A stretch of 64,000 nt of DNA from Nitrospirillum viridazoti CBAmc (GTDB lineage: Bacteria > Pseudomonadota > Alphaproteobacteria > Azospirillales > Azospirillaceae), in the NCBI RefSeq assembly GCF_000730165.1, contig NZ_CP022110.1:1495501-1559500 (forward strand), read 5' to 3'. Made by a program: the position numbers and the translations under genes. Of this stretch, positions 1 to 64,000 are shown piece after piece; position 1 is the stretch's first letter, and each line of letters begins with the position of its first letter. Under the pieces are notes generated by a model that was not told where the DNA came from, searched no databases, and saw only the letters and a program-made list of their open reading frames with translations.

Positions 1-1975
1 CGCGGGCCGGCAGGTCGATGTCGTGGCGGTCGAACTGGCGGCGATCCTCGGCCGTCTGCATGGCGACCAGGAAATGTTCCACGTCGGTGCGCAGCTGCTC
101 CGACTGCCGCGACAGCTCGTTGGCCGCGACCAGCAATTGCCCCGAGGCTTCCTTGGTGAATTCCGCGCTGTCCCGTACCAGGGTCAGGGACTCGGTCACC
201 TCCTGCGTACGGGCCGCGGCCTCCGCGACGTTGCGGCTGATTTCGCTGGTGGCGGCACTCTGCTGGCTGACGGCGGCGGCGATGGCGCCGGAATTGCCGT
301 CGACAACGCCGATGGTGGTGGCGATGCGGTTGATGATGCCGATGGCGTTGTCGGCCGCGGCCTTCACGCCCCCGACCCGCGCCTGGATGTCTTCCGTCGC
401 CTGTGCCGTTTGGTTGGCCAGGCTCTTGACCTCGGTCGCCACCACGGCGAATCCCTTGCCGGCCTCGCCGGCGCGTGCCGCCTCGATGGTGGCGTTCAAC
501 GCCAGCAGGTTGGTTTGCGCGGCGATGGTCTGGATGAAGCGCACCACCTCGTTCACGCTCTCGGCCACGGTGGCCAGTTCATCCACCACGTTGCGGGCGT
601 GGTCCGCCTCCTGCACCGCCGTCTTGGTGGTGGCGGCCGTCTGCTCCGCCTGCGCGCCGATCTCGTTGCTGCTGGCGGCCAGCTGCTCCGTCGCCGCCGC
701 CACCGTCTGGGTGTTGGCCGTGGCGCGGGCGGCGCTGTCGTCGGCGGCCTGGGTGCGGGCGGCGGTGTTGTCGGCCTGGCTGGCCAGTGAGCCGGCGGTG
801 GCCTCCAGTTCCGTGGCGGCGGCGGCCATGCCACGCAACTCGGCGCTGATGGCCAGCTGGAAATCCTTGGTCAGGGTTTCCAGCGCCTGCTGGCGGCGCA
901 GCCGCTTTTCCTGTTCCAGGGTTTGTGCTGCTTCCAGCGCGTGGGTGCGCTGGGCGTTTTCCTTGAAGACGACCAGGGCGCGGGCCATGGCGCCGACCTC
1001 GTCCCCGTTGTCGGCGTGGGCGATGCTGGTGTCCAGGCGGCCTTGCGCCAGACCCGACATGGCGCCGGTGAGGTCGCTCAGCGGGGTGATGACGAAGCGG
1101 CGCACCACCAGGTAGACGGCGCCGCCGGCGACCGCGAACAGCGCCAGCGAGATCAGCAGCACGCGCAGCTGCGTCGCCTTGAAGCCGCTGATCCGCGCGT
1201 TCAGCAGGCGTTCCAGGTCGGCCGACGCGGCCGTGTAGAGGGCATCCTGCGTCTTCAGCGCCGACAGTGTTTCCGCGTCGGCGACGCTGCCCTTCTCGGC
1301 GCCGGCGGTCAGCGCGCCGGCGGCTTTCTGCAGGGCGGCGACCGGGGCCTCCAGGGCCTTCTTCACGCTGCCGTCCGCATTGCCGCCGTAAGCCGAGGTG
1401 GCGGAGGAATCGACGCCGGACAGCAGGGCCTTGACCCCGCCCAGGGCGACGAACAGGTCGACCTTGTTGTCCCCCGCCTGATGCGTCACTGCCCGCAGGC
1501 CCGTGGTCTGGTCCTGCAGGTCGGGCAGTTTGACCAGGACGATGTCCATGACATAGAAGCTGTCCAGGTCCGGATCCAGGATCAGGTTGGACTTGTCGCC
1601 AATCTGGGCGATCAGCGCGCGCAAGGCCGCGCGGGTGGCGGGGCTGCTGCCCCCGTCCTTCTTGCCCAGGGCCGCCACCAGCTCATCCGCCTTGGCGGCG
1701 CTCTCCATGTCCTGGCCCCAGGCGGCCTGCAACTGGCGCACGGTGGCGGCGCTGCCGGCCGCATCCACCGCGGCCCCGCCCGTTTCCGCGGCGGCCAGGC
1801 GGGCCTGCACGGTCTGCAAGCCCCTGAGGTAGGCGGTGCCGGCCAGTTCCTTGGCCGCGAAATCGATGGATATCTGCTGCTGTGCGATCAAGGCGTACAG
1901 CAGGTAGCCCACGGGAACCAGGAAAAGCAGGACGGCCAGGCCCAGCTTGTGGGCGATCTTGAGGGACTGGAGCAT
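1..1975 (-). CDS. Methyl-accepting chemotaxis protein with C-terminal PilZ domain (3' end outside window)
   Basis: Transmembrane chemoreceptor that passes ligand or energy state to CheA/CheW. From the ATG at 1975 the reverse-strand translation shows a membrane segment at about residues 11-31, a periplasmic region, a second membrane segment at about 272-291, a HAMP region at about 292-345, then the long methyl-accepting signalling helices with the conserved hairpin [16 protein letters not shown]. The last readable residues, [16 protein letters not shown], match the opening RRxxxR signature of a PilZ (cyclic-di-GMP binding) domain, so the receptor probably continues into PilZ beyond the window. 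At least 658 residues are present. It is divergent from gatB. A TTAA-N7-GTAA element at 2001-2015, close to a CtrA half-site arrangement, lies just upstream. The ligand is unknown. Confidence 0.9.
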
Positions 1976-2234
1976 CGTGACGATCCTGTTACGGAAAGAG
2001 TTAAGCCGTAGGTAATGGGCAACCGGTTGATGATGTCTTAATTTCCGCGCCGAATTTCCATACTTATTCACCATTGAAAATAAAATAACGACTCTCTCGC
2101 CGCAACTTTTAGTGGGTGATTCGGGGCGACCATGGGGACGGCCCTGGTGGGCGCCGGGCTGCACCGTCGCCCAAGCCGGTTGCGTTTTTACGCGATTCCG
2201 GCCATGAAAACCCCTCACTCCATGATTGGACTTG

Positions 2235-3701
2235 ATGGCGAAGACGATGGCTTATCGGATTGCAGGCGAGACGGGCGAATGGGAAGTGGTGATCGGGCTG
2301 GAGGTCCACGCCCAGGTCGTCTCCAATGCCAAGTTGTTCAGCGGGGCGGCGACCGCCTTCGGTGCCGCGCCCAATAGCCAAGTCAGCTTCGTGGACGCGG
2401 GCTTCCCCGGCATGCTGCCGGTGATCAACGAGGTCTGCGTGGAGCAGGCGGTGCGCACGGGCCTGGGCCTGAAGGCGCAGATCAACCTGCGCTCGGTCTT
2501 CGACCGCAAGAACTACTTCTACGCCGACCTGCCCTCCGGCTACCAGATCAGCCAGTTCCAGCAGCCCATCGTCGGCCATGGCACCATCGTGCTGGACCTG
2601 GCGGACGGCTCCACCCGCGAGGTGGGCATCACCCGCCTGCATTTGGAGATGGACGCGGGCAAGAGCCTGCACGACCAGAATCCGACCAAGACCTACATCG
2701 ACCTGAACCGGTCGGGCGTCGCCCTGATGGAAATCGTGTCGGAACCCGACATGCGCACGCCGGAGGAGGCCGCCGCCTACCTGCGCAAGCTGCGCACCAT
2801 CCTGCGCTATCTCGGCACCTGCGACGGCAACATGGAGGAAGGCTCCATGCGCTGCGACATCAACGTGTCGGTGCGCAAGCCGGGTGAGAAGTATGGCACC
2901 CGGACGGAGACGAAGAACGTCAACTCCATCCGCTATGTCCAGCAGGCCATCGAGTACGAGGCCCAGCGCCAGGTGGCGCTGATCGAGGATGGCGGCGTGG
3001 TGGTGCAGGAAACCCGCTTGTGGGACCCGAACAAGGGCGAGACGCGGTCCATGCGCTCCAAGGAAGAGGCGCACGACTACCGTTACTTCCCCGACCCGGA
3101 CCTGCTGCCGCTGGAACTGGACGCCGGCTGGGTCGAGGAGATCAAGCGCACCCTGCCGGAACTGCCGGATGAGAAGAAGGCCCGCTTCATGGCCGACTAC
3201 AAGCTGCCGGTCTATGACGCCGGCGTGCTGGTGGCCGAGCGCTCGCGCGCCGACTTCTATGAAGAGGTGGCCCGGGGCCGCGATCCCAAGCAGGCTGCCA
3301 ACTTCGTCATCGGCGACCTACTGGGCGCCCTGAACAAGACGGGTGCCGATATCGACAGTTCGCCCATCAGCGCCGCGGCGCTGGGCGGCCTGATCGACCT
3401 GATCGCCGACAACACCATCTCCGGCCGCATCGCCAAGGAGGTGTTCGCCGACATGCTGGAGACGGGCAAGCCCGCCGCCCAGATCGTGGAGGAGAAGGGG
3501 CTGCGCCAGGTGACCGACACGGGCGCCATCGACCAGGCCATTGCGGCCGTGATGGCGGCCAACGCCGACAAGGTGGCGGAGTTCCGCAGCGGCAAGGACA
3601 AGCTGTTCGGCTTCTTCGTGGGGCAGGTCATGAAGGCCACCCAGGGCAAGGCGAATCCCGCCCTGGTGAACGAGATCCTGACCGCCAAGCTGAAGGGCTG
3701 A
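2235..3701 (+). CDS. gatB: Aspartyl/glutamyl-tRNA(Asn/Gln) amidotransferase subunit B
   Basis: Cytosolic subunit of the GatCAB transamidosome that converts Glu-tRNA(Gln) and Asp-tRNA(Asn) to the amidated forms; GatB carries the kinase/transamidase site and binds tRNA. The protein is 488 residues, normal for the family. It has the GatB N-terminal IGLEVHAQ signature, the [12 protein letters not shown] segment, the RCDINVS core motif and the C-terminal YqeY-like tail ending in [15 protein letters not shown]. The ATG at 2235 is used; an ATG at 2247 (MAYRIAGE) is an equally plausible start and neither has a clear Shine-Dalgarno. gatC and gatA, often next to gatB, are not adjacent here. A rho-independent terminator follows at about 3796. 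Confidence 0.96.
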
Positions 3702-3795
3702 AGCGCAGGCTTAAGGTTAGGACCGGGCCCTTGCGCCTTGGTCCGGCAGGAAAAATGGCGTGCCGCACCGGGGTTTTCCCGGGGATGGCGTGGGC

Positions 3796-3820
3796 AGGGG
3801 GGCCGGTCGGTCCCCCTTTT
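3796..3820 (+). terminator. Rho-independent terminator of gatB
   Basis: An eight-base-pair stem (GGGGGGCC with GGTCCCCC, one G-T pair) closes a GGTC loop and runs into TTTT. It lies about 95 bases after the gatB stop and before the tRNA-Ser promoter, so it separates the two transcription units. Confidence 0.7.
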
Positions 3821-3852
3821 CATTTTCCGGCGATTTTTCCTCACCGTTATCG

Positions 3853-3882
3853 TTGACAAGGGGGCCGCCGCCCGAGTACATA
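3853..3882 (+). promoter_or_regulatory. Sigma-70 type promoter of tRNA-Ser
   Basis: A perfect -35 TTGACA (3853-3858) is followed after 18 bases by TACATA (3877-3882), about 28 bases before the mature tRNA 5' end. Confidence 0.65.
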
Positions 3883-3910
3883 CGCGAACCGCCGACGACA
3901 GTCGGTGGAC

Positions 3911-4002
3911 GGAGGGGTGGCCGAGTGGCTGAAGGCAACGGTTTGCTAAACCGTCGTACCGGGAAACTGGTACCGTGGGTTCGAATCCCATCCCCTCCGC
4001 CA
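3911..4002 (+). tRNA. tRNA-Ser(GCT)
   Basis: A class II tRNA with acceptor GGAGGGG pairing with CCCCTCC, anticodon arm ACGGT-TTGCTAA-ACCGT (anticodon GCT, reading AGC/AGU), a long variable arm (ACCGGGAAACTGGT) and the T-arm GGGTTCGAATCCC. A genomically encoded CCA is present at 4000-4002. The long variable arm and the anticodon both identify serine. No integrase or duplicated 3' end is seen, so it shows no sign of use as an integration site. Confidence 0.97.
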
Positions 4003-4036
4003 TCACTTAGCGCAAGCCACATCATGGGCTAAGTGA
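4003..4036. repeat. Perfect 9-bp inverted repeat just after tRNA-Ser
   Basis: TCACTTAGC (4003-4011) and GCTAAGTGA (4028-4036) are exact reverse complements around a 16-base loop, starting at the base after the tRNA CCA. It has no T-run. It could be a processing stem for the precursor tRNA or a regulatory palindrome. Confidence 0.5.
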
Positions 4037-4042
4037 ACGGAC

Positions 4043-4066
4043 AAGCCGCCCCTCGGGGCGGCTTTG
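4043..4066 (+). terminator. Rho-independent terminator after tRNA-Ser
   Basis: AAGCCGCC pairs with GGCGGCTT around CCTCGG, followed by TTGTCGTTT. The stem is symmetric enough to serve also the convergent DUF4180 gene. Confidence 0.8.
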
Positions 4067-4103
4067 TCGTTTCTGGTTCCGGGCACGTAACGATGCCGGC
4101 CGT

Positions 4104-4469
4104 TCATGCCGCCAGCCGCCGTTCCAGCGCCGCCAGATCATCTACGAACCACACGACTTGGCCCCGATTGGCCTCATAGATGAAATCGCGCAGGGCCCCG
4201 CTGCCGGCCGTCCAGGCGCTGACGTCGCCCACGATGACGGGGCGCAGCTGGTAGTTGGCGAACTTCTGGATGATGGCCCCGGCCTGGCCCGTGGCCAGGG
4301 TCAGGAAGCCGGGGGCCAGGCGGCCGAGGGGGATGGCCACCACCCGGGCGCCATGCTCCCACGCCAGGCCGATCAGGGGCACTGCGTCCTGGTCGCCGGT
4401 CAGCGGCGGCCCCTCCGCCGCGCAAACCAGCACACGCGTGCCCTGGAGGTCCTGGGGAAGGTCGGTCAT
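4104..4469 (-). CDS. DUF4180 domain-containing protein
   Basis: Small cytosolic protein of unknown biochemical function. The 121 residues cover the DUF4180 family over almost their full length, with the recognisable elements PLIGLAWEH, QAGAIIQKFANYQLRPVIVGD and the C-terminal ALRDFIYEANRG...WFVDDL block. The ATG at 4469 is chosen because the reading frame upstream (to 4601) has no similarity to the family. It is convergent with tRNA-Ser and stands alone as a transcription unit. No enzyme can be assigned. Confidence 0.85.
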   Translation of the reverse strand: MTDLPQDLQGTRVLVCAAEGPPLTGDQDAVPLIGLAWEHGARVVAIPLGRLAPGFLTLATGQAGAIIQKFANYQLRPVIVGDVSAWTAGSGALRDFIYEANRGQVVWFVDDLAALERRLAA

Positions 4470-4687
4470 GAGGTGGGCCCCCTGAATGAAACAACGCCGT
4501 TGTGCCGCCATTATAGCACCGGCGGGGCTTTCGGGAGTGACGGCCGCCGGTCCGTCCGCTACCTTCCCGGCGGCGTGCCGGCGCCCTGATCTACCGGCCA
4601 AGCGATAGGCCCACCCACGCTACCGCGCCCGCGCCGTCTCGGCGTCCCCGGGCGACGGTGGCTCATACCCAGAGATTGAGGTTCCCA

Positions 4688-4999
4688 ATGAACAGTTCGG
4701 CCGATGAAGAGTTCGTTTACGACGAAGCCAGCGGCGAATGGATCCCGGCCAGCCAAGCGGCGGCCAACGCGGCGGCGGCCAGTACAGTCGAGGTGCGGGA
4801 TTCCGTGGGCAACCTGCTGGCCGACGGCGACAGCGTCACCTTGATCAAGGACCTGAAGGTAAAAGGCGCCAACCAGGTGCTGAAGCGCGGCACGGTCATA
4901 CGGTCCATCCGCCTGACCGGCGACGCGCAGGAGATCGACTGCCGCCACGAGACCATCAAGGGCCTGGTGCTGCGGGCGGAGTTCGTGAAGAAAGGTTGA
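4688..4999 (+). CDS. PhnA-like (YjdM C-terminal domain) protein
   Basis: The 103-residue product carries the PhnA/YjdM C-terminal beta-barrel-like domain at about residues 35-103 (VRDSVGNLLADGDSVTLIKD, then KGANQVLKRGT and ETIKGLVLRAEFVKK). The zinc-ribbon half found in full-length E. coli YjdM is absent; instead there is a short acidic N-terminus. The family name refers to alkylphosphonate use but YjdM has no proven role in phosphonate breakdown, so no reaction is assigned. The ATG at 4688 has a GAGG ribosome site seven bases upstream, which decides it over the in-frame ATG at 4658. It is convergent with the S41 peptidase gene, nine bases apart. Confidence 0.88.
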   Translation: MNSSADEEFVYDEASGEWIPASQAAANAAAASTVEVRDSVGNLLADGDSVTLIKDLKVKGANQVLKRGTVIRSIRLTGDAQEIDCRHETIKGLVLRAEFVKKG

Positions 5000-5008
5000 G
5001 CCGGACTT

Positions 5009-6559
5009 TCAGTGTCGGGCTGGGCCCGTGGCGGCGATCTCCGCCGCGCGCTGAAGCATGGCGTCGTCGGGCGTTTCGATCAACGGCGCCGGGATGGCGA
5101 TGTCCGGCGTCACCCCCCGGGGCCGCGTGTCGCCGTTGGGCCGCACGATGTGCGCCTTGGGAAAGCCCACGGTGATGCCGGTGGCGGGCAGGGTGAACCG
5201 TTCCATGGCGCCATAGGCAGTCGCCATGTCGGTGGTCGCCTCCCCCAGGACCTTGCCGAACCCATAGTCCTGGATGGTGGCGGCGACGGCCACCCCGTTG
5301 GAATAGGTGTGCCGGTCGATCAGGGCGTACACCGTGCCTTGGAACCGTCCGCCCGGATTGGGCTGTGTTTCCGGAAGGGTGAAGTCCACGACGGCGCCGG
5401 GATGGGCCGTGGCGTACAAATCGGCGAAGCGGCGGGAGATGGGGCCAGCCGCGACCGCGTCGTGCAGGATGCGGTCCTGGTTCGCCGTGACGGCGTCGGC
5501 GCTGACCCGTATCTTGAACGATGAAAAGAAGCGATAGGGCCGGTCGGCGATCCAGGAGACCATGACGTCGCTGAACAGGCTGTCGCCGCCGGGATTGCCG
5601 CGAAGGTCGATGATCAGACGGTGCACGTCCTTGGCCGCGAACATGCCGAAGGCGTTGTTGATGAACGTCCGGAACGCGGTCACATCCCACTCGTCCGCGC
5701 CGGTCTTGGCGGCCTCATTATAAAACGGGCCGGGGCGCAGATAGCCGACGCCATTGGCCAGGATCCGGGCGTCCCGCAGGGGATGCTCCAGGTCCAGGCG
5801 GGGCGGCTGCCGGCCGGCAACCGCTGCGATTTCCGATGCCGTTCGCGCGGCGACGTCAGTGTCGAATGCGTCGCCGTCGGCCGTCTTCACGCGGACCTTG
5901 AAACCGGACCGGGCGCCGGCTTCCACCCAGAGGTACATGGGGAAATCATATTCCAGGATGCTGTCCGCCAGCGCCGTCGTCTCGGCCGAGACATGAGCGC
6001 GCGTGCGCTCCAGCCAGCGTGCCGCCGGCACCCCGTCGATGGCCAGGATCTCACCGCCCCGGGGCAGATGTGGAACGTCGCTGAGATTGGCGGCGATATG
6101 GAGGCGGCCATCGCGGATGCGGACCATGAAGGGGAACGCGCGCCCCTCCGCCTTCCGGTAGGCCGCCCAGGCGCCGTAGACGCCCTCGACCCGTGCATGC
6201 CCCTGGTGGGCCATCGCCACGAGGCGTTGGAAGCGCGCCTCGGCCTCGCTGCGCGTCATGGGCCCCGTGATCCCCGCCCGCAGCGTCTGGTAGAGGCTGT
6301 CCATCTCCGCCTCAGGGGTGAAGGCGTAGAGGTCGAAGGCGTCGGCCTTCAACCGCTGATACAGCATGTCCAGGTCCGCCAGCACCTGGTCGGGGGAATA
6401 ACTGGCCTGGACGGCGGGCTGCGCGGTCGCCGGGGGAGGGACGAGCGCCAGGACGCCCGAGGTCAAGACGCCCAAGGCCAAGGCGCCCAAGGTCGAGCCA
6501 CAAAGAAGCGCCAAGGCCCGAACACGGCGCCCCATCAACATGCCGGAAGCGTGTCGCAT
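5009..6559 (-). CDS. Exported S41-family (C-terminal processing type) peptidase
   Basis: A 516-residue serine protease predicted to act outside the cytoplasm. Residues about 13-40 form a signal peptide or anchor ending near PPATAQPA. The C-terminal half holds the tail-specific protease fold with LIIDLRGNPGGDS (substrate cradle) and RHTYSNGVAVA, where the Ser of YSNGV is the expected nucleophile, followed by GKVLGE. The N-terminal half resembles the helical region of large S41 enzymes. The ATG at 6559 is preceded by GGGGGG and fits a signal peptide; the ORF upstream overlaps the promoter region. It is divergent from a MarR-family gene, and the palindrome at 6623-6632 between them suggests that regulator controls both. 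The substrate is unknown. Confidence 0.85.
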   Translation of the reverse strand: MRHASGMLMGRRVRALALLCGSTLGALALGVLTSGVLALVPPPATAQPAVQASYSPDQVLADLDMLYQRLKADAFDLYAFTPEAEMDSLYQTLRAGITGPMTRSEAEARFQRLVAMAHQGHARVEGVYGAWAAYRKAEGRAFPFMVRIRDGRLHIAANLSDVPHLPRGGEILAIDGVPAARWLERTRAHVSAETTALADSILEYDFPMYLWVEAGARSGFKVRVKTADGDAFDTDVAARTASEIAAVAGRQPPRLDLEHPLRDARILANGVGYLRPGPFYNEAAKTGADEWDVTAFRTFINNAFGMFAAKDVHRLIIDLRGNPGGDSLFSDVMVSWIADRPYRFFSSFKIRVSADAVTANQDRILHDAVAAGPISRRFADLYATAHPGAVVDFTLPETQPNPGGRFQGTVYALIDRHTYSNGVAVAATIQDYGFGKVLGEATTDMATAYGAMERFTLPATGITVGFPKAHIVRPNGDTRPRGVTPDIAIPAPLIETPDDAMLQRAAEIAATGPARH

Positions 6560-6617
6560 GATCCCCCCTTCGCTGTTTTCGCATCCAGGTGATATCCAAT
6601 CCCGGATGGCGCTGATA

Positions 6618-6637
6618 TTAATTAGGCGCCTATGTAA
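6618..6637. promoter_or_regulatory. Probable MarR operator between S41 peptidase and marR-like gene
   Basis: A perfect TAGGCGCCTA palindrome (6623-6632) continues outward with matching A/T pairs at 6618-6620 and 6635-6637. It sits in the short divergent region 25 bases before the regulator start, as expected for an autoregulated MarR operator. Confidence 0.6.
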
Positions 6638-6656
6638 ATACAAGAATGAGGAACCG

Positions 6657-7157
6657 ATGGCGACGGATCACACCCGCAAGCGCGGCCCCCTGGCCATCGG
6701 CGGCCGTCTGCGCCGCCTGGTCGAACGCATGGACCAGGACGCCGGCCGGGTTTACGCCGACCTGGGGGTCGTGTTCGAACAGCGGTGGTGGGGGGTGATG
6801 GAACACCTGGCCGAGCAGGGGCCGGCGTCGGTGGCGGAACTGGCGCGGGCCCTGGGCATCACCCAGCCATCCGTCAGCCAGACGCGCCGCTCCCTGGAGG
6901 CGGCGGGCCTCATCCAGGCGCAAGCGGACCCTCGCGACGCGCGCAGCCGGCGGCTTGACCTGTCCGATCAGGGGCGAGCGCTGTACCGCCAACTGGCGCC
7001 CGTCTGGGCGGCGATGGACGTGGTCGCGGTGGAACTCAACGCCGAGGTGGCGGACGTGATGTCGATGCTCGACCGCCTGGACGCCGCCCTGGCGCGCACC
7101 TCGCTTTACGAGCGGATACGCCGGGCGATGGATGGGCCGCAAGGGGGGAAGGGTTAG
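6657..7157 (+). CDS. MarR-family transcriptional regulator
   Basis: Winged-helix DNA-binding repressor of 166 residues. The helix-turn-helix is at about residues 55-80 (SVAELARALGITQPSVSQTRRSLEAAGLI), followed by the DPRDARSRRLDLSDQGR wing typical of MarR. The ATG at 6657 has GAGGA eight bases upstream and is preferred over the in-frame ATG at 6540, which would run through the operator. It is divergent from the S41 peptidase gene, so that peptidase is the likely target besides itself. The inducing ligand cannot be read from the sequence. Confidence 0.9.
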   Translation: MATDHTRKRGPLAIGGRLRRLVERMDQDAGRVYADLGVVFEQRWWGVMEHLAEQGPASVAELARALGITQPSVSQTRRSLEAAGLIQAQADPRDARSRRLDLSDQGRALYRQLAPVWAAMDVVAVELNAEVADVMSMLDRLDAALARTSLYERIRRAMDGPQGGKG

Positions 7158-7214
7158 GCGGCTTGGATCACGCGATAGTGAAGTCGATCATGTCCAATTG
7201 CCTGAATTGAGACG

Positions 7215-7248
7215 AGACGGGCGCGGCAGTTGCCCGCCGCGCCCGTCT
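7215..7248. terminator. Bidirectional hairpin terminator between marR and XRE genes
   Basis: A 13-base-pair GC-rich stem, AGACGGGCGCGGC with GCCGCGCCCGTCT, surrounds an eight-base loop between two convergent genes. There is only a short T-run, so efficiency is uncertain. Confidence 0.6.
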
Positions 7249-7289
7249 TCGACCTGAAGCCGTCCCCATGAAGGGATCGTGTGCTGGCC

Positions 7290-7883
7290 TTACGGCGGCG
7301 TGGGGGCTGACTTGCCGCGCTTGGGCGCTTTGGCGGCCTTGTACATGTCGGCGGGGTCCCACACGGCGCCACGGCGGCGGCGGGCGGGTTTGGCGTCGCC
7401 GCCGGTGTCTTCCTCGCCGTCGCCAGAGGCAGCGGTGGAGGCTGCGGCCGGGGCGGTTCCGGCACCGTCCTCATCCTGCGACACGGCGCGCAGCAGGCCG
7501 GCGACGCAGTCGGCGATATCCGCCGGGGCGTTGCGCCAGGCGCGCAGCAGGTCCAGGTCGCGGCGCGACAGCAGCGGCGAGCCCTCGTCCGGTGCGCTGA
7601 AGGTGGTGGGGGCGGGGCGGTCGGCGCCACTTTCCAGGTCGTCGAAGAAGAAGGTCAGCGGCACGTCCAGGATTTCGGCCAGGCGATACAGCTTGCCCAC
7701 CGAGACGCGGTTGGAACCCCGCTCGTATTTCTGCACCTGCTGGAAGGTGATGCCTAAGGCGCGGGCCAGATCCGACTGGCTCATCCCCAGAAGACCGCGG
7801 CGCAAACGGATGCGGCTGGCAACGTGGTTCTCAATTTTGCCTTCAAGTTCGGCAACAACCGTGTTCTTAGTCCTACGGGGCAT
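7290..7883 (-). CDS. XRE-family helix-turn-helix transcriptional regulator
   Basis: A 197-residue regulator. Residues about 20-80 form a Cro/C1-type helix-turn-helix: RIRLRRGLLGMSQSDLARAL and GITFQQVQKYERGSNRVSVG, then LYRLAEILDVPLTFFF. This N-terminal half is the type common in alphaproteobacteria. The C-terminal half is low-complexity (Ala, Gly, Asp) and ends in a basic stretch with ARRRRG and KAAKAPKRGK, which may be disordered. The ATG at 7883 has GGAG about nine bases upstream and is preferred to the in-frame ATG at 7913, which has no ribosome site. Targets are unknown. Confidence 0.88.
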   Translation of the reverse strand: MPRRTKNTVVAELEGKIENHVASRIRLRRGLLGMSQSDLARALGITFQQVQKYERGSNRVSVGKLYRLAEILDVPLTFFFDDLESGADRPAPTTFSAPDEGSPLLSRRDLDLLRAWRNAPADIADCVAGLLRAVSQDEDGAGTAPAAASTAASGDGEEDTGGDAKPARRRRGAVWDPADMYKAAKAPKRGKSAPTPP

Positions 7884-8240
7884 GGGCACTACTCCAAGTC
7901 GATGACGCGCCATCTGAGATCATCGGATGGGACGACAGCATAACCTACTAAGGTAGGAAGCCTGAATTGGGGCGAGAGTATGAAGGCGCCTTGGCGCTGA
8001 CAACTGGCATTGTCTTCCCACACTCAACCTTCCCCTGCTGTTTCCTTCTTTAGAGCTGTTTAGCTGAAAGAATACAATAGTATTCATCCTTTCAGTCCCT
8101 GAAACAATCGCGAACACCGGGGAGAGGCAGTGATGCCAGGGGTATCACGGCTGAAAAGTTCAGGCACAGACGAGTATGCGCGCCGACTCGCGCCACTGTT
8201 CCCGTGGGCGCCAAGCCCCGGCGCCTCCTAATCGCGTAGG
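7884..8240. other. Non-coding region upstream of the XRE gene
   Basis: No credible gene is seen here; the open frame at 7920-8117 has unusual composition and no ribosome site. The interval is less GC-rich than its surroundings and contains a nested inverted repeat at 8064-8095: CTGAAAG with CTTTCAG outside, and GAATAC with GTATTC inside (8070-8085). It may be a regulatory site for the XRE gene. Confidence 0.4.
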
Positions 8241-8510
8241 TTAGGGTAGATTGGCGGCTTCCAGCCCCGTGGGCATCCCCGTCAGCACCCCTGCCGGCGA
8301 GGGGACTACGGCGTCCGGTCCGTAAACGGCGAGTTGGGCCTTCAACACGTCCAGCAATTCATTAAGGCTGTCGCGGGCGTAATCATCGCGCTGGCGCGCC
8401 AGCTCAGTCCGCGTCAACTGGATGAAGGCGTCGACAAGACGATGATGAATGACGGCCGCCCGCAGCAGGGCGGCGGGAAGCGGCTGCGGAGCCAGGGGAA
8501 CAGAGGCCAT
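8241..8510 (-). CDS. Small helical protein of unknown function, CtrA-type promoter
   Basis: An 89-residue reading frame without a family I recognise. Residues 10-65 look strongly alpha-helical and amphipathic (LLRAAVIHHRLVDAFIQLTR, then DSLNELLDVLKAQL), like small coiled-coil adaptor or export-chaperone proteins; the tail is Pro/Gly-rich. It is supported as a gene by the elements upstream: a perfect CtrA box and a -35/-10 pair at 8534-8577 pointing at its ATG, and a 10-bp palindrome at 8535-8544. Its transcription is therefore probably cell-cycle or motility linked. Function not assigned. Confidence 0.6.
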   Translation of the reverse strand: MASVPLAPQPLPAALLRAAVIHHRLVDAFIQLTRTELARQRDDYARDSLNELLDVLKAQLAVYGPDAVVPSPAGVLTGMPTGLEAANLP

Positions 8511-8534
8511 AGCGCGTACCTACCGGGAACTGTT

Positions 8535-8577
8535 TACCCGGGTAGGATATGGCGTTCGTCGTTAATCGCAAGTTAAC
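8535..8577 (-). promoter_or_regulatory. CtrA-box promoter of the small helical protein gene
   Basis: On the + strand TTAA (8562-8565), seven bases, then TTAAC (8573-8577) is a perfect match to the CtrA consensus TTAA-N7-TTAAC. On the minus strand the same stretch encloses TTGCGA, which is followed after 16 bases by TATCCT, so the box overlaps the -35 element as in CtrA-activated promoters. A perfect TACCCGGGTA palindrome lies at 8535-8544, just downstream of the -10. Confidence 0.6.
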
Positions 8578-8645
8578 ATTGGGTCTGAGGGTTTCCCCCC
8601 TAACCTTTTGCGCGAATTAACCAAAATAGTGTTGCCGATTGGACA

Positions 8646-10604
8646 TCAACCGGCCGTGCCCCGCTTCAAGTCCGTGGTCATGGGCAGTTGGCGCCCCCCC
8701 ATGCGGATGCGGTAGACGTGCAGGTTCTCCAGCACGCGCTGGACATAGTTGCGCGTTTCGTAGAAGGGCAGGGTCTCGATCCAGTCCACCGGATCCACCG
8801 CCTCGATGCGCGGGTCGCCATAGTCGCGCAGCCAGTTGGCCACCCGGCCGGGGCCGGCGTTGTACGCGGCGATGGCCAGGACGTAGGAGCCGCCAAAACG
8901 GTCCAGCAAATCTTGCACGAACACGCTGCCCAAGCGGATGTTGAAGTCGGGGTCGTGGGTCAGCTTGGCGACCGTATATTTCATGCCCTCGCGCCTGGCC
9001 AGTTGCTGCGCCGTGGGCGGCATCAGCTGCATCAGGCCCAGGGCGCCGGCACCGCTGGCCACGTCGACCTTGAAGCTGCTTTCCTGGCGGATGAGGGCGT
9101 GGATCAGCGCCGGTTCCGGCTGCGCCGGCAGGTGGCTGGAGACGATGGGATATCCGGCGTCTGCCAGCACGATACCCTTGTTCAGCGACAGCCGGCTGAT
9201 GCCCACGCCCAGGTCGCGGCGGTGCATTTCCAGCGCCGCCTTGGCCACCAGCACGAAGTCGTCCGGCGCCTTGGCGTCCTGCGACAGCTTGCGCAGGAAC
9301 AGGTCCACACGGTCGTCGTCCTCGGTCAGCACCTTGTCCAGCAGGCGGGCGGCGCGCACCAGTTCATTCTTCTCGAATTTGGCGCGGGCCTCGACGGAGG
9401 GTGTGGGGGCGATGGGGATAGCCTCCGCCTGGCCCAGCTTCTCCTGCGCCATCATGCCGTAGAAGGTGCTGCCGTAGCGGGCCCCCAGCTCATACCACTG
9501 GCGGGCGCGTTCCGGGTTGCCCAGCTTCTCGCAGGCGCGGCCGGCCCAATAGGCGCCGCGCGACTGCCCGACGGGCGAGGATACCCCCTCATACAGGCGG
9601 GTGAAATGCTCCAGCGCCTGTTCCGGCTTGTTCAGGAACTGCAGCGACAGCCAGCCGGCCAGGAACTCCGCCTGGATGAAGCCCAGGCCGTCGGTCACGC
9701 CATGGTTGGCCGCCAGGCGATAGGCGCGCTGCATCTGACCCTGGTCCATCAGATGGCGCGCCAGGATGTGGCGTTCCGTCCACCAGGCCTCGGGATGGCC
9801 CAGGTCGCCATTGGCATTCTTGGGGCCCGCGTCCTTGGGCAGGTTCTCCAGGATTTCCAGCGCGCCGGCGTCCATCTCCTTGCGGCGGCGCCAGCGCAGG
9901 CGCTCATAGGTGATGCCGGGTTCGCTCATCAGCGGGGCGGGCACCTGCTGCAGCAGGCGCTCCACGCCCGGGTCCAGGTCGGCCATGGCCAGGCGGGCCA
10001 GGGCCACCGCCTGGTGGCCAGGGTCGACGATGGGCAGCATGCGCCGCGCGTCTTCCTCGTCATTTTCCCACAGCAGGCGGTCCAGGCGGGCCCAATGGTC
10101 GGCGGGGCGCAGGATGGCCACGTATTTGGTGCGGAACGTCCGCTCGTCCACCACGCCGAAGTTGCCCTTGATGTAGCGATCACGGATCAGGCCGATGGCC
10201 TTCTCGCTGTCGCCCAGGTTCAGCAGGCTGTCGGCGTAACGCATGAAGCCGGCGGTGGTCAGGGGCGGGTGCTTGTCGAACCAGTCGCGCGTCGGCGTGT
10301 CGCCGAAATTGGGCATGCGGATTTCGGCGTTGCGGCGCAGGGCCGCCAGGCCGGGCCAGTCCGGATTCCTGTCGATGAAGTCCGTCAGCTCCTGGAAGCT
10401 GGCATCGGTGTCGGCGCGGCCGAGATCCATCCAGGTCAGGACCTTTTCGCCCAGCGGGTCATGCCCGCGCTCGGCCAGCTTGTGGGCGTCGGCCCACTTG
10501 CCCCTGTCGGCCGCCTTGAAGGCGGCACGGTAGGTGCTGATATCGCTGGAAGACTGGGCCATGGCCGCCATCGGCGCGCACAGCAGGGACAGCGGTAGGA
10601 TCAA
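8646..10604 (-). CDS. slt: Soluble lytic murein transglycosylase (start uncertain)
   Basis: Periplasmic enzyme that cleaves the glycan strands of peptidoglycan to anhydromuropeptides. The mature protein has a long helical superhelix (about residues 20-440) and a C-terminal goose-lysozyme-like domain with the catalytic signature ALIRQESSF, then SGAGALGLMQLMPPTAQ and AIAAYNAGPGRVANW. A signal peptide ends at APMAAMAQ. The start is odd: the only in-frame ATG/GTG/TTG near the signal peptide is TTG at 10604, which leaves no basic N-terminus, while the codons just upstream (about 10610-10650) encode a typical basic stretch (KRREK, LRRG). Translation may begin further up at a non-standard codon, or the sequence carries an error. 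It is divergent from dapA, a conserved alphaproteobacterial arrangement. Confidence 0.9.
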   Translation of the reverse strand: MILPLSLLCAPMAAMAQSSSDISTYRAAFKAADRGKWADAHKLAERGHDPLGEKVLTWMDLGRADTDASFQELTDFIDRNPDWPGLAALRRNAEIRMPNFGDTPTRDWFDKHPPLTTAGFMRYADSLLNLGDSEKAIGLIRDRYIKGNFGVVDERTFRTKYVAILRPADHWARLDRLLWENDEEDARRMLPIVDPGHQAVALARLAMADLDPGVERLLQQVPAPLMSEPGITYERLRWRRRKEMDAGALEILENLPKDAGPKNANGDLGHPEAWWTERHILARHLMDQGQMQRAYRLAANHGVTDGLGFIQAEFLAGWLSLQFLNKPEQALEHFTRLYEGVSSPVGQSRGAYWAGRACEKLGNPERARQWYELGARYGSTFYGMMAQEKLGQAEAIPIAPTPSVEARAKFEKNELVRAARLLDKVLTEDDDRVDLFLRKLSQDAKAPDDFVLVAKAALEMHRRDLGVGISRLSLNKGIVLADAGYPIVSSHLPAQPEPALIHALIRQESSFKVDVASGAGALGLMQLMPPTAQQLARREGMKYTVAKLTHDPDFNIRLGSVFVQDLLDRFGGSYVLAIAAYNAGPGRVANWLRDYGDPRIEAVDPVDWIETLPFYETRNYVQRVLENLHVYRIRMGGRQLPMTTDLKRGTAG

Positions 10605-10721
10605 GGCGGCCAGCCCCCGCCGTAACGGGGGCCAGGGGGTCTTTTCTCGTCGCTTGTCACCCAGGGTCCGGGCCGCTAAGGTTCGCGCCTTTCGGGTCGA
10701 ATGCCCACGGAGACTGCAGAG

Positions 10722-11615
10722 ATGACCACCGCCACGCCCGCCCTCGCCGGTTCCCTCGTCGCCCTGATCACGCCGTTCGCCGACGGTAAAGTGGACGAGC
10801 GCGCCTTTCAGGCCCTGGTGGACTGGCAGGTGAAAGAGGGCACGCATGGCCTGGTCCCCTGTGGCACCACCGGCGAGTCGCCGACGCTCAGCCATGAGGA
10901 GCACCGCCGCCTGGTCGAGCTGTGCGTCGAGGTGGCGGACCGCCGCGTCCCCGTGGTCGCCGGCACCGGCAGCAACTCCACGGCCGAGGCCATCAGCCTG
11001 ACCAAGCACGCCAAGGCCGTGGGCGCCGACGCCGCCCTGGTGGTAACGCCCTACTACAACAAGCCGACGCAAGAAGGTCTCTACCAGCATTTCAAAGCCA
11101 TCCATGATGCGGCCGACCTGCCCATCATCATTTATAACATTCCCGGCCGCAGCGTGATCGACATGTCGATCGCCACCATGGCCCGCCTTGCGGCGTTGCC
11201 TAACATCGTTGGCGTGAAGGATGCCACCGCTGATTTGGTGCGGCCGTTGCGCACACGGGTGGAACTGGGCGCCGACTTCATCCAGCTGTCGGGCGAGGAC
11301 GCCACCGCCACGGCCTTCCTGGCGCAGGGCGGCGTCGGCTGCATCTCCGTCACGGCCAACGTGGCGCCGCGCCTGTGCGCCGAGATGCAGAACGCCTGGG
11401 TGCGCGGCGATCTGGCGGAGATGGCCCGCATCCGCGACCTGCTGATGCCGCTGCACCACGCCATGTTTGTGGAGACCAGCCCGGCGCCGGTGAAGTACGC
11501 CGCCAGCCTGCTGGGCCTATGCCGGCCGGAACTGCGCCTGCCGCTGGTGGAAACCACGCCGGCGACTCAGGAGCTGGTGCGCGCGGCCCTGGTCGGCGCC
11601 GGCCTGCTGAGCTGA
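10722..11615 (+). CDS. dapA: 4-hydroxy-tetrahydrodipicolinate synthase
   Basis: Condenses pyruvate with aspartate semialdehyde, the first committed step of lysine and diaminopimelate synthesis. The 297 residues carry the family marks [10 protein letters not shown] (substrate-binding loop), [13 protein letters not shown] (catalytic Tyr), IIYNIPGRS and GVKDAT, whose Lys (about residue 165) forms the Schiff base. The ATG at 10722 has GGAG ten bases upstream; the ATG seven codons earlier (10701) is the alternative. It is followed by smpB after 22 bases and likely co-transcribed. It supplies DAP for the peptidoglycan that the divergent slt product degrades. Confidence 0.97.
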
Positions 11616-11637
11616 GGGAAAGGGTCGGGTAGCCGCC

Positions 11638-12108
11638 ATGGCACGTGCCGACGAACATAAATACGCCGCGCAAAATCGGCGTGCCCGCTTCGATTTTTTC
11701 ATTACCGAAACGATCGAGGCGGGCATCATGCTGACCGGGACGGAGGTGAAGTCGCTTCGCGCCGGCCGCGTCAGCATCGCCGAGTCCTACGCCGGCGAGC
11801 GGGATGGGGAGTTGTACCTGATCAACGCCCATTTCCCGGAGTACCAGTTGGCCGGCCGCTTCTTTCAGCATGAGCCCAAACGGGCGCGCAAGCTGCTGGT
11901 CCGCCGCCGCGAGATGGACAAGCTGTTCGCCTCCATCCGTCGCGACGGCGTCACCCTGATTCCCCTGTCGATCTATTTCAATGATCGCGGCTACGCCAAG
12001 GTCGAGATCGGCGTGGCCAAGGGCAAGAAGAAGGGCGACAAGCGCGAGGCGGAGAAGGAACGCGATTGGCAGCGCGACAAGGCGCGCCTGATGCGGGCCA
12101 AGGGCTAA
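11638..12108 (+). CDS. smpB: SsrA-binding protein
   Basis: Binds tmRNA and delivers it to stalled ribosomes for trans-translation. The 156 residues contain the SmpB core: [38 protein letters not shown] and HFPEY, plus the basic C-terminal tail ([17 protein letters not shown]) that folds in the mRNA channel. Length is typical. It follows dapA closely and ends at a strong terminator. The ssrA gene is not in this window. Confidence 0.97.
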
Positions 12109-12118
12109 TACGGAACAT

Positions 12119-12153
12119 AAAAAAAGGCCGGGGTCTTTACTCCGGCCTTTCGC
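12119..12153. terminator. Bidirectional rho-independent terminator between smpB and udg
   Basis: AAAGGCCGG (12123-12131) and CCGGCCTTT (12142-12150) form a nine-base-pair stem with an A-run on the left and T-run on the right, serving the converging genes. Confidence 0.9.
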
Positions 12154-12154
12154 T

Positions 12155-12844
12155 TTAGGTGCCCAGGTACTGGCGCACGGCCTTGAACACGTCCTCGAAC
12201 ATGGTGTCGGTCAGGCGGCCGGTGTTGGTGTTGTAGCGGGAGCAGTGATAGCTGTCGAACAGCGTCACCCCGCCGCCCAGGTCGTGCCGGGCGCCGTGGC
12301 CGAAGGGGTGGGCCGCCTGCCGCAGGCCGAAGGTGCGGATGACGCTGGTGTGGGAGACTGAGCCCAGGGCCACCACGGCCTTGAGCCTGATCATCGCTTC
12401 CAGTTCCGCCACCAGGAAGGGGCGGCAGGTGTGCGATTCTTCCGGCGTAGGCTTGTTCTCGGGCGGCACGCAGCGGACGGCGTTGGTGATGCGCGCGTCG
12501 ACCAGGGTCAGGCCGTCATCCGGCCGCTCCAGATACTGGCCCGTGGCGAAGCCGAACTTCAGCAGGGTGGCGTACAGCAGGTCGCCGGCATAGTCGCCGG
12601 TGAAGGGACGGCCGCTGAAGTTGGCACCGCGCAGGCCGGGGGCCAGGCCCACCACCAGCAGGCGGGCGTCCAGGCCGCCGAAGGACGGCACCGGCCCGTT
12701 GAATTTATCAGGGAAGGCCGCGCGGTTGCGCAGGCGATAATCCACCAACCGGGGACATAAGGGGCAGTCATGCCCCGGCGGCGTCGGGTTCTGTGTCATG
12801 GGATAAGGGCGCCCGTTACGTGTCGTGTGGGCGCCGGATATCAT
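12155..12844 (-). CDS. Type-5-like uracil-DNA glycosylase
   Basis: Base-excision repair glycosylase removing uracil and related lesions. The 229-residue product has the CPLC segment that begins the iron-sulphur cluster region of this class, motif A GLAPGLRGANFSGRPFTGDYAG with no Asp/Asn water-activating residue at the usual place (as in UdgB), and a C-terminal SYHCSRYNTNTGRLT block that corresponds to the HPS-type motif. The start at 12844 forms an ATGA overlap with the upstream NYN gene, suggesting translational coupling; the in-frame ATG at 12799 would give the more common family length. Which start is used is unclear. Confidence 0.88.
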   Translation of the reverse strand: MISGAHTTRNGRPYPMTQNPTPPGHDCPLCPRLVDYRLRNRAAFPDKFNGPVPSFGGLDARLLVVGLAPGLRGANFSGRPFTGDYAGDLLYATLLKFGFATGQYLERPDDGLTLVDARITNAVRCVPPENKPTPEESHTCRPFLVAELEAMIRLKAVVALGSVSHTSVIRTFGLRQAAHPFGHGARHDLGGGVTLFDSYHCSRYNTNTGRLTDTMFEDVFKAVRQYLGT

Positions 12845-13425
12845 TCCACCGGCGTGGTGTCGATAAGCTGCGCGTGCTCTACCGGCGGGCGGGGGGCGTG
12901 GGCGCGGGCAATGTCGGGCGCCAGATCCATCAGCTCGATGAAGTTGTCGGCCTGGCGGCGCAATTCGTCGGCGATCATGGGCGGGGTGGAGCGCACGGTG
13001 CTGATCACCGAGACGCGCACGCCCTTGCGCTGCACCGCCTCCACCAGACGACGGAAGTCGCCGTCGCCGGAAAACAGCATGATGTGGTCCAAATGCTGCG
13101 CCATCTCCATGACATCGATGGCCAGTTCGATGTCCATGTTGCCCTTGATCTTTCGGCGACCGGATGCGTCGGTGTATTCCTTGGTCGGCTTCGTGACCAT
13201 GGTATAGCCGTTATAGTCCAGCCAGTCGACCAGCGGCCGAATCGGCGAATATTCCTGGTCTTCAACCAGCGCGGTATAATAGAAGGCGCGAATCAGGCGT
13301 CCACGCTTCCCGCAGAAATTCAACAAACGCTTATAATCGATATCGAAATTTAGTGCGCGCGCGGCGGCGAATAAATTGGCCCCATCAATGAAGAGGGCGA
13401 GGCGTTCCTCGGGATAATGCAACAT
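12841..13425 (-). CDS. NYN domain (LabA/DUF88) RNase-like protein
   Basis: A 194-residue protein with a PIN-like NYN nuclease fold. Visible acidic active-site positions are the FIDGANLF motif at about residues 12-19 and MLFSGDGDF at about 118-126, together with KGNMDIELAIDVM in the middle. These are the three clusters that bind Mg2+ in this family. The ATG at 13425 has AAGGAA ten bases upstream. It overlaps the uracil-DNA glycosylase gene by four bases, so both are one transcript. LabA-like proteins are usually described as RNA-processing nucleases; the target here is unknown. Confidence 0.9.
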   Translation of the reverse strand: MLHYPEERLALFIDGANLFAAARALNFDIDYKRLLNFCGKRGRLIRAFYYTALVEDQEYSPIRPLVDWLDYNGYTMVTKPTKEYTDASGRRKIKGNMDIELAIDVMEMAQHLDHIMLFSGDGDFRRLVEAVQRKGVRVSVISTVRSTPPMIADELRRQADNFIELMDLAPDIARAHAPRPPVEHAQLIDTTPVE

Positions 13426-13685
13426 TTTATATTCCTTTGAATATTATTTGGGAGAGTAATGCAGCGGGTTCAATTATCAGTAGCGTGCCGTCTTTATAGC
13501 GCGCTGACAAGCGCCTACATAAAGTGAATGGGTTAACGCGTTCAAGCGAGATATGGTCGCAGCCAGCGTATTTAAAGCCGCATCTGCCTTTTGGGGATGT
13601 CGTGGCCAAGGGCAGGCACGGTATTTAGGCCTTAAGGGTAGATGCGACGTCCACCCGCACGGTGCGCGCAGTAGGGGTACGGTGA

Positions 13686-14177
13686 ATGATTCTGGTGGGC
13701 GTGGGGTCGAACCTGTCGGTTCCCGGCGTCGGCGGCTCACGCGATGTCGTGGCCGCGGCGGTGCGGGCGCTGGCTGGCGAAGGGGTGACGGTGGTGGCGG
13801 TGTCGCCATGGTACCGCAGCGCCCCGGTGCCCATGTCCGATCAGCCCTGGTACGTCAATGGCGTGGTGCGGGTGGAAACGGACCTGGACGCCCCGGCGCT
13901 GCTGGCCGTCCTGCACCGGGTGGAGACCGCGTTCGGCCGGGTGCGGCGGCAGGTGAACGAGGCGCGGGGGCTGGACCTGGATCTCTTAGCCTACCATGAC
14001 CACGTCCGGGCGGAGGCGCCGGTGCTGCCCCATCCCCGCCTGCACCAGCGCGCCTTCGTGCTGCTGCCGCTGCGCGACCTGGCACCGGGGTGGCGGCATC
14101 CGGTGACAGGGATGGACGTGGCCAGCCTGGTGGCGGGCTTGCCGCCCGGCCAGGTGACGGAGCGCATCGATGACTAG
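13686..14177 (+). CDS. folK: 2-amino-4-hydroxy-6-hydroxymethyldihydropteridine pyrophosphokinase
   Basis: Transfers pyrophosphate from ATP to hydroxymethyl-dihydropterin in folate synthesis. The 163 residues show the HPPK layout: ILVGVGSNL at the N-terminus, SPWYRSAPVP with QPWYVNGVV, FGRVRRQVNEARGLDLDLLAY (the two Mg2+-binding Asp) and HPRLHQRAFVLLPL. The ATG at 13686 has AGGGG ten bases upstream. It stands upstream of rpoZ, which has its own promoter. No other folate gene is adjacent. Confidence 0.95.
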   Translation: MILVGVGSNLSVPGVGGSRDVVAAAVRALAGEGVTVVAVSPWYRSAPVPMSDQPWYVNGVVRVETDLDAPALLAVLHRVETAFGRVRRQVNEARGLDLDLLAYHDHVRAEAPVLPHPRLHQRAFVLLPLRDLAPGWRHPVTGMDVASLVAGLPPGQVTERIDD

Positions 14178-14262
14178 GAGGAGGGCGGGGCATCAGACCC
14201 TTGTCCCCGGCCGTTCTTCACGACCGAAACGCAGGAATGCGGCGGATCGGGTGTCGCCTTCC

Positions 14263-14291
14263 TTGCAACCGTGAAAACAGGCCCTTATAAC
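14263..14291 (+). promoter_or_regulatory. Promoter of rpoZ
   Basis: TTGCAA (14263-14268), a 17-base spacer and TATAAC (14286-14291) form a good housekeeping promoter about 62 bases before the rpoZ start. Confidence 0.7.
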
Positions 14292-14353
14292 TATGGGATG
14301 GTGTTCAGTGCCCCTATTCCCGGCACCCGTTTCGTTGTTGGAGTGAGCAAGGT

Positions 14354-14737
14354 ATGGCCCGCGTTACCGTTGAAGATTGCGTCCTGAAGGTTCCGAACCG
14401 GTTCGAACTGGTGATGATGGCGGCCCAGCGGGCGCGGGACGTGGCGGCCGGCGCGCCGCTGTCGGTCGATCGCGACAATGACAAAAACCCGGTCGTCGCC
14501 CTGCGCGAGATCGCGGATGAGACGGTGGTGCTGGACAGCCTGAAGAACTCCCTGATCAAGGGGCATCAGCGCGTCCAGGAGCAGGACGAGCCTGAGGAAG
14601 AGATCATCGAGCTGATGGCCGGTGAGCAGGCCTGGGCCGTGCAGGGCGCCGCCGGTGAAGATGACGATCTGGGCGCTGAGGATGTCGCCGAGGACACGGC
14701 GCAGGGTGACGACCTCGGCGACGACGAGGGCCTCTGA
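14354..14737 (+). CDS. rpoZ: RNA polymerase omega subunit with acidic C-terminal tail
   Basis: Promotes folding of the beta-prime subunit and holds the ppGpp site at the omega/beta-prime interface. Residues 1-80 are the omega core: [25 protein letters not shown] and [13 protein letters not shown]. The last about 50 residues are very acidic ([29 protein letters not shown]) and extend beyond the E. coli length, as in several alphaproteobacteria. It precedes rsh by 135 bases, a conserved rpoZ-rsh linkage that joins the ppGpp target with the ppGpp enzyme. Confidence 0.97.
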
Positions 14738-14872
14738 GCCGGTGGTGGGGCAGGCCGTGGGTAAGCGACCCGTCCCCCTTGGCTATTTTTTCATGGATAA
14801 CGCCCTGAACGGCCACGCCGCGCTCGCTGCGGTTCCCCGTGTGCAACAGGCCTGGGGCCGGGCAGGGCATCC

Positions 14873-17053
14873 ATGATGCGCCAGTATGAACTGGTTGAGC
14901 GCGTCCGCTCCTACGATCCCAACGCGGACGAGGACAAGCTCAATCGCGCCTACGTCTTCTCCATGAAGGCGCACGGGTCGCAGAAGCGCGCGTCGGGCGA
15001 CCCCTACTTTTCCCACCCGTTGGAGGTGGCCGGGCTGCTGACCCAGCTGAAGCTGGACGGCGCTTCCATCATCACGGCCCTGCTGCACGACACGGTCGAG
15101 GACACGCTGACCACCTTGGACGAGGTGCAGCGCCTGTTCGGGCCGGAGATCGCGCGGCTGGTGGACGGCGTCACCAAGCTGTCGCGCATCGAGCTGCAGA
15201 ACCTGGAAAGCGACCAGTCCAAGCAGGCGGAGAACTTCCGCAAGCTGGTGCTGGCGATGTCGGAAGACATCCGCGTCCTGCTGGTGAAGCTGGCCGACCG
15301 TCTGCACAACATGCAGACGCTGCACTACCTGTCCAAGCCGGAGAAGCGCAAGCGCATCGCCCGCGAGACGCTGGAGATCTACGCGCCGCTGGCGGAGCGC
15401 ATCGGCATCCAGCGCTGGAAGGATCAGCTGGAAGAGCTGTCGTTCAAGGAACTGAACCCGGACGCCTACGACAGCATCACCAAGCGCCTGCAGGATTTGG
15501 AAGAGCAGGGTGCGGGCCGCGTCGACCGCATCATCCATGAGCTGGTGGACACCCTGCACGAGAACGGCCTGCCCCAGGCCACCGTGTCGGGCCGGCGCAA
15601 GGCGCCCTATTCCATCTGGCGCAAGATGCAGCGCAAGAACGTGACGTTCGAGCAGCTGTCCGACGTCATGGCCTTCCGCATCACCGTCGAATCCATCGAG
15701 CAGTGCTACCAGGCGCTGGGCGTCATCCACGCCCGCTATCCGGTGGTGCCGGGGCGCTTCAAGGACTACGTCTCCACGCCCAAGCCCAACGGTTATCGCT
15801 CGCTGCACACCACCGTCATCGGGCCGGAGCGCCAGCGCATCGAGGTGCAGATCCGCACCGCCGAGATGCACGAGGTTTCCGAGCTGGGTGTCGCCGCCCA
15901 CTGGGCCTACAAGTCGGACGGCAGCAGCCAGCCCAAGACCGAGGGACGGCAATACCGCTGGCTGCGCGAGCTGCTGGACATCCTGGAGCATGCGGTCCGG
16001 CCGGAAGAGTTCCTGGAGCACACCAAGCTGGAGCTGTTCCAGGACCAGGTGTTCTGCTTCACGCCCAAGGGCGACCTGATCGCCCTGCCGCGCGGCGCCA
16101 CGCCGGTGGATTTCGCCTACGCCGTGCACAGCCAGATCGGCGACACCTGCGTCGGCGCCAAGATCAACGGCCGCATTCAGCCGCTGCGCAGCCAGCTGCA
16201 GAACGGCGACCAGGTCGAGGTCGTCACCAGCAAGGCGCAGACGCCGTCGCCCGACTGGGAAAACTTCGTCGTCACGGGCAAGGCCCGCGCCCGCATCCGC
16301 CGCTACATCCGCACCCAACAGCGCGCCCAGCATATCGAGCTGGGCCGGGCCATGGTGCAGAAGATCTTCCGGCAGGAAGGCTACGACTATTCCGACAAGG
16401 CCCTGGAAGGCGTCCTCAAGATCTTCCAGTACCAGTCCGCCGATGACCTGATCGCCGCCATCGGTGCCGGCCTGGCCGGCGCCCGCGACGTGTTCAACGC
16501 CGTCTTCCCCGGCCACAAGGTGGTGCAGCAGGTCACGCCGGACGAGAAGATCATCCAGCTGACCCGCGGCAAGACCAGCAAGCCCAAGGGGAAGGACAGC
16601 CCGCTGCCCATCAAGGGCCTGATCCCGGGCATGGCCGTGCACTACGCCCGCTGCTGCCACCCCCTGCCGGGTGACCGCATCGTCGGCATCGTCACCACCG
16701 GCAAGGGCGTCACCATCCACACCATCGACTGCGAGACGCTGGAAAGCTTCCACGACAGCCCGGAACGATGGATCGACGTCTCCTGGGACAACGAGGCCGA
16801 CGGCGCGGATGAGAAGGTGGGCCGCATCACCGTGGTGGTGGCGAACGAGCCGGGTAGCCTGGGCACCGTGTCCACGGTGATCGGCAAGAACGGCGGCAAC
16901 ATCACCAACCTGAAGATCACCCACCGCACGACCGACTTTTTCGAGATGTTGATCGATATCGACGTGCATGACGTGAAACATCTGACCAATATCATCGCCG
17001 CGCTGCGGGCCACGCCGGTCATCAATTCCGTTGACCGGGCGCGGGGCCGCTGA
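14873..17053 (+). CDS. rsh: Bifunctional (p)ppGpp synthetase/hydrolase
   Basis: Makes and degrades the alarmone (p)ppGpp. The 726-residue product has, in order, the HD hydrolase domain (about 25-190, with the intact ALLHDTVEDT motif that keeps hydrolase active), the RelA/SpoT synthetase domain (about 235-350, with RKAPYSIWRKM and STPKPNGYRSLHT), a TGS domain (about 390-450), a helical/zinc-finger-like region with YARCCHPLPGD, and a C-terminal ACT domain (about 650-725). Both catalytic halves look functional, the usual single Rsh of alphaproteobacteria. Start is ATG 14873 or the adjacent ATG 14876. Confidence 0.97.
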   Translation: MMRQYELVERVRSYDPNADEDKLNRAYVFSMKAHGSQKRASGDPYFSHPLEVAGLLTQLKLDGASIITALLHDTVEDTLTTLDEVQRLFGPEIARLVDGVTKLSRIELQNLESDQSKQAENFRKLVLAMSEDIRVLLVKLADRLHNMQTLHYLSKPEKRKRIARETLEIYAPLAERIGIQRWKDQLEELSFKELNPDAYDSITKRLQDLEEQGAGRVDRIIHELVDTLHENGLPQATVSGRRKAPYSIWRKMQRKNVTFEQLSDVMAFRITVESIEQCYQALGVIHARYPVVPGRFKDYVSTPKPNGYRSLHTTVIGPERQRIEVQIRTAEMHEVSELGVAAHWAYKSDGSSQPKTEGRQYRWLRELLDILEHAVRPEEFLEHTKLELFQDQVFCFTPKGDLIALPRGATPVDFAYAVHSQIGDTCVGAKINGRIQPLRSQLQNGDQVEVVTSKAQTPSPDWENFVVTGKARARIRRYIRTQQRAQHIELGRAMVQKIFRQEGYDYSDKALEGVLKIFQYQSADDLIAAIGAGLAGARDVFNAVFPGHKVVQQVTPDEKIIQLTRGKTSKPKGKDSPLPIKGLIPGMAVHYARCCHPLPGDRIVGIVTTGKGVTIHTIDCETLESFHDSPERWIDVSWDNEADGADEKVGRITVVVANEPGSLGTVSTVIGKNGGNITNLKITHRTTDFFEMLIDIDVHDVKHLTNIIAALRATPVINSVDRARGR

Positions 17054-17246
17054 CGCGGTGCCCCGGATGTCGTGCTAAAGATTGGCATAGGGGAGGAACC
17101 GGTCGATCCGCGGGGCGTGCGGCACGATCGGCCTAGACGAAGGTCATACGGCGCTGGCGTGGCGGCGTGCCCAGGTCTAGAACAGTGCAAGTTTGTCGGG
17201 GGGCCGACACCCATCGCCCAGAGACTTACCCAGGGGCAGCAGGCTT

Positions 17247-17804
17247 ATGTTCCGCCGTCGTGAAAAAAGGCCGTTCGCCAAAGCTGTGAAGCAGACCTTG
17301 TGGCCCCGCATGGGCTGGCGCCGCGCCGGTCGCTATTGGATGCACCGCATTGGTCGCGTGCCCGGCACGCCCTATGGCATCTCCGCCGGCTTCGCCAGTG
17401 GTGTCGCCATGGCCATGACGCCCTTCATGGGGGTGCACTTCCCCCTGTCCATCGGTCTGGCCTGGCTGCTGCGCGGTTCCATCGCGGCCTCGCTGCTGGG
17501 CACGCTGTTCGGCAACCCGGTGACCTGGCCCTTCATCTGGCTGGCGACTTACCGTCTGGGCTGCTTCGTCCTGCACATGCACCCCGGCCACGGCCCCATG
17601 GAGCTGTCGTGGAGCGTGCTGCGCCACAGCGCCTGGCAGGTGGTGGCACCCATGACCGTCGGCGGCTTCCTGTCCGCCGCCCTGACCTGGCCCCTGGTTT
17701 TCCTGGTGCTGCGCCCCCTGATCGCGCGCTACAAGCACCACCGCATCGCCGCCAGCCATCATCACCCGGTTCTGGGCCATGAGCCCAAGCCGGCCGGAGA
17801 TTGA
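17247..17804 (+). CDS. DUF2062 membrane protein
   Basis: A 185-residue inner-membrane protein of the DUF2062 family. After a basic N-terminus ([10 protein letters not shown]) it has a core of hydrophobic helices at about 50-75 ([20 protein letters not shown]), 78-98 ([28 protein letters not shown]) and 140-165. The TPFMGVHF and GNPVT motifs are family marks. It ends in a His-rich tail. The start at ATG 17247 is preceded by GGGG and GCAGG. Its stop is one base before the pdxJ start, so the two are in one operon. Function unknown. Confidence 0.88.
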
Positions 17805-17805
17805 C

Positions 17806-18588
17806 ATGACGTCTGAAACCCAGAGCCAGCGCTTGCGCCTGGGCGTCAACATCGACCACGTGGCCACCATCCGCAACGCCCGTGGCGGCGTCCATCCCGA
17901 CGTGTTGCGCGCCGCCCACCTGGCCGCCGACGCCGGTGCCGACGGCATCACCGCCCATCTGCGCGAAGACCGCCGCCATATCCGCGACAGCGACATCGAC
18001 CGCCTGATGTCGGAAATCTCGCTGCCCCTGAACCTGGAGATGGCGGCGACGGAGGAGATGCTGGCCATCGCGCTGCGCCACCGCCCGCACGCCGCCTGCC
18101 TGGTGCCGGAGCGCAGGCAGGAGCGGACGACCGAGGGCGGGCTGGACGTGGTGGGCGGCTATGACCACCTGGCCCCCATCGTCGGCCGCCTGAACGACGC
18201 CGGCGTGCGCGTGTCACTGTTCATAGCACCCGACCGGGCGCAGCTGGACGCGGCCAGGCGCATCGGCGCCCCGGTGGTGGAACTGCACACCGGCCGCTAC
18301 GCCGATGCCGAGAATGCCGCCGAGCTTGAGGCCGAATTGGCGCGCCTGACCGAGGCCGCCGCCCATGCGGGCCAGATCGGCCTGGAATGCCATGCCGGCC
18401 ACGGCCTGCGCTTCGACAACGTGGTGCCGGTCGCGGCGCTGCCGCAGGTGCGGGAGCTGAACATCGGCCACTTCCTGGTGGGCGAGGCGGTGTTTGTCGG
18501 GCTGGAGGCCGCCATCCGCCAGATGCGGGCGCTGATGGACCAGGCCCGTCCCGCCGGGGCCCATTCCACCGGCACTGCGGCGTCATAA
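17806..18588 (+). CDS. pdxJ: Pyridoxine 5'-phosphate synthase
   Basis: Condenses 1-deoxyxylulose 5-phosphate with the PdxA product to pyridoxine 5'-phosphate. The 260-residue TIM-barrel enzyme shows [17 protein letters not shown], the catalytic HLREDRRHI loop, [25 protein letters not shown] and the phosphate-binding [11 protein letters not shown] near the end. Start ATG 17806 is one base after the DUF2062 stop; its stop overlaps the acpS start (TAATG). pdxJ-acpS is a widely conserved pair. Confidence 0.97.
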
Positions 18589-19055
18589 TGTCCTTCGGCG
18601 CTTTTCAGCCCGGCAGCGTCATCCTGGGCATCGGCAACGACCTGATCGACATCACCCGTATCGAGAAGACCCTGGCGCGGTTCGGCCAGCGCTTCGTCGA
18701 GCGGGTCTTCACCGACGTGGAGCAGGCGAAGTCCGACCGGCGCGCAAAATCCAACGGCCGCGCCGCCAGCTACGCCAAGCGCTATGCCGCCAAGGAGGCC
18801 TGTTCCAAGGCGCTGGGAACGGGTTTCCGCGAGGGCGTGTTCCACAAGGACATGGGCGTCATCAACCTGCCCAGCGGCCAGCCGACACTATGTCTCACCG
18901 GCGGCGCCCTGGAGAGGTTGCGGGCGATGACGCCGCCGGGCATGGTGGCGCAGATTCATCTGACGCTGACGGATGAGCCGCCCATGGCGGAGGCCTTCGT
19001 CATCATCACGGCGACGCCAGCCCCGGCTGGTGGCGCCGCCAATGGTATTGCTTGA
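18588..19055 (+). CDS. acpS: Holo-[acyl-carrier-protein] synthase
   Basis: Transfers 4'-phosphopantetheine from CoA to apo-ACP. The 155 residues contain [18 protein letters not shown] (Mg2+-binding Asp) and [19 protein letters not shown] (catalytic Glu). Between them is a short basic insert ([12 protein letters not shown]). The C-terminus runs about 15 residues past the usual end. ATG 18588 overlaps the pdxJ stop by one base. lepB follows after 58 bases. Confidence 0.95.
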
Positions 19056-19113
19056 AAATCCCGGTAGGCCCGCTAGATCGGTGCCACCCACTCTCACGAG
19101 GTTGTTTCGTTCC

Positions 19114-19890
19114 ATGAGCCAGCAGAATGATCGCGTCAGCCGCGCGGCCCCCCAGCCCCAGGCGGAAAGCTGGGGCGATGTGGTGCGGACGGTCATCTAC
19201 GCCCTGATCATCGCGCTGGGCGTGCGGACCGTGGCGTTCGAGCCGTTCAACATCCCCTCGGGCTCCATGATCCCGACGCTGCTCATCGGCGATTACGTCT
19301 TCGTGTCCAAGTTCAGCTACGGCTACAGCCGCTTCTCGCTGCCGCTGGGCCTGCCGCTGTTTCACGGCCGCATCTTCGGCAGCGTGCCGGAGCGGGGGGA
19401 CGTGGTGGTCTTCCGCCTGCCCACGGACACCAGCCAGGACTACATCAAGCGCGTGATCGGCCTGCCCGGCGACCGCATCCAGATGATCGACGGCATCCTG
19501 CACATCAATGGCGAGCCGGTGAAGCGTGAGCGGGTCGAGGATTACACCATGGAGACGCCGTTCGGCCGCCAGAGCGCCGTGCCGCGCTACATCGAGACTC
19601 TGCCTAACGGCGTGAAGCACACCATCATCGAGATTATGGGCGACGACGGCGGGCTGGACAACACGCCCGTCTACACCGTGCCCGAGGGCCATATCTTCTG
19701 CATGGGCGACAACCGCGACAACAGCCAGGACAGCCGCGTCCTGAACGTCGTCGGCTACGTCCCGCTGGAGAACGTGGTGGGCAAGGCCCAGTTCAAGTTC
19801 TTCTCGCTGGAAGAGGGCGTGCACTTCTGGGAATTCTGGAAGTGGCCGACGTCCATCCGCTTCGGCCAGATCTTCAGCAAGGCGCACTGA
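19114..19890 (+). CDS. lepB: Signal peptidase I
   Basis: Membrane protease that removes Sec/Tat signal peptides. The 258-residue protein has a single N-terminal membrane segment (about 25-45, VIYALIIALGVRTVAF), the box B motif IPSGSMIPTLLIGD with catalytic Ser, box D YIKRVIGLPGDRI with catalytic Lys, and box E GDNRDNSQDSR. The ATG at 19114 is chosen because it gives the normal short cytoplasmic N-terminus; the same frame is open upstream through acpS. It is four bases from rnc. Confidence 0.96.
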   Translation: MSQQNDRVSRAAPQPQAESWGDVVRTVIYALIIALGVRTVAFEPFNIPSGSMIPTLLIGDYVFVSKFSYGYSRFSLPLGLPLFHGRIFGSVPERGDVVVFRLPTDTSQDYIKRVIGLPGDRIQMIDGILHINGEPVKRERVEDYTMETPFGRQSAVPRYIETLPNGVKHTIIEIMGDDGGLDNTPVYTVPEGHIFCMGDNRDNSQDSRVLNVVGYVPLENVVGKAQFKFFSLEEGVHFWEFWKWPTSIRFGQIFSKAH

Positions 19891-19894
19891 CGCC

Positions 19895-20614
19895 ATGGCC
19901 ACGTCCGCTGGCCCGCTGGACACCGGCGGCGCCGACATCGCCACCCTGGCCGAGGCCCTGGGACACACCTTCACCGAGGCCCGCCACCTGCTGGAGGCGG
20001 TGACCCATCCCAGCGTGGCCGGCATCGGTCGCGGCCCCCGCGCCACCACCGGGCATTATGAGCGGCTGGAGTTCCTGGGTGACCGCGTGCTGGGCTTGGT
20101 GATCGCCCAGTGGCTGCTGGAACGCTTCCCCGAGGAGAACGAGGGCGGCCTGGCCAAGCGCCACACGGCGCTGGTGCGGGCCGAAGCCCTGGCGGGTGTG
20201 GCCGAAAGCCTGGATCTGGGCCGCTACCTGCGCCTGGCCCCAGGCGAGGCGGACGCGGGCGGGCGCACCAAGCCCGCCATCCTGGCGGACGCCTGCGAGG
20301 CGGTGATTGGCGCCCTGTACCTGGACGGCGGGCTGGACGTGGCCGGCGCCTTCATCCGCAAGCATTGGGCCGGCCGCATCGACGCCGCCGAACTGCCGCC
20401 GGTGGAACCCAAGACCGCCCTGCAGGAATGGGCCCTGGCCCGGGGCCTGCCCCTGCCGGTCTATGAGCAGGTCGGTCGCACCGGCCTGGACCATGAGCCC
20501 GTGTTCACCGTGCGCGTGGCCGTGCAGGGCAAGGGCAGCGAGGCCGCCAGCGGCCCGTCCAAGCGGGCCGCCGAGAAGGCCGCCGCGCTGGAGATGCTGA
20601 AGCGGTTGGGCTGA
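19895..20614 (+). CDS. rnc: Ribonuclease III
   Basis: Double-strand-specific endonuclease processing rRNA precursors and regulatory RNAs. The 239 residues contain the signature HYERLEFLGDRVLGL (catalytic Glu and Asp), KPAILADACEAVIGALYLDGG with the second catalytic acidic pair, and a C-terminal dsRNA-binding domain (about 165-235: PKTALQEWALARGLPLP, SGPSKRAAEKAAALEML). It ends the lepB-rnc unit. In many alphaproteobacteria era follows directly; here four other elements intervene and era lies 4.2 kb further on. Confidence 0.97.
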   Translation: MATSAGPLDTGGADIATLAEALGHTFTEARHLLEAVTHPSVAGIGRGPRATTGHYERLEFLGDRVLGLVIAQWLLERFPEENEGGLAKRHTALVRAEALAGVAESLDLGRYLRLAPGEADAGGRTKPAILADACEAVIGALYLDGGLDVAGAFIRKHWAGRIDAAELPPVEPKTALQEWALARGLPLPVYEQVGRTGLDHEPVFTVRVAVQGKGSEAASGPSKRAAEKAAALEMLKRLG

Positions 20615-20623
20615 GCCCCCGGG

Positions 20624-20679
20624 CGTTTGACGGTGGACGATTGACCGCGGGCGATTGACGACAGGCGGTTGACGGCGAC
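20624..20679. repeat. Four 14-bp tandem repeats carrying TTGAC
   Basis: Four consecutive 14-base units start at 20624, 20638, 20652 and 20666 with consensus CGATTGACGGCGGG. Each has TTGAC at the same phase (20627, 20641, 20655, 20669). The array begins ten bases after the rnc stop and ends about 45 bases before the M23 peptidase start. It could be a regulator-binding array, a set of -35-like sites, or a decaying minisatellite. Confidence 0.75.
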
Positions 20680-20725
20680 GCGTTGTGCGGCATCCTGCGG
20701 ATATTCCATACCGTCAGGGGCCGCC

Positions 20726-21901
20726 ATGCTTCGCTGCCGTCTCGCCCAGGTCCTTGTCGCCAGCGGAGTTCTGGCCGCCGCCTTCGGCGCCAATGCCGGT
20801 GCCAGGGCGGAGCCGGATGCCCATTCCATCACCCCCTTGGACATCCGGATCTTGCGCCCGGCCAGCGTGGTGCCGGCCACGGACGGCCGCCATCTGGTGT
20901 TCGAGGCGCTGATCAGCAACTTTTCCCCCGTGCCCATGACGTTGGCGACCGTGCGGTTGGGCACGGTGGCACAACCGGCCGCCCTGGCGCGATTCGAGGG
21001 CGCGGCCCTGACGGCTCTGCTGTCGCGGCCCGGCCGGCCGTCCGGTGACGGCCAGCCGCCGGTGACGATCATACAGGGCAATACCTACGCCGCCGCCCTG
21101 TTCGACGTGCATCTTGGCGATGATGCCGAGGTGGCGGATCTGCGGCTGGCGCTCACCATCGCGCCGTTCAAGCCTGACTTGCCCGACACCACGCTGAACA
21201 CGGCGGTCGCCGTCCCGCTGGACCGGGCGACGCCCGTCGTCGTCTCCGCCCCCGTCGCCGGCACGGGGTGGGTGGCCTTCAACGGCCTGTCCGCCACCTC
21301 CATACACCGGACCACCGTGATGGTGGTGGACGGGCAGGCGCGGGTGCCGGAGCGCTACGCCATCGACTTCATGAGGCTGACCGGGGACGGGCGGGAGTTC
21401 GGCGGAGACCAGGCGCGCAACGAGTCCTGGCCCGGCTATGGCCAGGCGGTGCTGGCCGTGGCCGACGGCGTCATCGAGAGCGTGCGCGACGGGTTTCCGG
21501 ATAACGTGCCCGGCCGGCCGCCGGCGCAGAAGGTCACGCTGGACACCATTGCCGGCAACCAGGTGGTCCTGCGTATGAAAGGGGGGGCGTACGCCTTCTA
21601 TGCCCATCTCATCCCGGGCAGCATCCCCGTGCGGCCGGGCCAGGCCGTGCACAAGGGCGAGGTGCTGGGCCGGCTGGGCAATTCCGGTCAGTCCGACGCC
21701 CCGCACCTGCATTTCCAGGTGGGCGATGGTGGGCATATCGCCGCCAGCGACGGCCTGCCGTTCGTCTTCGACGCCTTCACCCTGCTGGGGGTGGTGGCCG
21801 ATACGGCGGCGGCCGATGCGGGCGGCGCCTGGACACCAAGCCAGGCACCGCAGCCGCGCCACGGTCAGTTGCCGGCGGAAAACGCGGTCACCGGCTTCTG
21901 A
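20726..21901 (+). CDS. Exported M23-family (LytM-like) peptidase
   Basis: A 391-residue secreted protein: signal peptide to about residue 28, a beta-rich N-terminal half, and an M23 domain at about 210-350. The second metal site is intact (FYAHLIPGSI, then APHLHFQVGD), with GQAVHKGEVLGRLGNSGQSD typical of LytM domains. The first metal motif HxGxD is not canonical; the matching place reads RYAIDF, so the Asp is kept but Arg stands where His is expected. It may bind peptidoglycan or activate amidases rather than cleave, or belong to a subfamily with different ligands. ATG 20726 has AGGGG eight bases upstream. Confidence 0.85.
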   Translation: MLRCRLAQVLVASGVLAAAFGANAGARAEPDAHSITPLDIRILRPASVVPATDGRHLVFEALISNFSPVPMTLATVRLGTVAQPAALARFEGAALTALLSRPGRPSGDGQPPVTIIQGNTYAAALFDVHLGDDAEVADLRLALTIAPFKPDLPDTTLNTAVAVPLDRATPVVVSAPVAGTGWVAFNGLSATSIHRTTVMVVDGQARVPERYAIDFMRLTGDGREFGGDQARNESWPGYGQAVLAVADGVIESVRDGFPDNVPGRPPAQKVTLDTIAGNQVVLRMKGGAYAFYAHLIPGSIPVRPGQAVHKGEVLGRLGNSGQSDAPHLHFQVGDGGHIAASDGLPFVFDAFTLLGVVADTAAADAGGAWTPSQAPQPRHGQLPAENAVTGF

Positions 21902-21910
21902 CGGGCTGTC

Positions 21911-23311
21911 TTACAGGTTCTCGTGCGCGCCAGCCGCGCCACGCAGCCAATAGCCGGACGCCCGCATCCATTGCGCCGGGTGCTTGCGTTCCTCCAGCAC
22001 ATAGGCGCGCAGGGCCTTGGCCACGGTGGCCTCGGCGGCGATCCAGACATAGCCGTCGCCTGGCGGCAATTGGATACCCTCGACCGCCCGGCGCAGGGTC
22101 GCGGCGTCGTCCGTGCCCTGGCTGTCGCGGGTGACCCAGTGGGCGGTCCAGCGCGCCTTGGTCTCGATAGCCTGAATCTCCGCTGCGCTGTCGACGGCCA
22201 CCACGGTGTGGACCGGTACGCCCGGGCGCAGCTCCTCCAGCCGGCGGCCGATGGCGGGCAGGCCCGTCTCGTCGGCGACCAGCAGGTACCAGTCGAAATC
22301 GTCCGGCACGATCATGGAACCGCGCGGGCCGCCGATCTCCAGCGTGTCGCCCACCTTGGCGCCCAGGGCCCAGGCCGTGGCCGGCCCGGCGTCATGCAAG
22401 GCGAAGTCCAGGGTCAGGGTGCGGTCCGCCTGGCTGAAGGCGCGGGGGGTGTAGTCGCGCATCAGCGCCTGCCCATCCGGGCCGGGGAAGAACAGCTTGA
22501 TATGGTCATCGGCGCCGCGGCTGTCGAAGTCCGCCAACTCGGGCGAGGTCAGGACGATGCGCAGCATTTTGGGCGTCAGGTGGGTCACGCCGGTCACGGT
22601 CAAGGTGCGCCGCCGAGTGTCGAAGCGCATGCGGCCGATCTGATGGCGGGGGGTGTCGGTCATTCGGTCACCTAGGTCAGGTCTGTCGGGTTGAGGGGCG
22701 GGGACGGTTGGCCCGCCGTCCTTGGAGGGGGAGGGCGCCAGGATCTCCGCCGTGGCGCGCCGCAGGATGGCGGCCAGCCGGCGGGCCTCGGCGGCATCGC
22801 AGCCGCGCTTGCCGTAAAGGGCGGATTTCAGGGCATGGCGGGCCTGGTGCAGGTCCTCGGACGCTTCGGGATCGGCGTCAGTGACGCCGGCGAAGGCCTC
22901 GCGCACCTGATCCATGCGGCCGCCGATGCGGCGCAGGCCCTCCAGGATGGCGACGGCCGTGCCGCGGTGGCCTTCCAGGTGGGCGCGTCCGCTGTCGGTG
23001 ATGCGGTAGAGCTTGCGGTTGCCTTCCGGCTCCGCCGCCGCGTACCCGATCTCCGCCAGGAAGGTCAGCGCCGGGTATATGACGCCGGGGCTGGGGGTGT
23101 AGAAGCCGCCGGACTGTTCCTCCACGGCGCGGATCAGCTCATAACCATGGGCCGGCTTGCGCTCCAGCAGCGCCAGAAGCAGCAGTTCCAGGTCGGCGGA
23201 CGACAGCTTGCGGCTGCCGGGCATGCCGCCCCCGCCACCGCCCCAGAAGCCGCCGCCCCCGCCGAAACCGCCCCCGTGCTTCCAATGATGCCACCCGCCG
23301 CGCCCGCCCAT
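21911..23311 (-). CDS. PadR-family metal-sensing regulator fused to siderophore-interacting ferric reductase (NfeR-NfeF-like fusion)
   Basis: One uninterrupted frame joins two proteins that E. coli makes separately. From ATG 23311: residues 1-30 are Gly/His-rich (WHHWKHGGGFGG), like the nickel-binding head of NfeR/YqjI; about 31-170 are a PadR winged helix (ELLLLALLERKPAHGYELI, TPSPGVIYPALTFL); about 217-466 are a siderophore-interacting FAD/NADPH ferric reductase as in NfeF/YqjH (MRDYTPRAF, IGGPRGSM, LLVADETGLPAIGRRL, C-terminal YWLRG). An internal ATG at 22663 with AGGTGA five bases upstream could also start the reductase alone. The in-frame ATG at 23353 is less likely because it lies inside the operator palindrome and has no ribosome site. 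The presumed role is a repressor tied to the reductase it controls, in iron/nickel balance. Domain calls are firm; the regulatory role is inferred. Confidence 0.85.
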   Translation of the reverse strand: MGGRGGWHHWKHGGGFGGGGGFWGGGGGGMPGSRKLSSADLELLLLALLERKPAHGYELIRAVEEQSGGFYTPSPGVIYPALTFLAEIGYAAAEPEGNRKLYRITDSGRAHLEGHRGTAVAILEGLRRIGGRMDQVREAFAGVTDADPEASEDLHQARHALKSALYGKRGCDAAEARRLAAILRRATAEILAPSPSKDGGPTVPAPQPDRPDLGDRMTDTPRHQIGRMRFDTRRRTLTVTGVTHLTPKMLRIVLTSPELADFDSRGADDHIKLFFPGPDGQALMRDYTPRAFSQADRTLTLDFALHDAGPATAWALGAKVGDTLEIGGPRGSMIVPDDFDWYLLVADETGLPAIGRRLEELRPGVPVHTVVAVDSAAEIQAIETKARWTAHWVTRDSQGTDDAATLRRAVEGIQLPPGDGYVWIAAEATVAKALRAYVLEERKHPAQWMRASGYWLRGAAGAHENL

Positions 23312-23351
23312 GGCCAGGTAAAGGGGATGGGATGTCGTGTGATCGGAAAAC

Positions 23352-23377
23352 ATATCGTACGATATAGCGAACGATAT
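23352..23377. promoter_or_regulatory. PadR-type operator of the regulator-reductase gene
   Basis: A perfect 14-bp palindrome ATATCGTACGATAT (23352-23365) is followed by a further ACGATAT half-site (23371-23377). It lies about 40 bases upstream of the chosen start, as expected for an autorepression site. Confidence 0.65.
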
Positions 23378-23407
23378 GAAGCCGACAAGAGGGGGCCTGA
23401 AAAGAAA

Positions 23408-23440
23408 ACGCCCCGGCGGGCGAACCCGGCCGGGGCGTTT
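23408..23440 (-). terminator. Terminator of the glycerophosphodiesterase gene
   Basis: AACGCCCCGG and CCGGGGCGTT form a ten-base-pair stem. On the minus strand it is followed by GTTTTCTTTTC. It lies about 120 bases after the glpQ-like stop and upstream of the PadR-fusion gene. Confidence 0.8.
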
Positions 23441-23562
23441 CGTCGCGGTCTCTGAGTGGTCCAGGCCGGCGACCGCAGGCCCCAGAGATTTCTGGGGAGC
23501 GGCAGCGGACTGGAAATCAAGGACAAGCGGGCGGATGCCCGCGCCCGCCGTTTGAGGGAACC

Positions 23563-24588
23563 CTAATGCTTCTGGCCCGGCACGGCCTCGACGGGGAAGG
23601 CCTTGGGCAGGGCGATGCCCTTGGCGGCGGCTGCCTCGCGCAGCAGCACCGGCTGGTCGGAGATGATGCCATCCACGCCCATGTCGATCAGCTTGGCCAT
23701 GTCCTCCGGCTTGTTCACCGTCCAGGGGATGACGGTCAGGCCCAGGCCGTGCGCCTCCGCCACCAGGGCGGCGTCGATGTCGGTGTAGAGCGGCGACCAG
23801 ACCTTGCCGCCGGCGGCCTTCACCGCCTCGGGCACGCTGCCGCCATGGTCCACGGGGTCGAAGCCGGCGGTCCAGGGCAGCTTGGCGGTCAGGCTAACCG
23901 AGGGCTCGCGCGGGTCCTGCTCCGTCAGGTAGACGGTGGGGATGGCGGGGGCCTTTTGCTGCACCACCTGCAGGGTGCGCCAGTCGAAGGACTGGATCAT
24001 CACCCGGTCCTCGAACTTCTCGGCCTTCAGCACGGCCAGCACTTTGTCCACGAAGACCTCCGGCGTGGGGCTGTCCTCGGGATGGCTGGGGTCGATCTTG
24101 GTTTCGATGTTCATCTTAACGGTCTTGTTGCCCGACCGCTTCACCAGGTCGATGACCTCCTTCAGGGTAGGGATGGGCGTGCCGGGAATGGGGCGCTGGT
24201 CGGGGAAGTGGCTGCCATAGGCGCTGCCGGGGCGCAGCTGGCCCACGTCGTACTTCTTGATCTGCTCCAGCGTCAGGCTGAAGAAGGCCGGGGTGGGGGC
24301 GGTGACGTAGGCGCCGTCCGGCCCCTTGGCCAGGTCGGGGTTCAGGTGCCGCTCATGCGAGATGATGACGGTGCCGTCCTTGGTGATGTTCATGTCCATC
24401 TCCAAGGTGATCACGCCCAGCGACAGGGCGTGGGCGAAGGATTGCAGCGTGTTCTCCGGCCACAGGGCGCGGCCGCCGCGGTGCGCCTCGATATCCAGGT
24501 CGCGGGCCTGGGCAGGGAGAATGACAGCGGAGGCGAGCGCGGCGGCCAGGGGCAGCCAACGGGGCGCCAAACGGTGCGGCAGGGACAT
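23563..24588 (-). CDS. Periplasmic glycerophosphodiester phosphodiesterase
   Basis: Hydrolyses glycerophosphodiesters to glycerol 3-phosphate and an alcohol. The 341-residue product has a signal peptide (residues 1-28, ending LPAQARD) and the GDPD TIM barrel with the catalytic IEAHRGGRALWPENTL (His-Arg and Glu), LEMDMNITKDG (metal ligands) and ISHERHLNP. C-terminal VIPWTVNKPEDMAKLIDMGVDGIISDQP completes the family pattern. ATG 24588 has AGGAG nine bases upstream. The export signal makes it GlpQ-like rather than the cytosolic UgpQ, but no glp transporter is adjacent. Confidence 0.93.
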   Translation of the reverse strand: MSLPHRLAPRWLPLAAALASAVILPAQARDLDIEAHRGGRALWPENTLQSFAHALSLGVITLEMDMNITKDGTVIISHERHLNPDLAKGPDGAYVTAPTPAFFSLTLEQIKKYDVGQLRPGSAYGSHFPDQRPIPGTPIPTLKEVIDLVKRSGNKTVKMNIETKIDPSHPEDSPTPEVFVDKVLAVLKAEKFEDRVMIQSFDWRTLQVVQQKAPAIPTVYLTEQDPREPSVSLTAKLPWTAGFDPVDHGGSVPEAVKAAGGKVWSPLYTDIDAALVAEAHGLGLTVIPWTVNKPEDMAKLIDMGVDGIISDQPVLLREAAAAKGIALPKAFPVEAVPGQKH

Positions 24589-24837
24589 CGAAGCGGGCTC
24601 CTGGTAGACTGGGACCGTGAGCCGGCCGAAGCCGGCACGGTCGAGCTATAGCCCGGGCATCCCCTAAGCCCTTGTTAAATTTCTGAGGCGGTGCTGTGCG
24701 CCGGTCCCCAGCGCAATCCTTGGATGCCGCGCCGCCGCTGGTGCCGGCGCGCGGTCTGTGTCATGAAGCCGCGCATGCGGCGGCGGGCGGATGCCAAAGG
24801 GTGTCCGGGCCCGCCGTTCCCTTTGAGGATGTGAGTG

Positions 24838-25902
24838 ATGAGCGACGTCGAACACGGCCAGGACGGCCTTCCCCCCGATGAGGACACGGTGGCCGGTGCC
24901 ACGGGCCCCGAGCACGAGGCGCAGGAGGCGCCCGAGGGTGAGGACGAGTACCTGGACGATGAAGACGATTATGAGGATGACGAGGAAGAGGGCGACGGCA
25001 CGCCGCTCGCGCCCATGCGCTGCGGCTTCGTTGCCCTGGTTGGCGCGCCCAACGCCGGCAAGTCCACGCTGCTGAACGCGGCGGTGGGCAGCAAGGTGTC
25101 CATCGTCAGCCCCAAGGTGCAGACCACCCGTTCCCGCGTGCTGGGCATCGGCATGCACGACCGCGCCCAAATCCTGTTCGTCGACCTGCCCGGCATCTTC
25201 ACGCCCAAGAAGCGGCTGGAGCGCGCCATGGTGGCCGCCGCCTGGTCGGGGGCGGAGGAGGCGGACCTGGTGGCCGTGCTGGTCGACGCCTCGCGCCGCG
25301 TGGATGACGACACCAACGGCATCATCCAGCGCCTGAAGGACAGCAAGCGCCAGGCCATCCTGATCCTGAACAAGATCGACCTGATCCCCTATGAGCGGCT
25401 GCTGGAACTGGCGGCGCGCTTCAACGAGACGGGTGTGTTCACCGACATCTTCATGATTTCCGCCCTGACTGGCGACGGCCTGAAGGACTTCCTGGACAAG
25501 CTGGCCGCCCGCCTGCCGGAAGGCCCCTGGCTGTTCCCGGAGGACCAGCTGTCCGACATGCCGCAGCGCCTGCTGGCCGCCGAGATCACGCGGGAAAAGC
25601 TGTTCCTGCAGCTGCACCAGGAACTGCCCTACGCCGTGGCGGTGGAGACCGAGGCGTGGGAGGAGTTCGAGGACGGCTCCGTCAAGATTTCCCAGATCGT
25701 CTACGTCCAGCGCCCCAACCAGAAGGCCATCGTGCTGGGCAAGGGCGGCAGCAAGATCAAGTCCATCGGCGCCGCCGCCCGCGTGGAACTTGAGGAAATC
25801 CTGGACCGCCGCGTGCACGTCATGCTGTTCGTGAAGGTGCGCGAGGACTGGGCCGAGAAGCCCGACAGCTACAGCCAGTGGGGGCTGGACTTCAACGCGT
25901 GA
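24838..25902 (+). CDS. era: GTPase Era with acidic N-terminal extension
   Basis: Ribosome-assembly GTPase that binds 16S rRNA. G-domain motifs are complete: G1 GAPNAGKST, G2 TTRSRVLGI, G3 DLPGIF, G4 NKID and G5 SALTGDG, followed by the KH domain at about 265-350 with VLGKGGSKIKSIG. Compared with standard Era (about 300 residues) the 354-residue protein has about 58 extra residues at the N-terminus that are intensely acidic (EDEYLDDEDDYEDDEEE). Start ATG 24838 has GAGG upstream; a GTG directly before it is an alternative. It ends at a strong terminator. Confidence 0.96.
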   Translation: MSDVEHGQDGLPPDEDTVAGATGPEHEAQEAPEGEDEYLDDEDDYEDDEEEGDGTPLAPMRCGFVALVGAPNAGKSTLLNAAVGSKVSIVSPKVQTTRSRVLGIGMHDRAQILFVDLPGIFTPKKRLERAMVAAAWSGAEEADLVAVLVDASRRVDDDTNGIIQRLKDSKRQAILILNKIDLIPYERLLELAARFNETGVFTDIFMISALTGDGLKDFLDKLAARLPEGPWLFPEDQLSDMPQRLLAAEITREKLFLQLHQELPYAVAVETEAWEEFEDGSVKISQIVYVQRPNQKAIVLGKGGSKIKSIGAAARVELEEILDRRVHVMLFVKVREDWAEKPDSYSQWGLDFNA

Positions 25903-25925
25903 CGAGCTAGGTAGTGTCTTTGCCG

Positions 25926-25964
25926 AACCCGTTGAGATGAAGCTATCTCGACGGGTTTTTTTTT
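25926..25964 (+). terminator. Strong rho-independent terminator of era
   Basis: A 13-base-pair stem (25926-25938 with 25945-25957, one G-T pair), six-base loop, then nine T. It marks the left edge of the AT-rich island. Confidence 0.93.
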
Positions 25965-26004
25965 ATGTGCATTGGAGGGCGATATGGTATTTCTATTTTA
26001 GTTG

Positions 26005-26019
26005 TTTTATAATATAAAA
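26005..26019 (+). promoter_or_regulatory. AT palindrome and -10 region of the island gene
   Basis: TTTTATA-A-TATAAAA is a perfect 15-base palindrome containing TATAAT (26008-26013). It sits about 40 bases before the ATG and may be both the -10 element and an operator. No good -35 is seen. Confidence 0.45.
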
Positions 26020-26052
26020 TTACTACTACTAGTTAATTAGAGGGAGGGGGCG

Positions 26053-27114
26053 ATGGGGAGGCATAGAGGACTTTTAAGTAGGCTGGCGCCGGGGTTCCGC
26101 CAAGGTGGTGAAGCGCTCGCAACAGAAAGTCTGCGCATAATATTAGAGGCTCATCAGAGCGTTCGTACTCGGTTCATAAATATATTGCAGGAAGTTGGTC
26201 TTGATAAGAAATTCTCTCACGCCGTATTTAGAAGTGAATATTGTGTTAAAGGTGTCGGCCGCATTGACGTGGTGGCTAAGACTAGCGCAGAGGAATTAGC
26301 ATTGGTTTTAGAAGCAAAATTCCCAAGCGCGCCCTTACGTGAGAATCAAATTACAGAGTATAGTAAAAAAGTAGCTGCTGGTGGTGTGCTTTTATATGTT
26401 GTTCCTAGGGCGCGTATGCGGGTTATGATCGACCTGATTAAGGAAAAATTAGGAATTCTCTCTTCTATCCAGACTGGGAGCATAGCGGGGCTAATTATTC
26501 TACGAAAGGCTGATGAATCTACGTCAGGGGTGGCTATAATAAATTGGGACACTCTTCTGAGTGAAATCGGTCGGGTAGATAATGCTGATATAGCTAATGA
26601 TGTGGAGCAATTACGTAGTCATTGCAATGACATGGAACTCGTTGAGTTCGAGGAAATTAGGGCAAATACGTTAATTGACAAATCTCTGGCAAAGGAATTT
26701 GCTCAGATATTGAGGTTAAGTGATTTGATATTTCAGAAATCAATGGAGCATTTCGGCCTGAAGAAAGTTCGAACGTATGATGAAATGCCTTTTGTCGGTT
26801 GGTATTTTGATGGAGTTCCATGGGCGGGATGGTTCGGATTTGATCCGGTTGCATGGGCCCAACACGGATGGTCTCCATTATGGTTAAACATACCACTCGG
26901 CAAAAATATTAATTTACTTACCAATAAAGCGAAAGATAACTGGATTTCTGCGGGAGGTCGCCAGGATATTATCCTACATTATTATAATGATTATTGGGGT
27001 ATTCCTGTCGATATAATAACGATCCCTGATCAGGAAGCCATTATTGGGTATGCACTGAAGTGTATTAGAGGAGTCCATGAAGCCTACATGGCTGTTTCTA
27101 ATGAATCTGCCTAG
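26053..27114 (+). CDS. Orphan PD-(D/E)XK nuclease-superfamily protein
   Basis: A 353-residue protein from the AT-rich island. The N-terminal 120 residues fit the PD-(D/E)XK nuclease fold: Glu25 in [10 protein letters not shown], Asp72 in GRIDVVA, Glu87-Ala-Lys89 in LVLEAKF, and [11 protein letters not shown] (Gln99, Tyr103), which matches the conserved Q-x3-Y helix of this superfamily, then VLLYVVPR. Residues about 225-353 form a second, aromatic-rich part ([17 protein letters not shown]) that I do not recognise. ATG 26053 has GGAGGG nine bases upstream. No methylase or helicase partner is adjacent. Such AT-rich orphan nucleases are often defence genes, but that role here is inference only. 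Confidence 0.7.
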
Positions 27115-27126
27115 ATCGATTATGCC

Positions 27127-27157
27127 TTGACCCTCCCATGATGGGAGGGTCTATCTA
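27127..27157 (+). promoter_or_regulatory. CueR-type copper promoter of copA
   Basis: TTGACC (27127-27132) and TATCTA (27152-27157) are separated by 19 bases, the stretched spacing of MerR-family promoters. The spacer holds the operator ACCCTCCC-N5-GGGAGGGT (27130-27150), closely similar to the E. coli copA CueR site. The same dyad is a possible hairpin at the end of the island gene. Confidence 0.85.
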
Positions 27158-27185
27158 TATGGGACATCTCGTCGAGGAGACTGAA

Positions 27186-29675
27186 ATGTCCCATATCGCC
27201 GCTGTCCCGCCCGCCGCCCCCGGCACCGTTGACATCCCCATCGGCGGGATGACCTGTGCCGGCTGCGTGCGCCGGGTGGAGAAGGCGATCGCCGCCGTGC
27301 CGGGGGTGGCCGCCGCCACCGTGAACCTGGCGGCGGAACGCGCCCATGTGGAACTGGCCGACGGCGGGCGCCTGCCTGACGTAGTCGAGGCCATCGTCAA
27401 GGCTGGGTACGACGCCGGCACGCATACCGTCGAACTCGCCATCCAGGGCATGACCTGCGCCGGCTGTGTGGCGCGGGTGGAGAAGGTGCTGCGCGCGGCG
27501 CCGGGCGTGGTCGAGGCCACCGTGAACCTGGCGACGGAGCGGGCCAACGTGGTGCTGGTCGATGGCACCGATGTCGCGGCCGTGGCGGTTGCGGCCACCA
27601 GGATCGGCTATGAGGCCAAGCCCCTGGTTCAGGAGGATGCGGCCGCGCAAACGGACCGGGAGCGGGCGGCGCGGGTGGCGGAGATCGATGCCCTGAAGCG
27701 GGCCGTGGCGCTTGCCGCCATCGCCACCGTGCCCCTGTTCGCGGTGGAGATGGCGCGGCACTTCATTCCAGGCGTCCACCATTGGCTGGTGGGCGCGGTG
27801 GGGGAGCAGCCCTGGCGCTGGGTCAGCCTGGTGCTGGCGGCCTTCGTCCTGGCCGTGCCTGGCGGCCGCTTCTTCGCCAAGGGCGTGCCCAACCTGGTGC
27901 GTGCCACCCCCGACATGAATTCCCTGGTGGTGCTGGGGGCGGGTGCTGCCTTCCTCTATTCCACGGTGGCCACGGTGGCACCGCAGGTTTTGCCGGCCGG
28001 CACCGACAACGTCTATTTCGAGGCGGCGGCCGTCATCGTCACCCTGATCCTGGTGGGACGCCTGTTCGAGGCGCGGGCCAAAGGGCGCACCAGCGAGGCC
28101 ATCAAGCGCCTGCTGACCCTGCAGGCCAAGACGGCGCGGGTGGAGCGGGACGGCCAGACCCTGGAACTGCCCATCGCGGGCGTGGTGGTGGGCGACATCG
28201 TCCTGGTGCGCCCCGGTGAGCGCGTGCCGGTGGACGGCACCGTGCTGGACGGGTCGTCCTTTGTCGATGAAAGCATGATCACCGGGGAGCCGCTGCCGGT
28301 GGAGAAGGGGCCCGGCACGTCCGTCGTGGGCGGCACGGTCAATAAGGCAGGGTCCTTCCGCTTCCGGGCGGAGAAGGTGGGGGCGGCCACCCTGCTGTCC
28401 CAGATCGTGCGCATGGTGGAGACGGCGCAGGGCGCCAAGCTGCCCATCCAGGCGGCGGTGGACCAGGTGACGGCCTGGTTCGTGCCGGCGGTCATGGCGG
28501 CCGCCCTGCTGACCTTCACCGCCTGGTACTTCTTCGGGCCGGGGCCGCAGCTCAGCTACGCCCTGGTCAATGCCGTGGCGGTGCTGATCATCGCCTGCCC
28601 CTGCGCCATGGGCCTGGCCACGCCCACCTCCATCATGGTGGGCACGGGCAAGGCGGCGGAGCTGGGCATCCTGTTCCGCCAGGGCGACGCGTTGCAGGGC
28701 CTGCGCGACGTGCGCGCCGTGGCCTTCGACAAGACCGGCACCCTGACCCTGGGGCAACCGACGCTGACCGACCTGGCGGCGGTGGAGGGCTTTGCCGAGG
28801 ACGAGGTGCTGCGCCTGGTGGCGGCGGTCGAGGGGCGGTCCGAGCATCCCATCGCCCAGGCCATCGTGGACGGGGCCCGGGCGCGCGGCCTCACCCTGCC
28901 GGCGGCGGATGGCTTCCGCGCGGACCCCGGCTTCGGCGCGCAAGCCACGGTCGAGGGCCGCGTGGTGGCCGTGGGCGCCGACCGCTACATGACCCGCCTG
29001 GGCATCGGCGTGGCGCCGGTGGCGGACGCCGCCGGTCGGCTGGGCGGGGAGGGCAAGAGCCCGCTCTACGCCGCCATCGACGGCCGGCTGGCCGCCATCC
29101 TGGCCGTGGCCGACCCGGTGAAGCCCGAGGCGGCCGAGGTGGTGCGCACGCTGCACGGCGCCGGTCTGACGGTCATCATGGTCACCGGCGACAACCGCCG
29201 CACGGCGGAAGCCGTGGCCAAGGCGCTGGGTATCGATGAGGTGGCGGCGGAGGTGCTGCCGGAGGGCAAGGTGGCGGCGGTGAAGGAATTGCAGCGGCGC
29301 CACGGCCGCGTCGCCTTCGCCGGCGATGGCGTGAACGACGCCCCGGCCCTGGCCACGGCGGACGTCGGCCTGGCCATGGGCGCCGGCACCGACATCGCCA
29401 TCGAGGCGGCGGACGTGGTGCTGGTGCGGGGCGACCTGCGCGGGGTGGCCACGGCCATCGCCCTCAGCCGCGCCGTCCTGGGCAACATCCGCCAGAACCT
29501 GGCCTGGGCCTTCGGCTACAACGTGGTGCTGATCCCCCTGGCCGCCGGCCTGCTCTACCCCGTCACCGGCTGGCTGCTGTCGCCCATGGTGGCGGCCGGG
29601 GCCATGGCCCTGTCCAGCGTCAGCGTGCTGACCAACGCCTTGCGCCTGCGCCGCTTCCGGTCGCCCGGCTCCTGA
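27186..29675 (+). CDS. copA: Copper-exporting P1B-type ATPase
   Basis: Inner-membrane ATPase that exports Cu+ to the periplasm. The 829-residue product has two N-terminal heavy-metal-associated domains, each with GMTCAGC (about residues 21 and 92), then eight membrane helices. The ion-path CPC is at about 471 ([15 protein letters not shown]), with the phosphorylation motif DKTGTLT at about 515, an HP motif (SEHPIAQA), and [11 protein letters not shown] in the P domain. CPC plus the twin CxxC domains identify P1B-1 copper transport. ATG 27186 has GAGGAG eight bases upstream; the frame is open from 27138 but that part is the promoter. It heads the copA-TPR-cueR cassette. Confidence 0.96.
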
Positions 29676-29757
29676 TGGGCACCCGTGCGCGGGACCGGTC
29701 TTGTGGTGTACGGTCCCGGGATGGTTTCAGCCTCTGGATGACGTAGGAAAGCGACGC

Positions 29758-31545
29758 ATGCCCACCGTGGGAGAGGTCTTGGCCGTGGCCCTGGACCATC
29801 ACCAGTCCGGCCGCCTGGATCAGGCGGAAGACCTGTACGGCCAGATCCTGCGCGCCATGCCGGACTGTGCCGACGCCTTGCACCTGCAAGGCGTGCTGTT
29901 CGTCCAGACCGGCCGCGCCGCGGGGGGTGAGAACCTGATCGCCCAGGCCATCGCGCTGGACGGGGCCAATGTCGACTATCGCGCCAATCTGGCCCAGGCC
30001 CAGCGCCAGCGGGGCGACCGGATGGCCGCCCTGGCCACCTATGGTCAGATCGTGGCCTTGGCGCCGCGCCATGGCCCGGCGCACCTGGCCTGCGCCCAGA
30101 TCCTGGAGGAACTGGGCCGGGTGGAGGAGGCCGCCGACACCTACCGGCTGCTGACCCGCTTGCCCTACCAGCTGGCCGAGGCCCAGCTGGGCCTGGGCCG
30201 CTGCCTGCTGCGGCTGGACAGGAAGGAGGAGGCGGAGGCCGCCTTCCGTGCCGTCCTGGCGGTGGCGCCGGATGAGGTGGTGGCGCTGGTCAATCTGGGG
30301 GATCTGCTGCGCCAGCGGGGCGGTCATGAGGCCGAGGCCGCCCGCCTGCTGGACCATGCCCTGCGGTTGCGGCCCGGCCTGTTCGAGGCGGCCGCCAGCC
30401 GGGCGGAACTGCATGCGGCGATGGGGGAGATGGCGGCGGCGGCCGAGGCGGCGCGCGGCCTGATCGCCGCCCACCCCACCCGGCCTGAGCCCTACGGCAT
30501 CCTGGCCCGCGCGCTGCGCTACCAGGGGTATACGGCCGACGCGCTGAAGGTCGGCGCCCGGCACCTGACCCTGACCCCGGATGATCCGGAGGTGGCCATG
30601 AGCATGGCGTGCTGCCACCTGCGCCTGGGCGATTACCGCGCTGGCTTCCCTCTTTATCGCCGGCGCTGGCATTTGACGCCCCTGCCGCGGCGCCACCAGG
30701 GCGTGCCTGAGTGGGACGGCCGCGCCCTTCCCGGCAAGAGCCTGGTGGTTTGGGACGAGCAGGGCGCCGGCGACACCATCAGCATGCTGCGCCTGCTGCC
30801 CCAGGCGGCGGCCCGGGTGGGGCGGCTGCTGTTCGAATCCCCGCACGCGCTCTCGGCGCTCTGGCCACCCGCGCTATGGCCCGGCCAGCGGCCGGGGGAC
30901 GTGGTGCTGCGCGGCCAGCCCTTGCCGCTGGCACCCGATTATCAGATCGCCATGATGGATCTGCCGGAGGCCCTGGGCCTGACTGTGGATACCATCCCGT
31001 GGGACGGCCCCTATCTGGGGGCGGCGCCGGAGCGGGTGGCGGCGTGGCGGGCGCGCCTGGCGGACGTGCCCGGCCGCCGGGTGGGCCTGCTGTGGGCCGG
31101 CAATCCCCAATTCCCCGTCGACGCCTGGCGCTCACCGGGCCTGTGGGCGCTGCTGCCCCTGCTGGAGGCACATCCCGACGTGACCTTCATCGGCCTGCAG
31201 CGGCCGGAGGGCAGGGGCGCCGTCGATGGGCTGACGCCGCCGCCCAACCTGCTGGACCTGACGCCGGAGGTGCGCGACTGGGCGGACACCGCCGCCATCA
31301 TGACCCTGCTGGATCTGGTGATCACCCCGGACACCGGGCCGGCCCATGTCGCGGGCGCCCTGGGCCGCCCGGTATGGACCATGGTGATCACCGACGCGGA
31401 CTGGCGCTGGATGGACCAACGGGCGGATACGCCCTGGTACCCCAGCATGCGCCTGTTCCGCCAGGCGACGCTGGGGGATTGGGTGCCCGTGGTGGCGGCC
31501 ATGAGCACCGCCCTGGCGACCTTCAAAGGGGACCACGCGTCATGA
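29758..31545 (+). CDS. TPR protein with C-terminal glycosyltransferase-like domain
   Basis: A 595-residue protein without signal peptide. The N-terminal about 280 residues are consecutive tetratricopeptide repeats (unit pattern around ALDHHQSGRLDQAEDLYGQIL). The C-terminal about 290 residues resemble the GT-B-like domain often found behind TPRs, with VVWDEQGAGDTISMLRLLP, RVGLLWAGNP and LVITPDTGPAHVAGALGRPVW and DWRWMDQR. Similar proteins are annotated as putative glycosyltransferases; donor and acceptor are not known. ATG 29758 has AGGAAA nine bases upstream. It lies between copA and cueR and its stop overlaps the cueR start by four bases (ATGA), so it is probably co-expressed with the copper cassette. 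Confidence 0.85.
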   Translation: MPTVGEVLAVALDHHQSGRLDQAEDLYGQILRAMPDCADALHLQGVLFVQTGRAAGGENLIAQAIALDGANVDYRANLAQAQRQRGDRMAALATYGQIVALAPRHGPAHLACAQILEELGRVEEAADTYRLLTRLPYQLAEAQLGLGRCLLRLDRKEEAEAAFRAVLAVAPDEVVALVNLGDLLRQRGGHEAEAARLLDHALRLRPGLFEAAASRAELHAAMGEMAAAAEAARGLIAAHPTRPEPYGILARALRYQGYTADALKVGARHLTLTPDDPEVAMSMACCHLRLGDYRAGFPLYRRRWHLTPLPRRHQGVPEWDGRALPGKSLVVWDEQGAGDTISMLRLLPQAAARVGRLLFESPHALSALWPPALWPGQRPGDVVLRGQPLPLAPDYQIAMMDLPEALGLTVDTIPWDGPYLGAAPERVAAWRARLADVPGRRVGLLWAGNPQFPVDAWRSPGLWALLPLLEAHPDVTFIGLQRPEGRGAVDGLTPPPNLLDLTPEVRDWADTAAIMTLLDLVITPDTGPAHVAGALGRPVWTMVITDADWRWMDQRADTPWYPSMRLFRQATLGDWVPVVAAMSTALATFKGDHAS

Positions 31546-31946
31546 ACATAGGCCAGGCCTCCAAGGCATCCGGCGTCAGCGTCAAGATGATCCGCTATTA
31601 CGACGAGGTCGGCCTGGTGCGCCCCTCCGGCCGGTCGGAGGGCAACTACCGCGAATACGACGCCCGCGAGATCAATGAGCTGCGCTTCATCAGGCGGGCG
31701 CGGGGCCTGGGCTTCGACATGGCGGAGATCGCGCAGCTGCTGTCCTTGTGGCGCGACCGCGACCGTCCCAGCCGTGAGGTCAAAGCCATCGCCCAGCGCC
31801 ACCTGGCCGACCTGGACACCCGCATCCGCGAGATGCAGGCCATGGCCGACACGCTGCGCCACCTGGCCCATTGCTGCGCCGGCGACGACCGCCCCGACTG
31901 CCCCATCCTGGAGGATTTGGGCGGCGCCGCTCACACGACCTTGTAG
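31542..31946 (+). CDS. cueR: Copper-responsive MerR-family activator
   Basis: Senses Cu+ and activates the stretched copA promoter at 27127. The 134 residues have the MerR winged helix (MNIGQASKASGVSVKMIRYY), a dimerisation helix and a C-terminal metal loop CCAGDDRPDCPIL. Cys112 and Cys120 and Ser77 fall at the same positions as in E. coli CueR, where they define selectivity for monovalent metals. The start overlaps the stop of the TPR gene (ATGA), implying translational coupling. Being the last gene of the transcript it activates, it forms a positive loop. Confidence 0.93.
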   Translation: MNIGQASKASGVSVKMIRYYDEVGLVRPSGRSEGNYREYDAREINELRFIRRARGLGFDMAEIAQLLSLWRDRDRPSREVKAIAQRHLADLDTRIREMQAMADTLRHLAHCCAGDDRPDCPILEDLGGAAHTTL

Positions 31947-32040
31947 ATGCGGATCAGGACGGCGTGCCGAATGGCGTAGGGATAGGAGGCCGCCGGCGTG
32001 ACCGCCTCGACATTTCCAGCCGGCCTGCCAAACTGCGCCC

Positions 32041-32427
32041 ATGGACGCTCTTTTCCTCCTGCCGGGCGCCGTGCGGCGCGATCCCGAGATCGACGCCTGG
32101 TTCGCCCAGGGCGATCCCCTGCGCCTGATGATCCAGCCGTGGTTCGAGGAATTGCGGCGCTGCGGTGACGATGTGCGGGAATTGATCCACGACCGCCAGC
32201 CCACGGCATGCGTGGGTGAGGCGGCCTTCGCCTATGTCGGCGCCTACACCGCGCATGCCAGCGTAGGCTTTTTCCACGGCGCCGACCTGGACGACCCCGC
32301 CGGCCTGCTGCAGGGCACCGGCAAGCGCATGCGCCATGTGAAGCTGCGCTGGGGCGAGGCGCATGACACCGCGGCGCTTACGGGGCTGATCGCCGCGGCC
32401 TACCGGGACATGCGGCGGCGCCTCTAG
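32041..32427 (+). CDS. DUF1801 domain-containing protein
   Basis: A 128-residue cytosolic protein of the DUF1801 (YdhG-like) family, seen in CVGEAAFAYVGAYTAHASVG, FFHGADLDDPAGLLQGTGKRMRHVKLR. The family has a small alpha/beta fold of unknown activity. The start at ATG 32041 follows an acceptable leader without strong ribosome site. It lies between the copper cassette and the toxin-antitoxin pair and has no clear link to either. Confidence 0.85.
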   Translation: MDALFLLPGAVRRDPEIDAWFAQGDPLRLMIQPWFEELRRCGDDVRELIHDRQPTACVGEAAFAYVGAYTAHASVGFFHGADLDDPAGLLQGTGKRMRHVKLRWGEAHDTAALTGLIAAAYRDMRRRL

Positions 32428-32538
32428 AAATAGCGCCGCCGGGGTGGCCCGACACTGCGCCGGGCTGTCAGGTCGGCTGCGGCACGATGCGCGGACGGGG
32501 GAAGATAGACAGGAGCCGGGACAAACGACTCGATCGGC

Positions 32539-32574
32539 GCCAAAGTTTGACAAACTTTGGCCTTCCCATATCAT
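32539..32574 (+). promoter_or_regulatory. ParD operator and promoter
   Basis: A near-perfect dyad GCCAAAGTTTG-A-CAAACTTTGGC (32539-32561, 11-bp arms) has TTGACA (32547-32552) at its centre, followed after 16 bases by TATCAT (32569-32574). Binding of the antitoxin would cover the -35 element, giving autorepression of the pair. Confidence 0.8.
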
Positions 32575-32606
32575 CGGCGTAGTTAGATCTGGAAGGCGGC
32601 CTTGAG

Positions 32607-32870
32607 ATGAGCACCCTGAACGTTTCCATGCCAGAGGCAATGCGGGCGTATGTCGAAAAACAAGCGGCAGAAGGCCAGTACAGCGCGAGCGAATACATCA
32701 GACATTTAATCCGCGAAGATCAAAAGCGCCAGGCGGAGCAGACCCGTAAGCTATTGGGAGACTACCTGGTCTTGAGTGCACAGCAGCTGGACGAAGATGA
32801 CCTCTCGGACGTATCTGTCGAAAGTTTGCTTGCGGAAGGCCGTGCCCGCCGGCAAGGCCAGTCATCCTGA
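32607..32870 (+). CDS. parD: ParD-type antitoxin
   Basis: An 87-residue ribbon-helix-helix DNA-binding antitoxin. Residues 3-40 carry the RHH fold (TLNVSMPEAMRAYVEKQ, YSASEYIRHLIRED), and the acidic C-terminal half (DEDDLSDVSVESLLAEG) is the expected toxin-wrapping tail. ATG 32607 lies 45 bases downstream of a palindromic operator. Its stop overlaps the toxin start (TGATG), the classic antitoxin-first layout. Confidence 0.93.
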   Translation: MSTLNVSMPEAMRAYVEKQAAEGQYSASEYIRHLIREDQKRQAEQTRKLLGDYLVLSAQQLDEDDLSDVSVESLLAEGRARRQGQSS

Positions 32871-33202
32871 TGACGAAGCAGAGCTATGTCCTTTCCCATG
32901 AAGCCGGATTGGATCTAGCCGAAATCGAAGACTACACCGCCCACGAATGGGGTGATGCCCAAGCGGAATCCTATATTCGAGCGCTATTCCTGGCGTTTGA
33001 GAAACTGGCGCGCAACCCACAACTGGGACGCCGCTGTTCCGATGTTCCCGGGCCATTCCTGGTTTATGGCGTTGGCAGGCATTTGATCATCTATCGCTTC
33101 CAAGAGGCGCGTGACCGTCTGGAAATTCTCAATGTCCTACACCCGTCGATGGATATTGCTGCGCGGATGAAGCAGGCACTAGACCGGCGGAAGCAGCAAT
33201 AG
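32870..33202 (+). CDS. parE: ParE-type toxin
   Basis: A 110-residue RelE/ParE superfamily toxin; ParE members poison DNA gyrase, RelE members cleave mRNA on the ribosome. The sequence shows the ParE pattern: LSHEAGLDLAEIEDYTAHEWG, a long helix with AFEKLARNPQLGRR, FLVYGVGRHLIIYRF and ILNVLHPSMD. It overlaps parD by one base. The next gene is convergent, so the pair is an isolated unit. Base composition is slightly lower in GC than flanking genes, consistent with acquisition. Confidence 0.92.
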   Translation: MTKQSYVLSHEAGLDLAEIEDYTAHEWGDAQAESYIRALFLAFEKLARNPQLGRRCSDVPGPFLVYGVGRHLIIYRFQEARDRLEILNVLHPSMDIAARMKQALDRRKQQ

Positions 33203-33231
33203 GCGCTACCACCACGCAAGCTGATCCGAGC

Positions 33232-35436
33232 TCACCGCCCCTTGGGCGGCAGCCCCCGCAGCGCCGACAGCCCCTCCAGCACCTCATGGCTGCGGCGGCG
33301 CGCGTCCATCAGGTCTTCCACGGCCTCCTTGGGCAGGGGCGGGGCGAAGTGGAAGCCTTGGCCGAACTGGCAGTGCAGGCCGCGCAGGAAGTCGGCCTCG
33401 GCCTCCTTCTCGATGCCCTCGGCGATGACCTCCAGGTCCAGGGCCTGGGCCAGCAGGGTGATGATGCGGGCGATGGCGCTGCGGCGGTCGCTTTCGCCAG
33501 CAGCGCGCACGAAGCTGCGGTCGATCTTCAGGGTGCCGATGGGATAGCGGTGCAGGTAGCTGAGCGAGGAGAAGCCGGTGCCGAAATCATCCAGCGACAG
33601 CTTCACGTCCTTGCGCTTTAAGGCCTCCATGATGGCCAGGCAGCGGCCGGGGTCGTCCAGCAGCAGGCTTTCGGTGATCTCCAGCTTCAGGGTGCCGGGG
33701 GTGATGCGGTGGGTGTCCAGCGTCTCCGTCACCGCCGCCACCAGGTCGTCCTCCATGAGCTGGCGGCCGGAGACGTTGACGCTCATGAACAGGTCGGGGC
33801 TGAAGCGGCCCTGCCATTCCGCCAGCTGGCGCGTGGCCTCCACCAGGGCCCAGCGGCCCATCTTCAGGATCAGGCCCGTTTCCTCCGCCAGGTGGACGAA
33901 GTCGCTGGGCGGGATCATACCGCGCTCGGGATGGAACCAGCGCATCAGCGCCTCGAACCCCGCCACCGTGCCGTCCGCCAGGCGCACGATGGGCTGGTAG
34001 AACAGGCGGAACTGCCGGCCCTCGACGGCGTGGCGCAGGTCCGATTCCAGGCGCAGGCGGGTCAGCGCGCGTTCGCGCAGCGCGTCGTCGAACATCTCCA
34101 CCCGGTTGCGGCCGCTGGTCTTGGCGCGGAACATCGCCAAGCCGGCGTCGCGCAGCATGTCACCCGCCGAGGCATAGCCGGACCCGGACAGGGCGATGCC
34201 GGCGGTGACGTTCATCACCACCTCCTGCCCGTTGGAGAGGGTCAGGGGCTCCGCCACCGCTGACGCCAGGCGCTCCGCCGCGTCCACCGCCGCCTTCACG
34301 TCCAGCACGCCGTCCATCAGCACGCCGTACTCGTCGGCCGACAGGCGGGCCACGGTGTCGCCACTGCGCCGCGCGCCGTCCAGCCGCTGGCCCACGGCGC
34401 ACAGCACCTCATCCCCCACCAGGGGGCCCAGGCTGTCGTTCACCGTCTTGAAGTGGTCGATGTCGAAGATCATGACGGCGAACTGCGCCTCTTCCGGCCG
34501 GCGCCGGCGGCCCAGCGCCTGGCCGATGCGGTCCAGCAGCAGCATGCGGTTGGGCAGGCGGGTCAGGCCGTCGTGGAAGGCATCGAACAGCAGCTGCTGT
34601 TCCGCCCGCTTGCGCGCCGTGATGTCGGTCATGGAGCCGGCCATGCGGATGGCCTCGCCCTCCTCATCGCGGATGGCCACGCCACGGATCAGCACCCACA
34701 ACTCCGCCCCGCCGGCGTGGCGGGTGCGCACCTCTTCCTCCAGATGCGCGCTGCCGCCGGCCAGGTGGGTATCCACCGCCGCGCGCAGGCGGGGGCGGTC
34801 CTCGCCATCGATCTGGGCGTACCAGTCCTCCATGGTGCTGGTGCGCGCCCCGCCGCCGATGCCCAGCATGGCCGTCCAGCGGGGGGAGCAGTAGAGCTGG
34901 TCCGTGGCCACGTGCCAATCCCACAGCCCGTCGTTGGCGCCCTGGGCGGCCAGGGCATAGCGCTCCTCGCTCAGGCGCAGCTGTTCCTCGGCGTTCTTGC
35001 GGTCGGTGATGTCGCGCTGGGCGCCGACGATGCGGGTCGGTTCCCCATCGTCGTCCAGCACGACGATGCCGCGGCACATCATCCACAGCACATGGCCGTT
35101 GCGGTGGGTGATGCGGTATTCGATCTGGAAGGGCTTGCCGCCGGCGCTGGCCTGGGCGTCCAGGGTGGCCTGCAGCCAGATGAGGTCATCCGGGTCCACC
35201 CGGTTCAGCCATTCGTCGGGCGAGCTGCCGATCTCATCCTCGGCATAGCCCAGCAGCGCCTTCCAGGTCTCACCGTAATAGACCCGATCGGTGCGCAGAT
35301 CCCAGTCGTACAGCCCCTCATTGCTGGCCGCCGCCGCCAGGCTGTACCGCTCCAGCGTCAGGCGCTCATCGTCGCTCAAGACCGGTACGGCGGCGGGGGA
35401 GGGACCCTTCAGGCGGGCGGGCTTGCCGGTATTCAT
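33232..35436 (-). CDS. PAS-PAS-GGDEF-EAL protein with degenerate GGDEF site
   Basis: Cyclic-di-GMP signalling protein of 734 residues, cytosolic. Two PAS/PAC units lie at about 25-150 (GLYDWDLRTDRVYYGE, RDITDRKNAEEQL) and 160-280; a GGDEF domain at about 290-450; an EAL domain at about 465-715. The cyclase signature reads SADEY instead of GGDEF, so cyclase activity is probably lost. The phosphodiesterase site looks intact: FEALMRW, EITESLLL, LSLDDFGTGFSSLSYLHRYP and the AEGIEKEAE loop. It is therefore probably a sensor-controlled c-di-GMP phosphodiesterase. ATG 35436 is chosen over an upstream TTG at 35502. The toxin gene is convergent, 29 bases away. Confidence 0.92.
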   Translation of the reverse strand: MNTGKPARLKGPSPAAVPVLSDDERLTLERYSLAAAASNEGLYDWDLRTDRVYYGETWKALLGYAEDEIGSSPDEWLNRVDPDDLIWLQATLDAQASAGGKPFQIEYRITHRNGHVLWMMCRGIVVLDDDGEPTRIVGAQRDITDRKNAEEQLRLSEERYALAAQGANDGLWDWHVATDQLYCSPRWTAMLGIGGGARTSTMEDWYAQIDGEDRPRLRAAVDTHLAGGSAHLEEEVRTRHAGGAELWVLIRGVAIRDEEGEAIRMAGSMTDITARKRAEQQLLFDAFHDGLTRLPNRMLLLDRIGQALGRRRRPEEAQFAVMIFDIDHFKTVNDSLGPLVGDEVLCAVGQRLDGARRSGDTVARLSADEYGVLMDGVLDVKAAVDAAERLASAVAEPLTLSNGQEVVMNVTAGIALSGSGYASAGDMLRDAGLAMFRAKTSGRNRVEMFDDALRERALTRLRLESDLRHAVEGRQFRLFYQPIVRLADGTVAGFEALMRWFHPERGMIPPSDFVHLAEETGLILKMGRWALVEATRQLAEWQGRFSPDLFMSVNVSGRQLMEDDLVAAVTETLDTHRITPGTLKLEITESLLLDDPGRCLAIMEALKRKDVKLSLDDFGTGFSSLSYLHRYPIGTLKIDRSFVRAAGESDRRSAIARIITLLAQALDLEVIAEGIEKEAEADFLRGLHCQFGQGFHFAPPLPKEAVEDLMDARRRSHEVLEGLSALRGLPPKGR

Positions 35437-35658
35437 GTCAACACCGGCGGCGTGACACGCGCCATGACCAGTCCGCGCGGTGAACCAGCCCCCATAATCC
35501 AATGATTGCCAGTAGATGGGCTGTGCACGCGGGCGCTCGGTTCAAGGGTTATTAATGCAGGGTATACTAAAAAACTCAGGAGTGACACCGTTGGCCTAAA
35601 CGGCGGCGCGAGAGCATTGGCATACACCGTCCGGGGCGCAATCTGCTAGAAGGCTTCC

Positions 35659-36444
35659 ATGGAATGGACTGACGACGCCATCGTGCTTTCTGCCCGGCCG
35701 TTCGGCGACACCGCCGCGCTGGTGGTCATGCTGACGCGGGAGCATGGCCGCCACGCCGGCGTGCTGCACGGCGGGCAGTCGTCACGCTATCGCGGCGCGC
35801 TGGAGCCGGGGGCCCAGGTCACCGCCCGCTGGCGCGCCCGCACCGCAGACCAGCTGGGCACCTGGACGGTGGAACCCGTGCGCTCCGCCACCGGTCTCTA
35901 TCTGGACGATCCCTTGCGCCTGGCCGCCATCGTGGCGGCCACCGCCTTGATGGACGCCATGCTGGCGGAGCGGGAGGCCCACCCCGGCCTTTATGACGCC
36001 ACCCTGGCCCTGTTCGCCGCCCTGGACCTCGACATCTGGCCGGCCGTCTACGTGCGGTGGGAGGTGGGGCTGCTGGAGGAGGCGGGCTTCGGCCTGGACC
36101 TGACGCAGTGCGCCAGCACCGGCCAGCCCGTGGGCAACCCGAACGACCAGCTGGCCTACGTCAGCCCCCGCACCGGCCGCGCCGTGTCGGCCTCGGCGGG
36201 GGAGCCCTACCGCGACAAGCTGCTGCCCCTGCCGGGCTTCCTCATCGGCCTGGGCTTCCAGGGCGGGGGGGAGGAAGATGTGGCGGCCGGCCTGCGCCTG
36301 ACCGGCTATTTTCTGGAACGGCATGTCTTCGCCCAGCGCCATGCCGAGGTGCCGCCGGCCCGCCAGCGCCTGGTGGAGCGTTACTTGCGCGCGAACGGTC
36401 TTCCGGTCCCCGGGATCGACGGGGCGGAACCGCAGGAAACCTAA
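35659..36444 (+). CDS. recO: DNA repair protein RecO
   Basis: Loads RecA on SSB-covered gaps in the RecFOR pathway. The 261 residues start with the OB fold (MEWTDDAIVLSARPFGDTAALVVMLTREHGRHAGVLHGG) followed by the helical C-terminal domain with LLEEAGFGLDLTQCASTGQP and FLERHVF. The zinc-finger cysteines present in some RecO proteins are mostly missing: only one Cys is seen at the expected place. It is followed by parC after 63 bases. In relatives recO is commonly next to era; here they are 9.8 kb apart. Confidence 0.94.
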   Translation: MEWTDDAIVLSARPFGDTAALVVMLTREHGRHAGVLHGGQSSRYRGALEPGAQVTARWRARTADQLGTWTVEPVRSATGLYLDDPLRLAAIVAATALMDAMLAEREAHPGLYDATLALFAALDLDIWPAVYVRWEVGLLEEAGFGLDLTQCASTGQPVGNPNDQLAYVSPRTGRAVSASAGEPYRDKLLPLPGFLIGLGFQGGGEEDVAAGLRLTGYFLERHVFAQRHAEVPPARQRLVERYLRANGLPVPGIDGAEPQET

Positions 36445-36507
36445 GTTTCCCACAGGCTGCACCACGGCTGGCAATTGGCCCACCATATCTGGTAGTGTCC
36501 GCCCATC

Positions 36508-38757
36508 ATGACCGATGCCACCGAGATCCTTGACAAGCCCCTGGCCGACGCGCTGGGCGAGCGTTACCTGTCCTACGCCCTGTCGACCATCGTGTCGCGG
36601 TCGCTGCCTGATGTGCGTGACGGGCTGAAGCCGGTGCATCGCCGCATCCTCTACGCCATGAGCCAGCTGAAGCTGGAACCCTCCACCCCGCCCAAGAAGT
36701 CGGCTCGTGTGGTGGGTGACGTCATCGGCAAGTTCCATCCCCATGGCGACGCCTCGGTCTATGACGCGCTGGTGCGCCTGGCCCAGGACTTCGCCTCCCG
36801 CTATCCCCTAGTCCAGGGACAGGGCAATTTCGGCAATATCGACGGCGATAACGCCGCCGCCATGCGATACACCGAGGCCCGCCTGACCGAGGTGGCCAAG
36901 GCCCTGCTGGATGGCATCGACGAAGACGCGGTCGACCTCCGCGCTACCTACGACGGCGACGGCGAGGAGCCGGTGGTGCTGCCCTCGGCCTTCCCCAACC
37001 TGCTGGCCAACGGCTCGGCCGGCATCGCCGTGGGCATGGCCACCAGCATCCCGCCGCACAACGCCGGCGAGATCTGCGACGCCCTCAGCCTGATCATCGA
37101 CCGGGAACTGCTGGTGCCGGAAGACCGCCGCCGGCCGGTGACGGTGGATGAGCTGGTCACCCTGATGCCCGGCCCCGACTTCCCCACCGGCGGCGTGCTG
37201 GTGGAAAGCCGCGATGCCGTGCGCGAGGCGTACCGCACCGGCCGCGGCGGCTTCCGCCTGCGCGCCAAGTGGGAAAGCGAAAAGCTGGCCCAGGGCACCT
37301 GGCAGATCGTCGTCACCCAGATCCCTTACCAGGTGCAGAAGTCCCGCCTGGTGGAGAAGATCGCCGAACTCCTCATGGAGCGTAAGCTGCCCCTGCTGGA
37401 GGATGTGCGCGACGAGTCGGCGGAGGATGTGCGGCTGGTGCTGGTGCCCAAGAGCCGCAACGTCGACCCGGCGGTGCTGATGGAACAGCTGTTCCGCAAC
37501 ACCGACCTGGAAGTGAGAATTCCGCTGAACATGAACGTGCTGGACGCCGACCAGGTGCCGCGCGTCATGACCCTGCACGAGGTGCTGCGCGCCTATCTGG
37601 ACCACCGCAACGTGGTCCTGGTGCGGCGGTCCCGCCACCGCCTGGCCAAGATCGACCATAGGCTGGAGGTGCTGGGCGGCTATCTCATCGCCTACCTGAA
37701 CCTGGACGAGGTCATCCGCATCATCCGCGAGGAGGATGAGCCCAAGGCCGAGCTGATGCGCGCCTTCGGCCTGACCGATGTCCAGGCCGAAGCCATCCTG
37801 AACATGCGCCTGCGTTCCTTGCGCAAGCTGGAAGAGATGGAGCTTCGCCGGGAGCATGAGGGCCTGACCGCCGAGAGGTCGGAACTGTTGTCCCTGCTGG
37901 ACGACGACGGCAAGCGCTGGACGGCCATCGCCGCCGAGGTCGCCGCCACCAAGAAGCGCTTTGGCCAGGCGACCGAGCTGGGTGCCCGCCGCACCGCCGT
38001 GGGCGACGCCCCCACCGACGTGGTGGTGCCGGTGGAGGCCATGATCGAGCGTGAGTCGGTCACCGTCTTCCTGTCGGAGAAGGGCTGGATCCGTGCCGTG
38101 AAGGGCCACCTGCCGCCCACCGAGACGGCGGAGGCCAAGTACAAGGAGGGCGATGCCGAGCGCTTCGTCCTGCATGCCGAGACGACGGACAAGCTGCTGG
38201 TGTTCTCCAGCACCGGCAAGTTCCACACCATTGGCGTCGATCGCCTGCCGCGCGGCCGCGGCTTTGGCGAGCCGGTGCGCCTGATGGTGGATTTGGGCGA
38301 CGCTGACATCGTCACCGTGCTGCCCTACCGCCCGGGCAAGCGCCTGCTGGTGGCGTCCAGCGACGGCCGCGGCTTCCAGGTGGATGCGGATGAGGTGGTG
38401 GCGCAGACCCGCGCCGGCAAGCAGGTGCTGAACGTGGGCGACGGCACCACGGCGCTGGCCTGTGTGCCGGTGGAGGGCGACACCATCGCCGTCATCGGCA
38501 ACAACCGCAAACTGCTGGTCTTCGCGCTGGAGGAACTGCCCGTCATGGTGCGCGGCAAGGGTGTCGCCCTGCAGAAGTACAAGGACGCCAGCCTGTCCGA
38601 CATCTGCGTGTTCGAAAGCGCCAAGGGCCTGTCGTGGAAGATGGGCGGTGCTGGGGACCGCACCCGGGTGGAGACCGACCTGTCGCCCTGGCGCGGCGCG
38701 CGCGGCACCCAGGGCAAGCTGCCACCTAATGGCTTCCCGCGTAACAACCGCTTCTGA
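36508..38757 (+). CDS. parC: DNA topoisomerase IV subunit A
   Basis: Decatenates daughter chromosomes together with ParE. The 749-residue protein has the gyrase/topo IV A winged-helix region with [17 protein letters not shown] (quinolone-determining region) and the catalytic Tyr in [11 protein letters not shown] (about residue 117), the coiled-coil arm with the [26 protein letters not shown] block, and a C-terminal beta-propeller. The length and C-terminal divergence from GyrA favour ParC. It ends in a 15-bp terminator stem. Confidence 0.95.
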
Positions 38758-38780
38758 TCCATCCGGTCAGGACCCAAGGA

Positions 38781-38817
38781 AAAACGCCGGAGTGGCGACC
38801 ACTCCGGCGTTTTCATT
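38781..38817. terminator. Bidirectional terminator between parC and GH9 gene
   Basis: A perfect 15-base-pair stem (38781-38795 with 38799-38813) with a CGA loop, A-run on one side and TTTTCATTTT on the other, between two convergent genes. Confidence 0.93.
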
Positions 38818-38837
38818 TTGGGCGGGGCGATAAGGTT

Positions 38838-41366
38838 TTACTGCCCCTTGGTCACCATGATCCCGGCGTTGGCCGCCAGGATGTAGGAGGTGGTGGTGGC
38901 CACGGTGGATTCGTTTTCGAACCACAGGAAGGGCCAGGCCACCTTCTGCTCCGGGAAGTCCGGCTTGATGACCAGCACGCCCGGCACCATGGCGCCCGGC
39001 ACGGTGGAATAGTCCGCGCGGTTGTGGGTGTAGGCGATCATCTTGGACTCCGTGCCCACGGTGGAGACCAGGGACAGGTTGGTCGCCGGATGACGGCCCA
39101 GCACATAGTCCAGGGCGTCCAGGGTGTACTGGGTGCCGATGATGCCGGGGAAGGCCTTGTGCAGCAGGTACATGTTGGTGCCGAAACCGGCCACCTGGCC
39201 CGAACCGGCCCAGGTGCCCATGGCCACGGGCACGCCGAAGGGCGTTTTGGCGGCCTCGGCGTCGATGGCGGCCTTGGCCTCCGTCACCGCCTGGGTCAGC
39301 TGCGCGCGGTAGTCGGCATCCATGTAGGGCAGGGCCAGCGTCGCCATGCCGCCCAGGAAGGCGAAGCGCTGCTTGATGGTGGGCAGCAGGGACTTCAGCT
39401 TGTTGGTGTACAGCGGATCGGCGCCCTTGGTGGTGATCACCAGGTCCACCGTAGCGGAGAAGGCGGCCATGTCGATCAGGTCGGCGGGGTTCCAGTCACC
39501 CCGTTCCGGCCGGTCCATGCGGTCGCTGGGATCCTGCTGGTTGGCCCACATCACCTTGGCGGCGGCCAGCGCCTGGGCGGCCAGGTCGGGATCGATCTCC
39601 CCCAGCACGCGTGAGGCGGCGGCCAGGGCACCGGCCACATGGTAATCGTCCGCCGGCACGTCGGAGGTGAAGGCCCAGCGGTCGTCGGGCACACCGGAAT
39701 AGGTGCCGTTGCTCTCGTTGGGACCCAGCTTGGGATCATAGATCAGGCGGTCGGTCTGCGACCCGGCGTCGCCCAGGTGGGTGTACTCCTTCAAGGTCGG
39801 CTCGATGATGCCGACAATGGCATGGCCGAAGACCTTGTACTGCGCCAGCAGCTGCAGAGTGCCGTGGCGAATCTGTTGCAGCACGTCAGGGATGCCGTCG
39901 GGCTTGCGGATCTCCACCTGGCGCGCGGCCTCGTCGATGGTGTCCTCGTCCCAGTCCATGCCGAACAGCTCCCGCGCCCGCACCAGGTCGCGCACCACCC
40001 AGGCGTTGTCGGAGGTCTGGATGTCATAGTCGCCGGCATCCTGCCACCCGCCCACATTCAGGCCGGGAATGTGCTCACCCGGTTTGAAGGGGGAGTCCAG
40101 GTGCGGCCCCATCTTGTACCCGTCGAAATGGTGGATGTTGGGGGCGGCCTGCCGGGCGTCGTCGATATGGGACAGGCCCTGCCAGGCGCGATACTGCTCG
40201 CGTACCGCGATGTGGTCCATCTGCTCCGCCAGATAGGTGTCCAGCGACGGCTGCCAGATGTGGTCGTAGGCATCGGGGGCGATGCGGAAGGGATTGAACA
40301 GGTGCCCGGCGTAGGAGATGGCGTAGATGCCGGGCGTGCGCACCGAGGAGAAGTCGAAGGTGGCGTAGTCGTAGCGCAGCCACTTGCCCCAGGGCTTGAT
40401 GGTGCCCTTCAGCGCCACGGCCTGGCTGCCGTCGGCGCCGATGCGCACCAGCTGGATGTCCTTGGGCGCCTTCATGTGCGGGTCGAGTTCGACGGTCGCG
40501 ACCTTGGCCCGGTCGGGCGTGTAGCCCGCCTGGTTGAAGGCGACGACGGGATCGCGCACCCAGTTCTTGATGACGTTGGGATGGACATGCCAGACGATGG
40601 CGTCCGTGGTCTTGCCCGCCGGGATCAGGGCGCGCACGACGAACCAGCCGTTCTGCGCCCGGTTGCGGGCGTCGTAGAGGGCCAGGGGCGACGTGTCGGA
40701 CGTGATGGCCACCCGCGTCAGCGGATCCTCCGGCGCCAGCACGATGGAAGAGCCGCCGGAGGCCAGGGGCAGCGGGTCGCCCGAGCCGTCCTTGGCCATG
40801 GGGCCGGCGGGGTTGCGTGGGAACAGGCCCGAACTGGCACCCAGCACATAGGTCTTGCCGAAATAGCTGGTGGGCAGGAAGTCCAGGCTGAAGGCGGCCT
40901 TGCCGACATACTCCGCCGGCAGCGGCTGATCCATGTTCACCGCCACGCGGAAGCCCGTGCCCTCCGGCGTGATGACCAGGCGATAGCTGAAGCCCTGTTC
41001 GGGGAAGTTGCTGTACACCGTCAGCTGGTCGGGGCCGGGGCCGCGCTCGCGCTTCACGAAGGCGGGGACGGGGTCCCACTGTTCCGGCGTGGGATTCAGG
41101 CGCACGGCGCCATCGGTGGCGATGCGCTCACCATGCAGCACGATCTGGATGCCGGCGTTCTTTTCGTCGCGGAACACCGGATGGAAGTGCATCTGGTCGA
41201 CGATGACGCTGAGGCCCTGCATTTCCAAGGTCTCGTTCGGGCTGACGGTCAGTCCCCCCCCGGGCGTTTTCGGCGAGCCGGCGACGGCCGGCGGCGTGGC
41301 GGCAAGGCATGATTGGATAAGCCATGGCTGAATAGCCAAGGCGGCGGCGAACCAGACTGCCCGCAT
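38838..41366 (-). CDS. Exported family GH9 glycoside hydrolase
   Basis: Predicted secreted beta-glucanase or cellodextrinase of 842 residues. After the signal peptide (1-23, ending SCLAATP) comes a beta-rich region to about 265, an Ig-like CelD_N domain (about 270-360, VAFNQAGYTPDRAKVATVEL), then the (alpha/alpha)6 GH9 barrel. The catalytic Asp pair is in GGWQDAGDYD (about residue 442) and the acid Glu is in WFENESTVA (about 817). ATG 41366 has GGGAGGG nine bases upstream. The start is preceded by a 22-bp palindrome at 41385. The substrate is not certain; GH9 includes endoglucanases and exo-acting glucosaminidases. The N-terminal 240 residues are not matched to a family. Confidence 0.88.
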   Translation of the reverse strand: MRAVWFAAALAIQPWLIQSCLAATPPAVAGSPKTPGGGLTVSPNETLEMQGLSVIVDQMHFHPVFRDEKNAGIQIVLHGERIATDGAVRLNPTPEQWDPVPAFVKRERGPGPDQLTVYSNFPEQGFSYRLVITPEGTGFRVAVNMDQPLPAEYVGKAAFSLDFLPTSYFGKTYVLGASSGLFPRNPAGPMAKDGSGDPLPLASGGSSIVLAPEDPLTRVAITSDTSPLALYDARNRAQNGWFVVRALIPAGKTTDAIVWHVHPNVIKNWVRDPVVAFNQAGYTPDRAKVATVELDPHMKAPKDIQLVRIGADGSQAVALKGTIKPWGKWLRYDYATFDFSSVRTPGIYAISYAGHLFNPFRIAPDAYDHIWQPSLDTYLAEQMDHIAVREQYRAWQGLSHIDDARQAAPNIHHFDGYKMGPHLDSPFKPGEHIPGLNVGGWQDAGDYDIQTSDNAWVVRDLVRARELFGMDWDEDTIDEAARQVEIRKPDGIPDVLQQIRHGTLQLLAQYKVFGHAIVGIIEPTLKEYTHLGDAGSQTDRLIYDPKLGPNESNGTYSGVPDDRWAFTSDVPADDYHVAGALAAASRVLGEIDPDLAAQALAAAKVMWANQQDPSDRMDRPERGDWNPADLIDMAAFSATVDLVITTKGADPLYTNKLKSLLPTIKQRFAFLGGMATLALPYMDADYRAQLTQAVTEAKAAIDAEAAKTPFGVPVAMGTWAGSGQVAGFGTNMYLLHKAFPGIIGTQYTLDALDYVLGRHPATNLSLVSTVGTESKMIAYTHNRADYSTVPGAMVPGVLVIKPDFPEQKVAWPFLWFENESTVATTTSYILAANAGIMVTKGQ

Positions 41367-41384
41367 GGATGTCCCTCCCGTTAG

Positions 41385-41406
41385 CGTTAACATTTTTATG
41401 TTAACG
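41385..41406. promoter_or_regulatory. Palindromic operator upstream of the GH9 gene
   Basis: CGTTAACAT-TTTT-ATGTTAACG has perfect nine-base arms 19 bases before the GH9 start codon. It resembles sites of sugar-responsive repressors. No regulator gene is adjacent. Confidence 0.6.
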
Positions 41407-41509
41407 GTACCATTTTGCCGACACTGTGCGGCAAAGCGGGCGCGGACACAACCCCCAAGCGACCACGACCATCGGCTGAGGGGGCTGGAACATCCGTCCC
41501 GGGCCGGAC

Positions 41510-41902
41510 TTGCGTTACCGATCCGCTGGCCAGGGGCGGCCGGCGGTGGAACCCGGGGTTGCGCATGGCCGTCTTCCTGCTTTTCGTGTCGCTGGCGCTG
41601 GTGGCAGTCGGGACACCGTGGCACGCCTGCGCCTTCGCCGCCTTAAAGTCGTGCTGATCACCCTGGCTGTGGGGGACGCGCCCTTGGGCATGGCCGCCTC
41701 GGCCCTGGTGTTCGGCTTGGCGCACCTGTATCTCGGATGGCGCGGGGGCGCGGCCACGACGATCGCGGGGATGTTCCTGTCCCTGGTCTACCTGGCGGCG
41801 GGCAACCTTCTGGTTCCCATCGCCGTGCATTTGGCCACGGACTGGGTCGGCCTGCTGGTGCTGCCCCGGCTGGTGGAATGGCGGCGGCCTGGCCAGCCTT
41901 AA
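41510..41902 (+). pseudogene. Truncated CPBP-family intramembrane protease remnant
   Basis: Residues about 55-120 of this frame match the C-terminal half of CPBP (CAAX-like) membrane proteases: ALVFGLAHLYLGW (metal-binding His), AATTIAGMFLSLVYLAAGNL and PIAVHLATDWVGL. The first motif EExxxR, essential for activity, is absent, and the upstream 45 residues are basic and non-membrane. A membrane-like segment (AVFLLFVSLALVAVG) appears in another frame at about 41567-41615, so the gene seems to have suffered deletion and frameshift. Not expected to be functional. Confidence 0.6.
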
Positions 41903-42360
41903 CGGGCGCGAACCGTGATGGTGAGGGTGTCGCTGAAGAAGCCGCCCCGGCGCACCGTCTGGCGCGGCAGGCTCAGCAGGATGCTACCGGTGCGCAGTTC
42001 CGTCTGCGGATCCAGGCGGTTGATCACCTGCGGCTCGTTCAGGGGGCTGCCGTTCACCTGATCGTAGGAGATGGTATAGGGGATTTTATTGCCGCTGGCA
42101 TCGACCAGGGCGCCGCCGTTGTTGGACGACAGCACCACGGTGTAGCCCGCGGACTCGTTGCAGTGCTCGCCCAGGTCGCCCAGCGTGACGCTGCCGCCGT
42201 CCGTCGACAGGCTGGTGTCATCGGTGGAAACGGACACGAAACAGTTGGACTCCACCACCCCCTTCACGGCGATGTTCAGCGCCATCGCCGGCTTCATCGC
42301 CGGCAACGCCAGAACCAAGGCCAGGAACGCAGGGCGGATGAAACCGCTGACCGCACGCAT
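41899..42360 (-). CDS. Secreted fimbrial/spore-coat-U-like protein
   Basis: A 153-residue exported protein. Residues 1-28 are a signal peptide (FIRPAFLALVLALPAMKPAMA). The mature part is all-beta with two cysteines (SNCFVSVS and GEHCNES) and ends GGFFSDTLTITVRAR, the pattern of the donor-strand-type subunits in spore coat U/fimbrial families. No usher or chaperone gene is nearby, so assembly partners would have to be elsewhere. ATG 42360 is chosen to give a normal signal peptide; no good ribosome site is seen. It overlaps the end of the CPBP remnant by four bases on the opposite strand. Confidence 0.7.
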   Translation of the reverse strand: MRAVSGFIRPAFLALVLALPAMKPAMALNIAVKGVVESNCFVSVSTDDTSLSTDGGSVTLGDLGEHCNESAGYTVVLSSNNGGALVDASGNKIPYTISYDQVNGSPLNEPQVINRLDPQTELRTGSILLSLPRQTVRRGGFFSDTLTITVRAR

Positions 42361-42524
42361 GGAACGCAGGCACCCTTTTCTCAAGATCCTGGCGCGACAC
42401 CCCCTATGGGTACCGCTGTCAGGCATATCGCAACGTAGCAATATACATGCCGTTAATTCAGCGGCCGTTTGACGGCGCCGACTCGTGCGCGGGCGGGCAT
42501 CTCTTGCTCAATGAAAGAGGCTCT

Positions 42525-42537
42525 TTGCATTATGCAA
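42525..42537. promoter_or_regulatory. Small palindrome upstream of the coat-U-like gene
   Basis: TTGCAT-T-ATGCAA, perfect six-base arms, lies in the AT-richer gap between bpt and the coat-U-like gene, about 165 bases before the latter's start. Possible operator. Confidence 0.35.
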
Positions 42538-42581
42538 TGAATTTTGGAAATGTGACGGCGCGTGACGGCAGAAAGCCGGCG

Positions 42582-43316
42582 TCAGGGCGCCGGCTCCAAC
42601 GGCAGCCAGCCGTCCCGGCCCAGGGCCTCCAGCGGCTGGAAGCGCCGCTTGTAATCCATCTTGCGGCTGCCCTCGATCCAATAGCCGAGATAGACGTGGG
42701 GCAGGCCCTCGCGGCGGGCTTGGTCCACCAGGGTCAGGATCAGGTGGGTGCCCAGGCTGCGTTCCGGCATGTCGGGGTTGTAGAAGCTGTAGACGGCCGA
42801 AAAGCCGTCATCCAGCCGGTCGGTCAGGATCGCCCCCATCAGGGTGCCGCCGCCGTCGCGCAGGGTGTACAGCCGGCTGTCGACCTGGCCTTCCTCGATC
42901 ATGGCGGCGTAGTCGGTCATGCCCATGCGGCTCATGTCGCTGTCGCTGTGGCGCGCGGCCTGATAGCTGGCGAAGACCTGGAACTGTTCCGCCGTGGCGC
43001 TGGCCGGCTGTACGCCCGCCACCAGGTCGGCATTGGCGCGCATGACCTTGCGCATGGTCTTGTTGGGGCTGAAGGTGGCAACGGGGATGCGCACGGGCAC
43101 ACAGGCGGCACAGCCGCTGCAGACGGGCCGGTAGACGATGTCGTGGCTGCGGCGGAAGCCCGCGCGGGACAGGGCGGAATTGACCCCGCTGGCCTGCTGC
43201 CCCACCAGGCGGGTGAACAGCTTGCGCTCCATGCGCCCGGGTAGATAGGGGCAGGGCATGGGGCCGGAGCGGTAGAATTGCTGCAACGGCCGGGAATGGG
43301 GGGGGATGACGGACAT
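42582..43316 (-). CDS. bpt: Aspartate/glutamate leucyltransferase (N-end rule)
   Basis: Transfers leucine from Leu-tRNA to proteins with N-terminal Asp or Glu, marking them for ClpS/ClpAP. The 244 residues contain CPYLPGRMERKLFTRL, SGVNSALSRAGFRRSHD, the cysteine-rich YRPVCSGCAACVPVRI and the C-terminal GLPHVYLGYWIEGSRKMDYK, all family marks. ATG 43316 has AAAGG nine bases upstream; the frame upstream to 43367 is discarded. It stands alone. Confidence 0.95.
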   Translation of the reverse strand: MSVIPPHSRPLQQFYRSGPMPCPYLPGRMERKLFTRLVGQQASGVNSALSRAGFRRSHDIVYRPVCSGCAACVPVRIPVATFSPNKTMRKVMRANADLVAGVQPASATAEQFQVFASYQAARHSDSDMSRMGMTDYAAMIEEGQVDSRLYTLRDGGGTLMGAILTDRLDDGFSAVYSFYNPDMPERSLGTHLILTLVDQARREGLPHVYLGYWIEGSRKMDYKRRFQPLEALGRDGWLPLEPAP

Positions 43317-43498
43317 CCGCGCCTTTCTTGAACGGTCAGGGCCCCTGGGACACCGCCCCGGGAGCAAGCGAGCGAATACTTAGGCCTACTCAAGAACCAT
43401 GCCGGCCAGAACGATACCCGATGTCGGAGACTGGATGAACTTTACCGGGAGATGTAGGGCCATACCAGAGGCATTCCCTTTGGGGGTAATCGTGTTCT

Positions 43499-44659
43499 TC
43501 AGCGCCCGCCGCCTTCCGGCCGGCTGGTGACCGAGGGTGGCGGGGGCGGCACGGGCTGGCCGGCCGGGGTGGTGGGGATGCCTGTGGGCGTGGTGGCCGC
43601 GCCCCGTGGCGTGGCCGTTTCCGTCAGGGGATGTTCGCGCAGCACGGTGATGCTGATGCGCCGGTTGCGCGGCGACTTGGGATCCTCGGGGAAGAGCGGG
43701 TCGCGGTCGGCCAGCCCCACGACGGAGGCGATGCGATCCTCGGCCACGCCCGCGGCGGCCAGGGCGCGTCGGCTGGCATTGGCGCGGTCCGACGACAGTT
43801 CCCAATTGCCGTAGTTGCCGCTGGCGTTGTTGGCGAAGGGCGTGTTGTCGGTGTGGCCGGTGATGGACACCTTGTTGGGCAGCTTGGCCACCGCCTGCGC
43901 CACCAGCGACAAGAGCTGGGCCGTCTGCGTGTTCATCTTGGCGCTGCCGGACGGGAACATGGAGTAGCCGTCCTGGTCCACCAGGTTCAGCCGCTCCCCT
44001 TCCGGGGTGCGCTGCATGATGACGTTCTGCTGCAGGGCCTTCAGTTCCGGCACCTGCTGGATGGCCTGGCGGACCTCTTTCTCGATTTCCTTGAACTGCT
44101 GGTCCTCGTGCTGGGCCAGGGCCTGCTTCAGCTCCTGCTCGTCCACCTTGCCGTCGCCGTTCTGGTCCATGTCCAGCCGGCCGTCGCCCGACTTGCTGCC
44201 GTCGCTGCGCCCGCCGTTGCTGTCGGTGGTGCCGCTGGTCTTCTCATCCTTGCCGTCGGGCTTGCCTTGGGCCTCGTCCGTGGCGTCCTCCACCGACTGG
44301 AAGGCGTTGGAGGCCTGGGGGCGGGAGGGCAGCGGCACCGCCACCGAGGTGGGGGAGCTGTTGTTCATGGCCGCGCCGTTGACCGTGATGGTCTTGCCGC
44401 CCAGCACGCCGCCGGCGCCGCTTTCCTGCTTGGACGGGGTGGCGGGGCTGAAATAGTCGGCCAGGCCCAGCTTCTGCTCCGCCGTTGTCACGCTCAGCAG
44501 CCACAGCAGCAGGAAGAAGGCCATCATGGCGGTGACGAAGTCGGCGTACGCCACCTTCCAGGCGCCGCCGTGGTGCCCGTCGCCGCCCTTGTTCACCTTC
44601 TTGATGATGATGGGCGCCTTCTCATCGCCCCCCGCGCTGGCCAAGCCGGTATCCCCCAT
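43499..44659 (-). CDS. motB: MotB-type flagellar stator protein with EF-hand in the linker
   Basis: Stator subunit that anchors MotA to peptidoglycan and conducts protons. The 386-residue protein has the membrane helix WKVAYADFVTAMMAFFLLLWLL (about 34-56) with the proton-carrying Asp40, and a C-terminal OmpA-like domain (about 225-340) with ITGHTDNTPF and ELSSDRANASRRAL. The 150-residue linker is longer than in E. coli and carries a canonical calcium-binding loop DQNGDGKVDEQE (165-176), followed by a helix. The tail is Pro/Thr-rich. ATG 44659 has GGAAGG close upstream. No motA is adjacent. Confidence 0.93.
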   Translation of the reverse strand: MGDTGLASAGGDEKAPIIIKKVNKGGDGHHGGAWKVAYADFVTAMMAFFLLLWLLSVTTAEQKLGLADYFSPATPSKQESGAGGVLGGKTITVNGAAMNNSSPTSVAVPLPSRPQASNAFQSVEDATDEAQGKPDGKDEKTSGTTDSNGGRSDGSKSGDGRLDMDQNGDGKVDEQELKQALAQHEDQQFKEIEKEVRQAIQQVPELKALQQNVIMQRTPEGERLNLVDQDGYSMFPSGSAKMNTQTAQLLSLVAQAVAKLPNKVSITGHTDNTPFANNASGNYGNWELSSDRANASRRALAAAGVAEDRIASVVGLADRDPLFPEDPKSPRNRRISITVLREHPLTETATPRGAATTPTGIPTTPAGQPVPPPPPSVTSRPEGGGR

Positions 44660-44847
44660 GCCTTCCGTGGGCGACCAGTGTAACCGGGGGCGGGGGCGGC
44701 GCGACAGATCCTAAATGGCCCGGCCGCGATGAACACCCCTCCCAGGCATACCCGGAACGATTGGTCGCGGGCGGCATATGGTCATGGCGCCGATGCTGGC
44801 CAAGGGCGGGCTTTCCCCGGGCCGGGGCCCATGGTATCGCTTTGACC

Positions 44848-45708
44848 ATGGCGACCATGACCGAACATACCCTTCGGGGTTTCTCCGCCCTGGGCTTCCA
44901 CCGCTTGGCCTACACGCAGTGGATGCCAGAGGGTGGGCTCCCCGGACGCACCATCGTTTGCTGCCATGGCCTCACCCGCAACGGCCGCGACTTCGACGTG
45001 CTGGCGGCGGACCTGGCGGACAGCCTGGGCGCCCGCGTGGTCTGTCCCGATGTGGTGGGCCGCGGCAAGAGCGGCACGCTGGCCAATCCCGACCTCTACG
45101 GCTACCCGCAGTACCTGGCCGACATGGCGGCGCTGATCGCGCGCTTGGATGTGGAGAGCGTGGACTGGGTCGGCACCTCCATGGGCGGTCTGATCGGCAT
45201 GATCCTGGCGGCCCAGGGCGATACCCCCATCACCCGCCTGGTGGTGAACGATGTCGGCCCCCTGGTGCCCAAGGCGGCGCTGGAACGCATCGGCACCTAT
45301 GTCGGCACCAACCCGGTGTTCGGTACGGTGGAGGAGGTGCAGCGCTACCTCAGCCTGGTCTACGCCCCCTTCGGCGACCTGACGGACGCGCAGTGGCGCC
45401 ACCTGGCCGAGCACGGCTATTGGACGCGGCCCGACGGCACGCTGGGCCTGGCCTATGACACCGGCATCGCCCGCGCCTTCCAGACCCAGCCCATTACCGA
45501 TGTCGATCTATGGCCGGTGTGGGGCATGATTCGCTGCCCCGTCCTGGCCATCCGCGGCCTGCAATCCGACCTGCTGACGGCAGAGATCGCGCAGGCGATG
45601 ACGGAGCGGGGACCCAAGGCCACGCTGTTCGAGGTGGCGGACGCCGGCCACGCCCCGGCGCTGATGGATCCGGCGCAGCTGGCGGCCGTGCGGGACTTCC
45701 TGCGCTAG
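44848..45708 (+). CDS. Alpha/beta-fold hydrolase
   Basis: A 286-residue cytosolic hydrolase of the alpha/beta superfamily. The oxyanion region VCCHGLTRNGRDFDVLA, the nucleophile elbow GTSMGGLIG (Ser), the acid near LAIRGLQSDLLT and the His in ADAGHAPAL make a full triad. ATG 44848 or 44857 may start it. One base separates it from the next hydrolase gene, so both are in one transcript. Substrate unknown; the motif set is that of esterase/meta-cleavage-type hydrolases. Confidence 0.88.
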   Translation: MATMTEHTLRGFSALGFHRLAYTQWMPEGGLPGRTIVCCHGLTRNGRDFDVLAADLADSLGARVVCPDVVGRGKSGTLANPDLYGYPQYLADMAALIARLDVESVDWVGTSMGGLIGMILAAQGDTPITRLVVNDVGPLVPKAALERIGTYVGTNPVFGTVEEVQRYLSLVYAPFGDLTDAQWRHLAEHGYWTRPDGTLGLAYDTGIARAFQTQPITDVDLWPVWGMIRCPVLAIRGLQSDLLTAEIAQAMTERGPKATLFEVADAGHAPALMDPAQLAAVRDFLR

Positions 45709-45709
45709 G

Positions 45710-46738
45710 GTGCCTCTCCCGCCCTTGCCCCCGGGCTATCCGCCCTTCCGGAGCCGCTTGCCATGGCTGGGGCCGGATCTGCAGACCCTGCGCAACACCC
45801 TGCGCCGGCCCCGGCATTCCCTGCCGGCGGGTGAGGCGCTTATCTTCCCCATGGATGATGGCAGCGGCGACAGCCTGGCCGGCACGCTGCATCACCCGGC
45901 GGTGCCGGCGGCCGCTCGTCCACTGGTGGTGCTGATTCATGGCCTGGCGGGGTCGGAGGACAGCCCCTACATCCGCGCCGCCGCCGGGGCGGTGCTGGCG
46001 CGCGGCCATGCCGTCCTGCGCCTGAACCTGCGCGGCGCCGGTCCCTTCGTCGGCCGGACGCGCCAGCGCTATCACGCCGGCCGCACGCAGGATGCCCGCG
46101 CCGTGCTGGCGCACCTTGCCACGACCCTGCCGGACCTGGCGGCGGCGGGTGTGGTGGTGGTGGGCTATTCCCTCGCCGGCAACATGGTGCTGAAGCTGAT
46201 GGGAGAGGTGGGGGCGCTGCCCCCCATGGTGCGCGGCGGCGTGGCCGTGTCGGCGCCCATCGATCTGTCCGCCACCTCCCGCCGCTTCCTGAAGGCCCGC
46301 AACCGCCCCTACCACCTGTGGCTGTTGCGCCAGATGAAGGCGGAGACGCTGGCCACGCCGGCCGAGCCTGGAACGGCCGAGGCGGAGCGCCAGGCGGCGG
46401 TACGCCGCGCCCGCACCATCTACGACTTCGACGACGGCTATGTGGCGCCGGCCAACGGCTGGCGGGACGCGGAGGATTATTATCGCGTCAACAGCGCGCT
46501 CCAGTTCCTGCCCGCCATCACCCGTCCCACCCTGGTCATCCACGCGCTGGACGATCCCTGGATCGCGCCGGAGCCCTATCTGGCCTTCGACTGGGCGGCC
46601 CATCCGGCGCTGGTGCCCCTGATCGTGACCAAAGGGGGGCATGTCGGATTTCATGCCGCGCGCAGGGAGCAGGGCGCTATTTTAGGTGGTGAATGGCTCG
46701 ATCGATGCCTGGTGCGTTTTCTGGAAACGCTGGCATGA
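45710..46738 (+). CDS. YheT-family alpha/beta hydrolase
   Basis: A 342-residue hydrolase of the YheT/EMB8-like family, recognised by LPWLGPDLQTLRNTL near the N-terminus, VVLIHGLAGSEDSPYIR, RLNLRGAG, the elbow GYSLAGNMVLK (Ser), YDFDDGYVAPANGW, and the His in TKGGHVGFHA. Start is GTG 45710, directly after the stop of the preceding hydrolase gene. The family is linked to lipid or ester metabolism but the reaction is not settled. Confidence 0.9.
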   Translation: MPLPPLPPGYPPFRSRLPWLGPDLQTLRNTLRRPRHSLPAGEALIFPMDDGSGDSLAGTLHHPAVPAAARPLVVLIHGLAGSEDSPYIRAAAGAVLARGHAVLRLNLRGAGPFVGRTRQRYHAGRTQDARAVLAHLATTLPDLAAAGVVVVGYSLAGNMVLKLMGEVGALPPMVRGGVAVSAPIDLSATSRRFLKARNRPYHLWLLRQMKAETLATPAEPGTAEAERQAAVRRARTIYDFDDGYVAPANGWRDAEDYYRVNSALQFLPAITRPTLVIHALDDPWIAPEPYLAFDWAAHPALVPLIVTKGGHVGFHAARREQGAILGGEWLDRCLVRFLETLA

Positions 46739-46776
46739 TGGGGCCGCGATAATAAACATATGGGAGGGTCATTCCT

Positions 46777-47166
46777 GTGCTGGATCACATTGGCTTCTCG
46801 GTCGCCGACTTCGCGACCTCCTCCGCCTTCTACGATCACGCCCTGGCCCCGTTGGGCATCACCCGCCTCATGAACATCACCGCGGAGATGACGGGCGCGG
46901 GCGACCATGCCGGCTACGGCAGCGACGGCAAGCCCTATTTCTGGATCGGCACGGGGCGGCGCCTACAGGGTGGCGCCCTGCACGTCTGCTTCGCCGCGGC
47001 GGATCGCAAGACGGTCAACGCCTTCCATGCCGCGGCCCTCGCTGCCGGCGGGCGGGATAACGGCGCGCCGGGCCTGCGCCCGCACTACCATCCCAATTAC
47101 TACGGGGCCTTCGTGCTGGATCCCGACGGCCACAATATCGAAGCCGTCTGCCACGATCCCGAATGA
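46777..47166 (+). CDS. VOC (glyoxalase/dioxygenase-fold) family protein
   Basis: A 129-residue protein with the vicinal-oxygen-chelate fold: LDHIGFSVADFATSSAFYDHAL at the start, GALHVCFAAADRKTV in the middle and HPNYYGAFVLDPDGHNIEAVCH at the end. His4, His73 and Glu122 are in the positions of metal ligands. Many such proteins act on small toxic or antibiotic compounds; no substrate is suggested here. GTG 46777 is the start, with GGGAGG nine bases upstream. It may belong to the upstream hydrolase operon (38-base gap). Confidence 0.88.
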   Translation: MLDHIGFSVADFATSSAFYDHALAPLGITRLMNITAEMTGAGDHAGYGSDGKPYFWIGTGRRLQGGALHVCFAAADRKTVNAFHAAALAAGGRDNGAPGLRPHYHPNYYGAFVLDPDGHNIEAVCHDPE

Positions 47167-47176
47167 CGGAAAGGGC

Positions 47177-47207
47177 GGCGCGGACCGGATGCGCGTCCGG
47201 TCCGCGC
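47177..47207. terminator. GC-rich hairpin between the VOC gene and hemB
   Basis: GGCGCGGACCGGA and TCCGGTCCGCGCC make a 13-base-pair stem with a six-base loop between convergent genes. There is no T-run, so it may only block transcripts partially. Confidence 0.6.
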
Positions 47208-47216
47208 CGTGCCCGG

Positions 47217-48558
<1,342 letters not shown>

Positions 48559-49674
48559 ATGAACGAGACCGTGGACCTGGGTGCGGCGGAGCCCCACGTC
48601 ATTTGCACTGTGCGCGGCGCCGTCGGCCATGTGCTGCTGAACCGGCCCAAGGCGCTGAACGCGCTGACCTTGGACATGATCCGCATCATCGATCCGCAGC
48701 TGGCCGCCTGGGCCCGGGACCCGGCCATCAAGGCGGTGGTCATCCAGGGGGCCGGGGATCGCGCCTTCTGCGCCGGCGGCGACGTGCGCGCCGTGTGGGA
48801 CAGCGGCAAGGCCCGGCAGGCCGGGGAGGGGGACGGCGCCATCGCCCGCGACTTCTTCCGTGAGGAATACCGGCTGAACCGCCGCATCAAACGCTACCCC
48901 AAGCCCTACATCGCATTGCTGGACGGCATTACCATGGGCGGCGGCGTGGGCCTGTCGGTGCACGGCAGTCACCGGGTGACGACGGAGAAGACCCTGCTGG
49001 CCATGCCGGAGACGGGCATCGGCCTGTTCCCCGATGTGGGCGGCGGCTACTTCCTGTCCCGCCTGCCGGGGGAGCTGGGCACCTACTTGGCGTTGACCGG
49101 CGCCCGCCTGGGCGCCGCCGACGCCGCCTATGCCGGAATCGCCACCCACCACGTCCCCTCCGCCCAGCTGGGCGCGCTGCTGGAAGAACTGGCGGCGGTG
49201 AGTTATGGCGCGCAGGCGCACGCCACCGTCGATACCGTGCTGGCCCGCCACGCCGCCTTCCCCGGCGAGGCGCCGCTGGCCGCCCACACGCCCTCGATCG
49301 ACCGCAGCTTCAACGCCGAAACCGTGGAAGATATCCTGGCCTGCCTGTGCGATGAAACGCAGGGCTTCGACGATTCCTGGGCGGCGGCCACGGTGAAGAC
49401 CCTGTCGCAGATGTCGCCCACCAGCCTGAAGGTGACATTGAGCCAGCTGCGCCGAGGCGTGGCGCTGGAGATCGAGGACGTGCTGGTCATGGAATACCGT
49501 ATGACCCAGGCGGTGATGGCCGGCCATGACTTTTACGAAGGAATTCGAGCGCAGCTGGTGGACAAGGACCGCCAGCCGAAATGGCGGCCCGCGACCCTGG
49601 CCGAGGTATCCGAGTCTGAGGTGGCGCGGCACTTCCAGCCGGTGCCGTCTGGGGATCTCACCTTCACCGATTGA
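48559..49674 (+). CDS. 3-hydroxyisobutyryl-CoA hydrolase-type enoyl-CoA hydratase/isomerase
   Basis: A 371-residue crotonase-superfamily protein. It shows the CoA-binding LNRPKALNALTLDMI, DRAFCAGGDVRAVWD (oxyanion hole), PYIALLDGITMGGGVGLSVHG and the catalytic MPETGIGLFPDVGGGYFLSRL. The extended C-terminal region (SPTSLKVTLSQLRRG, ALEIEDVLVMEYRMTQ, DFYEGIRAQLVDKDR) is that of the HIBCH group, which hydrolyses 3-hydroxyisobutyryl-CoA in valine breakdown. No other valine catabolic gene is adjacent. ATG 48559 follows GAGGGA. Confidence 0.92.
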   Translation: MNETVDLGAAEPHVICTVRGAVGHVLLNRPKALNALTLDMIRIIDPQLAAWARDPAIKAVVIQGAGDRAFCAGGDVRAVWDSGKARQAGEGDGAIARDFFREEYRLNRRIKRYPKPYIALLDGITMGGGVGLSVHGSHRVTTEKTLLAMPETGIGLFPDVGGGYFLSRLPGELGTYLALTGARLGAADAAYAGIATHHVPSAQLGALLEELAAVSYGAQAHATVDTVLARHAAFPGEAPLAAHTPSIDRSFNAETVEDILACLCDETQGFDDSWAAATVKTLSQMSPTSLKVTLSQLRRGVALEIEDVLVMEYRMTQAVMAGHDFYEGIRAQLVDKDRQPKWRPATLAEVSESEVARHFQPVPSGDLTFTD

Positions 49675-49755
49675 TGTACGCCGGAGCGGTAGTCCGGGTG
49701 GGAATCGGCCCGGCTATCCCTCCGGAAGAGATATGCCGGATAAACGGATAGCGGA

Positions 49756-49834
49756 CCTACCCTTTAGGGGTAGGGAAGCATCGCCTTAACCGCCAGATTC
49801 TGAGCATTTCTTACATTATCGGGTCGATTACCCG
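49756..49834. promoter_or_regulatory. Inverted repeats upstream of the ldtR-like gene
   Basis: CCTACCC-TTTAG-GGGTAGG (49756-49774) and CGGGT-CGATT-ACCCG (49820-49834) are two perfect dyads in the 277-base gap before the MarR-type gene. They are candidate operators; LdtR-type regulators bind their own promoter in relatives. Confidence 0.45.
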
Positions 49835-49951
49835 GGGACGATGCGTTAAAGTCTTGTCCGTCCAATGGAATCTACGTATCCCAAATGGTTCGTGCCGGTT
49901 TACTTGCCGGCGAACACTCTATGTCGTCGGTTCAGTATGAAGGAGAGGGCT

Positions 49952-50425
49952 TTGAAGCAACCTTACTACGACAGCATCCTGTTGATCGAAAGGCTGCATC
50001 GGCACTTTCTGGAAGTGCTGAAGGTCGAACTGGACCGGCAAGGTGTGCAGGACATCAACAACGTCCAGAGCTTGATTCTCTATAATATCGGTGAGGATGA
50101 ACTGACGGTGGGGGAGTTGACCGCGCGGGGCTACTACCTGGGGTCGAACGTCTCCTACAACGTCAAGAAGATGCATGAGAACGGCTATCTGACGCAGGAG
50201 CGGTCGGCCCATGACCGCCGGTCCGTGCGCGTCCGCCTGTCCGAAAAGGGCATCGCGCTGCGCGACAAGATCAACACCCTGTTCGAACGCCAGGTGGGTG
50301 CGCTGGGTGAGGCTGGCCTGTCGGCGGATGAGCTGAACAAGGCCAATGAATTGATGCGCAAGCTGGAGCGGTTCTGGACTTCTGCCCTGGACTACACCAA
50401 CTATCCTGCCAGTTCCGCCGCCTGA
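49952..50425 (+). CDS. LdtR-like MarR-family transcriptional regulator
   Basis: A 157-residue winged-helix regulator. The core YDSILLIERLHRHFLEVLKV, INNVQSLILYNIGEDELTVG and RGYYLGSNVSYNVKKMHENG, then QERSAHDRRSVRVRLSEKG, matches the LdtR branch known from Liberibacter and rhizobia, where it controls an L,D-transpeptidase and stress tolerance. The start is probably TTG 49952, which has GGAGAGG five to ten bases upstream and gives the family N-terminus (KQPYYDS); the in-frame ATG 49937 has no ribosome site and would itself lie over that Shine-Dalgarno. It is followed after 31 bases by the DUF6898 gene. Confidence 0.88.
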   Translation: MKQPYYDSILLIERLHRHFLEVLKVELDRQGVQDINNVQSLILYNIGEDELTVGELTARGYYLGSNVSYNVKKMHENGYLTQERSAHDRRSVRVRLSEKGIALRDKINTLFERQVGALGEAGLSADELNKANELMRKLERFWTSALDYTNYPASSAA

Positions 50426-50456
50426 ACGTCGGCGTTTATTCCAAGCAGGGTGCCGG

Positions 50457-50666
50457 ATGATGGCCGGGAACGACGAAGTCTATGTCGAATACCATCGGAT
50501 CGGTCAGATCGTGAAGGCGACCGCCATCGACGCCAACACGGGCGTCGAGGTTTCGATTCAGGGGCCGGCCAACCTGCCGCAGGAACATTTGCGCCGTGTC
50601 GTGGTGGCCAAGCTGCGATACGTTCTGGCGAAAAGGCGTAACAAGCCGCGCGGGATACTGGCCTGA
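50457..50666 (+). CDS. DUF6898 family small protein
   Basis: A 69-residue protein of a family seen mainly in alphaproteobacteria, recognised by EVYVEYHRIGQIVKATAIDANTGVEVS and the C-terminal KLRYVLAKR. It looks like a small beta-strand domain with a basic helix. ATG 50457 or 50460. It is probably co-transcribed with the ldtR-like gene, an arrangement that may hint at shared control. Function unknown. Confidence 0.8.
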   Translation: MMAGNDEVYVEYHRIGQIVKATAIDANTGVEVSIQGPANLPQEHLRRVVVAKLRYVLAKRRNKPRGILA

Positions 50667-50674
50667 ACCACCAG

Positions 50675-50698
50675 CCAAGTCTTTGTCCAAGTCTTTGT
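50675..50698. repeat. Two tandem 12-bp copies of CCAAGTCTTTGT
   Basis: Exact direct duplication nine bases after the DUF6898 stop and before the terminator. Probably a replication-slippage product; no function suggested. Confidence 0.8.
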
Positions 50699-50714
50699 CC
50701 TGAGCCATAAATGA

Positions 50715-50750
50715 AAAACCGCCGCTCCTCATCGGGCGGCGGTTTTCATT
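50715..50750. terminator. Bidirectional terminator between DUF6898 and mucR genes
   Basis: AAAACCGCCGC (50715-50725) and GCGGCGGTTTT (50736-50746), 11 base pairs with a ten-base loop, A-run and T-run on the two sides, between convergent units. Confidence 0.9.
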
Positions 50751-50794
50751 TGGGCTGGCCCGGCCCCGGAAGGGCTGGGCCGTAACTCGATGGC

Positions 50795-51238
50795 TCAGGA
50801 CGCGCGGCGGCGCGGCTGGTCCGCCGGGGCCTTGCCCAGGCCGATCTTCTTCGCGAATTCCGACCGCTGGGCGGCGTAGTTCGGGGCGACCATGGGGTAG
50901 TCGGCCGGCAGGCCCCACTTGGCGCGGTATTCGTCGGGGGTCATGTTATAGGTCGAGCGCAGATGCCGCTTCAGCATCTTCAGCTTCTTGCCGTCTTCCA
51001 AGCAGACGATGTATTCGGGGGTGACCGACTTGCGCACGGGCACAGCGGGACGCTGCGGCTCCGGCTGAGCTTCGACCTGCGGCGTGTCGAGGCCGGCCAG
51101 AGAGCTGTAGACCGTGCTGATGATCTCGGGAATCTGCTGGGCCGGCAGGGCATTTTTGCCAACATAGGCAGAGACGATTTCCGACGTCATCTGGAGAAGT
51201 TGAGACGCGCGCAGGTCGCCGTCCTGTTGTTCAATCAT
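50795..51238 (-). CDS. MucR/Ros-family zinc-finger transcriptional regulator
   Basis: A 147-residue regulator of the MucR/Ros family, which controls exopolysaccharide, motility and cell-cycle genes in alphaproteobacteria and binds AT-rich DNA. The C-terminal domain has the family core SVTPEYIVCLEDGKKLKMLKRHL, STYNMTPDEYRAKWGLP and YPMVAPNYAAQRSEFAKKIGLG. The zinc-finger is reduced: only one Cys (YIVCLEDG) precedes the His region, as in MucR variants. The N-terminal half is a helical oligomerisation segment. The upstream gap is AT-rich, fitting autoregulation. Confidence 0.94.
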   Translation of the reverse strand: MIEQQDGDLRASQLLQMTSEIVSAYVGKNALPAQQIPEIISTVYSSLAGLDTPQVEAQPEPQRPAVPVRKSVTPEYIVCLEDGKKLKMLKRHLRSTYNMTPDEYRAKWGLPADYPMVAPNYAAQRSEFAKKIGLGKAPADQPRRRAS

Positions 51239-51801
51239 TTCAACTGCCTTGACACATTGGAACGAAGTGTGTGTACACCTCGCACAGTCATAATGTTATG
51301 TCAATGTTAATTCGGCTTGTCCTATCGACGTAGGGCTGGTCTTCATGCCCTTCATCAAGTGTTTAGCCGTGTTGACTTGAATGGGGATAGTTGGGCCGGA
51401 TCCCATTGATTGTGATGTCCATCACATGTGGACAATTTTAGACGGATTGCGGGCTTCACCGTTGAGTTGCTGCATTGGGGTGCTATTGAGGACGCGGGCA
51501 GTTCTACTCGACGTTGTTGGGTGATCGCCACAACCACCAGCGCGTACGGGCCCGGCGCTTCGCCGCGTTCAGCCGCGGCGCCGGGTTTAGATCGGCGTGG
51601 CGGGCATATCCTGGCTGCGCCGCCAGCGGATCCCGGAACTGGTGCCGACGGGGCGCATCTGGTAGTGTCCACACGGTTTTTAGCCCCCACTTCTTGTGGC
51701 GCCGCACCATTCGCGGGCGCCCGGGCCCGGGGGCGGCGCCGGAGGGGCGGGCCATGCGGGCGCGCCCCCGGTTCGCGCGTTCACGAAATGGGTTGGGCCT
51801 C
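51239..51801. other. 563-base non-coding gap between mucR-type gene and rpiB
   Basis: No gene is convincing here. The left 200 bases are AT-richer and contain the mucR promoter region; the right half is GC-rich leader of rpiB with several small dyads. A perfect CRP-type site lies at 51411-51426. No known riboswitch, tRNA or small RNA was recognised, but an sRNA in the gap cannot be excluded by eye. Confidence 0.5.
51411..51426. promoter_or_regulatory. Perfect CRP-type binding site
   Basis: TGTGA-TGTCCA-TCACA matches the CRP consensus half-sites exactly, and the dyad extends to seven bases per arm (TGTGATG, CATCACA). It lies 173 bases upstream of the mucR-type gene and 376 bases before rpiB, so the regulated gene is not obvious. 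Confidence 0.5.
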
Positions 51802-52236
51802 ATGACCGCCAAGACGTTCGCCATCGCTTCCGATCACGCCGGCACCGAGCTGAAGGCCGCACTGAAGGCGCTGCTGGAAGAGCAGGGCGTGACCGTCCTG
51901 GACCTGGGCACCGATGGCCCCGCCAGCGTCGACTACCCCAATTACGCCGATGCCGTGGCGGCCGCCCTGGCTGACGGCCGGGCCGAGGCGGGTGTGTTGA
52001 TCTGCGGCACCGGCATCGGCATCAGCATCGCCGCCAACCGGCACCGCCATGTCCGCGCGGCCCTGTGCCACGACATCACCACCGCCCGCCTCTGCCGCCA
52101 GCACAACGACGCCAACGTCCTGGTGCTGGGCGCCCGCATCGTCGGGCTGGAGGTGGCGCGCGATTGCACCTTGGCTTTCCTGTCCACGCCGTATGAAGGG
52201 GGACGTCACGCCCGGCGCGTTGCCATGCTGGGCTGA
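51802..52236 (+). CDS. rpiB: Ribose-5-phosphate isomerase B
   Basis: Interconverts ribose 5-phosphate and ribulose 5-phosphate. The 144 residues show the RpiB pattern: FAIASDHAGTELKAAL, DYPNYADAVAAAL, GVLICGTGIGISIAANR (catalytic Cys), RAALCHDITTARLCRQHNDANVLVLGARI. ATG 51802 is chosen; the upstream open frame is GC-rich noise. It is 71 bases from glyA, a conserved rpiB-glyA-nrdR order in alphaproteobacteria. Confidence 0.95.
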   Translation: MTAKTFAIASDHAGTELKAALKALLEEQGVTVLDLGTDGPASVDYPNYADAVAAALADGRAEAGVLICGTGIGISIAANRHRHVRAALCHDITTARLCRQHNDANVLVLGARIVGLEVARDCTLAFLSTPYEGGRHARRVAMLG

Positions 52237-52307
52237 GGCGCTTTCCGGGACCGGCGCCCCGGCGCGGGTCCAGACGACGTGGATCCGCATCATAGAGGGT
52301 TGTCAGA

Positions 52308-53588
52308 ATGGCTTTTACTCAAAGCGCCGGTTTCTTCAGCGACACGCTCGCGGCGGCCGATCCCGAACTGGCCCGCGTCATTGGTGACGAGCTGCGCCGC
52401 CAGCAGGATCAGATCGAGCTGATCGCGTCGGAGAACATCGTCTCCCGCGCCGTGCTCGAGGCCCAGGGCTCCGTCCTGACCAACAAGTACGCCGAAGGCT
52501 ACCCGTCCAAGCGCTACTACGGCGGCTGCGAGTATGTCGACGTGGCCGAGCAGCTGGCCATCGACCGCGCCAAGGCCCTGTTCAACTGCGCCTACGCCAA
52601 CGTGCAGCCGCATTCCGGCGCCCAGGCCAACCAGGCGGTGTTCATGGCCCTGCTGAAGCCGGGCGACACCTTCATGGGCATGGATCTGACGCATGGCGGC
52701 CACCTGACCCACGGGTCCGCCGCCAACCAGTCCGGCAAGTGGTTCAACGTCGTCAGCTATGGCGTGCGCCCGGAAGACCACCGCATCGATTACGAGGCGA
52801 TGGAGGCCAAGGCCCGCGAGCACAAGCCCAAGCTGATCATCGCCGGCGCCTCCGCCTACCCGCGTGAGATCGACTTCGCCCGCTTCCGCGCCATCGCGGA
52901 CGAGATCGGCGCCTACCTGATGGTGGACATGGCCCATTACGCGGGCCTGATCGCCGCCGGCGTCTATCCCAGCCCGCTGCCGCACGCCCACATCGTCACC
53001 ACCACCACGCACAAGACGCTGCGCGGCCCGCGTGGCGGCATGATCCTGTCCAACGACCTGGACCTGGGCAAGAAGATCAACTCGGCGGTGTTCCCCGGCC
53101 TGCAGGGCGGCCCGCTGATGCACGTCATCTCCGCCAAGGCCGTGGCCTTTGGCGAGGCGCTGAAGCCCGAGTTCAAGGAATACGCCGCCCAGGTGAAGGC
53201 CAACGCCCAGGTGCTGGCCGACGTGCTGATCAAGGGGGGCTTGGACATCGTCTCCGGCGGCACCGACAGCCACATCGTGCTGGTCGACCTGCGTCCCAAG
53301 AAGCTGACGGGCCGCGACGCCGAGGTCAGCCTGGAACACGCCGGCATGACCTGCAACAAGAACGGCGTGCCCTTCGACCCGGAGAAGCCGATGGTGACCT
53401 CCGGCGTCCGCCTGGGCACCCCGGCCGCCACCACGCGCGGCTTCGGCACCGAGGAATTCCGCCAGGTCGGCGAGATGATCATCGAGGTGCTGGACGCGCT
53501 GGCCAAGTCCAACGGCGACAACTCGGCCGCCGAGGCGCGGGTGCGGGAAAAGGTTCAGGCGCTCTGCCGCCGTTTCCCGATTTACTGA
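52308..53588 (+). CDS. glyA: Serine hydroxymethyltransferase
   Basis: PLP enzyme converting serine and tetrahydrofolate to glycine and methylene-tetrahydrofolate, the main one-carbon source. The 426 residues include [19 protein letters not shown], the [21 protein letters not shown] block, [12 protein letters not shown], the PLP-lysine motif [14 protein letters not shown] and [13 protein letters not shown] 52308 has AGAGGG upstream. Next gene is nrdR after 45 bases. Confidence 0.97.
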
Positions 53589-53633
53589 AACAGGGCTGGT
53601 TGAACGGCCTTACACGGAGGGGGACCAGGAGTA

Positions 53634-54095
53634 ATGCGCTGCCCGTTTTGTGGTAACGACGACACCCAGGTGAAGGATTCTCGGCCCACCGAGGATAACT
53701 CCGCCATCCGCCGCCGCCGCTTCTGCCCCTCCTGCGGCGCGCGGTTCACGACGTTCGAGCGCGTGCAGCTGCGTGAGCTGACCGTGGTGAAGGCGACCGG
53801 GCAGCGCGAACCCTTCGACCGCGAGAAGGTCTTGCGGTCGATGCGGGTCGCCTTGCGCAAACGGCCGGTGGACGCCGACCGCATCGACCGGGTGGTGAAC
53901 TCCATCGTTCGCCAGCTGGAATCGTCCGGTGAGACGGAAATCCCTTCCAAGCAGATCGGCAGCATGGTGATGGATACGCTGGCCCAGTTGGACCAGATTG
54001 CCTACATCCGCTATGCGTCGGTCTACAAAGATTTCCGCGAAGTGGCCGATTTCAATGAGTTCGTCGGTCATCTTAAGACTGACCCTGAAGTCTGA
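53634..54095 (+). CDS. nrdR: Transcriptional repressor of ribonucleotide reductase genes
   Basis: ATP/dATP-sensing repressor. The 153 residues start with the zinc ribbon [17 protein letters not shown] ... [14 protein letters not shown], followed by the ATP-cone (about 45-135, [21 protein letters not shown]). ATG 53634 has GGAGG upstream. It stands between glyA and ribD, its usual place in proteobacteria; the NrdR boxes should be in front of nrd genes elsewhere. Confidence 0.97.
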
Positions 54096-54173
54096 CGGCT
54101 TCACGGCGATAACAGGCGGGGCTTGAATAGGCCCCGCCTGCCGGCCCATCCTACGGGACTGAGGAGAGGCCGC

Positions 54174-55292
54174 ATGACCCACACCCACTTTACCGCTGAC
54201 GACGTCGCGCACATGCGCGCGGCCCTGTCGCTCGCCTCGCGCGGCTTGGGGCGCTGCTGGCCCAACCCGGCGGTGGGCTGCGTCATCGTCAAGGACGGCC
54301 GCGTGGTGGGTCGGGGCTGGACCCAGCCCGGCGGGCGCCCGCATGCCGAGACCGTGGCCCTGGCCCAGGCCGGCAACGCGGCGGAAGGGGCCACCGCTTA
54401 CGTCACCCTGGAACCCTGCAGCCATGTCGGCAAGACGCCGCCCTGCGCCGACGCGCTGGTGGCGGCCGGCATCAAGCGCGTCGTCGTCGCCATCGGCGAT
54501 CCCGATCCGCGCGTCTCCGGCCGGGGCATCACCCGCCTGCGCGACGCCGGCATCACCGTGGAATTGGGCCTGCTGGAGGATGAGGCGCGGCTGGTGACGG
54601 AGGGCTTCCTGCGCCGCGTCACCGAGGGCCGGCCCATGGTGACCCTGAAGCTGGCCACCACGCTGGACGGCCGCATCGCCACCAAGGCGCATGAAAGCCA
54701 GTGGATCACGGGACCCGTCGCCCGCTCCTGGGGGCATGGCCTGCGCAGCACCCACGACGCCATCATGGTGGGCATCGGCACGGCCCTGGCCGATGATCCG
54801 GAGCTGACCTGCCGCCTGCCGGGGCTGGAGGACCGATCCCCCATCCGCATCGTGGTGGACAGGCGCCTGCGCTTGCCGCTGACCAGCCGCCTGGTGTGCG
54901 ACGCCCGCCGCGTGCCGGTGTGGGTGGCGACCCTGGCCGGCGGCGATGCCACCCGCCGCCGTGCCTATCAGGATTGCGGGGTGGACGTCATCGAGATCCC
55001 GGCCGACGCCGATGGCGTCATGCCGCTGGCCGACGTGCTGGCGGCCCTGGGCACGCGAGGCCTGACCCGGGTGCTGGTGGAGGGCGGGGCGCAGTTGGCC
55101 GCCTCCCTCTTCAAGGATGACTTGGTGGACCGCCTGGAATGGTATCGCGCCGCCAAGGTCATCGGCGGCGATGGCCTGGCGGCGGCCCATGGCTTCGGGC
55201 TGGAGCGGCTGAACGCGGCCCCGCGCTTCACGCTGGTGGACGTGCGTCCCGCTGGTGATGACAAGGCCGAGAGCTATCGCCGCATCGGGTGA
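54174..55292 (+). CDS. ribD: Riboflavin biosynthesis deaminase/reductase
   Basis: Bifunctional enzyme for steps two and three of riboflavin synthesis. The 372 residues contain the zinc deaminase motifs GGRPHAETVAL (His-Ala-Glu) and LEPCSHVGKTPPCADAL, then the NADPH reductase domain (about 150-372: MVTLKLATTLDGRIATK, GVDVIEIPAD, RVLVEGGAQLAASLF). ATG 54174 has GGAGAGG nine bases upstream. It begins the rib cluster. Confidence 0.96.
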   Translation: MTHTHFTADDVAHMRAALSLASRGLGRCWPNPAVGCVIVKDGRVVGRGWTQPGGRPHAETVALAQAGNAAEGATAYVTLEPCSHVGKTPPCADALVAAGIKRVVVAIGDPDPRVSGRGITRLRDAGITVELGLLEDEARLVTEGFLRRVTEGRPMVTLKLATTLDGRIATKAHESQWITGPVARSWGHGLRSTHDAIMVGIGTALADDPELTCRLPGLEDRSPIRIVVDRRLRLPLTSRLVCDARRVPVWVATLAGGDATRRRAYQDCGVDVIEIPADADGVMPLADVLAALGTRGLTRVLVEGGAQLAASLFKDDLVDRLEWYRAAKVIGGDGLAAAHGFGLERLNAAPRFTLVDVRPAGDDKAESYRRIG

Positions 55293-55369
55293 CCGGTTTG
55301 CGGTTTTGCGCAAGAAACGCCGCCATTTTCCACTCGCCAGCCGGGGCGGCCGGGCCTAGTTTGTCGCCC

Positions 55370-55981
55370 ATGTTTACTGGACTCATCACGGATGTCGGGC
55401 AGGTCACCGCTGTTGAACGGCGTGGCGATACCCGTTTCACCATCGCCACCGGGTTCGACCTGGACACGGTCGCCATCGGCGCCTCCATCGCCTGCAACGG
55501 CGTCTGCCTCACCGTGGTCGAGAAAGGCCAGGACGGCGGCCCAGGGGGCGGCCGCGGCTGGTTCAAGGTGGACGTGTCCGCCGAAACCCATTCCAAGACC
55601 ACCACCGGCACCTGGCAGGCCGGCACGCCCGTGAACCTGGAGCGGTCCTTGCGCCTGGGCGATGAGTTGGGCGGCCACCTGGTCTACGGCCATGTCGACG
55701 GCGTGATCGACATCGTCGACGTGCAGCCGGACGGCGACAGCCAGCGCTGGTGGTTCGACGCGCCGCCGCACCTGGCGCGCTTCATCGCCGCCAAGGGCTC
55801 CGTCGCCCTGGATGGCGTGTCGCTGACCGTGAACTCGGTCGAGGGCACGCGCTTCGGCATCAACATCATCCCCCACACCCAGGAAAAGACCACCTTCCAG
55901 CACCTGAAGGCTGGCGGGGTGATCAATCTGGAAGTCGACATGCTGGCGCGCTACGTCGCCCGTCTCGCGGAAACGAAATGA
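55370..55981 (+). CDS. ribE: Riboflavin synthase, alpha subunit
   Basis: Dismutates two lumazines to riboflavin. The 203 residues are two tandem lumazine-binding barrels: MFTGLITDVGQV, ACNGVCLTVV, NLERSLRLGDELGGHLVYGHVDG in the first, and GSVALDGVSLTVN and NIIPHTQEKTTF in the second. The start ATG 55370 begins with the invariant MFTGLI. The stop overlaps the ribBA start. Confidence 0.96.
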   Translation: MFTGLITDVGQVTAVERRGDTRFTIATGFDLDTVAIGASIACNGVCLTVVEKGQDGGPGGGRGWFKVDVSAETHSKTTTGTWQAGTPVNLERSLRLGDELGGHLVYGHVDGVIDIVDVQPDGDSQRWWFDAPPHLARFIAAKGSVALDGVSLTVNSVEGTRFGINIIPHTQEKTTFQHLKAGGVINLEVDMLARYVARLAETK

Positions 55982-57114
55982 TGAGCAACACGCCGGTCTC
56001 CGTGGCCCTGTCCACCCCTGAGGAATTGATCGAGGAGGCCCGTGCCGGCCGCATGTTCATCCTGGTGGATGACGAGGATCGAGAGAACGAGGGCGACCTG
56101 GTCATCCCGGCGGAATGCTGCGACGCGGCCGCCGTGAACTTCATGGCCCGCCACGGCCGCGGCCTGATCTGCCTGTCCATGGACACGGCCCAGATCAACC
56201 GGCTGAACCTGCCGCTGATGTCGCGGGACAACGCCTCGCGCCATCAGACGGCCTTCACCGTGTCGATCGAGGCGCGGGAAGGGGTCACCACCGGTATTTC
56301 CGCCCCCGACCGCGCCCGCACCATCGCCGTGGCCATCGACCCCAACAGCGGCCCGCAGGACATCGCCAGCCCCGGCCACATCTTCCCGCTGGTGGCGCGC
56401 GATGGCGGCGTGCTGGTCCGTGCCGGCCATACGGAAGCGGCGGTGGACTTCGCCCGCCTGGCGGGCAAGCTGCCGGCCGGCGTGATCTGCGAGATCATGA
56501 AGGACGACGGCACCATGGCCCGCCTGCCGGACCTGCTGCCCTTCGCCGCCGAACACGGCCTGAAGATCGGCACCATCGCCGACTTGATCGCCTATCGTCG
56601 CCGCACCGAAACGCTGGTGGAGCGCACCTACACCACCGCCATCGAAAGCCGCCACGGCGGCCACTTCACCGTGCATGTCTACAAGAACCGCATCACCGGG
56701 GCGGAGCATCTGGCCCTGGTCATGGGCGACGTCGCTGACGGCCGGCCGGTGCTGGCCCGCATGCACGCGCTGGAGGTGGTGCACGACCTGCTGGGCGATG
56801 TGCGGCGCCAGGGCGCCGGCGACCTGGACATCGCCATGTCCACCGTGGCGCGTGAGGGCCGGGGCGTCATCGTCGTCATCCGCGACGCGCAGCCCTTCTC
56901 GCTGCTGGACCGGCTGCGGGCGCTGGACGGTGCCGGCGCGCCCGACGGCGGTCAACTGCGTGACTATGGTGTGGGTGCGCAGATCCTGCTGGATCTGGGG
57001 GTCAAGGAACTGCACCTGCTGACCAACAATCCCAAGACCCTGGTGGGGGTCGAGGGCTACGGCCTGACCATCCTCAGCCAGCGTGCCATCCCGCCGCGCC
57101 CGCCGGTCGCCTAA
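55978..57114 (+). CDS. ribBA: 3,4-dihydroxy-2-butanone 4-phosphate synthase with degenerate GTP cyclohydrolase II domain
   Basis: The N-terminal domain (about 10-210) makes the four-carbon unit of riboflavin from ribulose 5-phosphate and is intact: [66 protein letters not shown]. The C-terminal domain (about 215-378) has the RibA fold ([17 protein letters not shown]) but lacks all zinc cysteines: the region that should contain CLTGDV...CDC reads without Cys. GTP cyclohydrolase II activity is therefore not expected and another RibA should be encoded elsewhere. ATG 55978 overlaps the ribE stop (ATGA). Confidence 0.93.
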
Positions 57115-57126
57115 AGGAGCCGCCGC

Positions 57127-57591
57127 TTGGCCGAAGCCCCCCACATCATGATCGTCGAGGCCCGGTTCTATGAGGACATCGGCGAAGAATTGGTGCGCGG
57201 GGCCGTGGCCGAGATCAGCCGGGCCGGTGCCACGTATGAGCATTTCCAGGTGCCGGGAACGTTCGAGCTGCCGGCGGCCCTGCAGTACGCCGTGAAGTCC
57301 ATGGACTTCTACTCCGGCCGCCGCCGCTTCGACGGCTATGTGGCGCTGGGCTGCCTCATCCGGGGCGAGACCACGCAGTATGACACCGTGGCCGCCGAAT
57401 GCGCCCGGGGCCTGAATGAGCTGGTGCTGCGCCATACCCTGGCGCTGGGCTACGGCGTGTTGACGGTGGAGAACCGGGAACAGGCCTGGGCCCGCGCGTC
57501 GGTGGCGCAGAAGAACCGGGGCGGGGAGGCGGCCCGCGCCTGCCTCGACATGATCGAGCTGAAGCGGCAGTTCAGATTGAATGCGCGCTGA
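57127..57591 (+). CDS. ribH: 6,7-dimethyl-8-ribityllumazine synthase
   Basis: Condenses the RibA/D and RibB products to lumazine, forming a capsid-like or pentameric assembly. The 154 residues show IMIVEARFYEDIGEELVRGA, PGTFELPAALQYA, ALGCLIRGETTQYDTVAAEC and VLTVENREQAWARA. Start is TTG 57127 with AGGAG ten bases upstream, 12 bases after the ribBA stop; no ATG fits the family N-terminus. The usual His in the loop after GETxH is replaced by Gln (GETTQY). Confidence 0.94.
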   Translation: MAEAPHIMIVEARFYEDIGEELVRGAVAEISRAGATYEHFQVPGTFELPAALQYAVKSMDFYSGRRRFDGYVALGCLIRGETTQYDTVAAECARGLNELVLRHTLALGYGVLTVENREQAWARASVAQKNRGGEAARACLDMIELKRQFRLNAR

Positions 57592-57690
57592 TGCGCGATT
57601 TCCTCAGGCGCCGGGCGGCCGCCTCCGCGGCCTTGGCTATCCTCGCTGCGCCCTGCGGTGCTCGCTGCGGCGGATGCGGTCGCGTCCTAC

Positions 57691-57714
57691 AACGGCATGA
57701 ATGCCGTTAGTTTT
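57691..57714 (+). terminator. Possible terminator after ribH
   Basis: AACGGCAT-GA-ATGCCGTT is a perfect dyad (stem of seven with a TGAA loop) followed by AGTTTT. It lies 100 bases after ribH and 150 before nusB, so it would only attenuate if rib and nusB share a transcript. Confidence 0.5.
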
Positions 57715-57849
57715 AATTGTAGTATTGGCCGCTTTACGGGCAGGCCGGCTATGCCGGATGATTTTTCGGTTGGCCGGCGGGCCCGGCTGCCGCATCTTTC
57801 CCTACTTTCCGATTCCCCTTCCTTCCTGGCGAAAAGCGTTCCCGACATC

Positions 57850-58407
57850 ATGGCTCCCCGCAAAAAGGTCACCACCCCCACGCCCACGCCGGAAGTGAAG
57901 CTTCCCACGCCCAAGCGGGCCGGTTCCGCCAAGGCACGGCGCAGCGCCGCCCGTCTGAACGCCGTACAGGCGCTGTACCAGATCGAGCTGACGGAAAGCT
58001 CGCCCGAGGTGATCATCACCGAGTACGCCAATTTCCGCCTGGGCCAGGAACTGGACGGCGACCGCTACGTCTCGGCGGATGGGGAACTGTTCGCCGCCAT
58101 CGTGCGCGGCGCCACCTCGCGCCAGCATGAGATCGACCCGGTGCTCAGCCAGGCGCTGGACCGCCAGCACCTGGACCGGCTGGAACTACTGCTGCGCGCC
58201 ATCCTGCGCGCCGGCGCGTGGGAACTGCTGGCCGGCGGCGACACCGCCGCCCGCATCGTCATCAACGATTACATCGACGTGGCCCACGGCTTCTTCGCCG
58301 GCCGGGAACCCGGCATGATCAACGGCGTTCTGGACAAGGTCGCCCGTATCGTCCGCCCGGATGAGCTGGCGTCCCGCGCCAGCGGCACTGAGGGCGCCCA
58401 GGGCTGA
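57850..58407 (+). CDS. nusB: Transcription antitermination factor NusB
   Basis: Binds boxA RNA with NusE and permits rRNA antitermination. The 185 residues have a basic, Pro/Thr-rich N-terminal extension (MAPRKKVTTPTPTP) and then the NusB helical core: SAARLNAVQALYQIELTE, ELLLRAILRAGAWELLAG, AARIVINDYIDVAHGFFAGREPGMINGVLDKVAR. ATG 57850 is chosen; the open frame upstream has no similarity. thiL follows after 34 bases. Confidence 0.95.
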   Translation: MAPRKKVTTPTPTPEVKLPTPKRAGSAKARRSAARLNAVQALYQIELTESSPEVIITEYANFRLGQELDGDRYVSADGELFAAIVRGATSRQHEIDPVLSQALDRQHLDRLELLLRAILRAGAWELLAGGDTAARIVINDYIDVAHGFFAGREPGMINGVLDKVARIVRPDELASRASGTEGAQG

Positions 58408-58441
58408 CGCCTGCCCCAACCGTGAGAGGTTGACCCAGCGG

Positions 58442-59521
58442 ATGGTGGACACGGGTACCGATCCCTGCACGCCGGCGCTCGCCGCCGTCGCCAAGCCGGA
58501 CAAGGCCGCCGACCAGCCGCTGGGGGAATTCGACCGCATCGCCCGCTACTTCCGTCCGTTGGCCCAGGGCTTTCCCGGGGCGCAGGGCCTGCGCGACGAC
58601 GCTGCCTATGTCACCGTGCCGCCGGGCAAGGAACTGGTGGTCACCACCGACGCCATGGTGGCCGGCGTCCATTTCTTCCCCGACGACGCGCCCGGCCTGG
58701 TGGCCAGCAAGCTGCTGCGCACCAACCTGTCCGACCTGGCGGCCAAGGGGGCGGAGCCCTTGGCCTACAGCCTGGTCACCAGCCTGCCGCGCACCCTGCC
58801 GGAGGATTGGCTGGCTGGATTCGCCGGTGGCCTGGCGGCCGACCAGGCGGAATTCGGCATCCACCTGCTGGGCGGGGACAGCACCGTCACCGACGGGCCC
58901 ATCACCTTGGCCATCAGCGCGCTGGGCCTGATCGACGCCGGCACGGCCGTTCGCCGCGTCGGCGCCGGGCCGGGTGACCTGGTCTTCGTCACCGGCACCA
59001 TCGGCGACGCCACGCTGGGCCTGGCCCTGGTCCGCCAGCGCAAGGGGCCCGTGCCCGAGGATGACCGCCAGTTCCTGCTGGACCGCTTCTATCGCCCCCG
59101 GCCGCGCCTGGGCGTGGGGCCGGTGCTGCGCGCCGGCGCCACCGCGTCAGCCGACGTGTCGGACGGCCTGCTGGCCGATCTGGGGCACATCGTCCGCGAA
59201 AGCGGCCTGGTGGCGGTGGTGGAGGCCGGGCGCATTCCCCTGTCGCCACCCGCCCGCCGCATGCTGTCCGGGCATGCGTGCACCATCACCGACCTGGCCA
59301 CGGGCGGCGAGGATTACGAGGTGGTGTTCACCGTCCCGCCGGCCAAGCGCGCCGCCGTCATGGCCGCCGCGGCGAAGGCCAAGCTGACCATCACCGAGAT
59401 CGGCAGCCTACGTCCCCTGGCGGCCGGCGGCGGCTTCACCGACGGCACCGGTCCCGCCCGGCTGGTGGACGCCATGGGCCGGGACATCACCCCCCGCGCC
59501 GCCGGCTGGCAGCACTTCTGA
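58442..59521 (+). CDS. thiL: Thiamine-monophosphate kinase
   Basis: Phosphorylates thiamine monophosphate to the cofactor thiamine pyrophosphate. The 359 residues show LGEFDRIARYFRPL, DDAAYVTVPPGKELVVTTDAMVAGVHFF, LAAKGAEPLAY (AIRS-like fold), LLGGDSTVTDGP, VFVTGTIGDATLGL, ATASADVSDGLLADLGHI and TGGEDYEVVFTVP. ATG 58442 is used. It ends the nusB-thiL pair and precedes the FliL-like gene by 175 bases. Confidence 0.95.
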   Translation: MVDTGTDPCTPALAAVAKPDKAADQPLGEFDRIARYFRPLAQGFPGAQGLRDDAAYVTVPPGKELVVTTDAMVAGVHFFPDDAPGLVASKLLRTNLSDLAAKGAEPLAYSLVTSLPRTLPEDWLAGFAGGLAADQAEFGIHLLGGDSTVTDGPITLAISALGLIDAGTAVRRVGAGPGDLVFVTGTIGDATLGLALVRQRKGPVPEDDRQFLLDRFYRPRPRLGVGPVLRAGATASADVSDGLLADLGHIVRESGLVAVVEAGRIPLSPPARRMLSGHACTITDLATGGEDYEVVFTVPPAKRAAVMAAAAKAKLTITEIGSLRPLAAGGGFTDGTGPARLVDAMGRDITPRAAGWQHF

Positions 59522-59696
59522 TCCTGGTCTATTGTGCCAAATGAGGGAGCCCTTTTTGGGGAGCCTTGCCCTTGGCTGGGCACGGTTTTTTAACGCCCTG
59601 GCGTCAGGATGGCGCCCGAGGGTGGCACTCCGCCCCGTCGCGTTCCTTTTTCTGAATGCTTATCCCGCTCGATTCTTGTCCCCTGGATTCTTGTCG

Positions 59697-60149
59697 ATGA
59701 AGAAAATCCTTTTCCTGGTGGTGGCGCTGCTGGCCCTGATCGGCGCCGGCGTGGGCGGCTACATCTTCCTGGTCCACAAGGACGGTCAGCCCAAGGTGGA
59801 GGAGGAAAAGAAGAAGCCCGTGGGCCCGCCGCAGTTCGTGGACATCGGCCCCTTCGTCCTGCCCGTCATGGGCGACAAGCAGATCGAGCAGAACCTGCTG
59901 CTGCAGGTGCAGATCCAGGTGGCCAGCGACGAGGCCAAGGACAAGGTCAAGGAACGGCGCTACATCCTGCAGAACGCCTACATCGAGACACTGTACGGCA
60001 AGTTGGGCCAGCAGCAGATCAAGGCCGGGCAGGTCATCGACGTGGTGGCGGTGCGCCGCTGGCTGATCGAGGCCACACCCAAGGTGATGGGCGAGGGCGT
60101 GGTCGATGACGTGCTGATCCAGGCCGTCAACCAGCACCCGGCCTACTGA
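59697..60149 (+). CDS. FliL-like membrane protein
   Basis: A 150-residue inner-membrane protein: one N-terminal membrane helix (about 3-26, ILFLVVALLALIGAGVGGYIFLV), a charged linker (KVEEEKKKP), then a periplasmic domain with FVDIGPFVLPVMGDKQIEQNLLLQVQIQV and a helix ending KVMGEGVVDDVLIQ. This resembles FliL, which supports stator function, but no flagellar gene is adjacent and the sequence is only moderately similar. The role may be in stator support or unrelated. ATG 59697 begins a normal anchor; the upstream frame is discarded. Confidence 0.75.
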   Translation: MKKILFLVVALLALIGAGVGGYIFLVHKDGQPKVEEEKKKPVGPPQFVDIGPFVLPVMGDKQIEQNLLLQVQIQVASDEAKDKVKERRYILQNAYIETLYGKLGQQQIKAGQVIDVVAVRRWLIEATPKVMGEGVVDDVLIQAVNQHPAY

Positions 60150-60151
60150 CG

Positions 60152-60640
60152 ATGGCGGACGTGGTCATCCGCCCCTATCGTCCCGGTGACGAGTCGGGCA
60201 TCGCCGAACTCATCGTCCCCATCCAGCGGGAAGAGTTCGACATTCCCATCACCTATGCCGAACAACCGGATCTTCGCGATATTCCAGGCTTTTACCGGCA
60301 GGATGCCGGGGAATTCTGGGTGGCGGTGGAGGGGAACTGCATCGTCGGCACCATCGCGCTGAAGGACATCGGCGACGGCGCGGCCGCCTTGCGCAAGATG
60401 TTCGTGGCGGCCAGTCACCGGGGGGCGCCACACCGGCTGGCCGCCGGCCTGCTGGCGACTTTGCTGGCACATGCCAGGGATCGGGCGCTGCGGGCCGTGT
60501 ATTTGGGCACAACCGCTAAGTTCCTGGCGGCCCATCGCTTTTATGAGAAATGTGGTTTTTCCCAGATTACCCCCGACGAGTTACCTCCATCCTTTCCACG
60601 CATGGCGGTCGACACTCGGTTTTACTTTCTGACCCTTTAG
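60152..60640 (+). CDS. GNAT-family N-acetyltransferase
   Basis: A 162-residue acetyltransferase domain. It has VIRPYRPGDESGIAELIV at the start, EFWVAVEGNCIVGTIALKDIGD (beta4), the acetyl-CoA loop region ALRKMFVAASHRGAPHRLAAGLL (not the canonical QxxGxG/A but a related RGxxHR version), and FLAAHRFYEKCGFSQI at the end. It is two bases after the FliL-like stop and probably co-transcribed. Acceptor unknown. Confidence 0.88.
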   Translation: MADVVIRPYRPGDESGIAELIVPIQREEFDIPITYAEQPDLRDIPGFYRQDAGEFWVAVEGNCIVGTIALKDIGDGAAALRKMFVAASHRGAPHRLAAGLLATLLAHARDRALRAVYLGTTAKFLAAHRFYEKCGFSQITPDELPPSFPRMAVDTRFYFLTL

Positions 60641-60776
60641 ACGCCACCTTGCGGGGGCGATTGCTTAAGCCCTGTTTCCATGTCACTTTTTTCAGGCTGA
60701 AACGGCGACCGACACCCAGCGTTCAGAATTGGGGCGGCGCCGGCTCTGGGAAACCAGTCTGGGAAAAGGAAACGAC

Positions 60777-62900
<2,124 letters not shown>

Positions 62901-62924
62901 CGCGCACCATTCGAGTCCCAAACA

Positions 62925-62957
62925 AAAACCCCGGGGCGAACGCTCCGGGGTTTTCCT
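62925..62957. terminator. Bidirectional terminator between hppA and bamE-like gene
   Basis: AAAACCCCGG and CCGGGGTTTT form a ten-base-pair stem with a ten-base loop, A-run and T-run, between convergent genes. Confidence 0.9.
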
Positions 62958-62978
62958 TATTCCATATCGGGGGGCGCT

Positions 62979-63461
62979 TTAGCCGCCACCCTTCTTCTTC
63001 TTGTCATCCTTCTTCTTCTCGCGGTTGAGGTTGCCCATCAACTGCTCCAGGAAGGTGACCTCGTGGCCGGCCGTCGGGGTCTCGCGGTCCTCGGGGCTGA
63101 TGTCCTGCTGCTGGGCCAGGTCGACGTCACCGACGGTGCTGACCACACCCTGGTCGTTGAAGCTGACCTGCAACACCCGCTGCTGCACGACATCGGGATC
63201 GAAGAAGGCTTCGTTCTCGGTGATGGCGCCGATGTAGTACCAGACGTTGGCGTCCAGCGTGCTGGTGGTGCTGGGCGACCCCAGCGCCTTCTGCACATCT
63301 TCCTTGGTGCTGGTCCCCGGATGGACGTCGGCCAAGCGGCGGTCTTCCACCAGATTGCCGCGGTTGTTCACCGTGGGGGTGCAGGCCGTCAGCCCGATCC
63401 CGAGCAGGCCCACGCCAATCAGGCCGGCGGGAGACAGCAACTTAAGGGTCTTGTTCGGCAT
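62979..63461 (-). CDS. bamE: BamE/SmpA-OmlA family outer-membrane lipoprotein
   Basis: A 160-residue lipoprotein: signal sequence with lipobox GIGLTAC (lipidated Cys at about 27), then the SmpA/OmlA domain (about 45-110): VHPGTSTKEDVQKALGSPSTTST, NVWYYIGAI, RVLQVSFNDQGVV. BamE is a subunit of the beta-barrel assembly complex. A Lys-rich tail (REKKKDDKKKKGGG) extends the C-terminus beyond the usual length. It is divergent from the bc1 chaperone gene, the common alphaproteobacterial order. Confidence 0.88.
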   Translation of the reverse strand: MPNKTLKLLSPAGLIGVGLLGIGLTACTPTVNNRGNLVEDRRLADVHPGTSTKEDVQKALGSPSTTSTLDANVWYYIGAITENEAFFDPDVVQQRVLQVSFNDQGVVSTVGDVDLAQQQDISPEDRETPTAGHEVTFLEQLMGNLNREKKKDDKKKKGGG

Positions 63462-63601
63462 GGTCTAAGACGTTAATCCCAAGAACGTTGATCGCGGGTC
63501 GGCCCCGTTCCACGATTGAGGCACCGCCCGTCCGTCGCGGGGGATGCGATAATCCGGAGATTGAGGACCAACCGGCCCGGGTTCCAGGCCATCCCCGTCC
63601 G

Positions 63602-63622
63602 GCGTGACGTCCCTCGTCACGC
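63602..63622. promoter_or_regulatory. Palindrome between bamE-like gene and the bc1 chaperone gene
   Basis: GCGTGACG-TCCCT-CGTCACGC, perfect eight-base arms, sits in the divergent region about 87 bases before the chaperone start. Candidate operator. Confidence 0.4.
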
Positions 63623-63708
63623 TTGACCGGTGGACGACCACCCCCCATCTGGCCGGTGACAATCGCACCAGCCGCTTTGTCCTGTCAACGAAAGCCGGGT
63701 TCCGCGCC

Positions 63709-64000
63709 GTGATCGCCTTGCTGAAGTCCCTGTTCAGCCGCAACCGCCACCAGGCGGCCGTGTTGCGTCTCTATGCCGGCATCGTCGACCAGGCGCGCCG
63801 GCCGGAATTCTATACGGCGGCGGCGGGCCACGCCCGGGGGGTGCCCGACACGGTGGAGGGCCGGTTCGAGGTGGTGGCCTTGCACGCTTGGCTGGTGATG
63901 CGCCGGCTGGCGGCCGAGGGGCCGGATCTGGCGGCCCTCAACCAGGCCCTGTTCGATCATATGTTCACCGACCTGGACTTCAGCCTGCGGGAGCTGGGCG
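63709..64000 (+). CDS. Ubiquinol-cytochrome c chaperone (CBP3-like), 5' part
   Basis: Only the first 97 residues are in the window. The start VIALLKSLFSRNRHHQAAVLRLYAGIVDQAR in pieces, PDTVEGRFEVVALHAWLVMRRL, and the end LNQALFDHMFTDLDFSLRELG match the ubiquinol-cytochrome c chaperone family that assists cytochrome b assembly in complex III. GTG 63709 is taken as start; no nearby ATG exists. The gene continues beyond the window. Confidence 0.88.
   Translation, partial: MIALLKSLFSRNRHQAAVLRLYAGIVDQARRPEFYTAAAGHARGVPDTVEGRFEVVALHAWLVMRRLAAEGPDLAALNQALFDHMFTDLDFSLRELG

Follow-up and report, generated by a model that had tools for sequence, protein, structure and literature searches.

A PadR regulator and a siderophore-interacting reductase share one reading frame in Nitrospirillum, with a second set of such fusions in Rhodobacterales

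We find that a PadR winged helix and an intact siderophore-interacting reductase (SIP) are joined in one reading frame in the window, by which we mean the whole 64-kb stretch of Nitrospirillum viridazoti DNA that was analysed. The padR-sip fusion gene lies at 21911..23353 on the reverse strand and reads from an ATG start to a TAA stop through 480 codons that hold no internal stop, as the first-pass annotation of this DNA had claimed; the same frame occurs in strains BR 12005 (L039) and BR 11880 (L040). Both parts and their pairing are already known, and the fusion is apparently new; no published description of a PadR-SIP fusion was found in a literature search judged by titles and the openings of abstracts, most subscription papers lying outside its coverage. 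The reading that we favour, at a probability of about 0.68, is a bifunctional, self-repressing fusion of the NfeR-NfeF type, in which repressor and reductase would be held at a fixed 1:1 ratio.

The protein opens with a head (residues 1-49; 23207..23353, reverse strand, like all parts of the gene) that is delimited by composition and by a structural model, with pLDDT below 50 for residues 1-46. It had been described at first reading as His/Gly-rich, of which the Gly part stands (19 Gly) and the His part is weak (5 His), and it contains no Cys. The PadR module that follows (residues 50-205; 22739..23206), delimited by Pfam, dN/dS and the model, comprises the winged helix and C-terminal helices. 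A linker (residues 206-235; 22649..22738; dN/dS and model), with pLDDT below 50 at 211-221 and 223-231, leads into the SIP module (residues 236-480; 21914..22648), which is defined by Pfam, dN/dS, family-conserved residues and the model. Pfam matches exceed their cut-offs for PadR (59-127), FAD_binding_9 (best stretch 293-346) and SIP (353-472), so that the pairing of winged helix and reductase first proposed from the letters alone is upheld. Among solved chains, the C-terminal half comes nearest to siderophore-interacting proteins and the N-terminal half, with a weaker match, to PadR proteins; in fold, too, the SIP half matches solved SIPs (4yhb_A, TM-score 0.83 normalised by the target). At every SIP column that is at least 90% conserved over 56 SIP rows, the window protein has the same letter; the conserved residues include R299, T302, R304, D361, E362, W406, R409, E441, Y468 and W469, and family-conserved residues are retained in both halves of the fusion. 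On the basis of domains over cut-off, SIP fold and conserved residues, we assign the C-terminal half to the SIP family, as a predicted ferric-siderophore reductase.

The kinship with Escherichia coli NfeR (YqjI) and NfeF (YqjH) that had been suggested for the two halves is borne out by comparison with the K-12 proteins: the PadR part is 32% identical to NfeR over its own residues 19-204, and the SIP part, in the same frame, is 36% identical to NfeF over its own residues 231-469. Both systems thus combine, in homologous halves, a PadR repressor with a head extension and a SIP-family ferric-chelate reductase. E. coli has two divergent genes and a His/Cys-rich head, which presumably binds nickel, whereas the window has one gene, a Gly-rich head with few His and a diverged putative operator. 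Repressor and reductase are separate proteins in the NfeR-NfeF module and share one frame here, and we therefore file the window fusion as a variant of that module. Deletion of nfeR in Klebsiella raised nfeF 85-fold, and repression by NfeR in E. coli was reported to be relieved by excess nickel (PMC7981267). A SIP domain fused to another function is also found in the mycobactin importer IrtA, where it is N-terminal (chain 7wiu_A, match at residues 12-247 of 859), but there the partner is an ABC transporter and not a regulator.

The genome that holds the window measures 7.38 Mb in 4 contigs, and its closest named relatives are Nitrospirillum amazonense strains. Among the 82 genomes of the family sample, full-length single-frame matches occur only in this genome (G000) and in G061 and G059 (96% identity); the fusion is present in three of the seven genus genomes, the other four having separate frames for the two parts. 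The frame is 480 amino acids long in BR 12005 and 478 in BR 11880, and the agreement of three assemblies rules out a sequencing or assembly error at the joint; a stop or frameshift at about 22670, which the first-pass annotation had named as one result that would overturn it, is absent from all three. Where the genes are split, in L041, L042 and L043, the end of padR and the start of sip share four bases, ATGA. The fused genomes keep ATGA, but the padR frame arrives there shifted and reads the ATG as methionine, which would be explained by a net insertion, compared with L041, whose length is not divisible by three.

Both modules are under purifying selection. Across the three fused genomes, dN/dS comes to 0.011-0.035 in PadR residues 50-204 and to 0.11-0.14 in SIP residues 236-480. 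Linker residues 205-235 give 0.27-1.96 and contain neither indel nor stop; the low values in the modules and the high ones in the linker indicate that both modules are maintained and that the linker may vary freely. In the SIP tree the three fused Nitrospirillum genomes form a group (SH-aLRT 96), and in the PadR tree they stand in an open fork with the split BR 11622 (L014).

The surroundings of the gene differ between these strains. About 100 bases at approximately 23440-23560 of the window are common to the window and split BR 11622 (L042) and missing from fused L039 and L040 in an alignment read by eye. This distribution, upstream of the fusion, may reflect recombination or deletions that occurred separately. 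Some 2 kb away from the BR 11880 fusion there is a short SIP fragment (G061:C4:361545-361721; about 60 codons, 56% identity), perhaps left over from a duplicated copy. In BR 12005 (L039:4447-6839, compared with 20669-21911 of the window), three open frames separate the fusion from an M23-type peptidase frame; from a reading of their translations, they encode a flavin-nucleotide-binding-like protein, a second SIP-like reductase (5102-5872, reverse strand) and an AraC-type regulator. In the window, the peptidase frame comes directly after the fusion and this three-frame block is absent.

Fusions are rare in wider samples, for which few candidates per genome were scored and a fusion below threshold was counted as no match. 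Single-frame matches over both domains were found in 4 of 394 Rhodobacterales genomes; a further draw, which overlapped the first but used a different query and a more stringent threshold, gave 1 of 390. A sample of Alphaproteobacteria gave matches in 8 of 385 genomes at E 1e-45, the sole fused one being the window's own. For the class of a Stenotrophomonas, 10 of 321 genomes gave a match at E 1e-25, and for the phylum of a Myxococcus 53 of 174 were matched; neither set contained a stop-free row across both parts. Two genomes of the Stenotrophomonas class (G860 and G1388) have a row over both parts with one TGA inside, and at the Stenotrophomonas-type loci L098, L101, L102, L104 and L110 padR and sip share a frame and are separated by the padR stop, so that read-through would also yield a fusion there.

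A search for other proteins with this domain order, which had been proposed as a check, revealed a second set in Rhodobacterales. In a collection of 153 loci, both parts were in one frame at 22 of the 134 with a SIP match, or at 12 once duplicates were removed, for the tree set, by SIP sequence. Eleven loci are intact fusions, three from Nitrospirillum and eight from Rhodobacterales, the latter being Pacificibacter marinus (L046), a MAG (L048), Pseudooceanicola nanhaiensis (L051), Donghicola mangrovi (L058), Mangrovicoccus sp. HB161399 (L062 and L078), Mangrovicoccus algicola (L113) and L127. The locus on plasmid pLA6_003 of Paracoccaceae bacterium La 6 (L149) has a SIP part identical to that of L127, and the plasmid's annotation gives it a single CDS, yqjH. 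A second copy in Donghicola mangrovi (L125) is a decayed fusion in which the winged-helix N-terminal part has been replaced by unrelated sequence; because of this loss it stands outside the intact count, and it is counted as fused in the SIP tree and its topology test.

The two groups of fusions do not trace back to one event. A single ancient fusion inherited by Nitrospirillum and Rhodobacterales is ruled out by AU tests on both halves, as one clade for all fused rows is rejected for the SIP half (12 rows versus 97, p 1.9e-45, 'quick' tree, with five weak rows, L024, L025, L026, L027 and L148, and one short row, L140, left out) and for the PadR half (11 rows versus 32, p 2.8e-54, 'careful' tree). 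The tests show, at the level of sequence phylogeny, that the fusions of Nitrospirillum and Rhodobacterales have separate origins. For the nine SIP rows of Rhodobacterales, a single clade is not rejected (p 0.54), although in the SIP tree a split gene, L075 of Celeribacter, forms a pair with the fused L046 (SH-aLRT 96); the history of this order may have been one gain followed by fission or several gains. The trees require at least five changes of the fused label, three of them forced by starred branches, counts from which gain and loss are indistinguishable.

Over the start of the window gene lies a putative operator, CATATCGTTCGCTATATCGTACGATATG (23351..23378, reverse strand), a 28-bp palindrome that is symmetric at 24 of its 28 positions by reverse-complement comparison, ends in the start codon and contains the box TATATC. 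A PadR-like palindrome overlapping the promoter had been noted before; it is operator-like and larger than then given. The promoter itself, read by eye, would run over 23361..23388 on the reverse strand, from TTGTCG (23383-23388) across 16 bp to TATATC (23361-23366). As bare symmetry the palindrome was dropped as evidence, since there are four comparable 28-mers in the window, one of them better; its meaning comes from conservation and placement. CATATCGTTCGCTATATCGTACGATATG has hardly changed in L039-L043, the five close genus members in the alignment, and L015 has mainly its 3' part. Furthermore, the 26-base operator pattern, allowing up to three mismatches, occurs at one place per genome in six of the seven genus genomes, and the reversed control pattern in none; this points to a regulator whose single target is its own gene. 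The TATATC box is -10-like and stands 8-13 bases before the ATG, where by eye a ribosome site is not visible, and this suggests that transcription starts from the ATG and yields a leaderless mRNA.

A second putative operator sequence, GATATATC, is frequent among the relatives. Its exact form lies upstream of 36 of 51 padR-sip units (0.33-0.39 expected from shuffles; 3/897 control windows from the same loci), and with one mismatch allowed it precedes 50 of the 51 (5.8 expected; 49/897 control windows), units that are not all independent because they include five close Stenotrophomonas loci, and from which duplicates were removed by list, with L018 and L152, copies of one unit, both left out. 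The exact form also stands upstream in 13 of 61 SIP loci without padR found nearby (0.05 expected; 1/1116 control windows; one duplicate, L144 of L044, among the 61), where 'SIP only' denotes absence of a padR match within about 2.5 kb of available stretch and contig ends or distant PadR proteins can hide one; these occurrences suggest that the SIP genes answer to a PadR whose gene lies elsewhere or escaped the search. GATATATC occurs twice in the nfeF-nfeR intergenic region of E. coli and was not found upstream of the decayed L125. The window and the other six genus members, which are among the 15 of 51 units without the exact sequence, have the one-mismatch form only, and in the window and its near kin this form sits inside the different 28-bp palindrome. 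Given the presence of GATATATC upstream of padR-sip units and in E. coli, the window palindrome may be its local, diverged form, the operator then being common to several phyla. Tandem padR-sip pairs, with the same two parts in the same order and on the same strand, are found in Nitrospirillum iridis, BR 11622, Azospirillum sp. B4, Tardiphaga, Myxococcota, Stenotrophomonas and others, and they carry exact GATATATC upstream in Tardiphaga, Myxococcota and Stenotrophomonas and the one-mismatch form in Nitrospirillum. Unlike the single frame of the window, these are two genes, several of them overlapping by ATGA or nearly touching.

The joint bears on how many products the fusion gene makes. An internal ATG (22661..22663, reverse strand) lines up with the ATGA at which padR and sip overlap in L041 and L043 and is probably the former start of the reductase gene; 4 nt before it, in all three fused Nitrospirillum genomes, stands the ribosome-site-like AGGTGA (22668..22673, reverse strand). 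The room for a reductase-only product that the first-pass annotation saw here is indeed present, since the old start is kept behind its AGGTGA, and the two activities may still be made apart. Use of this start would give a full-length autorepressor plus an excess of free reductase, so that the fusion frame would matter little; we consider this somewhat short of an even chance, and it could coexist with the self-repressing fusion. In its favour, the split genus members make two products, and a comparison of the joint across genera finds an ATG in 9 of the 11 intact fusion loci, with AAGGA or GAGG 6-8 nt upstream in four of the six Rhodobacterales fusions that have one. However, L048 and L058 have the ATG without such a motif, and between three genomes as close as the Nitrospirillum ones conservation of the internal start says little beyond common descent. 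At L046 and L051, moreover, the stretch that reaches from 51 codons ahead of the SIP core start to 13 codons past it holds no ATG, GTG or TTG (ATT and CTG not counted). The Pacificibacter and Pseudooceanicola reductases should therefore be made solely as fusions, unless translation begins at a rarer codon or proteolysis intervenes, and in these lineages the fusion by itself should be enough.

A further proposal of the first-pass annotation was that the flavin or iron state of the enzyme could gate DNA binding by the fused regulator. Trigger enzymes such as PutA likewise combine, in one chain, a flavoenzyme and a DNA-binding repressor of its own gene, a likeness that for the window fusion lies in domain content, with repression being putative. 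PutA is switched by its flavin state, and its folds are unrelated to those of the window fusion, for which our model does not suggest flavin switching. That model, an AlphaFold2 monomer prediction from 83 aligned sequences (pTM 0.59), contains a confident winged helix at about residues 51-140 and a confident SIP module at about 241-470, with the PadR C-terminal helices at block means of 63-80; no interface was found in the monomer by which the state of the flavin could act on DNA binding. The linker, of low confidence and fast evolving, is probably disordered, and the best reading of the model is a flexible tether between the parts rather than an allosteric hinge. The label of metal sensing is weak: the window head has its 5 His and no Cys in 49 residues versus 12 His and 7 Cys in 58 for E. 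coli NfeR, and the His count ranges from 0 to 8 among the relatives listed (heads of L048 and L127 not counted, as their alignments start too far downstream); nickel sensing should not be assumed. With a linker predicted to be disordered and a ligand-poor head, neither redox gating nor metal sensing is supported.

We regard a redox-gated enzyme, in which flavin reduction or the binding of ferric siderophore in the SIP part alters DNA binding by the PadR part, as improbable, even with a flavoenzyme fused to a DNA-binding domain that has a probable operator on its own promoter, with such fusions in two separate groups and with the precedent of Salmonella PutA, described as a proline dehydrogenase that also represses the put operon (PMC6978683). 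The broader form of this idea has the same low standing: a family of autoregulatory repressor-reductases of at least two origins, the sole form in Pacificibacter and Pseudooceanicola, in which the flavin or iron state of the SIP, or its substrate, controls the fused PadR. If it were true, the enzyme itself would be the sensor for its own gene. Slightly less improbable, but still unlikely, is a neutral accident, in which the parts came into one frame recently and to no functional effect, the joint being either tolerated or headed for decay. The absence of the fusion from four of the seven genus genomes and the decay of L125 would fit it, but the strong constraint on both modules, the separate fusions in at least seven Rhodobacterales genomes and a linker frame unbroken at dS 0.12-0.23, albeit a short time for a linker of 31 codons, speak against it.

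In the self-repressing fusion that we favour, the PadR part, acting as a dimer like others of its family, would bind the 28-bp putative operator over its own -10-like box and start codon and switch the gene off, and the SIP part would serve as an NAD(P)H- and FAD-dependent ferric-siderophore reductase. Release of the PadR part would follow a signal that may be nickel, as for NfeR, or else iron stress or a different metal; nickel is a guess, given a head poor in metal ligands. Repressor and enzyme would then rise together, at a fixed 1:1 ratio, until the repressor part closed the promoter again, while the retained internal start may supply some free reductase. The fusion would have arisen in the Nitrospirillum amazonense lineage from a padR-sip operon, through a frame-shifting insertion or deletion near the ATGA overlap.

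The regulator-target pair thus comes in four arrangements: two divergent genes, two overlapping genes, a fusion that has an internal start and a fusion that lacks one. This natural experiment lets one ask how the physical linkage of repressor and enzyme affects regulation. Through a seemingly shared operator, NfeR-type control of ferric-siderophore reductases, described in enterobacteria, is linked to Alphaproteobacteria and Myxococcota.
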